DNA from: Diphasiastrum complanatum
Lineage: Eukaryota; Streptophyta; Lycopodiopsida; Lycopodiales; Lycopodiaceae
Assembly: GCA_029204225.1 (NCBI GenBank)
Contig: CM055107.1
Coordinates: 19,251,815 to 19,315,814 of the forward strand
Length of the DNA: 64,000 bases
Direction: 5' to 3'
The notes under the pieces are model-generated. The model saw nothing but the letters and a program-made list of their open reading frames with translations. It made no database searches and was not told the DNA's origin. This document shows positions 1 to 64,000 of this stretch, one piece after another. The position numbers and the translations under genes are program-made. Numbering within the stretch: the first letter of the stretch is position 1; each line of letters begins with the position of its first letter.

Positions 1-654
1 GGAAATCACAAAAAGCCGTGATGGTGGAAGTGCCATCGCAAGTTTTCTATGAATGAAATAAGACTAAAAGCATTTACAATAGCAAAATTCTAGAATTCTT
101 GAGCATAGCACGATCCATTGGTGAGCTGTAAAAATTTAATCTTCCCTCGTCTAACTCAGTGACAAAAATAATTTTTACATACCTGAATGTGACAAAAAGC
201 TAAGAAAGCATGCTAATATAGGTTTGAACTGCTGCCTTTCCTAGCTAAATTTGAGGTACTCTCAGACAGGCCTTGCCAAGTAGTCTCCTGAATAGAGAAT
301 TTGGGAGTCTCAATACTTGTGGTGAATTGCGATCATCTTGTTGGATCTCAGCCATCGAACTAAAGGTGGAGAACAACTTTGAGTCTTTGAACATATCCAT
401 CCATTTACTTCCGGACATTGTTTAGTGTTTTTGATTACGGTTTGGATACTGCATCCGGTCGCGAAAATTGAAAATTCCAGTCCTCTTACTCAAGGCGCCA
501 TTAATCCCAACCCTTTGTGGATATTCCTGATCGTTGACAGGCAAATTCTGAGAGGTGGGATGCCAAACAGATTCTGGATAATCACAGATCAGTTTTCATA
601 AGTTTTCTTCAGGAGTGCATAGCAGGCTTACAAAAGAAAAAGAAGAAGGGAGCT

Positions 655-702
655 CGTTCCGTACGTGCGGAACGTCTTCCGTTCCAAATGTACGGAACGG
701 AA
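655..702. repeat. CGTTCCG/CGGAACG inverted-repeat cluster
   Basis: Two adjacent inverted repeats are visible. CGTTCCG at 655-661 pairs with CGGAACG at 668-674. TTCCGTTCC at 677-685 pairs with GGAACGGAA at 694-702 across an 8-base loop. A further CGGAACGG follows at 721. The GAA/TTC spacing loosely recalls heat-shock elements, but no gene follows, so any regulatory role is speculative. Confidence 0.5.
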
Positions 703-2611
703 CGTACCAAGCTCAATGCTCGGAACGGGTATCTATGATCCAAAGATTGACAGGAATGGCACACAGATTCCAGTCGAATAGATGAAATCTTTCGGCTGTT
801 TGCTAGTGGATTATCCAATCAAAAGCATATCGATAAAATGTGCTCCAGAGAAGATACATACAAAACTAGGAGAATTTTCCTGGTGATTTCTACCAGAAGA
901 GGGCGAAGGAGCAGGAGTGCGAAGGATGAATTTTCAATTGTTAACCTCCTGGTAGCTGGAGAGCTGCGGGAAAGAACATCCCTGGACATTGAACCGACCT
1001 GTCAAAAGCAGATGTGCAGTGATCAAAGTGTAGGTTCGATCTAGAAAGTGCAAAAGGAGATGTGCAGTTTCGTGCTAACTACAGTTGAGTAAATTGGATA
1101 AGATGCGTGGCATCCTTGGCATGATGAGTCAGCAATTCCTAGTGAAAATCCTTAACAGTTCACAGTCCACATTTTTCAAAGAAGATGCTTTAACAGAAGA
1201 GGACTGAAGAGTGTCTGACCTGCCCATCAAAATCAAAAAATTGTTGAGAATCGCATATCATGAACGTCCAAATCTGCCGCAGGCAACAGAATGCAGCACT
1301 TATGTTCAGAAAACAACGTTCAATGTTGAATACATGATCCGAATCTGCAGGCTTCGCTGTTCCAAATCCTTACAAAGCCAAATAAATGGGCTACACAGAT
1401 AAAGGACCGCACAAATAAAGGAGCGTCAGATAAAGGAGCGCACAGATAATCTATTGTGCCCATCCTGATTATTGTGACAGAGAAACCACCATACGTTCGA
1501 CAGTATTGATCTTTTTCTAAAAAATTTCCAAGTTCCAAATCATTCAGGCTTTTAGACGCTTTCAACCTTAACTTTCATAGAACTCTTGAGCTTGTTATGC
1601 ACAGTCTGTCATATCTACATATATTTGAAGTATTAGCCAATTTTTGTGCGAACTTTTTTTGTTAAGTGAAATTTGAAAAGTTGTTTACAAGTTTTGTTAG
1701 GTTAAAATCTGAGACTAGTCTCTGTTTTAAGCTTCTAAAATTACAGATTCCATCAACAAAAGCTTTCTTATTGAAATTGCTGTAGATATATTCAGTGTCC
1801 AGGATGACAAAGATCCTGGTAAGTTGGTGGACAAGATCCTGGACAAGACAGGCATGAAGGAGACAAGGAAATGGATTGTGCAACACACAACTGAGCTCTC
1901 AATTGTAGCGCCCACGATTCCAGCTCTCGTAGCCTCAAATCATCTCTAGTTTCGAGCTAATATCTCTTACAAACGTTGATCCAGAAATCAATTGAATACA
2001 AAAGTGAAGAGAAGCGGGAGAAGAACAAGGAAGATTCAGACCATCAATAAAACATTGAGGCCAAGGAAACAGAGGAAAAGGTAGAATTGCAGAGCTTGTT
2101 AGACGCACTAAAGAGCCTGGAGGTGGAGGAAAAGGAAGATGATTACCTACAATTTGGAAGCCATTATCCGCTTAACAAGAAACTCCTAGCAAAAACACCC
2201 AGAGGTACAACAGGCTTCACGATCTATCTGAACGCTCACAACATCTGGATTCCGACCCTGAGCCAACCGCGACCAAGAAATTACTCTCCAGCTGCCACTA
2301 CCATTTCGTAAAGCACTACTAAAAATTTTGCTTTGTATTTCAAAACAACCTTAATCAGCATAATATAACAACTGTAGCAATTTGACATATCAGAGAAACC
2401 TTACAACCTGTAAGGTTCTTCTTGAAAACCTGATTTACCACTGGGTAAATTCACACATCCTTTTATCAACATTAAAAACTTATTATCAACCTCCATCACC
2501 ACCTCTCAGAATCCTCCACACTCCTGCGCTCAGAACCTCCTGCTCAGAACAGTGAAAGAGAGATAAATCCTGCGTTGTAGAAGAAGGTAAAATTTTTTTA
2601 GTACTGCTTCA

Positions 2612-2677
2612 CGACGGGGAAGGCCCACGGGCGGGGGCCTTCCGCGTTTGGAGGCGCCCTCGGGCTGCCGCCCTCGG
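2612..2677. repeat. GC-rich hairpin island
   Basis: This short stretch is strongly GC-rich within AT-rich DNA. GGAAGGCCC at 2618-2626 pairs perfectly with GGGCCTTCC at 2635-2643 around an 8-base loop. Just downstream CGCCCTCGG occurs twice (about 2655 and 2669). The composition is unlike the flanks, suggesting a small inserted GC cluster or organelle- or bacterium-derived scrap. The sequence alone does not say which. Confidence 0.5.
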
Positions 2678-4328
2678 TCCTCCCCATTCATTTTCCACAG
2701 CCAGCTGAAGCGCAGTCCATCGACCTAAGCACCGCTTCACGCCTACTGTCAAAGCAACCAGCCCTTCTTCGCTGAAGCAGCTAGGTCTTGGCGTAACATC
2801 GCTTTTATTTCAATGGACAGGTTAGACACTCTGTGCGTAGATTTTTCTGAATAATTATGGCGCAATACTGGTATGTCGACACCACTCGAGACATTGTTCA
2901 TGTACTTCTTCTTCAGTAGCAGCGCTGCGCTGTTCAATATGATTTGAAGTAGCATAACCGGTAGACGACTTGTAGATGAGGTTTCTAAGCACACAGTGTG
3001 TTGTTCTTGATAGTCATAGACATGGGGATAAACTGGTGCACTTTGAAGAATACACACTGAAAGAGCGTATTGACGACCGTTCTAGATAAACATCGAGAAA
3101 TAGAGTAGTAGGAGGCTGACAACGTGGACTCAGTCTTCTATGATGCATCCGCCAGAATTTATCATATGATTCCTTTCAGAGGAGGAGCGATTAACATTAA
3201 TGGAGAGACAAATACAACAGCTCCCAGCTGCTACGAGGCACAGAAACGAAGAGATTTGTACGCCTCAAAACAGTTTATAAAAAATCATCGACCTCCGCTG
3301 GAGCTTGCCTGCTGCGGCGCCACTCATCATTAATTTTATTAATTGCATTTTGAATGCGTTCATATTTGTTGTTAGTCAGATTCTGCCCCTTATCAATTGA
3401 GTTCCATTTCGAAACTTGATCTATCATGAATGTGCATATAGTGACATATTGTGGAAATATAACCTTAATCTATTTTAAACTTTTCAACTCATATATCTGA
3501 ACCTAAAAGATAGATAAATACTGCGTGTAAAAAAATTTAATAAAGTCTGTAAAGCTGAAATTAATTACTTTCTAGAATCTTTGATAGCTCTTTTCCAACC
3601 CCCAACCACAAGTTTCTGTTTGGATACATCTCTTTGGTTCCTTGTAGTCCTTTCCCACGAATTTTCATCAATAGTACTGGTTGAAATGGTACAATGCATA
3701 TATGGCCACAATTATCCAATTCAGGACTACTGTGTAAGATTTGGAGCTAGTAATCTATTATACATCTTGAAGATTCTAGTGTAATTCACTATGAACCATA
3801 GAAACATGGCGTTCCTGAACGCTCTGTGTGACAAAAGACAGAGATTTATAACTGTTCTTGAGCATCCATGCTTCCAGAAGGTTGGAGACGAGACACAATG
3901 ACCCTCAAGTGTGGTGTCTGATTGTTAATAGCTGACAAGGCTTTACAATCAAGTTTTACTTTGCCTCTATTGCATGAAGATAGTCTCGAACGTCTTAAGA
4001 GTAATTTAGAATGTTTTTTCTGTTTCATAATGTGTAGGTAGCAGAACAGATCATGTTACTGCATGAAGAATGTCTAGAGGGTAACTATGGACGTCTTGAG
4101 CTGCTTTCACCAAGTTCTGGAGCGAAGGCATCTGTCTCTGCAAATCAGCAGGTTTGCTTAAGTCTCTTTGTCACAGTCTCTTGTTGCTCAGGGCTGGATA
4201 AAGTGGACTTGAGGTAAGATTTAGAATTTCTGTGTATGCAGTCTCTCTTGTTCATTCTAAAACTTGATACCCAAGTGTTAGAGAGATTGTAAGAATTCTT
4301 CAGTAGAACAGCTGCTTGCTGGACAAGC

Positions 4329-4550
4329 AAAAAAAAAATTTATGTCCATGTACCTCAGATGAGAATCGACCTCCAGGACCTCATGGTGAGGAAAGATGCT
4401 GTATCATTAGACCGGGCAACTGTTATTTAAGATATTGTACTCATTATTGTTGTACTGAGGACACCGCCTATTTGTGGGCAGGGTTTGAACTTGAATGGTC
4501 AATCCCACACCAAGGATTCTCTACCACCACAATACACAGGGGCAGATGAC
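4329..4550 (-). repeat. Candidate tRNA-derived SINE
   Basis: Read on the minus strand, the segment starts near 4545 with an A-box-like TGGTAGAGAATCC. A B-box-like AGTTCAAACCC follows about 22 bases later. Further on there is a second tRNA-like stretch (CGGTCTAATGATACAG ... GGTCGATTCTC), and the segment ends in a T run that appears as ten A on the plus strand at 4329-4338. The order, pol III boxes then body then homopolymer tail, is that of plant SINEs, some of which end in poly-T. I found no clear target-site duplication and no second copy, so this is tentative. Diverged tRNA pseudogenes are the alternative. Confidence 0.35.
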
Positions 4551-6281
4551 TACTCAAAATATTTTAATGATAACAACCCTTGAGTGTTTTGCAATGGCTC
4601 CAGAATAGTAACAATCAATCACTCAGACATGTTATTCTTTCTTGGTGCATTCAGTGGTTGAATAGAAAATGTTTTGCAATGTGACTAAGAAGCTAACTTG
4701 GTGTTTACTTCATTCACTATTTTTCGTTTGCTACAAAGTTACTGTTGGGACTTTTGCAAATAAGTTATATGGCTTCTGTGGTTGGTCAGGGAGGAGTTGA
4801 TGTTGATGAAACTGTCCATGAGGCAGATAAATATCCAAGGTACCTCTAGTAACTACTGTGGAGGCAATGGGTATCGAGGTGCAGCCATCCCTGCGACTAG
4901 CTCCATGCCTTACGATAGTCAAACTGGAAATGTGAAAGGGTACCTGACAGCAGAAGAAGTTCCAGAAGTCTGGCAGGCAGCTTCCTCAAAAGGCAAACGC
5001 CACAACAAAAGTAAAAAGTCAGACAATCAAATCAACACCTAAATATGGCATGCATTTGACCATTTTCGACTTTCTCGCATGTTTGATAAGTCTGTGGCAA
5101 TAGTTGCTTGCTGCAAGGGGCATGAGGTTAAAGAAGGAAAGTGATTAACCATACGTGGAGATGTGAATGAGAGTGGTGTGAATGCTGGACAAAGGATTGC
5201 TTCTGACTGTTTCATGGTTCCAATGTCACTAAAAGTATTTCGTTTTACATATTTGTTTTCTTTAGCAAAAAGGCAAAGGGCAGGTGATATCTGTGGTTGT
5301 ATCTGCTCGGGAGAGTATCAGAGTACGATTCTCTACCTGCTGAAATCACACCACTCAATTTTGCAGGTTGTTCGTTAAATAAGACCACTAGAAGTGGCCG
5401 TCTAAACGCTTGTCCTTATGTGACCTATAAGATTGTATGAAATTAATGTGGTAAGATTGCGAAACCTGCCTTTAAAGATAATTGTGTGTAGTTGTTTAGC
5501 CTCATTGGACAAGATTTGATTAGGATTTTCGGTGTGCCTTAGGTTTAACGCGAGCATAATAGGACAACTTAGGCTATCTTTGATTACCAGCATCTCCTGG
5601 TGTTGATGCAATTGATCATTGCACCACAGCACAAAGTTATAAGATGATGCGAGACATTCAATCTGCTGTAGGATGTAGATCCAGTTATTTTTCCTCAGAT
5701 GCTTTCAGGCTTTTGCTTCATCCATTTTGGAGAGAATTGAGGAAAGGCACCTGCCTTGTTTTATCTGTGAAACATCTCCCACAAAAGCAGACTTAATAGT
5801 GTCAACGCAGCATTGACAGTTATGAATGTGAACTTGAGGTTTGTGTTGCAATGATTAGGCATTTTATTTTGCTGATTAGAGTAGAAGTGTGAGGCACAGC
5901 AATTTACTTAGTAGAGTAGATTTTTGTATTTTCCAATGACATTTATGACATTCTACTTTTTTCTTTTTCTTTTTTAAGCTTAAAAGCACTATTATATATT
6001 CACAAATGTATAAGTACGAAAAGACGTCAACCCAAGGCCGAGTCAGTTAAAGTCCAAGAAAATTGTCTAGTAAGCCATAAGGAGAAGACCATAGCATACC
6101 ACACAGGGCAGCGGTCAAAAACTAACTTAAGTACTGCATATAAAAAAAGTAGCTAGCCTAAGACAAGCTGTAGCCGAGAGGGGAGTAAAAGCACCCTCCA
6201 ACACCTGTTGATTCCTTGCTGTACAAATCCATTATAAAACTAACAGCCTGCACACGTGCCAAAAAGTAAGAGCAGAAGAAT
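4551..6281. other. Unassigned intergenic DNA
   Basis: I see no supported gene. An open frame of 86 codons at 4782-5042 on the plus strand ends in a Lys/Ser-rich tail but has no motif I know and no visible gene structure around it. The sequence becomes T-rich near 5950-5990. Confidence 0.55.
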
Positions 6282-6485
6282 GTGATGGGGGACACGGAAA
6301 TCTGTCAGGCATCACTAGCCAGTGTTAACACAGAAATCCAACCGACATCATCAGACATTGATGAGGCCCTCGATTCTAATAAATTATTGCACACTCTGGG
6401 CAAAGCAGTGCTGGAACTTCACCAGAGTAATAAGCAACGCAATAACTAAATGCAAGACCTCTACTACAAGCTATTACCTCAACTA
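6282..6485 (+). repeat. Upstream copy of a 204-bp direct repeat
   Basis: This segment is repeated 549 bp downstream at 6831-7034 with about seven mismatches. The downstream copy is the N-terminal gag region of gypsy-1, so this copy is a displaced duplicate of gag coding DNA. The 345 bp between the copies hold no recognised gene. The pair could come from tandem duplication followed by divergence, or from recombination between two element copies. Confidence 0.8.
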
Positions 6486-6809
6486 GGCTAATGTTGTTTA
6501 TGCGATTTTTTTTGTAATTTTGTTCTTTTCCAATGGATATATCTCAGCCATATTGGGTTGTATTAATATGAAGGCAGTAGATGTGTAATGGCTTGTGTAA
6601 TTGAGTTAATAAGTTTTTGTCAGCATTATGTGGTTATATTTTATTTCGTTGCTTAAAGTCGGAATTGCAACATTCATTGGTATAATTTAATAAGCACATT
6701 GCTCTCTTAAGAAACCTTGGTTTTTTAGACATTGTCTTATTAACGAATATTATACTTGTAATGGAATTAAAACTGAATGAAATTTTTTGATTTTTCAGTT
6801 ACACTTGTA

Positions 6810-7743
6810 ATGGACAAAGATGATGTTCCAGTGATGGGGGACACGGAAATCTGTCAGGCATCACTAGCCAGTGTTAACACAGAAATCCAACCGGCATCAT
6901 CAGACAGTGATGAGGCCCTCGATTCTAATAAATTATTGCACACTCTGGGCAAAGCAATGCTAGAACTTCACCAGAGTAATAAGCAACACAATAACTAAAT
7001 GCAGAACCTCTACTACAAGCTATTACCTCAACTAACTTGGGCTATCAACAGGAAGTACTTTCCGGCGATAAAAAATTCAAGCGCCCGGAAGTTGTTGAGG
7101 ACTGGGTGAATCGTTGGACAAGCTATTTTAGCTTGCACAATGTGGATAAGCGAATATCCTCAGTTCTACTGTTTCTAGAAGGCAAGGCCTCCTCATGGTG
7201 GAGGGAACTTTCCACGAAATCGATGACTTGGGCTAGATTCCTAACGAAATTCCGTAAAGCTTTTGTCACGATAGTCGATCTCGAGCTATATATCCATTTT
7301 ATTAACTGTAAGATGGGCAACCGAGAACTAAACGGTTATGTCCAAGAGTTCTTGGATTCTTTGGTCAAGGTGTCGTTATTTGCTCATAAGTTGGCACAAT
7401 GGCAGTTCATCTCTCGACTGCCAGAGCCGACTAACAAAATGAGTGTAAACGGAATATCCTCCATTCACTAGAAGATGTTATTCATGTGGCCAAGGCCTAT
7501 GATAGCACTGTTGTTGCCTCACGAAAAAGCGCGCACGGCCAAATGGCCCTGAAACCCAAAATGAAAAAGTCAACCAATAAGCGGAAGAAGCAGTTTTTCG
7601 AGGAGCTGGAAGCAGAGGCGTACCAACAGTCTAAGAAGAAAAAGAACAAGAAGAAGCTTGTGGTAAAAGACAAAGCATGGTTGGCAGCGCTGAAGCAAAA
7701 TTTGTGTTTTCTCTACAATAAACCCGAGCACCGTGCTAAATAG
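6810..7743 (+). pseudogene. gag: gypsy-1 gag, decayed
   Basis: Gag is the structural protein that packages retrotransposon RNA. The first frame starts at the ATG at 6810 and ends at a stop near 6998. The core continues in another frame from about 7037 with the typical WVNRW ... FLEGKASSWWREL pattern of Ty3/gypsy gag. A third stretch (7486-7743) is Lys-rich and ends in a damaged zinc knuckle. There the second Cys is Tyr (CFLYNKPEHRAK) and a stop codon precedes the last CP. At least two frameshifts and one stop separate the pieces, so no functional Gag is expected. Confidence 0.8.
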
Positions 7744-7776
7744 TGTCCCGAACGAAAAGCAAAGTCATCAAGTTTT

Positions 7777-8416
7777 ATGGCAGTGGATTTACCGACAAGT
7801 AAATTGGAAGTCAATTTGTTAAAAAATTGTGCTTCTACTTGCAATTTTAGTACACTTTCTTTCAAGCCTAATGAATTGTTTTGTGTGAGAGGCAATATAT
7901 TAGGGAAAGACGTAGATGTACTATTTGATTCAGATAGTACTCACAATTTTTTGAATGCTCCGACTTGTGCAGAAGCTCCGAGTGCCCACCATGGCCAGCG
8001 ATCACCATTATGTGGTCCGTCTTGCCTCAGGGTCGGACATTGAGATATGGGATGTCAAAGTCTCAAATTTAGAGCTTCGGATGCAGGACCATGTTGAGCC
8101 TTTGGACTTCCATATCATGAATCTAGACATAACTGATGTGATCTTGGGTTATGAATCATTTTTCGATAAATCTGATTCTTTAGAAATAGATTTTAAAAAC
8201 CATATTTTGGTATTTAAAAATAAGTTTGATCAAATTGTCTCTATTTCTGGAGAGACCGATGTACTTCCATCGCTGATGATTTTCTCGGCTGAATTAATAG
8301 AGAAACTTCATGATTCTGAGTATGAACTCTTTCATTTGGTTTTAAAATCTCGTATGCATTGTGATGTTGGTGATGTGAATGTGTTTTCATGTTTTAACAC
8401 TGAAAGTTCGCCTTAG
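7777..8416 (+). pseudogene. gypsy-1 aspartic protease region, decayed
   Basis: The frame 7777-8043 carries VLFDSDSTHNFL, equivalent to the DSGATHNF active-site motif of plant Ty3/gypsy proteases, with Gly replaced by Asp. A frameshift near 7955 moves the reading to a second frame ending at 8416. That frame holds the expected downstream protease/linker pattern, including a DVILGYESF-like segment in place of the usual ILGxDWL. The substitution at the catalytic loop plus the frameshift indicate an inactive remnant. Confidence 0.75.
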
Positions 8417-8463
8417 GAACACCAACTTTTGCAAGATTTGAAATAGGAATTTAGTGAAGTTTT

Positions 8464-9780
8464 TCTGAAATAGCTACCTTACGGACTACCACTTGCTCGG
8501 TCGGTGGACCATAAGATAGATCTATTGCCCGACAACTGTTCTCCTATCTTCAGACAACCATATCGGTTTAGTCAAAAGGAAGAGGAGGAAGTAGTTAGGC
8601 AAATCGAGGAATATCTCAAGAATATCTAGACCAAGTAAGTCTCCATGGGGAGCACCTGTCCTTCTTAAGAGTAAGAAAGATGGGGGTTTTCGGTTATGTG
8701 TAGATTACAAGGGTCTGAACAAACTTACGGTAAAAAATAAATACCCGTTGCCCAGGATGGATGACCTCATAGATCGGTTGAATGGAGCTAAGTACTTCAT
8801 GAAAATTGATCTATGTATGGGATACCATCAGATCAGGATACATCCGGAAGATGTATCTAAAACCGATTTTAGGGCCAGATTTGGCCACTACGAGTTTTTT
8901 GTTTTGCCCTTTGGTTTAACTAATGCTCCGGCAACTTTCCAGCAAATGATGAACGATTTATTTCGTCCATATTTGGGGAAGTTTGTAGTAGTGTTTCTGG
9001 ATAATATTTTGATCTATAGCAGAATACTCAAAGAGCATGCTAAGCATCTCTGTACTGTCGTATCTTAAGAGAAGCTTTATGCAAAGGAATCAAAGTGCGA
9101 ATTCTTTAAAAAATGACTTCTTTACCTTGGTCATAAGGTCACCTCTTTTGGGATCAAGATTAACGAGGAAAAGGTAAAGATAGTAGTAGAATGGCCAGTC
9201 CTCAAACGATTCATGAACTTAAGTCATTCTTAGGTTTCTTCACTATGTTTTTCCGTAGATTTGTAGAGGAGTACTCGGAGATTGCTGCACCTCTCAACAA
9301 TATGTTGAAAGGTGTGAAAAGTCGCAAAGGTAGGCCAAGTCCTCCCATCAGATGGAATGAGAAGTTAGATGAGAGTTTTCAGAAACTCAAGCTTCTAATT
9401 GCCTCAGCTCCAGTCTTGAGGATAGCGGATCCAAAATATGTCGTTCGTCATTAGCACTGACACGAGTGATACGACTATTGGAGTTGTTATCTTACAGGAG
9501 GGCCAGCTTGTTGCCTTTGAAAGTAAGAAACTAACTGATGCGCAGGTTAGATATACTATGTAGGAAAAAGAGCTTTTTGCAGTGACCCATGCTTTGAAGT
9601 CATGGAGACATTACCTGTATGGTAATAAGTTCGTGGTTAACACAGATTACCAACCTTTAAAATATTTCTATAATCAGAATTATTTGAGAGGTCATAAGGC
9701 CAGGTGGGCAGAACTTATGCAAAAATTTGACTCTGAAGTGCGATATATCAAAGGCATCTAATTAGGTGGCTGATGCACTT
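8464..9780 (+). pseudogene. gypsy-1 reverse transcriptase and RNase H, decayed
   Basis: RT motifs are easy to follow: [46 protein letters not shown], then [13 protein letters not shown]. The catalytic FLDD motif is FLDN here, so one metal-binding Asp is lost. Stops occur near 8626-8640, at 9066 and near 9112. RNase H follows in other frames, with ELKSFLGF, then AFESKKLTDAQ and HALKSWRHYLYG, again broken by stops and frameshifts. It once copied element RNA into DNA; this copy cannot. Confidence 0.85.
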
Positions 9781-11288
9781 AGTCAAATTGGTGGAGTGAA
9801 TGAACTTTCCTTCATTGAGACCAGTAAAGACTTTTATCTCTCCCTGAGAGGTCTTTGTGAGAAAGACCCACATTTTGGACCAATCTGGAATAGGGTTCTA
9901 CAGTTACATCAAGCGGGACTGATGATCATGGTGATCAGTCTGGGGGGAAGGATAAAAAGGGTGCTGATGATTTCTCTATCTGTAATGGACTTTTGTTCAG
10001 GAAAGGGAAGGTTTGTGTGCCTGATGTGGATGTTATTAAAAATAAAATTCTTTATGAATGTCATGACTCACCATGTGCAAGACATCCCGGCATACATCGT
10101 ACATTAGATTTGGTACGAAGGGACTTTTATTGGCCAAAATGCAAGACCTTTGTAGAATCTTATGTGGTCAAGTGTAATCAATGCCAGTTGAATAAAGCTG
10201 AATGCCGTAAGGCTGGCGGATTGTTGCATTCATTGGATATCCCGGATAAGAGATGGGATAGTATTTTCATGGATTTCATGGTTGGGTTACTGTGGACGAA
10301 TAAACAACATGATGCAATTTGGGTTGTGGTCGACCGTCTTACCAGATTGGCTACGTTTATTCTGGTAAAGACCACCGCGAAGGCTTCTAATTTAGCTCAG
10401 ACATTTGTAGAACGTTTGTTTAGACTTTACAGATTACCAAGTGATAATGTGGGCGATCGCGATCCGAAGTTCATCGGTCACTTCTGGTCAGTCGTGTTTG
10501 CTAAACTAGAGACGACACTGAGCTTGGGTTCTTCTAATCATCCTAAGACAGATGGACAGACAAAAAGAACAAATTAGATGATCGACGACAATCTGATTGG
10601 GAGAAGTATCTTCCATTGATCGAGTTTGCCTATAACAGTAAGCATTCAGTACCGGTTATAGCCCGTGTATGCTTATGTACGAATTTGAGCCTAGGTCACC
10701 CATTGCGGTAGAGACTCGGACAATCAAGTTTCAGAAGATAGTGGATTTTCTACATGATATGCAGGAAATGCTACGAATTGCACGCGAAAATGTCCAGTGT
10801 GCCCAGGATAGGGACCGAGATTATGCAAATCTGAAAAGATCACCAAGAGACTTCCAAGTGAGAAATTGGGTATATTTGAGAATCCCGACGGATTGTAGTG
10901 TAATGCATACCAGCAAGCATTATATATTGTCCCCTAGATATAGAGGACCGTATCAGATCTTGAAAAAGATCGGATCCTTAGCTTTCCAATTGGAACTCCC
11001 GAAAGGATGTCAAATGCATCCGATATTTCACATAAGCCGACTCAAGAAGAGTCTACGTGAAGCGTGAAGGAGAGCAACTTGGATCTAGAGATCAATTGGA
11101 CCTGTTGGATAAATCATCGGGTGTATCTCGACTTGAACCCAAAAAGATCTTGGATACAAGAACTAAATGATTGAGAAATCGTATAGTTACCGAGCATCTG
11201 GTTCGATGGAAGGGATGTACAGATGATGATGATTCTTGGGAACATGAGGGAAGCTTAAGGAGGAACTTTTCCAGTTTTAAGTTCTGAG
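9781..11288 (+). pseudogene. gypsy-1 integrase with C-terminal chromodomain, decayed
   Basis: The HHCC zinc-binding region (ECHDSPCARHPGIHRT ... CNQCQLNKAE) lies at about 10050-10200. DDE-core landmarks follow: FMDFMVG, GDRDPKFIGHFW and HPKTDGQTKRTN (where QTERVN is usual). A stop after the last motif and a frameshift separate it from 10669-11067, which carries the GPY/F-type LSPRYRGPYQI. In a further frame, 11100-11288 encodes a chromodomain-like end (EHLVRWKGC ... SWEHEGSLRRNF). The chromodomain places this in the chromovirus clade, whose integrases use it to target chromatin. Multiple stops make it non-functional. Confidence 0.85.
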
Positions 11289-11330
11289 GACAAAACTTGA
11301 ATAAGGGGAGAAGAATGTCATGCCCAGCTC

Positions 11331-12002
11331 TAAAATCCTATGAAAAAAAACTTGAAATAAAAACTCAGATCAAATCTGAAAAATTCAAATCAAGTGAACG
11401 CAAGCTACAAAAACAATAAACTCATCAAATCTAATTGGAATTCTCATAGAATCATCATGAATTATGGATCTATGCTCTGATATCAAGAAATGTCATGTGC
11501 CAAATCCTAAACTAATAGCAATTACAATGAAGTAAAGCTAAAAGCAAGAAAATAACAAGACAATCATGATAGCATATCAATAGAAAGCTAGAAACATGGA
11601 GATCTCAATGAAATCACATTAGCAATGAAAGAAAGAGTACAATCAATGGAAATGGAGCATTAATTCATGTGGATAGGGCACATGAGACATAGCAATGGAG
11701 ATCCCTATGGCTCACATTCACAAGAAAGCTAGAAGCTCTCACTTGCAAATGAGCCAAAAGATTCACAAAATGATGTCTCTTGCCTAGTTATAGACAATGC
11801 TCTTACTTAACTTAACTATCTTGAGGGATAGTTAGCCCTTGTTAAATATTATTCAAACTACTATTATCCTTATTAGTTACTTTGAAGGGCCTAAAGAGGG
11901 AACCATCTTGTTCTTAGGCTAATAGCTCCTTTTGGGCCTACAAAGCTTACAATGGATATTTTATTGCCTTAAAAAGCACTGATGTACTAAAAGTACATGA
12001 CT
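11331..12002 (-). repeat. Family G fragment: leader, PBS and LTR
   Basis: 11331-11490 matches the leader of element G (compare 49865-50231), with an internal deletion. It includes a primer-binding-site relic GCTCTGATATCA, mutated from GCTCTGATACCA. From TGTCATGTGCC at 11491 to GTACATGAC at 12001 is an LTR of family G, about 512 bp against 538 bp in the intact element. Orientation is minus. The final CA has decayed to CT. The fragment directly abuts gypsy-1 without an intervening LTR, implying a recombination junction at about 11330. Confidence 0.8.
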
Positions 12003-12577
<575 letters not shown>

Positions 12578-12880
12578 ATGAAATAGGTTATTGTAAAGTC
12601 AAAATTGACTGAATATAAGAGAATATAACCATAGATTAAAAAGAGATTGTAATTTATTTAACACATCACAAAATATTCGTTGGAGAGGGGCCCAATAGAA
12701 CTCAAAGTTGGATTTCTTGGGACCCGTATTTGAATTTTGATTCAAAAGACAAGAAAAGAGTCATAGAACAGCACAAAATCTCCTTGTACTTGTGGGAGAA
12801 GAGAAAACAACTGAAAACAAACTGAAAAGATTATTTTGGCACAAAAACTATTCAGAAAAAAGCATACACATGAAGACAAA

Positions 12881-14436
12881 ATGGATAGAATCAAGATCTA
12901 TCTTGAGAATACCAATGGGATCTACACGGAGCTTCCATGACAACATGGTGGCAAAGCTGTTCTTACCAAGACTTTCTTTGAGGATGTTTTGAAAGTCAAC
13001 TGTACAGGGGTGAAGATCTTTGGAATACTGATGCATGAAAATTCTTCATTGGAGGAAGAGGTAGAAGTGCAGCCACTTAAGATTGTTTTTGAAAATGAGA
13101 ACGCGGTGGAGCACAAGAAAAGTGAGAGACAATGACCTTCAATATATGGATTCTTGGATGAGTTGGTAGAATCTCAGAATAGCCCACTGGAGATCTGATG
13201 TCTATTGTAAGGCTAAATCACTTCAATCTTGCATGTGTATACAAAATTTTATGAAGTATACATATTAATATATTAATTTTTTCTTGTTAATTGTTGCAGA
13301 TCGTCAATGTTGATAATGTGGAGGCCCTAACACGAACACCATGAACAAATTTGGCAGAGTCTGTGCATGGTAGCGGGATAGCTGGAGAAAATAGATCTCT
13401 CTCTATGATGACTGTGACAGATCTTGCAAACGCCATTTTGCAAACAGCCAAACAAATTTCATTCAACGAGGGAAGACACATAGGACGTGGTCCTAGTTTG
13501 CAAGATCTTGTTGATCGAGTGTTTTGCAGAGCGAATGCAACACCTCAATCTAGGTTTGTTTAGTGTGTGGTGCAACGTGTTGTGACAAGGACTAATACGG
13601 AAGAGAATCCACAAATGCATGGTGATAGCACACATACTCGAAAGCAGAGTGTTCATGGCAGACGTAGCAGAGTGACTATTGAGGAAGAGCCAGAAATTAT
13701 CGGTGCAGCACAGCAAAATGAGGTCGAGATAGCAGCACAAAATGGAAAAAGAGTTGTTGAGAGAAACGCAAATGATGCACTTTGGGCCATTAGAATATTA
13801 CCACCTAAAAGCAAAGTCAGATGTATGGGATGGCTAGAAGGAAAAGGGAGATGTGACCAAAGATGGCTGGAGGAGAAAAGGGAAAACCCGCTCCTTGTTT
13901 CTTTAGTATGCTACAATACACCGCATGGCAGAAAGGACAATTTATGTACTTTTGTAGCAACAATGTTCAACACACATGGAATCCCTATCTTAGCATCCAA
14001 ACAATACCTGGAATGGCTCCAGGTACTTGGCCAATAGCCATTGACACCCACCTAACAGCTAAGGAGGTCGAGAAACTCAATTTGGCAAGTTTTCATTTGA
14101 AAACTGAAATAGGAGTTCCAACAATGTTGCCACATAACCAGGAAGACACTCAAAATGGGCGCTACAGGTCACATATATCAAAAGAGGCTTTAAAGAGAAT
14201 AGAGTTAGCTGCCAACATGACAACGAGTGGTCTCAACAGAAGTAGTGAGAGCAAAAGAGCATCAAGTTTTTGAGATAAAGACAACTCACTCAAGGATTGA
14301 GGGACGTACGTATAGAGTCATAATTAGCACAAACCCCTCTTGCACATGTCCAAATTTTATATTTCATTCCACAAGAGATAAAAAAAATTTGGCCTGTAAA
14401 CATACGTTTTTGTTTACATGCGGGTGTTTGGATTAG
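12881..14436 (+). pseudogene. Decayed gene with C-terminal SWIM zinc finger
   Basis: A first exon-like frame runs from ATG 12881 to 13132 (MDRIKIYLENTNG start) with one internal TGA at 12938. After an AT-rich gap a second frame opens near 13300, following a GCAG acceptor-like site. It runs with one TAG at 13561 to about 13900, shifts frame to 13863-14273, and shifts again to 14227-14436. The last piece holds a SWIM motif CxCx15CxH (CTCPNF ... ACKH, 14341-14406). SWIM fingers occur in MULE transposases and in plant nuclear proteins. No DDE transposase domain is visible upstream, so I cannot say which. Two stops and two frameshifts make it a pseudogene. Confidence 0.6.
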
Positions 14437-14670
14437 ATCACAACCATAGCATGTACATACACCAACCCATGTTGTCAAACATTGAGGTCTTTAGGGTGCT
14501 ATCTCATGCACGATTGCTATGAAAATTTCCTTTATTGACATTTCTATGTATTGATGAGGTTGTATTTCATTGATATTTGTCAATGCAACAATTTCTCTTC
14601 AAAAAAAAATATTCGACTGTCCAAACATTGTGCATGTGGATCTGACTGTATTGTTACATATTCAAATTAA

Positions 14671-15290
14671 GTGTGTTAGATTTTTTTACCTGAATCTTAC
14701 ACGTAGAATTGTACTCCAATAGTGTGGAAAGAAGCCAATTTGAGAAATATATTTACATTACTTTTTATATTTGCCACAATGATAGAAAATGTCTGTTTTA
14801 ATGTTTTACCTTAATGCTACAAGTAGAATTGCATTGCAATAGTGTGGTAGGAAACGCCATTCGGTAGGCACTGTGTAAGATAGGTATCTATCATCTTTTA
14901 TGGTACTGTAAGACTTTATAACCACTGTAAGGTATCTATCATCATTTATAGCCACTGTTAGATTTTTTTACCTAAATTTTACGCACAAAATTTTATGGCA
15001 ACAGTGTGGAAAGAAACCAATTGAGAGCCACTCTACATGAGGAATATATCATCTTTCTTGGAAGTGTCCATGTTCACAATATTTTTTGTATTTACCATTT
15101 TGATAGTATTTTGGTATATTGATACATATGCACAATGATAGAAAATGTTTGTTTTATTTTTTTACCTGAATGCTATGGATGGTGGCCTTGGCATTCATCA
15201 ATACTATGATAGGAAGCCAATTCGGTAGTCATTGTGTATGATAGCTATCTACCTTCTTTTATGACTGTGCACAGGTTGACATAAATTCTT
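14671..15290. repeat. Degenerate tandem repeat, about four units
   Basis: A motif beginning TTTTTACCTGAATGCTAC recurs near 14684, 14803, 14965 and 15155. It is followed by AGTGTGG...AGGAAGCCAATTCGGTAG and then a TATCTATCATCTTTTATG-like segment. Unit spacing varies from about 120 to 190 bp because of indels. It looks like an old, decayed satellite-like array rather than coding sequence. Confidence 0.6.
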
Positions 15291-16532
15291 TTTTTTACCA
15301 TTCTGGTATTATTGTACAATATTGCATCACATAAGAGTCACATGTACTTAAAACTTAGAACAGCGCAACTCTTCAATTATTCTACATAGTGCTCACTTTT
15401 CCATGCTCGCTCGAATGGATACTGGCTTGCTTTTTCGTGCTCGCCAAAAATCTATATTCGACAAGATGGAGGGGCACACACAATGCATCATCTCGCAAAA
15501 AAAATTGAAAATGAAAAGAATGTTGTGCCACATACCACAGGGAGGGGGAGGATGACTAAGTAGATCATCAATCGCCCGCTTTGAGCATCATCCACACGTC
15601 TCAACCCCAAGCCACCACCCAAATTGTCAGTTGCCCCATCAATGACGAGATAACCCACTAGTATATATAAATAGAGAGAGAGTGTGTGTGTTTTTGCCAT
15701 CAAAAATGTCACGCTGCTCACATATCTCACTGAGATCTTGTAACTCAGCTACAAAAGTACTCTCAACAATTTTCCAATCCCACTTACCTCTAATTACATA
15801 ATTTCTCCCACTAAATCAACCCCTCTCTGATCCTAGTACTTAAACTAAGATTAGGTTGACCCAATATAGAACTCTCAAACTTAAATTTTGATCAAACTTA
15901 CTTCTATTCCAATCTTTTACTACACTACTTATAGATAATAATTCAAATTTCAAACATGTTCTAGATACAGATTGTCCACACAATCCCTAGAGAATTCTTC
16001 TTTTTCGAAAAGTTCCAATTAGGTATCTTCTCTGAATCTATCTGAAATTACTTTCAAACCAAATCTCATTTCTATACCACAGTTGGTTCTCTTCCAAAAA
16101 CTATGCAACCTACAAATTCTCAAATAGAATTTTATCCCACCACTTCACCCCTCCTTTAAAGAAATTATAAATTTCAATAAAAGTTAACTGGAAAGATGAT
16201 ATATGAAAATAGTTAAATCCAAGAAAAGTCAATAATAAGTGCTTCCACTAAAAGATTCACTCTATTACAAACAGAACTTTTCGTTCAAACATTTTCAACC
16301 CGAGTGATAGAAACTACCATTCCATCGAAATCCATTTATGCACAAAGAGATATTCTAGGTTTAAAAAATTGAAACACTTTAACCTTAAAATTTGTTTGAA
16401 TTCCAAGTCTATTCACACAAGTAGTAATTTATATGACATAAAAGTCTTTCAGAAGAATAAGGTCATGCTGGAAAGAATTCATATAAACTAGTTTGATGTC
16501 TTATATTCAAGAAATTACTAAGAAGTAAAGGA
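15291..16532. other. AT-rich unassigned DNA flanking copia A
   Basis: No gene is recognised. This DNA and that after 21525 form the original insertion site of copia A: AAGGA at 16528-16532 is its left target-site duplication. Confidence 0.6.
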
Positions 16533-17223
16533 TGTGAAAAGTACAGTACTAAGGACCATAAATGGATCTTCGAATGATCCACAAGGTGATTGTATGCTTG
16601 TTAAACAATCTATCAGAAACTAGTCATCAGAAAACAAGATCTAGTTTAGCAGCTTGATAGGAAACAAGTAGAGACAATCAAAGCATTGATCAAATAGTAT
16701 AATCCAACTCCACACGTGTGGAAATAAGGCTGTAGTACGGCCTGTAGACAGTGTTTACAAAGTGCCAAAGCTGGGTTTCATTGGAAATCAAGAATAATCA
16801 CCATACAATGAGAGGAAACTCGAGTTTCTCCTTGAGGCTCCAAAAAGTTTCTATCTTCTCACTATGGAGAATGGGAATACATAGTAAAACACACTTCCTT
16901 TGCAAAGTTAGGTGAAAATCCAGCATGTAATAAGGAAGTAGACTCCACTTTCTTGCCCTAATGTAAAAACCCTAGCCTAGATCCAAGAGTCATGCTTGGT
17001 AGGTGCATGGTAGGTACAAATCTCATCGTAAATCATGGTCTAGATCCTACAAAGTAGGAATCACTACCAAATAGACACACTCACTCCTCTTGACTCGTGG
17101 TAACCTACTTTAGGTGTGTATGTACAAGTGGCACTTTGGCCATTCAAGTAACCAACAAACAATATTGACAAAATATACAATATTCTACATGGCTAGATTT
17201 GCCAATGTAGGCAATTTTTCACA
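16533..17223 (-). repeat. copia A 3' LTR (691 bp)
   Basis: Begins TGTGAAAAGTACAG and ends TTTTTCACA on the plus strand. It is next to a polypurine tract (GAGGAGGAG on the minus strand, at about 17224-17232). It is 11 bp longer than the other LTR because it keeps a segment near AATAGTATAATCCAAC that is deleted there. Confidence 0.95.
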
Positions 17224-17628
17224 CTCCTCCTCAAATCTAGCCTTGGAGATCACAATGCTTTTATCAATAACTCCAATTGAAGATCTAAGCTTGACAAATG
17301 AATCTTTAGGTAAAGGTTTAGTAAACAAATCAGCCAAGCAACTTGATGATGGCACGTGTTGGAGCTTGATCTCTTTAGCTTGCACTTTTTTCCTCACGAA
17401 ATGATGAGCAATTTCGATGTGTTTGCTCCTTGCATGGAATGTAGGATTAGTTGCAAGTGATTGGGCTGATTGGTTGTCACAATAGATGATAGGGATCTCC
17501 TCCTCCATGACATGAAGCTCCACCAATAGCCTTTTGAGCCACAAGACCTCCTTGCATGTTGATGTCAAGGCCTTGTTTCGGATTCTGTGGAAGATAGGGA
17601 GATGGTATCTTGCTTTTTGGAAAGCCAT
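17224..17628 (-). pseudogene. copia A RNase H, frameshifted
   Basis: The frame contains the copia RNase H landmarks KEVLWLKRLL, IIYCDNQSAQSLA, HARSKHIEIAHHFVR and ADLFTKPLP. RNase H degrades the RNA strand of the RNA/DNA hybrid during reverse transcription. The upstream part, ending SLSSTESE, lies in the preceding RT frame. A frameshift near 17570 separates the two, so the catalytic domain is split. Confidence 0.9.
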
Positions 17629-18300
17629 GATACTACTCCATCACATAGAAAGGTGGAAAAGGCACTTGTTAATCTTCTATCCTCTTTGTCACCTGCAAAA
17701 TCCGAGTCACTATAGGCTCTTAAGCCAAGATTAGTTCCTCTATACAAAATACCAAAATTCTTAGTGAATGAAATGTATCTAAGAACTCTTTTGGCCATCT
17801 TCCAATGTGAAACTAGAGGACTTTGCATGAATTGGCTTAACTTTCCAACACTATAACTAAGATCAGGTCTAGTTATAGTTAAATAGATCAAGGAGCCAAT
17901 AAGCCTTCTATATAATGTGATGTCCTCAAAGGATGCTCCATCACAACCAATAGATGCTTTTACATGTTGATCCATTGGTGTCTCAATGCCTTTACAATTC
18001 TTCATTCCAAATCTATCTAGAATGGATGTAGCATATTTAGATTGACAAATGAAGCTAAAATCACATCCTCTAATAACCTCTATTCCAAGAATGAAGCTCA
18101 ATAGGCCGAGATCTACCATCTTAAACTCTTTTGCTAAAGCAATTTTTACATCTCTAATTCCATCTAGATCATTACCACTCAAGATAATGTCATCTACATA
18201 CAAAACAAGAATAATGATCATGCCATCATGAAAACTTATATACAATGATGGATCATAGGCACTCATTACAAAATTGATGGAAATGAGAAAAGAGTTTAGC
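17565..18300 (-). pseudogene. copia A reverse transcriptase, internally deleted
   Basis: The C-terminal RT half is open, with LVLYVDDIILSGND (YVDD active site near 18190), KMVDLGLLSFILGIEV, TRPDLSYSVGKLSQFM and KRVLRYISFT. Upstream, the reading jumps directly from KYNQDGSIS (end of the preceding frame) to PRACYSRLNSFLISI. The homologous copia B has over 100 codons between these points, including QLDLTNAFL with the first catalytic Asp. That block is deleted here and the frame is lost. This alone removes RT activity. Confidence 0.9.
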
Positions 18301-20671
18301 CTAGAGTAACATGCTCTAGGTGCTTGCTTATTGATCCATCTTGATTATACTTCAATCTAAACACCCACTTGCAATCAAGAGCTTTCTTCCCTTGAGGAAG
18401 ACCCACAAGATCCCAAGTATGATTCTCAATAAGAGCATCATACTCTACTTGCATAGCATCCATCCAACTTTTAGACTTACAAGCATCTTCATAGCATGTT
18501 GGCTCATCTAACATTGAAGTAAGAAAGGTGTAAGATGTGAAAGATGATGAGCCTTCCCTTTGATCACCTTGACCATCATAGGTGAGCCTCAATGGCTCGG
18601 ATCTTGCCCTTGTAGATCTTCTTGGAGTTCTTGCATCTTGAGGTGGATCCTCAAGTTCTTCTTCACTTGGAAGATCCTCCCTCATCCTAGCATGATCCTT
18701 GGCATCAAGATGATTAGTAGCATTATCATCCAAATCACAAGCATGTCCTTCATAAAAAATAACATCCCTACTCACTATCACCTTGCTAGTGATGGGATTG
18801 AAGACTCTATAACCTTTGCTATTCTCACCATATCCCACAAAGATCCCTTTGATGGATGTTGCATCATCCTTCCGTCTCTTATCCAAGGATTGGTGTACAT
18901 AGCAAGTGGATCCAAAAACTTTGAGATCCTTGAGATTGGGCTTCTCTCCAAATAGAGCTTCAAATGGTGTGATTCCTCCAATGGCTTGGTTTGGCAATCT
19001 ATTGCACAAATAGTTAGCACAAGTTATTGCTTCACCCCAAAATGGTTTGGATAGAGAAGCATCTAGCCTTAAGGCCTTAGCACACTCACAAAGAGATCTA
19101 TTTCTTCTCTCACTCACTCCATTTTGTTGAGGGGTGTATGGACATGACAACTCCCTCTTTATGCCATTAGAACTACAAAAGTCAATCAACTTATTGGAGA
19201 TATATTCACCTCCATTATCACTCCTTAACACCTTAATCTTGGTACTAAGTTGATTTTCTACCAAAGTCTTGGACTTTACAAAAGAATCAAACACCATTGA
19301 TTTGCTAGACAAGAGGTACATCCAACAAAATCTAGAATAGTCATCAATGAGAATTACATAGTACTTGGCACCACCACTAGACTCATGTGAGAAACTATGA
19401 ACATCCAAATGGATGAGTTCAAGAGGAGAGTTTGATCTTGATGTAGATCTTGAGAAGGGTAGTTTGTGAGCCTTTGAGAGGCTGCATGCTTCACATCTCT
19501 TCCCACACTTTGACAAATGCTTGGGGAGTCCAACTGCAAGCTCCTTTGCAACCATAGATTCCATGGCTTTGTAGTTGGGGTGGCCCAACCTTTTGTGCCA
19601 CAGTTCTATCTTTGATAGCTCCACCTTTGCCAAGTTAACACTCTCCACTGCAATATTAGAATCAAGCTTAAACAATCTACCTTGATTAAAGCCTTTGGCT
19701 ATACATTCATCATTTCTGAGGATGGAACAAACTCCATGCTTAAATTGTACATCTAGGCCATTATCCATTAACTGGCCAACACTAAGCATATTCTTGGTTA
19801 ACTTAGGAACATAAAGAACATTATCAAGATTCATCCTTTTGGATGATCCCACATACAAGGTAATTGTTCCTATTCCACTTATCTTACATTCTTGACTACT
19901 TGCAGTATAGATTGATCTATTTAAGTCATTGTAAGAAAGTAAGGTGGAGAATATGTCCTTTTGATATGTCATGCGGGAACTTGACCCACTATCATTGGTG
20001 TTGCTCTTGGATGATGGTGGTTTGTTGGAAACCATCAAGGATGACTCTTCATCCTCCTCCTCCTCCTGATGTGCAATATTGCTTTGTTTGCTCTCTTGTG
20101 CCTTCTTCTTCTTGAGACATTCTGATGCAAAATGTCCTTTCTTTCCAAAGAAAAAACATTTGTACTTGGACTTGTCTTTGATCTTGCCCTTTGAGCTTGA
20201 AGCCTCATCCTCCTCCTTGGTCTCCTTGAAGTGTTTCTTCTTGCCATTGGTCTTCTTCTTGCTTTTGAATGAGAAATTAGCTTTCTCATCACCATCCTAC
20301 AGAGAAATAGCATTCATTCTTGCATTGGTATGCAACATCCTACACTCTTCAACTACTAATACACTGTGTAGCTTTTCTATAGTAGGCAAAGTGTCTTGGA
20401 TTGCAAAGCTTTGGACCAAATTTGTAAAGCCACTCCCTAGACCATTGAGGACAATCTGAACAAGCTCACTATCTTGAATCTTCTCTCCAATGGAAGCTAA
20501 CTCCCTATTGAGAGACTTGATTCTAAGCACATCATCTTGTGCACTCTCATCACTCCTCTTCATGCTTTGTAGAATCTGATTCCTAAGCATGAGAACCCTT
20601 GAAGTGTTACTAGACTCATAGATAGATTTTAAAGATTCCCAAGCCTCTTTAGCACTCTTACAGATGCCCAC
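18296..20671 (-). pseudogene. copia A gag-protease-integrase polyprotein part
   Basis: One frame runs from 20671 to 18296, interrupted once by TAG at 20294-20296. In order: gag (KEAWESLKSIYESSNTSR), zinc knuckle CFFFGKKGHFASEC (second Cys changed to Phe), and protease NDSGSSSRMT (His of the usual SSHMT changed to Arg). Then gag-pre-integrase HKRLGHPNYKAME ... CEAC, and the integrase core with IHLDVHSF, VLRSDNGGEY and QQNGVSERRNRS. The integrase catalytic residues look intact. The gag N-terminus upstream of 20671 seems truncated; only about 170 bp separate it from the PBS. Confidence 0.9.
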
Positions 20672-20827
20672 ACGTGTGAACAGTATGGATTTTGATCCTG
20701 AAAAAGTTTGGGATCAAATCCCCTCACCAAAACGTGGATACCAGCTCGCCCTTCCAATACTAGCTTTTTGCACCAAAAGCTGCTAAAACTGGATTAGATT
20801 CAAACACAGATCAATGGCCTTGTACTT

Positions 20828-20840
20828 GGCTCTGATACCA
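20828..20840 (-). promoter_or_regulatory. copia A primer-binding site
   Basis: The plus strand reads GGCTCTGATACCA, so the minus strand reads TGGTATCAGAGCC. This is the standard plant LTR-element PBS pairing with initiator tRNA-Met, and it directly abuts the 5' LTR. Confidence 0.95.
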
Positions 20841-21520
20841 TGTGAAAAGTACAGTACTAAGGACCATAAATGGATCTTTGAATGATCCACAAGGTGATTG
20901 TATGCTTGTTAAACAATCTATTAGAAACTGGTCATCAAAAAACAAGATCTAGTTTAGTAGCTTGATAGGAAACAAGTAGAGACAATCAAAGCATTAATCA
21001 AATAGTATACACGTGTGGAAATAAGGCTGTAGTACGGCCTGTAGACAGTGTTTACAAAGTGCCAAAGCTGGGTTTCATTGGAAATCAAGACTAATCACCA
21101 TACAATGAGAGGAAACTCGAGTTTCTCCTTGAGGCTCCAAAAAGTTTCTGTCTTCTCACTATGGAGAATGGGAATACATAGTAAAACACACTTCCTTTGC
21201 AAAGTTAGGTGAAAATCCAGCATGTAATAAGGAAGTAGACTCCACTTTCTTGCCCTAATGTGAAAACCCTAGCCTAGATCCAAGAGTCATGCTTGGTAGG
21301 TGCATGGTAGGTACAAATCTCATCATAAATCATGGTCTAGATCCTACAAAGTAGGAATCACTACCAAATAGACACAACCACTCCTCTTGACTCGTGGTAA
21401 CCTACTTTAGGTGTGTATGTACAAGTGGCACTTTGGCCATTCAAGTAACCAACAAACGATATTGACAAAATATACAATATTCTACATGGCTAGATTTGCC
21501 AATGTAGGCAATTTTTTACA
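20841..21520 (-). repeat. copia A 5' LTR (680 bp)
   Basis: Starts TGTGAAAAGTACAG. Ends TTTTTTACA where its partner has TTTTTCACA. It carries an 11-bp deletion relative to the 3' LTR plus scattered substitutions. The right TSD AAGGA follows at 21521-21525. Confidence 0.95.
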
Positions 21521-21525
21521 AAGGA

Positions 21526-23340
21526 TTCATTAAGAAAGTGAGAAATAGATTTGAGGACCTCTGATTTTGTACATAATGAGATACCACATTGGAATCTAGA
21601 TTAAACCTCAAAATTTTCAAAATATCCCACATTTGATCGAATGGTTTCTTTTTTCCCATATCGCGACTAGGTACTAAAACATACCATCAATCATCAGATC
21701 TTTACAGTCTTAGAAATTTCTTTCCAAAATTACTGATGTCCCATACCATCAGCTTTTCCTTCCAGAAAACCTTAACTGTCTTACTTGATATTCTAGAGAT
21801 CCAATGATCATCTAGTTGTCCTATAATCCATATAAGATAATATCATTTGTTTTCAAAAACTGGAGAATCCATTCATTTAGATGATTGGCATGCCTATCAG
21901 ATAGATACTTCAAATCCACATCTGATCTTGTGATTTAAACAGAAAAATTAACATGGTCTACATTACATTTTTGATCCTTCTAGGTTAGTGATAAGTCTCG
22001 AAACGCTACTGATGCATCAAATCTAGGGACAAGCTTCTGTCAACTAACAGATCCAAAGTAATCCACGTACCTGATTCTTCTTCTAACATCACAATCGATA
22101 TCCAAAACTACGGATAACTCAATAGTCACAAAGATATCAATTATTAATTCAACTAAATGAATTTAATCCAAGAAATTAATATCTGGTATTAAACAATTAT
22201 TTATTGGGATTACCAAAATCCTAACTGCAAAATACATTTCCTGATCACACTTACTACCACTGATGTCCACTCTTCTTCCCTCAGAATTTTCAGTTCCCTG
22301 AAAATCTTTCAGCTAAAGTATCAAGAAGACGTAACGACATTAGTAAATGTTTAGAAAAATAATTACTATAGGAAAAAGTCTGAAACAATTTCATTTCTAT
22401 CCTATACCTGGGCTGGATAACCAATACCAAAAAATCATCTACTAGTATGAAAACACTACTAATCTGATCTTTTAAATATAATTCACTGAAAATGAAATCA
22501 GTTTTTTATTAAATACTATTATTTCGATTTTTTCAATAAAATTGGAATGTTCTCCCTTTTCACTCACTCTTAAAAAAATAATCGGTATTCCACAGATTTG
22601 AAAAGAAGAAAATTGAAAAAACACAATTTAACTCCATTTACTAGGAGTACCAATACTCCAGAGTTAATTGGTTTAAATAGCATCGTACCAAGGAATCGAA
22701 TTCCTAGACCAGGTATATGCCTGAGAACTATACCATTCTTCCTTTTACGTCAAGATCGGCTTAAAAAATTCATTTCCAAAATCGATTATTATAGCTTAAC
22801 CAAAGGTCCAACAATATTAAAGTTCCCAAGATAAACAGGCTTAGCAAAAAATGTCAAAGTGATGAAGCCCAAAAACATGCATATTGTTCCTAGAGAAAGG
22901 AAATCCAAATTCTGTCAACTCCCTATACGGGAAGCAATACAAAATCCAAGGCTAAATTTTGACAATCAAACACCAAGAAACCGAAATTTCTATAACTGGG
23001 TGTTAGTAGCTCAAATTTATGGAGTTGTTCAAGAAACCCGATTTCATTCCAACTCAAAACTACCAAATGTCCAAAATGCTTTCCAAGCCTTGATTAACTG
23101 GCACGTAATAGCACTGATGCAAACAATCAGCCAATTCACAAAATTGCCGACCCCTCATCATGCATGAAACTAGCTCAAACACCATGCACTCGTTTGCCTA
23201 AAAGCTAAAAAAGTAAGAGTTTGTTGTGGGTATTTCATGTATACAAATAAATAAGCGGGTCCCACCACTTAAAATATTGTTGGCCAAGCCTTGCCTAGTG
23301 GGCGTCGCCACAGTACAGTAGAATAATAAGTGCAAGGCAT
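21526..23340. other. AT-rich unassigned DNA
   Basis: This continues the insertion site of copia A. Open frames of 78 and 102 codons at 22598-22834 and 22859-23167 have no recognisable domain. I see no supported gene. Confidence 0.55.
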
Positions 23341-25056
<1,716 letters not shown>

Positions 25057-25148
25057 TGAGTTTTTCTCTCTCTACGAGTGCTTCGGTTGAGTTTTTCTCT
25101 CTCTACGAGTGCTTCGGTTGAGTTTCTCTCTCTCTACGTTCCTCTACG
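25057..25148. repeat. Short tandem repeat, about 33-bp unit
   Basis: GAGTTTTTCTCTCTCTACGA followed by GTGCTTCGGTT occurs two and a half times in tandem. The last unit is truncated at the start of a family G LTR fragment. Confidence 0.75.
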
Positions 25149-25149
25149 T

Positions 25150-25880
25150 CAATGAAAAAAAGAGTACAATCAATGGAAATGGAACATTGATTCATGTGGA
25201 TAGGACACATGAGACCTAGCAAGGGAGATCCCTATGGCTCACATTCACAAGGAAGCTAGAAGCTCTCACTTGCAAATGAGCCAAAAGATTCACAAAATGA
25301 TGTCTCTTGCCTAGTTATAGACAATGCTTGCCTAGTTATAGACAATGCTCTTACTTAACTAAACATAACTATCTTCAAGGATAGTTAACCCTTGTTAAGC
25401 ATTATTTAGCCTACATTGGGCCCTTAATGGCCTATTATCCTCATTAATTACTTTGAAGGGCCTAAAGAGAGAACCGCCTTGTTCTTAAGGCTAATAGCTC
25501 CTTTTGGGCCTACAAAGCTTACAATGGATATTTTGATGCATCGATAAGCATGGATGTACTAAAAGTACATGACACTCCCCTTACTTAAAAATTTTTGTCC
25601 TCAAAAATGAAGGCATCTGCCTAGTAGCTCTAGGGACCTTTTCAAATTGTATTAATGAAGAATGTCATTTCCAACAGCTTCATGGTAATAGTTGTGGCCA
25701 CTATCAAAATATTGAAAAAATCTATCTAATGTTGTGAGTAGGGGTCCTAAAAATGCCAAAGATGAATTAAGCTCTTTTGGCTTAATAAAGACCCATCTTA
25801 GAATAAAATATTCAAGGTAGGTACAAGTAGAAACTCGAGCTACCATAGGAATTGCCATTTCTACTTTGCATGTCACATAT
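25150..25880 (-). repeat. Family G fragment: partial 3' LTR and internal end
   Basis: 25150-25574 matches the LTR of element G from within (AATGAAAAAAAGAGTACAAT) to its end GTACATGACA. A 21-bp piece (TTGCCTAGTTATAGACAATGC) is duplicated in tandem. The following CTCCCCTTACTTAAA is the minus-strand polypurine tract, as at 44815 in element G. Minus-strand internal sequence continues to about 25880 and holds only a 74-codon frame I do not recognise. Confidence 0.75.
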
Positions 25881-26315
25881 AATGCATGAAAAGACTAGGT
25901 GGCACAATTAGACATAGTGAGGGTGGCTTGAATAAGTGTAGATAGCTTGAGAGGTGGATTCACAACTCCAATTCAACTCAAAGAAGGAGGAGATTTCATG
26001 GATCTATATATATGTGATGTAGTCTCATTGAGAAAATGATGAAATTTGTGTGTAATGCAAATTTGGAGACAAGCTCTTTGTGCCCTCTCTCTCTACTCGA
26101 GTTTTGTGCTTTCATATTCTCTCTCTAGCCGAGTTGAGACATTTATTATGCTTAGTTTCATGTTTTGTTGACAGATCTTGCTTGTAACACAATAATATTT
26201 CTTGTATGACCAGCTTTCCTATTGTCAATCAATGCTAGTCTGATCTTTATGGTATTATTGGGCGTAGGAGATCAAAATTACATGTGTAGGACATCCCACA
26301 CGTGTGAATTCAACA
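25881..26315 (+). repeat. copia H 5' LTR (left end uncertain)
   Basis: The segment ends CACACGTGTGAATTCAACA directly before a canonical PBS at 26316, so it should be a 5' LTR. I could not find the matching TG start or a second copy; the left boundary is approximate. Confidence 0.55.
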
Positions 26316-26328
26316 TGGTATCAGAGCC
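26316..26328 (+). promoter_or_regulatory. copia H primer-binding site
   Basis: TGGTATCAGAGCC, complementary to initiator tRNA-Met, immediately follows the LTR end CA. Confidence 0.9.
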
Positions 26329-26838
26329 TACCTAAGATTTACAAGCAAATCTAATCAAAAAGTTTGCAAATTTGATCAGATTTCAAGCTAGGAATTGTCT
26401 AGATTCTACTTTGTAGCTAGTTTGCAGTTTTCTGGTGATTTAGAGCTTCAAACCACTTTGAATGGTCCAGATCAGGTACTATACGAAATTTCACAAAAAT
26501 CATCCAGAAGTTGACCAATCTCATCTATATGTGATTTAGACAAAATTTATAGGTTCTAGGCAAATTTTTCATACAAATAGATTGTATTTGAGTCAATTTG
26601 ACATTTTTGGAATATTTCACACGTGTCAAATTCAGAGAAGCATAACTTTTGCAATACTTCATCTTTTTTGATGATTCAAATCTTGTTTTAGAGAGATTGT
26701 CAAGCTAGTGAGATCTATCACATAGTTTTTTTTTGCTTTGTCTTACATAGGATTTGGTTTTTTGCCCTTGATTGGTTCCTATAGTGAGAAGATAAACAAA
26801 TTTTTTTCATCCATCTTTTTTTATTTCCATCATTTTTT

Positions 26839-27216
26839 ATGACTTCAATGGATGTCTTTCTATTAGAAGCAAGTGAAAGATTGTCAACTTCCAATTACTC
26901 AATTTGGAAGGTTAGGATGGAATCTGTCAATTGAAGAAGAACCACAAATTCCTCAAGAAATTATAAAGTACAGAAAGAGAGCTAGGATGGCTCTGCATTA
27001 CATTAAGATAAATGTCTCAAATGACATCTTAAGAGAAATTGGTGCTTGTAGTAATGCCAAAGATGCTTGGGATACTCTCAAGTCCATCTATGAGGCAAAG
27101 AATACTTCTAGACTTCTAACACTAAGAAAACAAATTTTTCAAAGTGTACAGAGAAGTGATGAATGTGTTTCAGCTTATGTAATGAGAGTTAAAGACCTCC
27201 ATAGAGAATTGTCATG
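26839..27216 (+). pseudogene. gag: copia H gag, truncated
   Basis: The ATG at 26839 opens a typical copia gag start (LLEASERLSTSNYSIWKVRM). After MES there is a deletion and frameshift. The other frame then runs with ARMALHYIKINVSNDILREI, KDAWDTLKSIYEAKNTSR and DLHRELS, the same blocks found in copia A and B gag. The element ends abruptly at about 27216, where unrelated sequence begins, so zinc knuckle and pol are absent. Confidence 0.85.
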
Positions 27217-27720
27217 ATCCTATGTCAATCTGTCTCCATTCATGTTGCTACATTTTTACTTGTGATGTCCCACAATCTACATATATGAATTGTTTGTCGC
27301 TATAGTCTACATTTTTACTCAGAAATTTTCACAAGTTAAAAAACTGACATTGTCGCCAAAACCCGACGCTATCGCCTTTTCACCTTCGGGCCATCCTGAG
27401 CAACTAAGTGTTTTGCGACACTTCCAGAATAGCGATAGTTGCATAGTCTGCATAAATACAAATAAGTTTAAACAGGCGAAAAATGTGACACTATATTTTT
27501 ACACACAATTTATGACAAGCGAAAAATGCGACAATGCGACAGTCTGCATAAATATAAGTAAATCTGAACAGGCGAAGAAGCCGACAAAGTGTCGCAATTT
27601 TCGCATTTTCACCGGCGTCAATTTTAGCGAAGCTCGACTTCGCGGCCTCCTCACGCTCGTTCTATGCACTGTGCAAGATTTGACAACGACAACATGATCT
27701 CCTATAGACGGCACAACTAC
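27217..27720. repeat. GCGACA/TTCGC-rich repeated stretch
   Basis: AGTCTGCATAAATA ... AACAGGCGAA occurs twice, about 92 bp apart (near 27448 and 27540). It is embedded in sequence rich in GCGACA, GCGAAAAATG and TTTTCGC. I do not recognise the repeat. It abuts the ParB-like gene fragment and may belong to the same element. Confidence 0.45.
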
Positions 27721-28045
27721 TTTTGTACCTTCTTCATCCGGTGAAGTAGTACATGAATGTTTTCTTATCCTTCAGTGAAATATCTTGAGATTTACCCAAA
27801 ATTTTAAAAGAAATCCTCGACATTTCAAAGATTATCACAGACAATTGAGAATCTGCAGAGAGAAATATTTTTTAGGAAAATTTCAAACATTACCTTAACG
27901 AAAATACTGAAAACTTTAAATAGACAAGCAATTTTTGTGAAAAATCTCTAAAAATCATAAGTAATATTTGCAATTTTTGTAAAATTTAATTCTAAATTCA
28001 ACACATTTTATTACTAAAACGTCTCAAAAGTTTTACTTTTAAAAT
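27721..28045 (-). pseudogene. ParB-like gene, 5' fragment (second copy)
   Basis: This is the reverse complement of about 57270-57560. It includes the intron-acceptor context TTTTTCTCTGCAG and the ATG at 27821-27823 beginning MSRISFKILGK. It keeps the base missing from the other copy at the poly-A position, so the frame stays open through KDKKTFMYYFTG. A TGA follows and the homology stops before the ParB-like domain. The upstream palindromes of the other copy are not present here. It shows the gene is part of a repeated unit. Confidence 0.7.
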
Positions 28046-28396
28046 TTGTGTATATAGTGAATATATTTTTAGTATTCAGATATAGAGAACGAAGCATGAT
28101 TCGTAACATGTGAGACAAACATTGTAGATGCTTTCACACATCGATTCTTTCTTTCAAACAGATTGTTAGTAATAGGTTCATAACCTTCACAAATTGTGAT
28201 TAGCTTTGTGAAGAACGTGATTACGTCCGCTATTGTTTTGTGCTCACCTTCATTATTGACTTGTATATTTCGTTATACTTAATCTGATTACAACTCTATT
28301 TGGTTCTGCGTTCAAATTTGTGTCAATACTGCAATGCTTTTCCATGTTTTATCTTACTATCTAATTGATTTGTTTGATTGTCTGCTCATCACTTCC
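28046..28396. other. Unassigned DNA
   Basis: AT-rich sequence between the ParB-like fragment and the remnant of copia C gag. No motif recognised. Confidence 0.5.
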
Positions 28397-28761
28397 GCTA
28401 CCACCGCGTATTAGAAGCTCTAAACGCACCAAGAGAATTGAAGGGACTGATCTATCCGCTTCTCCCAATTTCTCTGACATTGCCTTAACTTCACCACCTC
28501 TTGACGTTGCTCCTCCTACAACATGATCCAGTGCAAGTCTTCAAAAGTAGGCAATCTCTCCCTTGAAGCAATGTCGCTCACAAACATTTGTAGACCTTCT
28601 GAAACACCGCTCATAGTGGTATGTACCAATTCAACATCCCTGATTGCTTCATCAATAGCCACAAGTTGATCTATCAGCTCCTTTATCCTGGTGAAGAAAG
28701 ATCCCACCAATTCACCTTCTTCCATCCTGATTGTGTTCAAACTCGACTTCAAGAACATGGC
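28397..28761 (-). pseudogene. gag: copia C gag, downstream part
   Basis: The minus-strand frame reads MFLKSSLNTIRMEEGELVGS, then FTRIKELIDQLVAIDE and LPTFEDLHWIML, a stop, then EEQRQEVVKLRQ. This is the UBN2-type copia gag pattern. Its N-terminal half is at 41145-41461. The two halves were separated by copia B, whose TSD TCAAG ends here at 28762-28766. No pol of copia C is visible beyond. Confidence 0.85.
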
Positions 28762-28766
28762 TCAAG

Positions 28767-29599
28767 TGTGGAAAAAGTACAAAAAGGACCAATAGTGGAT
28801 CTTAATCTGATCCTCAAGAGGGATTGGTTGTCAGATTACTTGATCTATCAATCTACTTGAGATTAAGATCAATCTAGATCAATTCTAGACACAAAATCCT
28901 AACAAGAACAATCATTAATTGAAGGTAGGTGTACTTTCTGGTTTCCCACGTGTGAAACCCTGTTTGAGTACGGACTCCAACCTGAAAATCAAGTACACAT
29001 TGATAGCACCTCAAAACAATCAAAACAAATGTAGACAAATGGAGAGAATCACTCAAAATTGCTTCCAAAACCAAGATTGGTGTCTCACAATGATTATGGC
29101 CAAATGTGGCTCTATATATACAATAAGTGGGAGCTCGTGGTACTGATCATCCCTTTGATCCCACATGTGCGAAGGTGCTTTGTCATATGATGATTCATCA
29201 TGCAAAACTGACACTTGGACAAAACCTTCTATTTTGAGCACTTTTGGTCCATTTTCCTTCTATATAATTATCTACTTGAAAATCTTCTAGAAGTCAAAAT
29301 TCGTCTACTTCAGCTTATTCCACACATGTGAGTTGTCCTCTACACATGGGATGTGACACCTAACCAAAGGATGTGGCTCATGCAATCAATAGATTGATGC
29401 CATGTGTCATATGTCTAGAAAACTAGTTTTTGGCCTTTTTAGCCACTAGAACTTGAATTGAATTATATGTACAACCTATATGATTATGGTACATGACAAG
29501 TATACTATTTTCACATGTGGGAATAGACTGCACACATGTGTAATCATCCTATATACAAGATTTTTGGCCTCTACCAAGCTTATTTTTGTATTTTTCACA
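28767..29599 (-). repeat. copia B 3' LTR (833 bp)
   Basis: Begins TGTGGAAAAAGTAC and ends GTATTTTTCACA on the plus strand. It contains several CACRTGTG-type palindromes, for example CCACGTGTGAAA, CACATGTGCG and CACACATGTG. The minus-strand polypurine tract GATTTTTGAGGAG lies just beyond. Confidence 0.95.
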
Positions 29600-30063
29600 C
29601 TCCTCAAAAATCTAGCTAGCATAGATCTATCTATAACCCCAAGAGCCAATCTTGATTTTATAAATGGATCTTTAGGCAATGCCTTGGTGAGTATATCAGC
29701 AATGCAATCTGATGATGAAACATGAATAAGCTTGATCTCCTTTGCTTGCACTTTCTCCCTCACGAAATGATGTGCAATCTCGATGTGCTTTGTTCGAACA
29801 TGGAAGACTGGATTGTTTGCAAGTTGTTGAGCTGCTTGATTATCACAATATATGCATGGAATGTCTTCATCCTTGATCACATGTAGCTCCTCCAAAAGCC
29901 TTTTAAGCCAAAGAACCTCCTTTGTTGTTGTTGTCATAGCTTTATATTCGGATTCTGTTGATGAAAGAGAGATGGTATCTTGCATTTTGGAAAGCCAAGA
30001 TATAACTCCTTCACATAAGAACGTAGCAAATGCACTTATGGATCTTCTATCCATCTTGTCACC
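29600..30063 (-). pseudogene. copia B RNase H
   Basis: The open frame starts just beyond the RT inversion breakpoint. It carries SISAFATFLCEGVISWLSK, DTISLSSTESEYKAM, KEVLWLKRLLEELHV, CIYCDNQAAQQLA, KHIEIAHHFVREKV and DCIADILTKALPKDPF. The domain itself reads through without a stop and the frame continues into the LTR. It cannot be translated as a fusion with RT because the RT part upstream is inverted. Confidence 0.9.
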
Positions 30064-30656
30064 ATTCCTATCTTATTTCCATTGGATTTGTTGTAAGTTC
30101 TTATGAACCATCATTGTACTACAAATTTAATGATGGAAAGATCATTATCTTAGTTTTATATGTTGATGACATTATACTCACAGGAAATGATCTAGATGGC
30201 ATTAAGAATGTAAAAATTTCCTTGTCTAGTGAATTTAAGATGGTAGATCTAGGACTTCTTAAAGTTATACTTGGAATAGAAGTCACTAGAAGTAATGATT
30301 TTACCTTCATATGTCAATCTAAGTATGCTAGATCAATCTTAGCAAGATTTGGCATGATTGATTGTAAAGGAGTTGAAACTCCTATGGAACTAAGTGTAAA
30401 AGGTTCTAAGGAAAGTGATGAAGCATCCTTTGAGGACATCACTACCTATAGAATGCTTATTGGTTCCTTGATATACTTAACTATCACTAGACCAGATCTT
30501 AGTTTTTGTGTTGGCAAGTTGAGTCAATACATGCAAAGTCCATTAATGTGTCATTGGAAAGGAGCAAAAAGGGTGTTAAGGTACATCTCGGCTACAAAAG
30601 ACTTTGGCATAGTTTATGAAAGGACTAATATTTGTTTGAGAGCATATTCGGACTTG
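30064..30656 (+). pseudogene. Inverted reverse-transcriptase segment of copia B
   Basis: In this minus-strand element, about 590 bp read as copia RT on the plus strand: SYLISIGFVVSSYEPSLYY, ILVLYVDDIILTGNDLDG, KMVDLGLLKVILGIEV, RPDLSFCVGKLSQYM and RVLRYISATKDFG. The minus-strand RT stops after GLKQAPRAWY at about 30660 and resumes with GDKMDRRSIS at about 30063. These are exactly the two points this block should connect. It is a local inversion with loss of only a few codons at each junction. The YVDD box is intact but in the wrong orientation. Confidence 0.9.
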
Positions 30657-31897
30657 AGTACCATGCTCTTGGTGCTTGCTTGAGTCCATAAAGACTCTTC
30701 TTCAAGAGACACACCTTGTCTTCTTCTCCATCTTTGATGAAGCCCTCGGGTTGGCACATGTAGATTTCCTCTTCCAAGAATCCATTTAAGAAAGCATTTG
30801 TCAGATCAAGTTGGAAGAGCTCCCATTTGAAAGAAGTTGCAAGACATATGATTAATCTAATGGTCACAAGCTTTGCAACAGGTGCAATCTATGCCTTTGA
30901 CTTGCAAAAAACCTTTCGCTACAAGTCTAGCTTTGTACTTATGAATGGAACCATCTTGATTATATTTCAATCTATATATCCATTTGCAAGTAAGAGGCTT
31001 CTTTCCATAAGGTAAATCAACAAGTTTCCAAGTTTGATTTTCCATTAATGCATCAAACTCTACTTGCAGCTTTCCTCCAATATTGAGACTTATTTGCTTC
31101 CTCAAAACTAGTTGGTTCTTCAAGCATAGTAGTCGAGAAAGTATAAGAGTTGAGTAATTGAGAATTTTCCCTTTGCTCCCCTTTGTCACTATAAGTGAGC
31201 CTTGATGGCTCAATCCTTGTCCTTGTTGATCTTCTTGGCACCCTTGGACTTGGAGTAGGTTCCACTTGGTCTTCATCTTCATGAAGCTCCTCCTCGGCCA
31301 TAGCATGATCATTGACAAGTTGAGTGTTGTTGGAAGTCACCTTTCCTTTGGCTTGGAGAGATTCATCAAAAAGTACATCTCTACTAGCAACAACTTTTTT
31401 TGTAATAGGATCATATATCCTATAGGCTTTCTTACTTTCACTATAACCAACAAAGATGCTTTTGAAAGAAGTGGCATCTTCCTTTTTCCTTGTTTCTAAA
31501 GGAATATGTACATAACAAGTACATCCAAAAACTTTCAAATCACTAAGATTTGGCTTTTTTTGTCAAACAATACTTCATAAGGTGTAAGTCCTTTAATGGC
31601 ACTATTAGTCATTCTATTACAAAGAAAATTTGCACATAAAATAGCTTCTCCCCAAAATGAAATAGAAAGAGATGCATATAATCTCATAGCTTTAGCACAC
31701 TCACATAGTGTCCTATTCTTTCTCTCAGCTACTCCATTTTGTTGTGGAGTATATGTACAAGTAAACTCTCTCTTTATGCCATTAGTTTCACAAAACTCTT
31801 TCATCCTATTGGAGATGTACTCCCCTCCATTATCACTTCTTAATACTTTCAAGCTAGTATTAAGTTGCTTTTCCACCAGAGTTTTGAACTTTACAAA
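30657..31897 (-). pseudogene. copia B integrase C-terminal part and RT N-terminal part
   Basis: From the gypsy-2 insertion at 31897 downward the integrase continues: VLRSDNGGEYISNRM, TPQQNGVAERKNRTL and SFWGEAILCANFLCNRM. After a frameshift near 31535 comes KVFGCTCYVHIPLETRKK and the linker PRRSTRTRIEPSRLTYSD. RT then begins with TWKLVDLPYGKKPLTCKWIY, FQLDLTNAFLNGFLEEEIYM and LKKSLYGLKQAPRAWY, in more than one frame. The first RT catalytic Asp (QLD) is present. The block ends at the inversion breakpoint. Confidence 0.9.
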
Positions 31898-32249
31898 TGT
31901 TACGAGCTCGTAACCAGTGCCGAACCCTAGAGAACACAGATAGGTCAGATACCACAGTCAGGGTCGTGTCCAGCGTACATGACCAACAGGGCAACACAGT
32001 GTGAGTAGTGTGCCCCAGCACGGTCCATAGCCATGGCGGGCCTAACACAGCCTAGGGACCCTGTCAGCAGGATAGGGCCCCCAGTTGGGTCCCGACGTGC
32101 AGTCGGCCACGTCACGTGGCCGACACTTGGCAGTTGCATGCTACCAGTTCTCACACTGGGCTAGGAGGGGCTTACTCTATATCAGGGAGTAGGCAAGGTT
32201 GGGTGGATCAGTTAGTGTTTGCCCCACTGTGGTGTTAGGATCTATTACA
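31898..32249 (+). repeat. gypsy-2 5' LTR (352 bp)
   Basis: TGTTACGAGCTCG ... GGATCTATTACA. Contains a perfect 10-bp inverted repeat, GTCGGCCACG / CGTGGCCGAC, at 32102-32124 around TCA, with a CACGTGG G-box core. A TATA-like CTATATC lies about 60 bp downstream. It should drive transcription of the element. Confidence 0.97.
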
Positions 32250-32250
32250 C

Positions 32251-32263
32251 TGGTATCAAAGCC
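32251..32263 (+). promoter_or_regulatory. gypsy-2 primer-binding site
   Basis: TGGTATCAAAGCC lies one base after the 5' LTR. It differs from the consensus TGGTATCAGAGCC at one position. Confidence 0.9.
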
Positions 32264-32959
32264 ATCTCCATCCTAGGGAGTTCAGGACAGTAGTAGAGAA
32301 AGCTATCAGAAGATAGGAAGTGTTTCTCAGATTCTCAGAGAGGAATAGAGGAGGAGGATCGCTGTAGGAGCAGCCTTCAAACTTCTGATTTCCACTGAGA
32401 AATCACAGTAGCAAGGAGTCAGATTCCAAGTGTAGGTAACTCGCTGAAAAAACAGCTGTTTCCCACTGAGTTGAGAGGATTCTCTATAGTTTTCCCAGCA
32501 AAATTAGAGTAGGAAGAAGCCAGCACCTCCATCGCTGTACAGTCAGAGACCTACATCCGATTTCCAGGGAAAAAGTTACTGGTTCTCAGCGAGTTTGAAG
32601 CCAAAAAGGAGGAGCAGGGCCAGCGTTGCCAGTACTTCTGAAAATCTGGTTTTTCAACAAGTTTTTGGGCCCCAACGTCAGAGATTTGGAGCAAGAGGAT
32701 TCCTATCAGACCAGCGAGCTACTATCATCAAAAAACCAGGAAATTTAGCACCGTTTTGAAGCTTCAAACTGGCATTTTTCGGAACAGCAGGTCTGAAATT
32801 TTGGGGAAAAGAGCTGAAAGGGTTCCTCTTCATCCTTTCTTTGGAAGTACAGTCCTCAGAAACAGCTAAGTCATCTTTCCTTTCCCTTGTACAGTTGTAA
32901 ATTAGTCTTTTAGACTTTTTTCCTTCAGAAGTTAAGGTAGCTCTCTTTCAGTTTCGAAG
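32264..32959 (+). other. gypsy-2 untranslated leader
   Basis: About 700 bp between PBS and gag ATG with no sizeable open frame. It is expected to carry packaging and dimerisation signals, none of which I can identify by eye. Confidence 0.7.
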
Positions 32960-35356
32960 ATGACCACTCCTCAGGGACCTGATCAACCCCAGGAGAGAGG
33001 CTTCGACGAACTTGAAACAGAAGCCTTGGCTTACAGAAAAGGGAAGGAACCCATGGAAGTAGAAGAACAGGAACAGTTCGCCGAAGAACTCGACGAACTG
33101 GTTACCAAAGAGCAATTCCTCCAATTGGTAACAGAAGTGGATGAACTGAAGCTGGCATTAGCCAATTTCAAGTCCAGTGTGGACGACTCGTTCACTGAAC
33201 TCAAAAACTTGATTTTGAGTTCCGCGAAAGGAAGCCTTCCCTCCACTTCTCAGTTATCCCCTTCTCCACTTCCATCAGTTTCGGGTGAGACTTTACGGTC
33301 TCACCCCAGTGTTTTTAAAGATTTAAAGCCTCCTACTTTTAATGGGGAAGAGAAGGATAGAAATGCAGATATTCTACAAACCTTCCTCAGCAAATGGAAG
33401 AACATTCATGCTCTTAAACAGACCCCTGACCATTTGCAAGCAATTGAGGCCAGTCTTTCTTTAGGGCCTATGGCCTATAAGTGGTGGTTAAATCTCCAGG
33501 AGACTGGGCAGACTCCCCGGTCATGGAAAGCTTTTGAAGAAGCTTTCCTAAGAGAATTTCTACCAGAGAATGAACTTGATAGAGCCTGGGAAGCCTGGGA
33601 AAGAACAGTAATGGACAAGTCCCTCATCCAATATATCTCGCAGTATCGAGAGGCAATTTTAAAGATTAAAAATATGGATGACTATCAAAAAATCAGGGGA
33701 TTTGTCCGTGGCCTCAAAGATGAATATAAAGTAGAGGTCCAGAGAAACTCGCCTACTACCCTTGAGCAAGCTCTCAGATATGCTCAAATCTATGATGATT
33801 CAGTGGGTAGGAAGAGAGCGAGACAACAACCACTTTCTGAGCAGCTTCCTCAGAAAGACTTTCAATTTAAAAAGAAATTTTTAAAAAGAAAGAAAGAAGA
33901 TAAATTTAAAGGTGAAGCTCCTCAGAAACGCCCTTCACTCATACAGCCCTTAAAACCAGATGATTTTGAGAAAGCCAAACAAGAACGTTTGTGCTTTGTG
34001 TGTATGGGCAAGGGACACAAAGTCAGACAGTGTCCCAAGGGGCCTTTCACTAAAAAAGATAAAAAACAAGTTCATCTTGTTCAGACTGTATGTTTCCCCA
34101 GTAACTCGGCAGCTTCCGAGATCAAAGTGTATCATGAAGATCATGAACACTGTTGCCAGTTGACCTCTGCAATGCTAGCGAGACCCTTCAGCTTTGGGCC
34201 GCATGACCTAGTACGTATGCATGGGAAAGTTGGTAACCAGTCAGTAAGAGTCATGGTTGATGATGGGGCAACCCATAATTTCATCAACCACACCCTGGTT
34301 AAAAAGCTTAAACTACCAGAAGTACCTAGTCGGCATAGGTACATAGTTTCATTAGCTAAGGGTGAAGATAAAAAAATATGGGAAACTATGGTAAGTAATT
34401 TGAATCTTGGTATTCAGGGGTACCAAGATCAAATAAACTTTCAGATAATGCACCTGGATCGAACAGACATTGTTCTCGGGAGAGATTGGCTCTACAGTTT
34501 AGGACCTTCCCTCCACAGAAACTATCAAGAGAACACCCTCAGCTTTCAGCATAAAGGCCGAGAGATCCAGTTGCATGGGGAGCATGATGTTCCCAACAGC
34601 CCTATGGTCTGCAGTTCAAAGCTCTGTCAGCTAATCGGAGACGAAGACCATCAGGTATTCTTATGTGACTTTCAGTTTATTCCTAAAGTTTCTATTTCCA
34701 GTTCTATTCAGCAGAAAATCAGTAAATTAGAAACTTTGTTGTCTAAATTTAAAGATGTTTTTCCTGAAGATTTGCCACATGGTTTACCACCTAGCAGAGA
34801 GGTAGATCATGTAATAAACCTAGTACCAGTTACAGCACCTATTTCTAAACCTCCGTATCGGGTCAGCCGAACAGAGGATGAAGAAATAACTAGGCAGTTA
34901 ACAGACTATCTTGGGAAAGGCCAAATTCAGACCAGTAGTTCACCATGGGCCTCACCAGTCCTATTGGTGAAAAAGAAGGAGGGGTCTATGCGTCTTTGCA
35001 TAGATTACAGAGCCCTCAATAAAGTCACAATTAAGAATAAATACCCTATGCCTCGGGCAGACGAGTTGTTTGATCAACTCGACGGGACTAAGTTTTTCAG
35101 CAAAATAGACCTTAGATCGGGATATCATCAAGTCCATATAAAATCGGAAGATGTCTCGAAAACAGCTTTTAGGACTCGTCACGGTCATTATGAGTTTAAG
35201 GTGATGCCATTTGGGCTCACAAATGCTCCAGCTACCTTTATGACCTTGATGAACAGTGTCCTCAGACCATACTTGGGTAAGTTTGTAGTCGTATTTTTAG
35301 ATGACATCCTCATCTACAGCAAAACGAGGAAGGAGCATCTAAAACACCTCAGATAG
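32960..35356 (+). CDS. gypsy-2 gag-protease-RT (polyprotein, first part)
   Basis: The open frame of 798 codons starts at ATG 32960, the first in-frame ATG after the leader. Gag core lies around residues 120-290 ([20 protein letters not shown]). A zinc knuckle [14 protein letters not shown] (CX2CX4HX4C) follows near residue 345. The protease motif is [11 protein letters not shown] near residue 432, with Asp before the usual GATHNF. RT follows with [41 protein letters not shown] and [11 protein letters not shown] near residue 779, catalytic Asps intact. It ends at TAG 35354-35356. The downstream frame continues in phase, so the stop is a single point change, probably from CAG. Confidence 0.95.
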
Positions 35357-37738
35357 GTGTTTCGACTGCTCAGAAAGCATAAGCTTTATGCTAAACAATC
35401 CAAGTGTGAATTCTTCGTTGAAGAAGTAGCATATTTGGGTCACATTATCTCTTCAGATGGGATCAAGATGGACCCAAATAAGGTTAAAGCCATACTCAGT
35501 TGGCTGAGACCTCAGAATATTTTGGAACTTCAAATCTTTCTTGGTCTAGCGGGATATTACAGACGATTTGTCAAGGAATATGCTCAGATAGCAGTCCCTA
35601 TGACAAATCTCCTTAAGGGGAAGGGAAAGGAGTTCATTTGGGAGTCCGCACAACAGGAGAGCTTTGATGCTCTCAAAACAGCCTTAGCTACAGCACCAGT
35701 TTTAAAAGTCGTCGACCCCAATCAGTCATTTGTGGTCGAAACAGATGCTAGCGACTTTGCAGTAGGTGCTGTGCTAACTCAGGGTGGACAACCAGTTGCG
35801 TTCGAGAGTAAAAAACTCGAGCCAGCACAGACTAGGTACAGTGCCTATGAAAAGGAACTCTTTTCTATAGTCCATGCCCTTAAGACTTGGAGGCATTATT
35901 TGTATGGTGCCAACTTTGAGGTCCTGACAGACCATGAGAGTCTCAGATACCTTTGCAATCAACCTGAGCTTAGAGGTCGGAAAGCTCGTTGGGCAGAGTT
36001 GATGCAAGAGTTTGACATGTCTATCAGATATAGGCGTGGAAAATTCAATACAGTAGCAGATGCCCTTAGCAGAATGCCTATGATAAACGAGCTGAGTTTT
36101 ACTCAGATTCGTAATGAGTTACTCGAGTCCTTGAGAGGGAAATGTCAGCATGATGCATTCTTCTCTATTATCTGGAACTCAGTCCAGAACAGACAGTTAC
36201 AGACTCCAGAACCAGTTCCCGGGGCTGGTGCCAGTTCATCCAAGAATACGGCAGCTTCCGTTGAGGATGATGATGAGTCCGAGTATACGTCATCAGATGA
36301 CGTTGAGGATTCTGAGCCTGTATCACCCAAGCAAACCCCAGTGGTTGAGGGTCAGTTGACTCAAGGATTCAAATGGAAACAGTATTCCATTCAGGATGAG
36401 TACTTGCTCTATAGGGATAGAGTATGTGTCCCCAATTCAGAGGATTATAGGCAGCAGGTCCTATATGAATGTCATGACAATCCTAGCGCGGGACACCCAG
36501 GCATACAGAAGACCTATGAGCTTCTTCGTAGGCAATTTTTCTGGCCCAGTATGAAAAAGGACGTCCACCAGTATGTAACCAGTTGCCAGAAATGTCAAGT
36601 AAATAAAGCAGAGCGTTTAAAGGCAGGAGGGTTGTTGCATCCCTTAGAAATACCAGCTGGTAAATGGGAGAGTATCTCCATGGATTTTATAGTAGGCCTG
36701 CCTAAAACCCAAAAGGGTAATGACGCTATATGGGTCACAGTTGACCGTCTGACCAAAATGGCTCATTTTATTCCGACCAAAACAACCGTTAGAGCTCCAG
36801 AGTTAGCGAGGTTGTTTGTAGACGGGCTATTTAAATTGTACGGTCTACCTTCCGGCATAGTCAGCGACCGGGACAGTAAGTTTACTGGAAATTTTTGGAG
36901 GGCAGTATTCCATCATCTCCATACTAAACTTAATATGAGTACCACCGACCATCCACAGACGGACGGTCAAACAGAAAGGGTAAATCAAGTGCTGGAGGAT
37001 ATGCTTCGTGCATACGTCAGCAAGAGGCAGACTAATTGGGAGGAGTATCTCTCGATATTAGAGTTTGCTTACAACAGTACCAAACATTCAGCTACAGGAT
37101 ACAGCCCATTTATGCTGATGTACGGTTTTCAGCCACGCTCACCCACAGCTGTAGGGTTTAAACAAGAAAAAGTTGAAGCAGCCAGAAACTTTTTAGAAGA
37201 CCTAAACCAGATGATAGAACATGCTAAGCGTAGCATTAGACAATCCCAGGATCGAGCCAGGCATTATGCAGATCCACACAGACGGGATGTGCAGTTCTCC
37301 ACTGGTGAGAAAGTCTACTTGAGAGTCCCAGTTGACTCTAAAACCCTCAAATCAGGAGTGTGTGCTAAGTTGTCTCCAAGGTATTGTGGTCCCTTTACCA
37401 TCAGTAGGAGACTAGGCGAGGTCACCTATGAACTAGAACTCCCACACAGCAGTAAGGTTTTTCCAGTCTTTCATGTAAGTCAGTTACGAAAAGCCTTAAC
37501 CAGATCAGATAATCTGGTAGGGGACAGTGTTCTAGTTCTCCCATTGGATCCTCAACAACCTCCACATGAACCAGAGGAAATTCTTGATAGTAGAGAGACG
37601 CAGACTCGTCATACTCTATACCGAGAATATCTGGTTAAGTGGAATGATCAACCTGTTGAGAATGCCACTTGGGAAAGAGGCAGCGTCCTTCGCAAGATTT
37701 TTCCAGACTTTGTCTTAGAGGACCAAGACGGTTCTTAA
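35357..37738 (+). CDS. gypsy-2 RT end, RNase H, integrase, chromodomain (second part)
   Basis: In phase with the preceding frame: 793 codons after the TAG, ending TAA 37736-37738. It contains the RT thumb ([12 protein letters not shown]), RNase H ([31 protein letters not shown]), and the integrase zinc region ([12 protein letters not shown] ... [10 protein letters not shown]). The DDE core has [24 protein letters not shown] and [17 protein letters not shown] module ([11 protein letters not shown]) and a chromodomain ([18 protein letters not shown]) follow. All catalytic residues I can identify are present. It lacks its own start and would need readthrough of the TAG. Confidence 0.93.
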
Positions 37739-37749
37739 GGGGGAGGGAG
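37737..37749 (+). promoter_or_regulatory. gypsy-2 polypurine tract
   Basis: AAGGGGGAGGGAG lies immediately before the 3' LTR and primes plus-strand DNA synthesis. Confidence 0.9.
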
Positions 37750-38101
37750 TGTTACGAGCTCGTAACCAGTGCCGAACCCTAGAGAACACAGATAGGTCAG
37801 ATACCACAGTCAGGGTCGTGTCCAGCGTACATGACCAACAGGGCAACACAGTGTGAGTAGTGTGCCCCAACACGGTCCATAGCCATGGCGGGCCTAACAC
37901 AGCCTAGGGACCCTGTCAGCAGGATAGGGCCCCCAGTTGGGTCCCGACGTGCAGTCGGCCACGTCACGTGGCCGACACTTGGCAGTTGCATGCTACCAGT
38001 TCTCACACTGGGCTAGGAGGGGCTTACTCTATATCAGGGAGTAGGCAAGGTTGGGTGGATCAGTTAGTGTTTGCCCCACTGTGGTGTTAGGATCTATTAC
38101 A
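37750..38101 (+). repeat. gypsy-2 3' LTR (352 bp)
   Basis: Identical to the 5' LTR except for G to A (GTGCCCCAACACGG instead of GTGCCCCAGCACGG). TSD ACAAA follows at 38102-38106. Confidence 0.97.
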
Positions 38102-38660
38102 ACAAAGGACTCAAAAACTTCACTTTTCTTAGACAAGAGATAAACTGAAGAGTATCTTGATTTATCATCAATAAAAGTGACATACATTAGAGCTCCACCA
38201 TTTTATTCATGTGAAAATGAATGAACATCCGAGTGTATAAGACTAAGAGAAGAGTTAGATCTTATCAAAGATCCCTTGAAAGGAAGGTTATAAGATTTGG
38301 AGAGTCCACAAGCTTCACAAAGCTTGCCACACTTGGATATGGTTTTGGGAAGTCCTCTTGCTAGCTCCTTTGTCACCATGGTCTCCATAGCTTTGTAGTT
38401 AGGATGGCCTAACCTTTTGTGCCATAATTCCACTTGAGTGAGCTCCTCCCTTGCCATGTTCACACTTCCAACCATCACATTAGCATCCAATTTGAATAAC
38501 CTCCCTTGCTTGAAACCACTAGCAATACATTTTTCATCTTTCAAGATAGAACATGCTCCATGCTTGAAATGTACATCTAATCCACTATCCATAAGTTGTC
38601 CTACACTCAACAAGTTCTTTGTAATTGAAGGTACATAAAGAACATTGTCTAGATCTACTT
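38102..38660 (-). pseudogene. copia B gag-pre-integrase and integrase N-terminal part
   Basis: Minus-strand frame with NLLSVGQLMDSGLDV, WHKRLGHPNYKAMETMV ... KCGKLCEAC (HHCC zinc site) and LIHSDVHSFSHE, carrying the first DDE Asp. The frame continues with a few changes toward SSKSEVFESFV. It is cut by gypsy-2 just after this and resumes at 31897 with VKFKTLVEKQLN. Copia A shows the same residues uninterrupted. Confidence 0.92.
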
Positions 38661-38699
38661 TTTTAGATGATCCTAGACATAAAGGAATGGATCCAACAC

Positions 38700-39708
38700 C
38701 TACAATCTCTTAGAACTATTGTAAGAAAGTAGATTAGAAAAGTAGTCTTTTTGGTGAGTCATGTGAGAGCTTGCTCCACTATCAATCCACCAAGTGTCTT
38801 GATTAGATGTTTGTGGTGAGGATACCATCAAAGATAGATTGCCCTCTTCCTCCTCCTCAAGAACAAGATTGCCTTGATTGTCCTTCTCTTGGGCATTCTT
38901 CTTCTTGTAGCACTCGGATGCAAAATGTCTCTTTTTTTCACAAAAGAAACACTTTAGCTTCTTCTTGTCCTTCTTGCTCTTGCCTTTGGAACTTGACGCT
39001 CCATCTTTGTTCTCCATCTCCATGTCTTGAGTCTTCTTGGATGGAAACTTCTTCTTCTTGCCTTTCAAAGAAAAGTTAGCTTTTTCATCACCATCATTCA
39101 AAGATAAGGAACTCATCCTACTTTTGATATGAAGCATTCTACTCTCCTCACTAACAAGCACACTTTGAAGTTTTTCAATACTAGGAAGTGAATCTTGAAT
39201 AGCAAAGGTTTGAACAAGATTGGAATAATCATCTCCTAATCCATTCAAAATTATTTGAACTAATTCATCATCTTTGATTTTATCATCTATAGAAGACAAC
39301 TCTTTATTCAAAGATTTGATCCTAAAGACATAATTTTGGGCACTTTCACTACTTCCTTTCATGCCTTGAAAGATTTGATTCCTAAGCATGAGTATCCTTG
39401 AAGTGTTCTTGGATCCATAAATGGCTTTTAATGAATCCCATGCCTCTTTGGATGTGGTACAAGATGAGATTTCTTTCAAAAGTTCATTACTTACATTCAT
39501 TTTTATGCAGTGTAATGCAACTCTACATCTCTTTTTGTACTTAGCCAATTCAACTCCTCCTTGAGGTTCTACTTCCACCTCGAGTACTATGTCATAAAGA
39601 TTATGAAGTACAAGCAAAGACTCCATTCGAACTATCCAAGTAGCATAATTAGTGGATGTAAGTCTTTCACTAGCTTCAAGCTAAAAACCACCCATTGATG
39701 CCATTTTT
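38700..39708 (-). pseudogene. gag: copia B gag and protease
   Basis: The probable start MASMGGF near 39706 is followed directly by a stop, then the gag frame resumes and runs to 38700. It holds RVALHCIKMNVSNELLKEI, KEAWDSLKAIYGSKNTSR, VQIILNGLGDDYSNLVQTF and a Lys-rich stretch. An intact-length zinc knuckle CFFCEKKRHFASEC and the protease site WWIDSGASSHMT follow. A stop after SYNSSKRL separates it from the integrase part. One early stop and one frameshift make it defective. Confidence 0.9.
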
Positions 39709-40293
39709 GAATGTGAAAAAGCACTAGAAACTCTTATGGTTTCTCTAAGAGATCTGAACCTAAAGTCTTCTAGCAATTTAGAAAGCTTATAGACTCAATC
39801 CTATCACTCATGAACCAATCTAGAATGATGGAAATTTAGATTTTAGTCTCAACCTTGCAAAATCACTCCTTAATCTATGATTTTTAGCAATTTCTCTCTT
39901 CAACTTCAACATACAATCAAAAAATCAGAGTAGATCAATTAATGCACCTCATTCAAGCTTCAGTTTTGATTTTTTGGCTGATCTAATCCAAGAACTAATC
40001 AAGGGATTAGACTCTCTATAGAAAATGATTGATTTCGCACCCAAAATTACTCAAATTGGGTATGTGAGTCAAATTCTATAAAATTTTGAAATTTCTCAGT
40101 CAAAACCGGAGCTGTACGGCCTCACACGTGTGAAAAGGGTTCCTATAGCCCACAACAAGATCTGGACCAAAAATTTTGAGAATAGCTATCAAATCCAACT
40201 CGCTACACAAAATTTGACTAGTTTCCAAAAAACTGCTAATTTTGGCTTTGATTTGGATTAACCCTATCAATTTCAACAAAACCTCTTGTACTA
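39709..40293 (-). other. copia B untranslated leader
   Basis: About 585 bp between PBS and gag start. Much of it matches the leader of element D (about 60833-61330, reverse orientation), including a CCTCACACGTGTGAAAAGG segment. No coding frame. Confidence 0.75.
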
Positions 40294-40306
40294 GGCTCTG
40301 ATACCA
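40294..40306 (-). promoter_or_regulatory. copia B primer-binding site
   Basis: The minus strand reads TGGTATCAGAGCC and directly abuts the 5' LTR. Confidence 0.95.
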
Positions 40307-41139
40307 TGTGGAAAAAGTACAAAAAGGACCAAGAGTGGATCTTAATCTGATCCTCAAGAGGGATTGGTTGTCAGAGTACTTGATCTATCAATCTACTTGA
40401 GATTAAGATCAATCTAGATCAATTCTAGACACAAAATCCTAACAAGAACAATCATTAATTGAAGGTAGGTGTACTTTCTGGTTTCCCACGTGTGAAACCC
40501 TGTTTGAGTACGGACTCCAACCTGAAAATCAAGTACACATTGATAGCACCTCAAAACAATCAAAACAAATGTAGACAAATGGAGAGAATCACTCAAAATT
40601 GCTTCCAAAACCAAGATTGGTGTCTCACAATGATTATGGCCAAATGTGGCTCTATATATACAATAAGTGGGAGCTCATGGTACTGATCATCCCTTTGATC
40701 CCACATGTGTGAAGGTGCTTTGTCATATGATGATTCATCATGCAAAACTAACACTTGGACAAAACCTTCTATTTTGAGCACTTTTGGTCCATTTTCTTTC
40801 TATATGGAGATCTACTTGAAAATCTTCTAGAAGTCAAAATTCGTCTACTTCAGCTTATTCCACACATGTGAGCTATCCTCTACACATGGGATGTGACACC
40901 TAACCAAAGGATGTGGCTCATGCAATCAATAGATTGATGCCATGTGTCATATGTCTAGAAAACTAGTTTTTGGCCTTTTTAGCCACTAGAACTTGAATTT
41001 AATTATATGTGCAACCTATATGATTATGGTACATGACAAGTATACCATTTTCACACGTGGGAACAGACTCCACACATGTGTAATCATCCTATATACAAGA
41101 TTTTTGGCCTCTACCAAGCTTATTTTTGCATTTTTCACT
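40307..41139 (-). repeat. copia B 5' LTR (833 bp)
   Basis: Same length as its partner, with scattered substitutions. It ends TTTTTCACT where the partner has TTTTTCACA, so the terminal base has mutated. At least six CACRTGTG-like palindromes are present (near 40487, 40700, 40861, 40884, 41052, 41071). Confidence 0.95.
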
Positions 41140-41144
41140 TCAAG

Positions 41145-41461
41145 CTGGATTGCAAAGTTTGAAATTGCGTTCTAAGAGCTTCTCAAGCTCCCCTAGTTGT
41201 CGTGGCATCACTTATGTGGGTGAACACATGGTCTTTCATTAAAAGATTGATCAAGGACAATGCTCTCTACGTCTTTTTGTCAAAGGCTCTCATGTCACAT
41301 GGAGTGGTGTTAAGTCGTACTTCAATGCCTACAACAATGTCCCATAACTCCTTCTCCATCAAAATGATCTTCATTTTGAATTTCCAGATGTTGTAATTAG
41401 AAGCCCCATCAAGTTTGTCTGCATCACCCAAAATTGCCACATTGATGTTGGCCATTTCCAA
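41145..41461 (-). pseudogene. gag: copia C gag, N-terminal part
   Basis: Starts MEMANINVAILGDADKLDG with NYNIWKFKMKIILMEKELW, the standard copia gag N-terminus. It becomes frameshifted toward 41145, where copia B inserted (TSD TCAAG at 41140-41144). The downstream half resumes at 28761. This marks copia C as the oldest layer of the nest. Confidence 0.88.
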
Positions 41462-42647
<1,186 letters not shown>

Positions 42648-42659
42648 GCTCTGATACCA
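42648..42659 (-). promoter_or_regulatory. copia C primer-binding site
   Basis: The plus strand GCTCTGATACCA lies three bases from an LTR-like start TGAGAATAC at 42663. The minus strand is the initiator-Met PBS. Confidence 0.8.
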
Positions 42660-42662
42660 AGT

Positions 42663-42940
42663 TGAGAATACAATTTAAAACTCGACTGTATTAATCACTA
42701 CAATACAACGTCAAGTGCAACAAGACAAGACAAGACGAAATAGCTCTTCATAATTTTGTATTCACCATCACTCCAAGTACAAAGATAAAATTGCTTAAGA
42801 GCACTCAAAGGGCTCGTAAAAGAAAGATGGTCCGATAATTCTAGAACTGGACACACATGGTATCGTCAAATTTAGAAAGCACTATATAAGTCGATCATTG
42901 TTATTTTAACTAATTCTTTCTTAACGAGATCTTTGGTCTT
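42663..42940 (-). repeat. copia C 5' LTR (outer end uncertain)
   Basis: Begins TGAGAATACAATTTAAAAC beside the PBS. On the minus strand a TATA-like ACTTATATAGTG lies near 42885-42896. The outer end is not defined because no second LTR or TSD is visible; copia F coding sequence begins by about 42945. Confidence 0.6.
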
Positions 42941-42944
42941 GATA

Positions 42945-43885
42945 TTACGATCGTGCTAGGCCTTTCGTCGCTGTTTCTTTACAACTAGCAAGTCTCATGA
43001 TAGAACCATTTGATCTACTCTCTTTATGAAGACATGTGACTCCACTTGTTGCAAAAATGACTTTCTTGGACTCATCAAAAAAAAGAGTAGAAGAACCATC
43101 TCCTTCATGCATGCGCCTAGCAACATCTTTTTCCATATGATCAAAGAAATCATTAGCAACAATCTTTTCCAAGGAAGAACCTTCACCACCTCCATTGATG
43201 AAGTTAGCTCTTTCCTTACCTTTTGCATGCTTGCTTTTCACATTAAAACCATTTAAGAACCATCATTATCCTCATAACTAGGGTTAGCACAAAGACGAAC
43301 ATCTCCAAGAAGCATATTAGATCTTGACCTAGATCTAGCATAAGAAAGCTTGTTAGACTTTCCATAAGATCCACCAATCTTATTGATGATAAAAGGGAAC
43401 CTTGGAAAGTTGAGACCAATCTCCTTTTCCATTCCATCATTTTTGTTAGCCATAACAAAAGCATCAATCTTGAAAAGTCTACCTTGTCTATTGCCCCTAG
43501 CAACCAAGATTTCTTCCTTTGTAATGAAACAAGCATCACCACCAAACTTTACCATGTATCCTTTCTCTATCATTTGACCAACACTTAACAAATTCTTTGA
43601 AAGTGAAGGAATGTAAAGAACACCATCAAGTCTTGCTTTCTTATTAGTCAAAAGACAAATAGGAATTGAACCAAAACCTTCAATCACACACTTACCACCA
43701 TTGGCCATGTGTATCACTTTCTTGGCTCTATCCTAAGTGAACAAAGAAGTAAGGAACTCCTTGTGACTAGTCATATGTGAACTAGATCTACTATCAATCC
43801 ACCATAAATCTTTGTCACCTTCATTTGATATTGGACTTGAAGAACACATCAAAAGAGAATCACAACCACCTAGATCCTCATCATT
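42945..43885 (-). pseudogene. copia F protease and gag-pre-integrase part
   Basis: Minus-strand frames read, in order, CCSSSP-like serine-rich residues and a protease motif WWIDSRSSSHMT (Gly of DSG changed to Arg). A stop follows, then HMANGGKCVIEGFGSIPICL, LYIPSLSKNLLSVGQMIEKG and GNRQGRLFKIDAFVM. Beyond that come poorly conserved frames down to 42945. The HHCC site and integrase core are absent. The gag zinc-knuckle part lies at 50775-51010, across the inserted element G. Confidence 0.82.
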
Positions 43886-43890
43886 AGTAG

Positions 43891-44814
43891 TGTCATGTGC
43901 CAAATCTAAGCAAATAGCAATTACAATGGAAGTAAAGCTAAGAGCAAGAAAAGTACAAAGCATTCAATATAGCATATCAATAGAAAGCTAGAAACAATGA
44001 GATCACAATGGAATTCCATTAGCAATGAAAAAAAGAGAACAATCAATGGAAATGGAGCATTGATTCATGTGGATAGGACACATGAGACCTAGCTTTCTTG
44101 TGGGAGTTGTTGGACCCCTTGGAAGTGCGCCCTCCTACTAGGTCCCAATGCCCAAGTTGTGCATGTATACTTTGGTCCTAGACCATTAAGTTATATGGTT
44201 CAAGCTTGAGGACCAAGGTTTAGAAAAATAGTCATCCAATGACTTTCTAACACCTCTCTAGGTTCCATACCTACATCCAAGGCATAAACACCTATCTGTC
44301 CTTAACCAAGGACACTAGTACCTTAATCTAAGACACTTGTCCTTAATCCTAAGGGTATCCCTTATCCAAGGGTCACGTGACTCCATACCTTCGACCAAGG
44401 TATAGTCACTTGTCTGTCCTTATCCAAAGGCACATACCCTTAATCCTAAGAGTAACTCTAATCCAAGGGCAACTTGCCATTTAGCCCCCAACACTAAATG
44501 GACCAATAAGGGTCTAAAGTACTGCTCTCACTTGCAAATGAGCCAAAAGATTCACAAAATGATGTCTCTTGCCTAGTTATAGACAATGCTCTTACTTAAC
44601 TTAACTTAACTATCTTGAGAGATAATTAGCCCTTGTTAAGTATTATTTAACTACATTGGGCCCTTGTTGGCCTATTATCCTTATTAATTACTTTGGAGGG
44701 CCTAAAGAGGGAACCACCTTGTTATTAAGGCTAATAGCTCCTTTTGGGCCTACAAAGCTTACAATGGATATTCTGATGCATTGATAAGCACTAATGTGCT
44801 AGTAGTACATGACA
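43891..44814 (-). repeat. Element G 3' LTR with internal insertion (924 bp)
   Basis: TGTCATGTGCCAAAT ... GTACATGACA. It matches the 538-bp partner except that about 42 bp are replaced by about 431 bp of foreign sequence at 44093-44523. The minus-strand polypurine tract AGTAGGGGAAG lies just beyond 44814. Confidence 0.9.
44093..44523. other. 431-bp insertion in the G 3' LTR
   Basis: Absent from the other three G-family LTRs in the window. Its left edge, CTAGCTTTCTTGTG, is the exact reverse complement of LTR sequence CACAAGAAAGCTAG, which is missing at this site. An inversion or template switch therefore accompanied the insertion. Inside are imperfect repeats of TGTCCTTAACCAAGG and CCTTAATCCTAAGGG types. 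No coding frame. Confidence 0.7.
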
Positions 44815-45377
44815 CTTCCCCTACTTAAACATTTTTGTCCTAAAAAATGAAGATGCTTATCTGATCAGCTGGATTGCCTTGGTTAAGTAGTCAGGATTGA
44901 TGAGAATATGTCGTCCACAAAATTATTGTCTCATTACAAATCCAAAGCTGTCGAATTGAATCCATTTTGTTAGCTTCAGACTGTAATCCTTGTTCCCATA
45001 GAGAAAAAATTGATGGTTGAAGAAGAGTTTGATGAAGCACCATATTGCTTGTTGGCAACCAATCTGTATGGAATGGACAGAGTGCATTACCGCAATATCC
45101 TCTTTTGTCTACTTCCTCGACATCATAACAAATTGGATGCTTATCCAATTCCCTTGGATTCTTGGTTTTGTGTTGCATTTGGCTCTTCTACCGTAGTTGG
45201 CAATCCATGTTGTTTAACCAACTTGATGAAGAATATTATAATTCTTCCATGAGCAATGGTAGTCATGAATTGTTGTTCAAATATAAATGCTCTATACAAA
45301 GTAGTCAACATGAATATTGAAATTTGGTAGTATGGTGAAACGCAATTCTGGGCATACTGTTGACCAAAATATATTTT

Positions 45378-45989
45378 TTAAAATTTGGTCAATAACTCAT
45401 TCATAGGTGGTTGTGAATATTTGACCTGATTGGCCTCAAAAATGGACTCTTGTCTTGAAATATAAGATTTGCAGTTGCCCATATTAATTTTTGAAACAGC
45501 AATTCCAATCCAAAGTTGAACCAGGGATTTGATGTCTTGATTGTTCCAAATAACCATTGATGAACAATCATTGTTGACATTACTCAATTGAAGATTGATT
45601 ACATTAGAGTCCACTGAGCAATGTAGACCTCTCCAAAGAAACTGATATAAAATGATGGCATTTTTTTTAATCAACTTCCTATAGAGTGTTGATTGATTGA
45701 GAGAATATTCCCAATCATTATTCATGTCTGTACATTCTGGATAAGTGCGTGAATTAGATATTGGGAATTGAAATCTAGAGAATCCATAGAAATAGGTTTC
45801 TCCAATGGAAGCCACTTGAAGCTCTTGACTAATGGATCCATGAGACGTTGAACAATAATCCAAAGTATTGATACAAGTAGGATTTCCATGGATTAATGAA
45901 ATATCTTCATTTCTACCAGTATCCATGTTGAATACCTCATACTCCATTAGATCATTGTCAAAAATAAAAATATTTTCGAAAGCTTCCAA
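45378..45989 (-). CDS. Element G unknown ORF (203 codons)
   Basis: An open minus-strand frame beginning MEAFENIFIFDNDLMEYEVF. I recognise no domain. It lies downstream of the gag-like frames in transcription order, where pol would normally be, and overlaps the end of the acidic frame by about 40 bases. The sequence is Asn/Ser/Ile-rich without zinc-finger or catalytic motifs. It may be element-specific coding sequence or a chance frame in a decaying element; its length makes the first somewhat more likely. Confidence 0.5.
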   Translation of the reverse strand: MEAFENIFIFDNDLMEYEVFNMDTGRNEDISLIHGNPTCINTLDYCSTSHGSISQELQVASIGETYFYGFSRFQFPISNSRTYPECTDMNNDWEYSLNQSTLYRKLIKKNAIILYQFLWRGLHCSVDSNVINLQLSNVNNDCSSMVIWNNQDIKSLVQLWIGIAVSKINMGNCKSYISRQESIFEANQVKYSQPPMNELLTKF

Positions 45990-46519
45990 ATCGAAATGAA
46001 TTGGTTCGCAGTTCGGATCCTTAAAAATCCACTCAATTCCAAACCATGAAATATCAGTGCCATATAGTCCTCATTCTGAAATTTTGGTGAATGCCTTGAT
46101 CCACTTTCTCCGAGCGTTTCAATATTCCCAATCTGACGATCCACGGTTGCTTGTTCATTGACCAGATTAAGGCATTGATGTAGGTCAAGTTCCGGACTTT
46201 GATGGTTGAAGTGAAACTCGAAAGGATGTTCAATTATCTTCACATCCCGATCTGAATCTTGACCTTTGTCTGAATCCTGATTTTCACCATCTATTGTTGC
46301 AATTGTGTCTGGATCTGGGCCTTCACTCTCGTCATCGCTTTGCTCATCTGACTCATTGTCCTCACTTCGCTCATCCGCTTCATCGTTGTCACTTGGGTCA
46401 TCAGACTCCTTGCTGGAATCATCTTCATCTTCAGAAGTTTCTTCCCTTTCATTCACATGCGGTTGTCGATCCATTGATGCTTTAGTGTATACAATCACTA
46501 TCCGAATCCGCATCTTCAT
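45947..46519 (-). CDS. Element G acidic ORF (190 codons)
   Basis: The minus-strand frame contains a long Asp/Glu/Ser-rich stretch (roughly residues 20-90, e.g. SEDEDDSSKESDDPSDNDE), then a less biased C-terminal half. It follows the second gag-like domain directly. Acidic low-complexity tails occur in some retroelement Gag proteins, so it may be the C-terminal part of the same protein after a frameshift. No known domain. Confidence 0.5.
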   Translation of the reverse strand: MKMRIRIVIVYTKASMDRQPHVNEREETSEDEDDSSKESDDPSDNDEADERSEDNESDEQSDDESEGPDPDTIATIDGENQDSDKGQDSDRDVKIIEHPFEFHFNHQSPELDLHQCLNLVNEQATVDRQIGNIETLGESGSRHSPKFQNEDYMALIFHGLELSGFLRIRTANQFISIWKLSKIFLFLTMI

Positions 46520-46546
46520 TTCCTCAAACCACTTGGATTGTTTTTC

Positions 46547-47040
46547 TTACCTTTCAGCTTCCAACTTAAGCCTTTGTTCTTGTTGCTCGTACTTTGAAGC
46601 ATATTCCATAGTTTCCCTTAATCGAAACCCAAGCTGGAGAGAAGTAGTTTGTAGATAGTTTTCTACAATGCTCTGATATTGAGGTTGTAAGCCATATATA
46701 TAACATTGTACAAGATATACTTCTCCATAATCGAATACTGGGACCATTTGTTGGAATTCTCTATTGTACTCAGCAACTGTAGTTGTTTGGTCCAAAGAAC
46801 ACCATTGGATGAAGTCAGATCGATTGAAAATCTGTCTACAAACTCTTTTGAAAGTTAACTAGTTCTCAGGAAGAAAGTCGTGAACGATGTTCCACCATGA
46901 CTGCCCTTGGAAATCTGATGAGGCAAAGAAAACCATACTACTGTCATCAATACCTCCACTATAGTAGAAGTTATAATCCAAATCTTCTAGCCAACTATCT
47001 ACATTAATAGAGTGAACGTTTCCATCAAAGGTAGGACTAA
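46547..47040 (-). pseudogene. gag: Element G second gag-like domain
   Basis: The open part, 46547-46795, reads TTTVAEYNREFQQMV, VQCYIYGLQPQYQSIVENY and FRLRETMEYASKYEQQEQR, the C-terminal half of a Ty3-type gag. Upstream to 47040, in broken frames, are residues like DSWLEDLDYNFYY and FASSDFQGQSWW, equivalent to the N-terminal half. It follows a separate gag domain at 47046-47480, so gag is present twice. Confidence 0.7.
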
Positions 47041-47045
47041 CGTAT

Positions 47046-47480
47046 TTAAACAGTCGTTGGTTGTAATAATAAGGTTTCCATTAAGCGCTGATATTTCCAC
47101 CATTCATTGATATGGTTTGTAGATAAGTGCTCCAGAGCAAGTGCACGATCCATCATATTGCGCAACTCCATAAAACTAGCAGCATAAATGGATTTACTAT
47201 CGTTGCAAGCAATTTTGAATTGACTCCAAAGCTTTGTGTTTGAATGTGCTTGAGTATCCCACCATGTTCGAACTTGTCCTTGAAAGCACAATGAAGCGAA
47301 ATAGATTTTATCTTCTTCAAAATAATGGCGATGACAAAAATAAGCTTCTAATTCAGTCAACCAATCATCAATGCTGATTGAACTTGGTTGTCCGTCAAAT
47401 ACAAGGCTGTAACGTACGATTTCATATTGTATTTCATCAATAGATGAAAATTGAATGTTTTGACTATAACGGTCCATCAT
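47046..47480 (-). CDS. gag: Element G first gag domain (144 codons)
   Basis: Begins MMDRYSQNIQFSSIDEIQYE and carries FDGQPSSISIDDWLTELEAY, FASLCFQGQVRTWWDTQA and ALALEHLSTNHINEW. This is the Ty3/gypsy-type retrotransposon gag pattern (F-G, W-E-F, WW). No zinc knuckle is seen. It is the most upstream coding part of element G, about 2.7 kb from the PBS. Confidence 0.75.
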   Translation of the reverse strand: MMDRYSQNIQFSSIDEIQYEIVRYSLVFDGQPSSISIDDWLTELEAYFCHRHYFEEDKIYFASLCFQGQVRTWWDTQAHSNTKLWSQFKIACNDSKSIYAASFMELRNMMDRALALEHLSTNHINEWWKYQRLMETLLLQPTTV

Positions 47481-48214
47481 TAATGACTAGTGAAGACTTG
47501 TGGACTATGAATTCACTGTCTGAAATTTATTCAGAATGATATTTTACAAGCTGGTAAAATTGCTCTTCTCCACTCACTTAAAGATTCTGAGTCCTCAAAG
47601 AATAAAGTGGCTGTGAATGGAAAGTGTAACAAATTAAAATGAAGTAGCAGTTGTGTTCAATCTGTCACCACAAGCAACTTTGCTTTTTACAGCGTCGAAT
47701 TCTTAGCTAAAACGGAAAAGATATGAAGATTTGAAAATAACTAACGAAAATATGTAAAAACTGAAAAGGGGTCTTGAAAAAAATAATGGAAAAAAAAAAA
47801 TTCAATGACTCCTCAATGTCAGGCTCATCGTTCTGATCACTTTTTGTTTTTACTTTGCTGAATTCCGAACTCACTCTAGGAAGTTATGCAAAGTCAAAGA
47901 ATAACGAGTAAAATGTGTTATATACGACTTAGTATAGGAGCATGTATATACAAAAAATTTATAAATCAGATTCTATAGGATCTGAAATCCATGAAATATT
48001 TATCTGCTCGTAGAAGAATATAAAGAACTGTCAAAAAAGTTGTAGGCAAAATTGTAAGCAAAAATCCAAAAAATTGTAGGCAAAAGTTTTTTTATTGGTT
48101 GCTCTTGTGGTGTAATTTGGATGTTAGTCAAAAAAAATTTGTGACAACATTAATTTTTTTTGAAAAAAAATTGTATGCAAATAAAAGTGATCGGGCTAGA
48201 GAGAGAAGAGAGAG

Positions 48215-48530
48215 AGAGAGCAAATCTCAACGAACGCAACTTAGAGAGAGGATCTCAACCGAGAGAGAAAAGAGAGAGCAAATCTCAAGGAACGCAACTT
48301 AGAGAAAGAAAATCTCAACCGACACAACTTAGAGAGAGAATCTCAATCGACCCAACTTAGAGAGAGAAAATTTCAACCGACTCAACTTAGAGAAAGAAAA
48401 TTTCAACAGAAGCAACTTATAGAGATAGAGTATGTATCCGACGTGAATGTAAAGAGAGAAAATCTCAACCGACGCAACTTAGAGAGAGAAAGGAGGTAGC
48501 CGACGTGAAGGTAGAGAGAGAGACAGAGCC
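48215..48530. repeat. GA-rich minisatellite, about 30-bp unit
   Basis: Roughly nine variable copies of GAGAGAGAAAATCTCAACCG followed by ACGCAACTTA, in the leader of element G. Confidence 0.8.
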
Positions 48531-49349
48531 TGTCTAGAAGCCTGCGTGATGCCATTGGCACTGCTGTGGAGATGCATCAGCGAGGAAGCATCAACTCCAA
48601 ATCTGCTACTCTCGCAGCAATCAGGGATGGTGCCGACACTATGTATGATGTTCATTGTAGCAGAATTAGCCGCAAGCGCCATGATTAAAACAATACTTAC
48701 TGGTATGCGAACAACTCCTTTAGCTTTACTCGTCGATTCTCAGCGCCATCGCTGCATGCGAACAAACAAGCGAGCGAGCGAGCGAGCCAGAGAGAGACAG
48801 AGGGCCGAAGGAATTAATTTAATTAAATTTTAAATTTTAGCTAAGTCTTCAGCGTGGCTACTGTTGTTGCTGCATCACGGAGATCGCTACTGTTGTTGAA
48901 TCAAAGAGTTGAGCTGCAGGTCAATGTGTTTGACTGTTTCTGATTCCGAAGCTAAATGCAAGCACTGAGATACGTGTTCAAAGAAAAACAAAGACTGGAA
49001 ACACATTTCAGTTGCATTTTTACAGATCATTGCTCATGTTACAGTATAATCTAGGCGTAGTTCCTACAGAATCACAGGAAGGTGTTGCTGCCACTACTGC
49101 CACACGGATCAAAATGTTGCCGCTACATCAGAGAGCAAGCACAGGTAGAAACGAGGACTCAGTCACTTATGCCACACATGCTATTGCGCTGGTATACATT
49201 CTGTGAATCCAACAAGCACTTATGCAGCAGGTTGTGAACTGCATTGTCCACAAGATTGATTCAGATTGATTTCAGGGAGAAAATGACTTGTTTACATAGG
49301 TGAGGCTTACGCAACGGAGGAGTATCACGACCGATCTGACAGAGATTCG

Positions 49350-49465
49350 AAGGGCTAGGTTTAGGTTAAGGGTTAAGATTATATCAGGTTAGGGTCTAGG
49401 GTTAGAGCCGTAGGTTTAGGTCGCGTGGAAGTTAGGGCTTTAGGTAGGTAAGGTTAGGTTTGTTT
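49350..49465 (+). repeat. Degenerate telomere-like repeats
   Basis: Multiple imperfect GGTTTAGG, GGGTTAAG and TAGGGTTAG units, similar to the plant telomere TTTAGGG but irregular. No long perfect array. Confidence 0.55.
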
Positions 49466-50214
49466 TTTTTAATAAAACTTTAAAATGAAAAATGTGAAAA
49501 ACATTTACAAAGAAAAGTAAACTTCAGATCTGAAAATTTGAAGTGCTTCTTTTTTACTTGTAAAATTTTTTTTCAACATTCTGGCTAATCTGACCCATCT
49601 CTAATAATTTGATCATAAATTCTTTAATATTGATCCAAATCAACAAACTTAGTACCTTTGAAAAGGTAACAACAAGCTCTATCAGGCTATAGTATCAGAT
49701 CAATTATTGGACATGGTTTGATAAGTCTAATTAACCACAGGACTGAAAATTTTGAAGGAAGAAAACTAACAAAACTAGAGCTAGAAATCAAGATTTGTCA
49801 TAACTTTTTGGATACTAATCCAAATGACCTGCCATATGGATCATATCAAAGCTAAGACAATGCTCTAAAATCCTATGGAAAGAAACTTGAAATAAAAACT
49901 CAGATCAAATCTGAAAAATTCAAATCAAGTGAAAGCAAAATTCTAGTCACCTATTTTGACAGCTTTTGGAAAAAGTGCAATAACTTTTGCATCTTTTATC
50001 CAATTGGCTTGAAAATTGGTGAAAATTAGAGCTAAAACAAAGCTCTACAAAGCTGTTAAATCAAATTAGAAATAAAAAACGAGAATGCTTAAAATTTGTC
50101 TGAACAGGACTGAAAAATTCAAAGTTAAAAATTAACAAAAAGAAAGTTATAAAAACAATAAACTCATCAAATCTAATGGAATTCTCATAGAATCGTCATG
50201 AATCACGGATCTAT

Positions 50215-50226
50215 GCTCTGATACCA
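50215..50226 (-). promoter_or_regulatory. Element G primer-binding site
   Basis: The plus strand GCTCTGATACCA lies five bases from the LTR. The minus strand matches the initiator-Met PBS. Confidence 0.85.
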
Positions 50227-50231
50227 AGAAA

Positions 50232-50769
50232 TGTCATGTGCCAAATCTAAGCAAATAGCAATTACAATGGAAGTAAAGCTAAGAGCAAGAAAAGTACAAA
50301 GCATTCAAGATAGCATATCAATAGAAATCTAGAAACAATGAGATCACAATGGAATTGCATTAGCAATGAAAGAAAGAGTACAATCAATGGAAATGGAACA
50401 TTGATTCATGTGGATAGGGCACATGAGACCTAGCAATGGAGATCCCTATGGCTCACATTCACAAGGAAGCTAGAAGCTCTCATTTTCAAATGAGCCAAAA
50501 GATTCACAAAATGATGTCTCTTGTCTAGTTATAGATCATTTGCTCTTACTTAACTTAACTTAAATATCTTGAGAGATAGTTAGCCCTTGTTAAGTATTAT
50601 TTAAACTACATTGGGCCCTTGTTGGCCTATTATCCTTATTAATTACTTTGGAGGGCCTAAAGAGAGAACCGTCTTATTCTTAAGGCTAATAACTCCTTTT
50701 GGGCCTACAAAGATTACAATGGATATTCTGATGCATTGATAAGCACTAATGTACTAGTAGTACATGACA
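50232..50769 (-). repeat. Element G 5' LTR (538 bp)
   Basis: TGTCATGTGCCAAATC ... GTACATGACA, the uninterrupted version of the family LTR. Followed by the TSD copy AGTAG (50770-50774). Confidence 0.93.
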
Positions 50770-50774
50770 AGTAG

Positions 50775-51010
50775 TAAAGTTGATTTGTTTGCTACTTTCA
50801 TCTCTTTGCTTCTTCAAACATTCATTAGCAAAATGCCCTTTGATTCCACAATAGAAGCACTTTAACCTTGACCTATTTTTCTTCTTAGTAACAAAAGAGG
50901 AAGGCTCACCTTGATCTTTACCCTTTGACAACTTGTCTTTCCCTTTGCCCTTGAACTTGCCTTTGATGAACATAGCCTCCTTCTCATATTGGGATGTTGA
51001 TGTGGGGGAT
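50775..51010 (-). pseudogene. gag: copia F gag C-terminal part with zinc knuckle
   Basis: The minus-strand frame starts near 50973 with Lys/Gly-rich sequence (FIKGKFKGKGKDKLSKGKD). It has an intact knuckle CFYCGIKGHFANEC, CX2CX4HX4C. It ends where element G inserted; protease continues at 43885. Upstream (51011-51282) I could only follow short broken frames. Confidence 0.82.
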
Positions 51011-51282
51011 GAATTTTAGTGAGCATTTTTCGACGAGTAGTTTCATGGCAAAGGTGAGCATCTTTAGCACATGCTCATCCTTCATCCCAGTCATAAAGTT
51101 GAAACTTTCATCCTTGTGGCAAGCAGTTTCACTAGCATCTTGAGCACATACTCGCAGTTATGTAAGGTTTAGGGTTTAGTGGTGGAGAATGTGGTTTTGT
51201 GCTGATCTTTTGGGGCTATCTACATCTTATTATAGCCATTTAACCCATCTAAAAAACTATAGGCTTCTACTCCAGCTATTCT

Positions 51283-52105
51283 TGTGAAAATCTGCAAAAT
51301 CGGACCAAGAATGGATCCTAAAATGATCCATAAGAGTGATTGGATGTTAGATCTATCAATCTACACAAGATTTAGATGAATCTAGATCAATTCTAGACAT
51401 GAAAATCTAACAAGAACAATCATTAATGAAGAGAATTGTACTTGCTAGTTTTCCACGTGTGAAAACCTGTCAAAGTATGGACTCCAGTCTGAAATCAAAG
51501 TACAATATGATAGGAACTCAAAACTATCAAAAAAAATCAAGACAAATGATAAAATTGACAAGAATTGCCTCCAAAACCAAGATTGGTGTTGCTTCTCTTA
51601 TTATGGCCAAATGTGGCTCTATGTATACAAAAAGTGAGAGCTCATAGTACTGATCGTCCCTCTGATCCCACATGTGTGAGGGTGCTTTGTCATGTGATGA
51701 TTCATCATGCAAAATTGACACTTGGATCAAACTTTCTGTTTTGAGCACTTTTGGTCCAATTTCTTACTATATGGAGATTTACTTGAAAATCTTCTAGAAG
51801 TCAAAACTCGCCTACTTCAGCTTATTCCACACATGTGAGCTATCCTCTACACATAGGATGTGACACCTAACCAAAGGATGTGGCTCATGCAATCAATAGA
51901 TTGATGCCATGTGTCATATATCTAGAAAACTAGTTTTTGGTCTTTTTAGCCACTAGAACTTGAATTAAATCATATGTACAACCTATATGATTATGGTACA
52001 TGACAAGTACACTAATTTCACACATGGGAACAGGCTCCACACATGTGTAATCATCTATATACATTATTTTGGCCTTGACCAAGCATAATTTTTGCATTTT
52101 TCACA
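51283..52105 (-). repeat. Element E 3' LTR (823 bp)
   Basis: TGTGAAAATCTGC ... GCATTTTTCACA, clearly related to the copia B and D LTRs. A polypurine tract (TTTTTGAGGAGGAG on the minus strand) lies next to it. The expected 5' partner is missing. Confidence 0.9.
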
Positions 52106-52230
52106 CTCCTCCTCAAAAATCTAGCTTGATAAAAACATGATGATCTTGAACTTGACTCCATGGATTGAATTGGTCTTTGCTGGTTCAAAAGATGTGAAGG
52201 TCAGCCAATGAGCTTGACTTTGATCCGAAA

Positions 52231-53838
52231 TCACCATATCCATGATAGTGCTTCTTTGATGTTGACATCTTTGATGAACTTGAGAGCTTTGCACCATCCT
52301 AGCATCTTCAAAATTGATTCCTTCCAAATTTCATGTAAATGCTTGACCTTGAGGCTTGCTCCTTCTTCATGTGCATGCTCCTCCATGAGGAAATAAAAAT
52401 TTCTTCTTGACTTATTAGGATCACAAAGATCTAACATCATATTACCACGATCTAGAGAATTAGACTTATCCAAATTGGCAAGACTATACATGCTATAATA
52501 ACAAAGTGTTTGCATCATATCTTCATGCTTGTTTACCATGCTAATCTCAGATCCAATGAGGCTAAATACTTCATTATGGAGATAAGTGTCTTTAGAAGAT
52601 GATTCACTTACTCTCATAAAGAGTTTACAATTTCCCTCAATACAAATTTTCAAACTATGAGTAAACAAATCACTTTTGCTCTTGCATGACTCAAGAGCAT
52701 ACATTTGATGAAATAACCATTTGCTTTCTAATTGATTTAAAATCAATTTCAACCTTTTAAGAACATCATGTGTGTTCTCAAGAGAGACTATATACTCAAC
52801 TAGTATGTCTTTACTCCAATTTTGAGATGCAATGATTTCACTAAAGCAAATTGATTCATCAAATGACATAAGAGAAATAAGTATGAGATGTACACCACAT
52901 GAGATATGCTCCTCTTTCCCTTGAAATGTGAGCCATATGGGCTCAACCATGTTTCTTGAGTTTCTTTTTGGAATCACAACTTGAGAAGGTCTCTTCTCCT
53001 CAATCCTTGGCATACTTGAACCTTGAGAAGGACTCTCCTCCTCAGTCCTTGGCACACTCGAACCTTGAGATGACTCTTGAAGATCCTTTTCATGGTACTC
53101 CTTGATGGAAATCCAAGACCTCCATGTCTCATAATGATCACAACAACCATGACCACACAATATGCACTTGCTATGATTATCAAGATTACTTATGCTAGAA
53201 ACATAAGTCCCAAAATCACCATAACTTGGCATGATTTTTCTAATATTAAAATCAAAAGGTATTTCCATCTCAATAAGGCTAACTACTTGCTTATGGATAT
53301 AAGTGTCCATTTTGGATGCTTCACTTATTCTCATAAGAAGTTTACAACTTGCCTTTAAGATTGAAAACTTACAATTTTCATCTTTATGAATGAACACATC
53401 ATTCATGATCTTATTGAAACCAAAAGAATCTACATTATGAAGACATTTCCATTTCCTTGACTTCATAACTAATGTAAGCTGACAAGGAAAACATACTTTG
53501 CTATCTTGAACCAAACAATGCACTTTGAAATTTTTTAAAATCACATACTTTGACATGTGTTGTGATGGACTCTTGAAGACAAATCTTGCAAGTCCTTGTG
53601 AGACTCCAAGCCTCATTCACCTTTCCACAAAGGAAACACCTTTCCTTGGATTTGTCCTTCTTGTATTTGCATTTCAAACTTGAAGCTCCATCCTTCACCT
53701 CGGCCCCCTTGCTTTGGTTCTCCTTGAATAATTTAGTCTTCTTTTTGTAGCATCTGAGGAAAAATATCCTCCCTTGCCACAAAGGTTGCACTTAGGATCC
53801 TTACTTTCTTTCAATAGGATGTCACCTATTGATGCCAT
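52231..53838 (-). pseudogene. Element E unknown ORF, frameshifted
   Basis: Starts at ATG 53836-53838 (MASIGDILLKESKDPKC). It needs two frame changes (near 53770 and 53600) to reach the long frame 53616-52231 (461 codons), which ends SWIW before the LTR. The N-terminus has Cys motifs: CNLCGKGG, then CFLCGKV and CKICLQE. The body matches the intact ORF of element D, but lacks about 75 codons around D residues 100-175. Two related blocks (RISEASKMDTYIHKQVVSLI and RVSESSSKDTYLHNEVFSLI) show an internal duplication. No known domain. Confidence 0.8.
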
Positions 53839-54635
53839 GATAAGATAAAAACCTTGTGATATGATTCTACAAATATAATTTGTGACTCTCAAGACTAGAT
53901 TTGAACATATTCAATATTCTAGAAGGATCCACAAAAGATCTAGCTCACATATCTAAGAACCAATCTTCACACTAATAATTAGTTACTTGGAAAGTTTGCT
54001 TTGATCACTAAGACAAAAGCACACAATCTTTGAATCAAATCACAAAAGAAATCAGATCCAAACACTCCTATTGGACTCAACAAATTCCAATGACTCTTTC
54101 TTTTGAGAGTTGAAATGGATATGAAAAGATTTGACACCTAGAATTTCCTTTTCACTTGACTAGTTCTCTCAACACTTGAGATTCTTGAACAAAAAATGGG
54201 TTTTGTTTCAAACACATGAAAATCAAACTTAATCACTTTCTTTGAACTCACTCTTGACCCAAATAATCTTACTCTTGAGATTTAGAATGAATTTGATTTG
54301 ATTTGACAACAAACTATACACCAATTTTCACAAAACATAGGATCTACTCTAGATCACTCAAACTTGACATGTACATTTGATTCAAACACATAAAATTAAG
54401 ATCCAATCACCCCTTTTGGAATCCCCAAATAATCTCACTCTTGAGATTTGGAATGGATTGTAATAGTTTGATAACAAACTACGTCAAGAATTTTTCACCA
54501 AGCTTAAAAATTAGACACATAGAAATTCACAAAGATCCCAACCATGCATGAATACTCAAATATAGACTCCTCCTTGTTCTAGACATCCAATGGGATCACA
54601 ACTTGACCCTCACACTCTCATGGATATGCATACCA
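53839..54635 (-). other. Element E leader remnant
   Basis: About 800 bp matching the reverse complement of the D leader around 61810-62417, ending abruptly near 54635. No coding frame. Confidence 0.75.
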
Positions 54636-54649
54636 CCAAAGTGAAGCTG

Positions 54650-56138
54650 CATTTTTTTTTCAGAAGGAAGTTCCAGCTCTTGAAACTTGACAAGTTCGTG
54701 GGTATGTCCTACCATTAAAAATCATATTTTTTTTTTTGAAAAAAACTTTCTCCACTAGCATGGACAAGTATGCCAAAACAGTTTGGTTTTTATTTTCCCT
54801 AGCAATGTTGTCAAGCTGCAAATAAAGTATTTCTAGAAGATTTTCACCAAATTCGCAAATTATCTTATGTACAATGGTGATCGTCAAATTTGGATCATTT
54901 CAAAAATTGGGATAATTAAAAAAGACCTTGGACTCCAAAGTGCCATTAAACACAAGTGCTCCAACGAGATGAACCTGAATAAAATCTGCCTCGTTCAAAT
55001 TTTTGGGCACTCTGACAAAATGAGGCAACATTGTTTTCTTCTGATCCATGCCATCAATAACAAGTCCCAGATATTTTTGTGGACATTCCAAACATTTCTT
55101 TTGATGCTTGGCCAACTTTTGTCTTTCAACTGTTTGTTGATCTCTATGCAGTTGAAGAGCTTTTGCAGCATCCACTGAAAATATAATGATTCACTTATTT
55201 AATAGAATAAAGATCATATCATAATGATATTAAAAAAAATTGCAACTTAATTTTTTTCAAAACAAAAAGTATTAAAATGAATGACAAATTTAATTGATAT
55301 TTACCTTTCTCATCATTGGTCTTTGCAAGTTGTTTTGCATACTTTAACAACTCGCAAGTGGAGCATACTGTCATTCATGATTTTTTGAGAATCTTTACCA
55401 GTCCAAAATCTCTTTTTCAAATTCTAAGAAAATATGAATAACTCAAATAGGAAACATTTTTTGTTTTGGCAAACTCTTTGTACATCAAAAATATTTTAAT
55501 TTTGTAAAATTATCCGGCAAGTGAAAATATAAGGAATTAGGCAATTTCTCTTTAGCCAAGCAGTTGCATTTAAAGCATCTAGAGAAACAAGTCGACCTTG
55601 TAAGAATCCTCGTAATGTTGGGTCTTTCTGAAGTCGTGCATGCATTCGTTGAAGCCGTGAGTTTTTTATTGCATGAACTGATTTGTAAGAATTTTCAACG
55701 AATATAACTCTTTTAGATTTAACACGACGAACATCACTTTGAGAAGGTCTCCTACGAACATGAGAAAAGCTTGAACGTCGCGGATCAGCAGACTTACGCG
55801 GATTTGTTGATTTACTAGAATCAGTAACTGAGTGAATTGAAGCTTTTGACTCATCACTCAATGATTCAACTTGTTCAAAAAAACAATATTCTAATTGTGC
55901 AAAGCCTGTATCTGAAGAGGAGGACGAGATCGAAAGATTTGACACAAGTTGAGTTACAGGCTCAGAAGATGAACGGGTAAATGATGATGATGCCACATCA
56001 TTTATGAAAACATGTTGAGAATCAGGAGTGGCTTTATAAGAAAAGCTTTCATTGGGAATATCAGATAAAGATGATGCACTTGTTGCAACACGTATTGAGT
56101 TACAACTACTGGAATAGAAGAGGTAGAACTACTTGACA
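54650..56138 (-). pseudogene. Transposase-like protein, GMDQ/ENKN/GHTHE family, decayed
   Basis: The probable start is ATG 56136-56138 with a Ser-rich N-terminus. After a frameshift, 55996-55500 encodes Ser/Arg-rich residues and SLDALNATAWLK. Broken frames then give LPNSLYFHLPDNFTK and VCSTCELLKYAKQLAK. A clean GT-AG intron at 55175-55304 follows. The next exon reads CPQKYLGLVIDGMDQKKTML, VHLVGALVFNG, LYLQLDNIARENKN and YLSMLVEKVF. After a one-base slip in a T/A run it gives FLMVGHTHE (GHTHE at 54695-54709). I recognise this set as a widespread uncharacterised family seen in repetitive genes of animals, oomycetes and others. An RNase-H-like transposase fold is my inference. Several frameshifts and stops make it defunct; its end is lost at the junction with element E. 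Confidence 0.7.
55175..55304 (-). other. Intron in the transposase-like pseudogene
   Basis: On the minus strand the donor reads GAGAAAG|GTAAATA and the acceptor ATTTTCAG|TGGATG. The length is 130 bp, and splicing joins the reading frame exactly (NDEKV then DAAKALQLH). Confidence 0.75.
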
Positions 56139-56170
56139 TCGGAAACTTAAAAAAAAATTTAAATATGTAC

Positions 56171-57235
56171 TTATGCTAAGCATAGACCGTCAAAATAGTT
56201 AACACATAAAACTAAATGTGCTCCACAAACTTAACTGCAACCTATGCTGGTCATAGAACAAATAAAAAGCTATGCGAACCTCAATAGACGTAAACAAGAA
56301 AAACAACTAAATGCAAATGAGCAACAAGCCTAGAAAGTAACTGGTTAATTGAAATTTCCAGTAGCTACCATGCCTTAAATACTGTTTGGCAGCGTTCTTA
56401 GGGTTAGGGTTGACCCAAGAGTAGGTTTAGGGTTAGGTTTAGATTTGGACGATCCCGGCTCAGCAGAAAAGTCGGCGTGAGGTGAGGTGAGGTGAGTTGC
56501 GGCAACTCGGTCCCAACACAAGCTCGAGGTCGACAAGAAGTGAATTGAGTCTCATGCTCCAAATCGACGTGAGGCGGGGGTCTAAAAAAAAAAATTATTT
56601 AAGAATCGTAGTCCAAACATAACTCACCTCATCTACGAATTCAGAAGCACACATGCTGCCAGAGCTCTCGCTGTGACAAAATCACAGATTTCTATAGTAT
56701 ATTGCATACATTCTCGCTCACACATTTCTTGATGGTAAGATTATTGTCATTTTTTAACTTTGTTCTATGTTTTTTGCATTACTAAATATTCAGGTTTTAG
56801 CTAGTGTTCATCTTCTTAAAACTTAGATGACCTATGCTCAGCATAGGTAGCTGCACGAGTCCTCTCCTCTAACCTATGCTGAGCATAGGTTGTGTTCGGG
56901 TCTTAAGTAACAACCTATGCTCAACATAGAAAGCCGGTGGGATGTTTCTATTCTTCTCACGTTTTGACTTATGTTGAGCATAGGTTGCATCTCTGGTCCT
57001 CTTCTAATCTATGCTCAACATAGGTCGTGTGCTCTAGTCTCACCTATGCTCAGCATAAGATGTCTTCGCATGCTGCTTGCTAACCTATGCTTAGCATAGG
57101 TTAGAAGAGGACTAGAGATGCAACCTATGCTCAGCATAGGTCGATAAGTGATAAGAATAGAAACATCACGCCGACATCTTATGCTGAGCATTGGTTGTTA
57201 CTCAGAACCCGAACACAACCCATGCTTAGCATAGG
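56171..57235. promoter_or_regulatory. Array of 17-bp palindromes CCTATGCTNAGCATAGG
   Basis: Copies, perfect or with one to three mismatches, start at about 56171, 56241, 56831, 56873, 56914, 56968, 57008, 57043, 57084, 57124, 57178 and 57219. Further copies lie at 57861, 59673 and 59751. Each is itself a palindrome, as for sites of dimeric DNA-binding proteins. They fill the spacer between two divergent gene starts (56138 and 57466), where an operator, a transposase-binding region or a parS-like cluster would sit. Confidence 0.85.
56399..56441 (+). repeat. Telomere-like repeat in the spacer
   Basis: TTAGGGTTAGGGTT, then after 11 bases GGTTTAGGGTTAGGTTTAG. Such telo-box-like runs occur in some plant promoters; here it lies about 260 bp upstream of the minus-strand gene start. 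Confidence 0.55.
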
Positions 57236-57236
57236 T
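56872..57236. repeat. Large inverted repeat, ~155-bp arms
   Basis: The left arm (56872-57025) and right arm (57083-57236) are reverse complements apart from scattered mismatches. Landmarks are GTTGTGTTCGGGT with ACCCGAACACAAC, GATGTTTCTATTCTT with AAGAATAGAAACATC, and GGTCCTCTTCTAA with TTAGAAGAGGACTAG. A loop of about 57 bp holds one more palindrome. Transcripts across it could fold into a long hairpin. Confidence 0.85.
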
Positions 57237-57812
57237 CGTTACTTGTATTTTTCTCGTTTTACAAAGCTTAGTCTGAGAAAAGTGAAACTTTTGAGATGTT
57301 TTAGTAAGAAAATGTGTTGAATTTTTAGTTATGATTTTTAGAGATTTTTCACAAAAATTGCTTGTCTATTTAAAGTTTTCGGTATTTTCATTGAAGTAAC
57401 GTTTGAAATTTTCCTAAAAAATCTTTTTCTCTGCAGATTCTCAATTGTCTTTGATAATCTTCGAAATGTCGAGGATTTCTTTTAAAATTTTGGGTAAACC
57501 TCAAGATATTCCACTGAAAGATTAAAAAAATTCATATACTACTTCACCAGAGAGGTCAACAACACAAAGCTGTCTGAGCTTTTTATTCATTTAGCTGAGA
57601 AGTCTGGCAGGGGAGACTCACAGTTCAAAATTCAAGGAAGATTGTTTGCTGATCAACCAGATGAGGATGAGGAAGAAGGTTTTGTGAACGTGCTTGTAAA
57701 GGAGACGGATAAGTCTCGTTCTATTTTCATTCTGAGCGAGACTATGATAAAAATTCGACTTTGCCAGGACGAGGCCATCAAAGCCTATTTTGATAAAGCT
57801 CTAGTTACTTTG

Positions 57813-58013
57813 GTGTGTAATTATAAAACATATTTTTATTCATGTATGTTTACATTTGTTCCATGCTTAGCATAGTGATTACTAAATATCAAATTCTATA
57901 AACTTTTAAGTAGAAAACCTTTTTGTAAATTGAGTTGTCATGTGTTGTGAGCATAGCTAGTACAAATGCCTTTACTCATTATATTTTAAACTTGTTTTTT
58001 TGTTTCTGTCCAG
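57813..58013 (+). other. Intron 1 of the ParB-like pseudogene
   Basis: Donor ACTTTG|GTGTGTAA and acceptor TTTCTGTCCAG|AGCATG, 201 bp; splicing keeps the frame (VTL then SMKQ). It contains one copy of the 17-bp palindrome at 57861. Confidence 0.7.
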
Positions 58014-59018
58014 AGCATGAAGCAATGCTTAAAAATGGTTCTAGCTGCTATTGTTGAGGAGAAAGATCCGGTCTACTCATTACGGAGTTCAAAAGGTGTA
58101 TCTATTGGACCTCGCAAGCCTGCTTCTACCACTGCTCAGGTCACAAAGCCAACCTCTAAAAACGTTGAGGATCATACTGTAGTTGTCCCTCATCCCAAAA
58201 AAAAAAGATCTAATAATATTTTTGAGTCCTCTCCCACTAGACCCAAGTCACGCCCAAAGACCATAGCTACACATCACCACAAGTCCATTCCATCTGCTGA
58301 AAGCAAGAAAGCCGCGACCGAAGCGTCGATGTCTTTACCTGGTGCCTCCATTCGTCCCTTACAAGATAGCTATGAGCTTGCTAAATTAAGGAAAGATATT
58401 CATAAAACGAAAAAAATTAAAAAACCAACTTTTATTTTAGATATAAATCAGTGTGATAGGCCACCTGTAGACCCAATAACAGGAGATAGGCTAATGGAAG
58501 TAAGAGAACCAAATAAAACACATGTACATAACTTAAAAATAAAATTTAAAGATCATACACAAGCCATAGTTACTCATTTTATTGTTTTGGTTGATCCCAA
58601 CGAATGCAACGATGCTGTAAATTTTGATTTTTCTTTATTGGATTCATAACATTTTTTTGTTCTTGGGGGCATACAAAGTTTACAAGCCCGAAAACAGTTA
58701 TCTCAAGAATATCCCTATATTCCATCCTTTCGAACTGTGAGTGCAATTGCATTTGCTGGCCTGACAGTGGAAGAAACCAAATTATTGGCTTGGGACCATA
58801 ACATTGATCAAGATTGTCGGATGAAAATGACCGTCATACAAAGAATCCGATTCTTTCACAAAGAATACACGAGAGTCTCCAAAGCAGGAGATGTGAATCA
58901 ACTAGAGCTGAAAGCACTCTATGCTCAAAAGACAAGCCTGTCTTTTGATTCAAAAAATCCTACATAGAGCCTTACAAAATATGATAATTTTTTTCAGCTT
59001 GCTTTTCGTAGTGGCCGG

Positions 59019-59167
59019 GTAATTTTTTTTGTTATGCTCGTCATGGAATGCTCTGGTCGTAATATATGTTATAATCCTTTTAAATTATTTTTATCAGACT
59101 AGAATTTTGAACTCAATTTTAATACTTCCTAAATTCCTTATCAAATAGTTTTTTTTATTTATTTTAG
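59019..59167 (+). other. Intron 2 of the ParB-like pseudogene
   Basis: Donor GGCCGG|GTAATT and acceptor TTATTTTAG|GTGTGG, 149 bp. Joining the exons gives RSGR followed by VWALVDKIF in one frame, which supports real splicing in the ancestral gene. Confidence 0.65.
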
Positions 59168-59854
59168 GTGTGGGCCCTTGTTGATAAAATTTTTGACAAA
59201 TGGAAAACATTTCAAATAAAAGGCCAACCTGCTCAGGGTGTCTCAAAGTCAAAGAAAAAAGTTGTCAACACTCAAACTCTGAAGCCAATCCCTACAGAAA
59301 TGGGAATATCAAAGTGAAAGAACATACAAGGCATTAGCTCTTTAGAGCTAATAATAAGTGTTTTTCTAGAGTTGCCGATGGCCAACTTTCTTTGGCAAAA
59401 ATGAGAGAAGAATTTCAAAAGTAATAGTCATAATCTAAATATTTATTTTTATGTTACTTTTTGTAATAAAGTGATTTTCATGATTTTGTCGGATTTTTAA
59501 CAATTATAATTTTTAAATGCAGGCATAAATTATTTATAAAAGTTCAAGAAGCCCTTGTGACAAGGTTAAAGTTAAGATTTCGAAGACTGCCAGATGCTTT
59601 ATCCTTTGAACAGCCGAAATGAACATTTGAGTCCATTTCTGATTTTGTTTAGAGACATGATATTTATTTCACTCATGCTTAGCATAGGTGCTTATTAATT
59701 GTTTCTTTTTTATATTTTATGTCTCCTATTCTATTTTATATTTTATGTCTCCCATGCTAAGCATAGCTTTTTTTTTTTTCAGTCCCCTAAAGATAAGAAA
59801 AACAAAGTCCTTCTAGGTAATTCAAGAGACATATTTTGAAGGCAAAAGCAGCAA

Positions 59855-59986
59855 AAAGGGACAGAGAGAGATTATTGGTCCAATTCACCCTGCAGCAAGA
59901 AGTACCCAAGTTTCATATATAATTCTGGCCACAGACTACCTCACCAAGTGGGTCGAAGCCAAGGCAATAAGAGTAGCTGATGCTAG
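59855..59986 (+). pseudogene. Ty3/gypsy integrase fragment
   Basis: In one plus-strand frame: GPIHPAARSTQVSYIILATD followed by YLTKWVEAKAIRVADA. This is the integrase-core segment around the first catalytic Asp as found in Athila/Tat-type plant gypsy elements. It is cut at 59986 by element D, whose presumptive left TSD is GCTAG (59982-59986). The other side is outside the window. Confidence 0.85.
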
Positions 59987-60819
59987 TGTGAGAAATGCAA
60001 AAATAAGCTTGGTAGAGGCCAAAAATTATGTATATAGGATGATTACACATGTTTGGAGCCTATTCTCACGTGTTAAAATAGTGTACTTGTCATGTACCAT
60101 AATCATGTAGGTTGTACATATGATTTAATTCAAGTTCTAGTGGCTAAAAAGACCAAAAACTAGTTTTCTAGACATATGACACATGGCATCAATCTATTGA
60201 TTGCATGAGCCACATCCTTTAGTTAGGTGTCATATCCCATGTATAGAGGACAGCTCACATGTGTGGAATAAGCTGAAGTAGGCGAAATTTGACTTCTAGA
60301 AGATTTCCAAGTAGATCTTCATATAGAAGAAAAATGGACCAAAAGTGCTCAAAATAGAAGGTTTTGTCCAAGTGTCAGTTTTGTATGATGAATCATCATA
60401 TGACAAAGCACCTTCACACATGTGGGATCATAAGGATGATCAGTACCACGAGCTCCCACTTATTATATATATAGAGCCACATTTAGTCATAATCAATGTG
60501 AGATACCAATCTTGGTTTTGGAAGCAATTTTGAGTAATTCTCTCCATTTGTCTACATTTGTTTTGATTGTTTTGAGGTTCTATCAATGTGTACTTGATTT
60601 TCAGGTTGGAATTCGTACTCAGAAAGGGTTTCACACGTGTGAAACCAGAAAGTACACCTACCTTCAATTAATGATTGTTCTTGTTAGGATTTTGTGTCTA
60701 GAATTGATCTAGATTGATTTTAATCTCAAGTAGATTGATAGATCAAGTAATCTGACAACCAATCCCTCTTGAGGATCAGATTAAAATCCACTCTTGGTCC
60801 TTTTTGTACTTTTTTCACA
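59987..60819 (+). repeat. Element D 5' LTR (833 bp)
   Basis: TGTGAGAAATGCAAAAATAAG ... GTACTTTTTTCACA, the same length as the copia B LTRs and readily alignable in inverse orientation. Confidence 0.95.
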
Positions 60820-60832
60820 TGGTATCAGAGCC
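60820..60832 (+). promoter_or_regulatory. Element D primer-binding site
   Basis: TGGTATCAGAGCC directly abuts the LTR; initiator tRNA-Met type. Confidence 0.95.
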
Positions 60833-62417
60833 TAGTACAAGAGGTTTTGTTGAAATTGATAGGATGAATCCAAATCACAGCCAAAATTCTTGTTGTGGGT
60901 TGTAGGAACCCTTTTCACACGTGTGAGGCCGTACAGCTCCGATTTTGACTGAGAAATTTTTAAAATTTGTAGAATTTGACTCACATACCCAATTTGAGTG
61001 ATTTTTGGTGCAAAATCAAACATTTTCTATAGAGAGTCTAATCTCTTGATTATTTCTTGGATTAGATCAGTCAAGAAATTAAATTTGAAGCTTGAATTAG
61101 GTGCATTAATTAATTATCTCTGATTTTTTGAGTGCATGTTGAAGTTGAGAGAGATTTTGCTAAAAATCATAGATTAAGGAGTGGTATGCAAGGTGAGAGG
61201 TTGAAATCCATTGTACTATCACTCTAGATTTGTTCAAGAGTGATAGGATCAAGTTTAGAAGCATCAATTTGCTAGAAAACATCCTTGGATTTGTCCTCCA
61301 AGTGAAACCTTTGAGAGTTTCTAGTACATATAAATCAACTATGCAAATCTTTTGTAGAATTTGACATAGATTGGCTTAAATTGAAAGTTCTAGAAAAGAG
61401 ATTGAGATCCAAGTCACATTATTCAACCCTACTCAATTTGTTTGAGTGATTTTAATATTTGAAAAGAGTCATTATGGTGTCTATGGCAAATGTGTAGAGA
61501 GAGATCCAATTTTCTAAGAGTTCTTTCCTTTGTAGAGGGCAAGATCTAGAAGCTTATTATGTGTTGTTATTGGTGAAGAATTTATCTTCTCCTATGTGAT
61601 CAAATCTTTCTAAGTGGCATTAGCTCTTTGAAGCACAATATCTTAGTGAAAAAAATCACAACTTTTGATTTTGAATTTCATTCCAAGTCTTAAAAAGTAG
61701 AATAATTGGTGGAATCCAATAGGAGTGATTGAATTCAATTTGTTGAGCAAAAATTGACATAGTATGTATAAAACTCAAATTAGTTCTATTCAACTTTCTT
61801 TGTGAGAGTGTGAGGGTCAATTTGTGATCCCATTGGATGTCTAGAATGAGGAGGAGTCCATATTTGAGTATTCATGCATGGTTGAGATCTTTGTGAATCT
61901 CTAGTTGTCTAAATTTTTAAGTTTTGTGAAAAATTGGTGATATAGTTTGTTTTCAAATCAAATCAAATTTATTCTAAGTCTCAAGAATGAGATTATTTGG
62001 ATCAAAAGTGAGTCCAAAAGAAGTGATTAAGTTTGATTTTCATGTGTTTGAAACAAAACTCATCTTTTGTTCAAGAATCTCAAGTGTTGAGAGAACTAGT
62101 CAAGCGAAAAGGAAAATCTAGGTGTCAAATCTTTTCATATCCATTTCAACTTTCAAAAAAGAGAATCATTGGTATTTGATGAGTCCAATAGGAGATTGGA
62201 TCTGATTTCTTTTGTGATTTGATTCAAAGATTGTGTGCTTTTGTCTTAGTGATCAAAGCAAAGTTTCCAAGTGACTAGTCATTAGTGTGAAGATTGATTC
62301 TTAGGTTTGTGAGCTAGATCTTTTGTAGATCATTCTAGATTATTGAAGATGTTCAAATCTAGTCTCTTGAAAGTCACAAATTACATTTGTAGAATAATAT
62401 CACAGGTTTTTATTCAC
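60833..62417 (+). other. Element D leader
   Basis: About 1.6 kb with no supported gene. The proximal part matches the copia B leader to GAGAGTTTCTAGT (about 61325). The rest is shared only with element E and may have been captured together with the ORF. Confidence 0.75.
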
Positions 62418-64000
62418 ATGGCATCAATAGGTGGCATCCTATTGAAGGAAAGAAAGGATCCTAAGTGCAGCCTTTGTGGCAAGGGGGAATATATTTTCTC
62501 AAGATGCCACAAAAAGAAGACCAATCCATCCAAGGAGAACCAAAGCAAGGGGGCTGAGGTAAAGGATGGAGCTTCAAGTTCAAAATGCAAATACAAGAAG
62601 GACAAATCCAAGGAAAGGTATTTCCTTTGTGGAAAAGTAAATGAGGCTTGGAGTCTCACAAGGACTTGCAAAATTTGTCTTCAAGAGTCCATTACAACAC
62701 AAGTGAAACATTTTGAAAAAATTTATTTGAAAAGTATTTTGCTTGAAACTTTATATAAGTTCAAACTTATTGTTATGATCCAAAAGAAATCAATCAAGAA
62801 TAAGGAGCATCAATCACGAAATGAAAATAGTTTCATTTATGCTCTCATGTCAATTTATGAAGATCTATTTTACTTTGAAAGGATTTTTGTATCTCAAAGG
62901 TGGCTTAAGGCAATACTAGTTGAGTGTGATGCCTTAAAGTATAGCAAAGCATGTTTTCCTTGTAAGCTTACATTAGTTAAGAAGACAAGGAAATTGAAAT
63001 ATCTTCATAATGTAGGATTTTTTGGTTTCAATAAGATCATGAATGATGTGTTCATTCATAAAGATGAAAATTGTATGTTTTCAATCCTAAAGGCAAGTTG
63101 TAACCTTCTTATGAGAATAAGTGAAGCATCCAAAGTGGACACTTATATCCATAAGCAAGTAGTTAGCCTTATTGAGATGGAAATACCTTTTGATTTCAAT
63201 ATTGAAAAAATCATGTCAAGTTATGGTGATTTTTGGACTTATGTTTCTAACATAAGTAATCTTGATAATCATAGCAAGTGCATATTGAATGGTCATGATT
63301 GTGGTGATGATTATGAGTCAGGGAAGTCTCTGATTTTCATAAAAAAGGAGCATCATGAAGAGGATCTTAAAGAGTCATCTCAAGGTTCAAGTGTGCCAAG
63401 GATTGAGGAGGAGAGTCCTTCTCAAGGTTCAAGTATGTCAAGGATTGAGGAGGAGAGACCTTCTCAAGTTGTGATTCCAAAAAGAATTTCAAGAAACATG
63501 ATTGATTTCATGTGGCTCATATTTCAAGGGAAAGAGGAGCATACCTCATGTGGTATACATCTCATACTTACTTCTCCTATGTCATTTGATAAATCAATTT
63601 GCTTTAGTGAAATCATTGCATCTCAAAATTGGAGTAAAGTCATACTAGTTGAGGATGAAGTCTCTCTTGAGAACATAGATGATGTTTTTAAAAGGTTGAA
63701 ATTGATTTTAAATCAATTAGAAAGCAAATGGTTATTTCATCAAATGTATGCTCTTGAGTCATGTAAGAGCAAAAGTGATTTGTTCACTCATAATTTGAAA
63801 ATTTGTATTGAGGCAAATTGTAAATTCTTTATGAGAGTAAGTGAATCATCTTCTAAAGACAGTTATCTCTATAATGAAGTATTTAGCCTCATTGGATCTG
63901 AGATTACAATGATAAACAAGTATGAAGATATGATGCAAACACTTTGTTATTATAGCATGCATAGTCTTGCCAATTTGGATGAGTCTAATTCTCTAGATCC
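62418..64000 (+). CDS. Element D unknown ORF, 527 codons and open at window end
   Basis: ATG 62418 opens a frame with no stop to the window end. The start MASIGG resembles copia B gag (MASMGG). Residues 17-30, CSLCGKGEYIFSRC, are a knuckle-like CX2CX4YX4C with Tyr for His. A basic stretch VKDGASSSKCKYKKDKSK recalls the region before the copia B knuckle. The rest is unfamiliar. Two related blocks lie about 240 residues apart (around 138-290 and 378-527), matching at RISEASKVDTYIHKQVVSLI versus RVSESSSKDSYLYNEVFSLI. A short tandem SQGSSVPRIEEESP repeat lies between. I assign no function; it looks like a remodelled gag fused to captured or newly evolved sequence. Confidence 0.75.
   Translation, partial: MASIGGILLKERKDPKCSLCGKGEYIFSRCHKKKTNPSKENQSKGAEVKDGASSSKCKYKKDKSKERYFLCGKVNEAWSLTRTCKICLQESITTQVKHFEKIYLKSILLETLYKFKLIVMIQKKSIKNKEHQSRNENSFIYALMSIYEDLFYFERIFVSQRWLKAILVECDALKYSKACFPCKLTLVKKTRKLKYLHNVGFFGFNKIMNDVFIHKDENCMFSILKASCNLLMRISEASKVDTYIHKQVVSLIEMEIPFDFNIEKIMSSYGDFWTYVSNISNLDNHSKCILNGHDCGDDYESGKSLIFIKKEHHEEDLKESSQGSSVPRIEEESPSQGSSMSRIEEERPSQVVIPKRISRNMIDFMWLIFQGKEEHTSCGIHLILTSPMSFDKSICFSEIIASQNWSKVILVEDEVSLENIDDVFKRLKLILNQLESKWLFHQMYALESCKSKSDLFTHNLKICIEANCKFFMRVSESSSKDSYLYNEVFSLIGSEITMINKYEDMMQTLCYYSMHSLANLDESNSLD

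Follow-up and report, generated by a model that had tools for sequence, protein, structure and literature searches.

The element found in the analyzed window (the whole stretch of 64,000 nucleotides from Diphasiastrum complanatum) is built of two divergent genes that start at one palindrome-packed spacer, and its relatives end in terminal inverted repeats. The interval is best explained as an old copy, truncated on both sides, of a DNA transposon that is present in high copy number. We consider it probable (roughly 0.6) that the family is a Sola1-like one, with an accessory protein that binds the element's own palindrome array and methylates the element's own promoter. The candidate start codons, at 56139 on the minus strand and 57466 on the plus strand, lie 1.33 kb apart, and each gene carries at least one GT..AG interruption, a probable intron (130 bases at 55304-55175, minus strand; 201 bases at 57813-58013, plus strand), which agrees with the sequence-only reading of two intron-containing genes starting about 1.3 kb from each other.

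Both genes of the window copy are broken, by frame changes, an in-frame TAA and the loss of 384 bases with respect to a copy from the same genome, L087 (positions 3262-3645 of L087, missing at the junction 55689/55690). In the same comparison neither terminus was present in the window copy: homology stops at 59733, ahead of the methyltransferase pieces, and the methyltransferase part that better copies carry is absent. On the left, the last ~40% of the minus-strand gene and the left terminus are missing, as estimated from L087, where the gene reaches approximately position 998. On the right, the element is cut off by a coding fragment (59817-60110, plus strand) that was judged retroelement-like from its translation. 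When read by eye, this translation showed Ty3-type integrase words followed by text shared with a copia-like ORF at 29476-30072; no Pfam match was obtained for the fragment. A separate piece of the same family was detected at 27740-27944 (minus strand, 205 bases), corresponding to the start region of the plus-strand gene (83% DNA identity with L087 5323-5528; protein match of 82% over 28 amino acids). A search of the window against Rfam at gathering scores gave no match.

The minus-strand gene (54653-56139) is represented by coding pieces within 56139-55496, 55371-55305 and 55174-54653. The motifs previously noticed in it were recovered, GMDQ and LQLDN..RENKN lying at 54660-55190, with GHTHE in a different frame near 54700. 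Its pieces, joined by hand, matched the Pfam family DUF7869 (PF25273; E 4.5e-30, 105.1 bits vs. a gathering score of 26), and the single piece 54660-54899 alone also matched (E 3.2e-15, 56.7 bits). At the DNA level the gene corresponds to L087 at 2238-3261 (90.7%) and from 3646 on (80.6%). The frame is uninterrupted in 7 of 8 Azolla-like copies (the name used here for the eight DUF7869 contigs of a cyanobacterial (Trichormus) MAG that probably represent Azolla contamination). In the DUF7869 alignment D147 and D189 are nearly invariant, and an IDGMDQ block is present in most of the rows that reach that region. The protein would serve a Sola1-like element as its DDE/D transposase. A structure model built from 16 sequences was unusable (pLDDT 42), although its strand-helix order, read by eye, resembles that of RNase H; a PDB profile search with DUF7869 returned MHC noise only. 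Both structure models, that of DUF7869 and that of the ParB-like piece, were poor and Foldseek found nothing at E ≤ 0.001, so that a DDE fold is only putative. The Sola1 superfamily is marked by its transposase sequence and by a target-site duplication of 4 bases. The assignment made here derives from the architecture and from the report of SOLA elements in Azolla (PMC6786969), the consulted portions of which describe neither genes nor arrays.

The plus-strand gene comprises a first coding piece (57466-57812) whose frame changes after the start, a main piece (58014-58967) with the in-frame TAA at 58647-58649, and a further piece (59168-59314; WALVDKIFDKW...) that is the counterpart of WDLQDKIFTMW in the Azolla-like proteins. 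The joined window protein is 25-38% identical to the latter over matched parts. The ParB/Srx-like domain that had been proposed for this gene proved to be a motif reading, with no significant match in profile libraries, in the PDB or among ParB proteins: the resemblance lies in motif order only (GGSHSAEAR..., then GLTVEEAKLLAWDHN). No ParB family was found in Pfam, NCBIfam or PHROGs, nor any sequence in the PDB, and the nearest Pfam match was to DUF6551, below threshold (E 0.053). Comparison with four real ParB proteins gave no significant score, and the best of 16 pairwise tests was reached by 22 of 300 shuffles. When 30 plant sequences (of 36 examined, copies lacking a match or having two or more stops being dropped) were aligned with a four-sequence ParB profile in hhalign, the probability was 0.2%, with a short alignment in the expected register. 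Searches of the ParB-like core by tblastn, at E values up to 10, returned one phage record and three plasmid records, none of them annotated as ParB. A single-sequence model of a ParB-like piece was unusable (pLDDT 36).

In better copies, a beta-class DNA methyltransferase was found downstream of the ParB-like part, on the same strand. Three pieces of the relative L001, joined by hand, matched the N6_N4_Mtase profile (E 4e-13, 50.3 bits vs. 26.7), and joined methyltransferase pieces also matched the CcrM profile (E 2.6e-12, but with 46 bits vs. a cut-off of 830). The order of motifs in the relatives, ADIPYGF followed by VLDLFSGT, places (D)xPY ahead of FxGxG, as in the beta class. In L087 the methyltransferase pieces lie at 7725-8669 and contain stops. 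The ParB-like part and the methyltransferase would form one spliced protein. The earlier description of a transposase with an accessory partition-like or regulatory protein was thus incomplete, as it missed the N6/N4 DNA methyltransferase present in intact relatives.

That the two genes travel together, as the sequence-only reading had inferred, was borne out by their distribution. Both genes were found in 5 of the 8 Azolla-like contigs, always divergent, and the remaining three contigs are 3.7-4.2 kb long. The family looks large in its own genome (1.74 Gb), where a first look gave 2953 DUF7869 candidates (150 scored, with two clades mixed) and 3526 ParB-like candidates (101 scored). Among the 150 listed DUF7869 places, 9 have a match to the ParB-like gene or to the right side of the element within 20 kb, vs. 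0.48 expected under a uniform distribution; seven of these are divergent at 3.9-5.9 kb and two are not. Likewise, 8 of 40 left-side places have one of the 101 listed ParB-like matches no more than 20 kb away, all eight in the expected orientation. Two unrelated elements lying side by side by chance, a view in favor of which the missing termini of the window copy speak, is an explanation of almost negligible probability given the divergent layout repeated in these contigs and in the linked matches of the own genome, and two independent elements were rejected on this recurrence; neither a lack of co-occurrence elsewhere nor separate elements with their own termini were found. A pattern scan of prokaryote genomes gave ten matches, eight of them the Trichormus MAG contigs and one a marine relative (L003); L008, also matched, was dropped as it had no protein support. 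No relatives were found in the viral contigs scanned.

Regarding the ends of the element, for which shared termini and target-site duplications had been suggested as a check, a common left terminus and inverted ends in relatives were found, but a target-site duplication was not established. In the own genome, 35 of 39 non-self main matches share one start base (query 250/251, position 649 of L087) and the other four start later; in L050 the left edge is identical and the flank different. Terminal inverted repeats were detected at both ends in the relatives L007 and L088; in the own genome the left edge only was identified. The 4 bases TTAA flank both sides of L088, and no flanking bases match in L007. 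No common right edge was observed in the own-genome family: 31 of 40 scored copies (self included) extend to the end of the query or stop no more than 2 bases short of it, and the remaining nine end at scattered points (1963-2310).

The palindrome-rich spacer noticed earlier was confirmed by counting. Allowing up to 3 mismatches, 18 matches to CTATGCTNAGCATAG were found in the window, vs. a mean of 2.8 and a maximum of 8 in 100 shuffles. Fifteen of them fall at 56171-59766, 12 between the genes (56171-57234, ten of these at 56832-57234 with spacings of 35-42 and 54 bases) and three within the plus-strand gene, namely one inside its probable intron (57861-57875) and two in its 3' part (59673-59687 and 59752-59766). 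The consensus of the window family is ACCTATGC-TNA-GCATAGGT. Exact matches in the own genome numbered 2681 forward and 2705 reverse (the strands overlap for a palindrome), and the reversed control gave 0. The motif AGTCGATGC-N3-GCATCGACT, or a form of it that differs at no more than 5 positions, occurs in seven of the 8 Azolla-like contigs, and the eighth, L007, has lost the spacer; the marine relative L003 carries CTCGATTACGCGTAATCGAG. No report of such arrays, with lineage-specific sequence, shared layout and regular spacing, was found in the literature.

The arrays might act through DNA or RNA structure, as hairpins or inverted repeats in replication or silencing, rather than as protein sites, and the palindromes are indeed nested inside a larger inverted repeat of 154 bases (85% complementary). 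We regard this as improbable, since plant copies conserve the half-sites on either side of 1-3 variable central bases and have regular spacings, as for sites bound by dimers. Spacings in the Azolla-like arrays (31, 41-43, 50-54, 62-63 and 72) showed helical phasing (Rayleigh p 5e-11 on 34 spacings; 2e-5 on 18 spacings distinct per locus) at a period picked by the analyst, and 24 of the 34 are 50-52, so that much of the phasing can be put down simply to a shared unit length. For the window family the value was p 0.02 on 12 distinct spacings. The best-fit periods differ (10.25 in Azolla-like copies vs. 10.75-10.95 in the window family), and the spacing of 56-58 in L003 is off phase.

According to the mechanism favored here, an inferred scheme of binding, methylation and VANC-like or parS-like anti-silencing, the accessory protein would bind the palindromes as a dimer, the spacing of sites would place bound dimers on one face of the helix, and the methyltransferase part would methylate adenine (or cytosine at N4) in the bidirectional promoter of the element itself. 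This would probably serve to prevent silencing from closing the promoter and to label self copies so that the transposase can recognize them. Transposases commonly repress themselves at their own promoters. The palindromes could accordingly be sites of the DUF7869 transposase itself (an internal enhancer or operator), with the ParB-like methyltransferase acting elsewhere or generally; this we consider rather unlikely, although little speaks against it, and in L003, a 3.6-kb contig, palindromes accompany a DUF7869 gene and no ParB-like match was seen. The palindrome was found in none of 30 DUF7869 loci (L027-L056, among them two members of the array-bearing clade, L050 and L052), a count that is no argument against transposase sites because these loci end before the spacer. 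A restriction-like selfish system, in which the ParB-like part or the transposase would cleave unmethylated DNA and spare methylated self, would fit the nonspecific nicking that the consulted part of PMC5512222 reports for an adenine methylase with a fused ParB-like domain, and is judged very improbable.

The architecture, which the sequence-only reading had not recognized as a described class, is already in print: in the portions of PMC12477816 consulted, the Ectocarpus DNA transposon Sola1-1_Ec32 has its transposase on one strand and, on the other, a gene for a ParB-like domain plus an N4C/N6A DNA methyltransferase domain, and green and red algal cases are cited. The class has thus been described at least in part. 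That element is 21.5 kb long, comes from a brown alga and has no palindrome array mentioned in those portions, whereas the elements considered here occur in plants, measure ~7.8 kb (L088) and bear lineage-specific arrays. VANDAL elements of Arabidopsis are of the MULE type. Like the family described here, they encode a protein and bear family-specific arrays of short motifs in non-coding regions, introns included; the protein, the anti-silencing factor VANC, co-evolves with its arrays. According to the consulted text of PMC5735166, however, the sites share one orientation and are not palindromes, and VANC, which that text does not describe as a methyltransferase, brings about a loss of DNA methylation. 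In the F plasmid, whose sopC/SopB pair is a parS/ParB system, each sopC unit is the binding site of SopB. The sopC array is also tandem, with ~11 units of period 43 downstream of sopB (mostly 40-42 in the window family), and its unit contains a palindrome when read by eye, yet no similarity in sequence was detected between SopB and the plant protein, and SopB serves partition, not transposition.

More broadly, and only tentatively, with the balance of probability tilted against it, land plants may harbor transposons with self-addressing methylation, in which a ParB-like adenine methyltransferase would read its own fast-diverging, helically phased array in a bidirectional promoter (a eukaryotic counterpart of parS clusters) and write a non-5mC mark against silencing, each family having a private address code. 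If the favored mechanism is true, plant transposons would carry a bacterial-type writer of DNA methylation together with a private docking array, the disputed 6mA/4mC of plants could be tested at defined sites, and VANC would be joined by a second case in which self-recognition proteins and motif arrays co-evolve.

Two broken genes were found on opposite strands of the window. The joined pieces of the first (54653-56139, minus strand) matched Pfam DUF7869, a putative transposase family, with an E value of 4.5e-30, confirming the motif-bearing minus-strand gene of the sequence-only reading. The second, a ParB-like gene (57466-59314, plus strand), contained an in-frame TAA. Frame changes were present in both genes, and their start codons lay 1.33 kb apart, in line with the distance of about 1.3 kb previously proposed. 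In comparison with L087, the main reference copy from the species' own genome (1.74 Gb searched), the window copy is a fragment of the element: it matched L087 2238-3261 and 3646-7658, lacking the left end, the final 40% or so of the DUF7869 gene and 384 internal bases, with nothing kept to the right of 59733 and retroelement-like text (read from translation) from 59817 onwards. Several other long ORFs of the window were copia- and gypsy-like, as read from their translations. A lone fragment of the same family, the start of a ParB-like gene, was observed at 27740-27944, with no further part of L087 matched nearby. A 36-base unit occurred three times (spacing 166-172 bases) at 54086-54459, left of the element fragment, and the reading frame at 23612-24064, which contains an extended (SL)n stretch, is probably a simple dinucleotide repeat.

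To find relatives, contigs of prokaryote genomes were scanned for motifs; ten stretches were returned, eight of them contigs of a single "uncultured Trichormus" MAG (CAKZGI01). These eight are most likely fern contamination, since Trichormus includes the Azolla cyanobiont, and they are hence named Azolla-like; CAKZGI01 is a GTDB species genome, probably with several host-fern transposon contigs inside. All eight exceeded the DUF7869 cut-off, with an uninterrupted frame of 873-924 aa in seven and of 529 aa in L007. Five also carried the ParB-like gene (L001, L004, L006/L088, L007 and L010), divergently in every case and at an intergenic distance of 0.9-1.4 kb in four; in L007 the two genes abut and the spacer is gone. 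The remaining three contigs stop 550-670 bases past the DUF7869 start. The ninth stretch, L003 (WTJN01000124.1, a contig of a marine bacterial MAG), bears a broken eukaryote-like DUF7869 gene and a palindrome array of its own, and is probably both contamination and a distant relative. The tenth, L008, was dropped, having no protein match.

In the own genome, linkage counts are lower bounds from the matches listed. At least 9 of 150 listed DUF7869 places had one of 101 ParB-like or 40 right-side places within 20 kb, 0.48 being expected if places were uniform. Likewise, at least 8 of 40 listed left-side places had a ParB-like place within 20 kb (0.09 expected). The orientation was as expected in all eight, and the distance was 4.3-5.5 kb in seven of them and 16.9 kb in the other; these eight include the query locus and two with equal distances that may represent one duplicated locus. 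The proposal that the two genes travel together is supported by their divergence in the five paired Azolla-like contigs and in at least seven own-genome places. The genome-wide check for divergent neighbours upheld co-occurrence; the seven divergent places had distances of 3.9-5.9 kb, and two of the nine linked places were not divergent (5.6 and 16 kb). Judged by identity to the Azolla-like domain, own-genome DUF7869 copies form two groups: L050, L052 and L087 (44-51%), and the other matching loci (30-38%, one short piece reaching 44%). The best 30 loci (L027-L056) belong mostly to the second, more distant group.

The suggested search for termini common to several copies, with a query spanning the left side of L087 (40 scored of 3526 candidates), yielded a left edge at L087:649, where 35 of the 39 non-self main matches listed start (query base 250 or 251). 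The flanks of this edge differ between L087 and L050, the two that were read. The first bases of the element, ACATTTGT..., are similar to the left ends found in six Azolla-like contigs (e.g. CACGTTTGCGTGAAGAACAGG), and the right ends of L007 and L088 are inverted versions of the left end, with which the right end of L001 agrees. On the side seen, the left edge of L087 adjoins part of the ParB-like gene of a different copy, consistent with insertion of L087 into that gene. Dense direct and inverted repeats occupy L088 10952-15592, starting one base past the right end of the element.

The palindrome-rich spacer noted earlier was borne out: 18 palindromes of type CTATGCTNAGCATAG (up to 3 mismatches) occurred in the window against a shuffle mean of 2.8. 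Fifteen lay at 56171-59766, as a dense array of ten (56832-57234), two nearer the minus-strand gene and three in the plus-strand gene. The exact palindrome occurred 2681 times forward and 2705 times in reverse in the own genome (overlapping counts; reversed control, 0). Its absence from all 30 loci L027-L056 is uninformative, as array-clade L050 and L052 also lack it because these loci stop short of the spacer. Azolla-like spacers carry the palindrome AGTCGATGC-N3-GCATCGACT; with up to 4 or 5 mismatches allowed, the site counts are 10 for L010, 15 for L004, 5 for L001, 3 for both L005 and L002, and 2 for L088. L009 has ATCCGATGC-N3-GCATCGGAT three times, and L007, its spacer lost, has no countable palindrome and one 5-mismatch match. 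The window-family palindrome, ACCTATGC-TNA-GCATAGGT, has its layout and ATGC/GCAT core in common with the Azolla-like one; the array of L003 consists of nine copies of an unrelated palindrome, one of which has 4 mismatches. In Azolla-like arrays, the centre-to-centre spacings (31, 41-43, 50-54, 62-63 and 72) were in phase by the Rayleigh test at 10.45 (p 5e-11, n=34; 2e-5 for 18 distinct per locus), as were those of the window family (p 2e-4, n=20; 0.02 for 12 distinct), drawn from two homologous arrays; L003 spacings (56-58) were off phase. These p-values exaggerate the support for helical phasing: spacings of 50-52 make up 24 of the 34, the units may have arisen by tandem duplication, and the period was chosen by us.

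Regarding the ParB/Srx-like domain assigned to the plus-strand gene, the resemblance is one of box order. A box similar to GGSHSAEAR is followed by one similar to GLTVEEAKLLAWDHN, an order resembling that of boxes I and II in ParB proteins; comparison with ParB profiles and proteins gave no sequence support for homology. Beyond the 3' end of the ParB-like frame, L088, L001 and L007 each have three more frames on that strand, carrying ADIPYGF and then VLDLFSGT. Joined by hand, those of L001 matched Pfam N6_N4_Mtase (E 4e-13) and NCBIfam CcrM (E 2.6e-12, far under the CcrM cut-off); corresponding pieces, with stops, are present at 7725-8669 of L087. Their order and strand, together with a published parallel, suggest that the ParB-like part and the methyltransferase pieces are one protein.

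That parallel is the Ectocarpus element Sola1-1_Ec32, which, in the portions of its description available, has the same architecture of a transposase gene together with a ParB-like plus methyltransferase gene, the equivalent region being named ParB-like (PMC12477816). The class supposed to be undescribed is therefore in print, as to architecture, for Ectocarpus; this was the only eukaryotic transposon of such architecture in the literature examined, partly in excerpt, and the name "DUF7869" was not found in the literature searched. The same excerpts cite earlier reports (Iyer 2011, Petroll 2025), in which the palindrome arrays may already be described.

We propose that the accessory ParB-like/methyltransferase protein would bind the palindrome array and methylate the promoter common to both genes, and that this methylation would lead to anti-silencing. 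Such a role would fit the association, in several eukaryotes, of adenine methylation with permissive chromatin near active gene starts, according to the available part of PMC12695648. The nearest plant precedent known to us for self-specific motif arrays is the system of VANC, a VANDAL-coded Arabidopsis protein, as outlined in the accessible part of PMC5735166.
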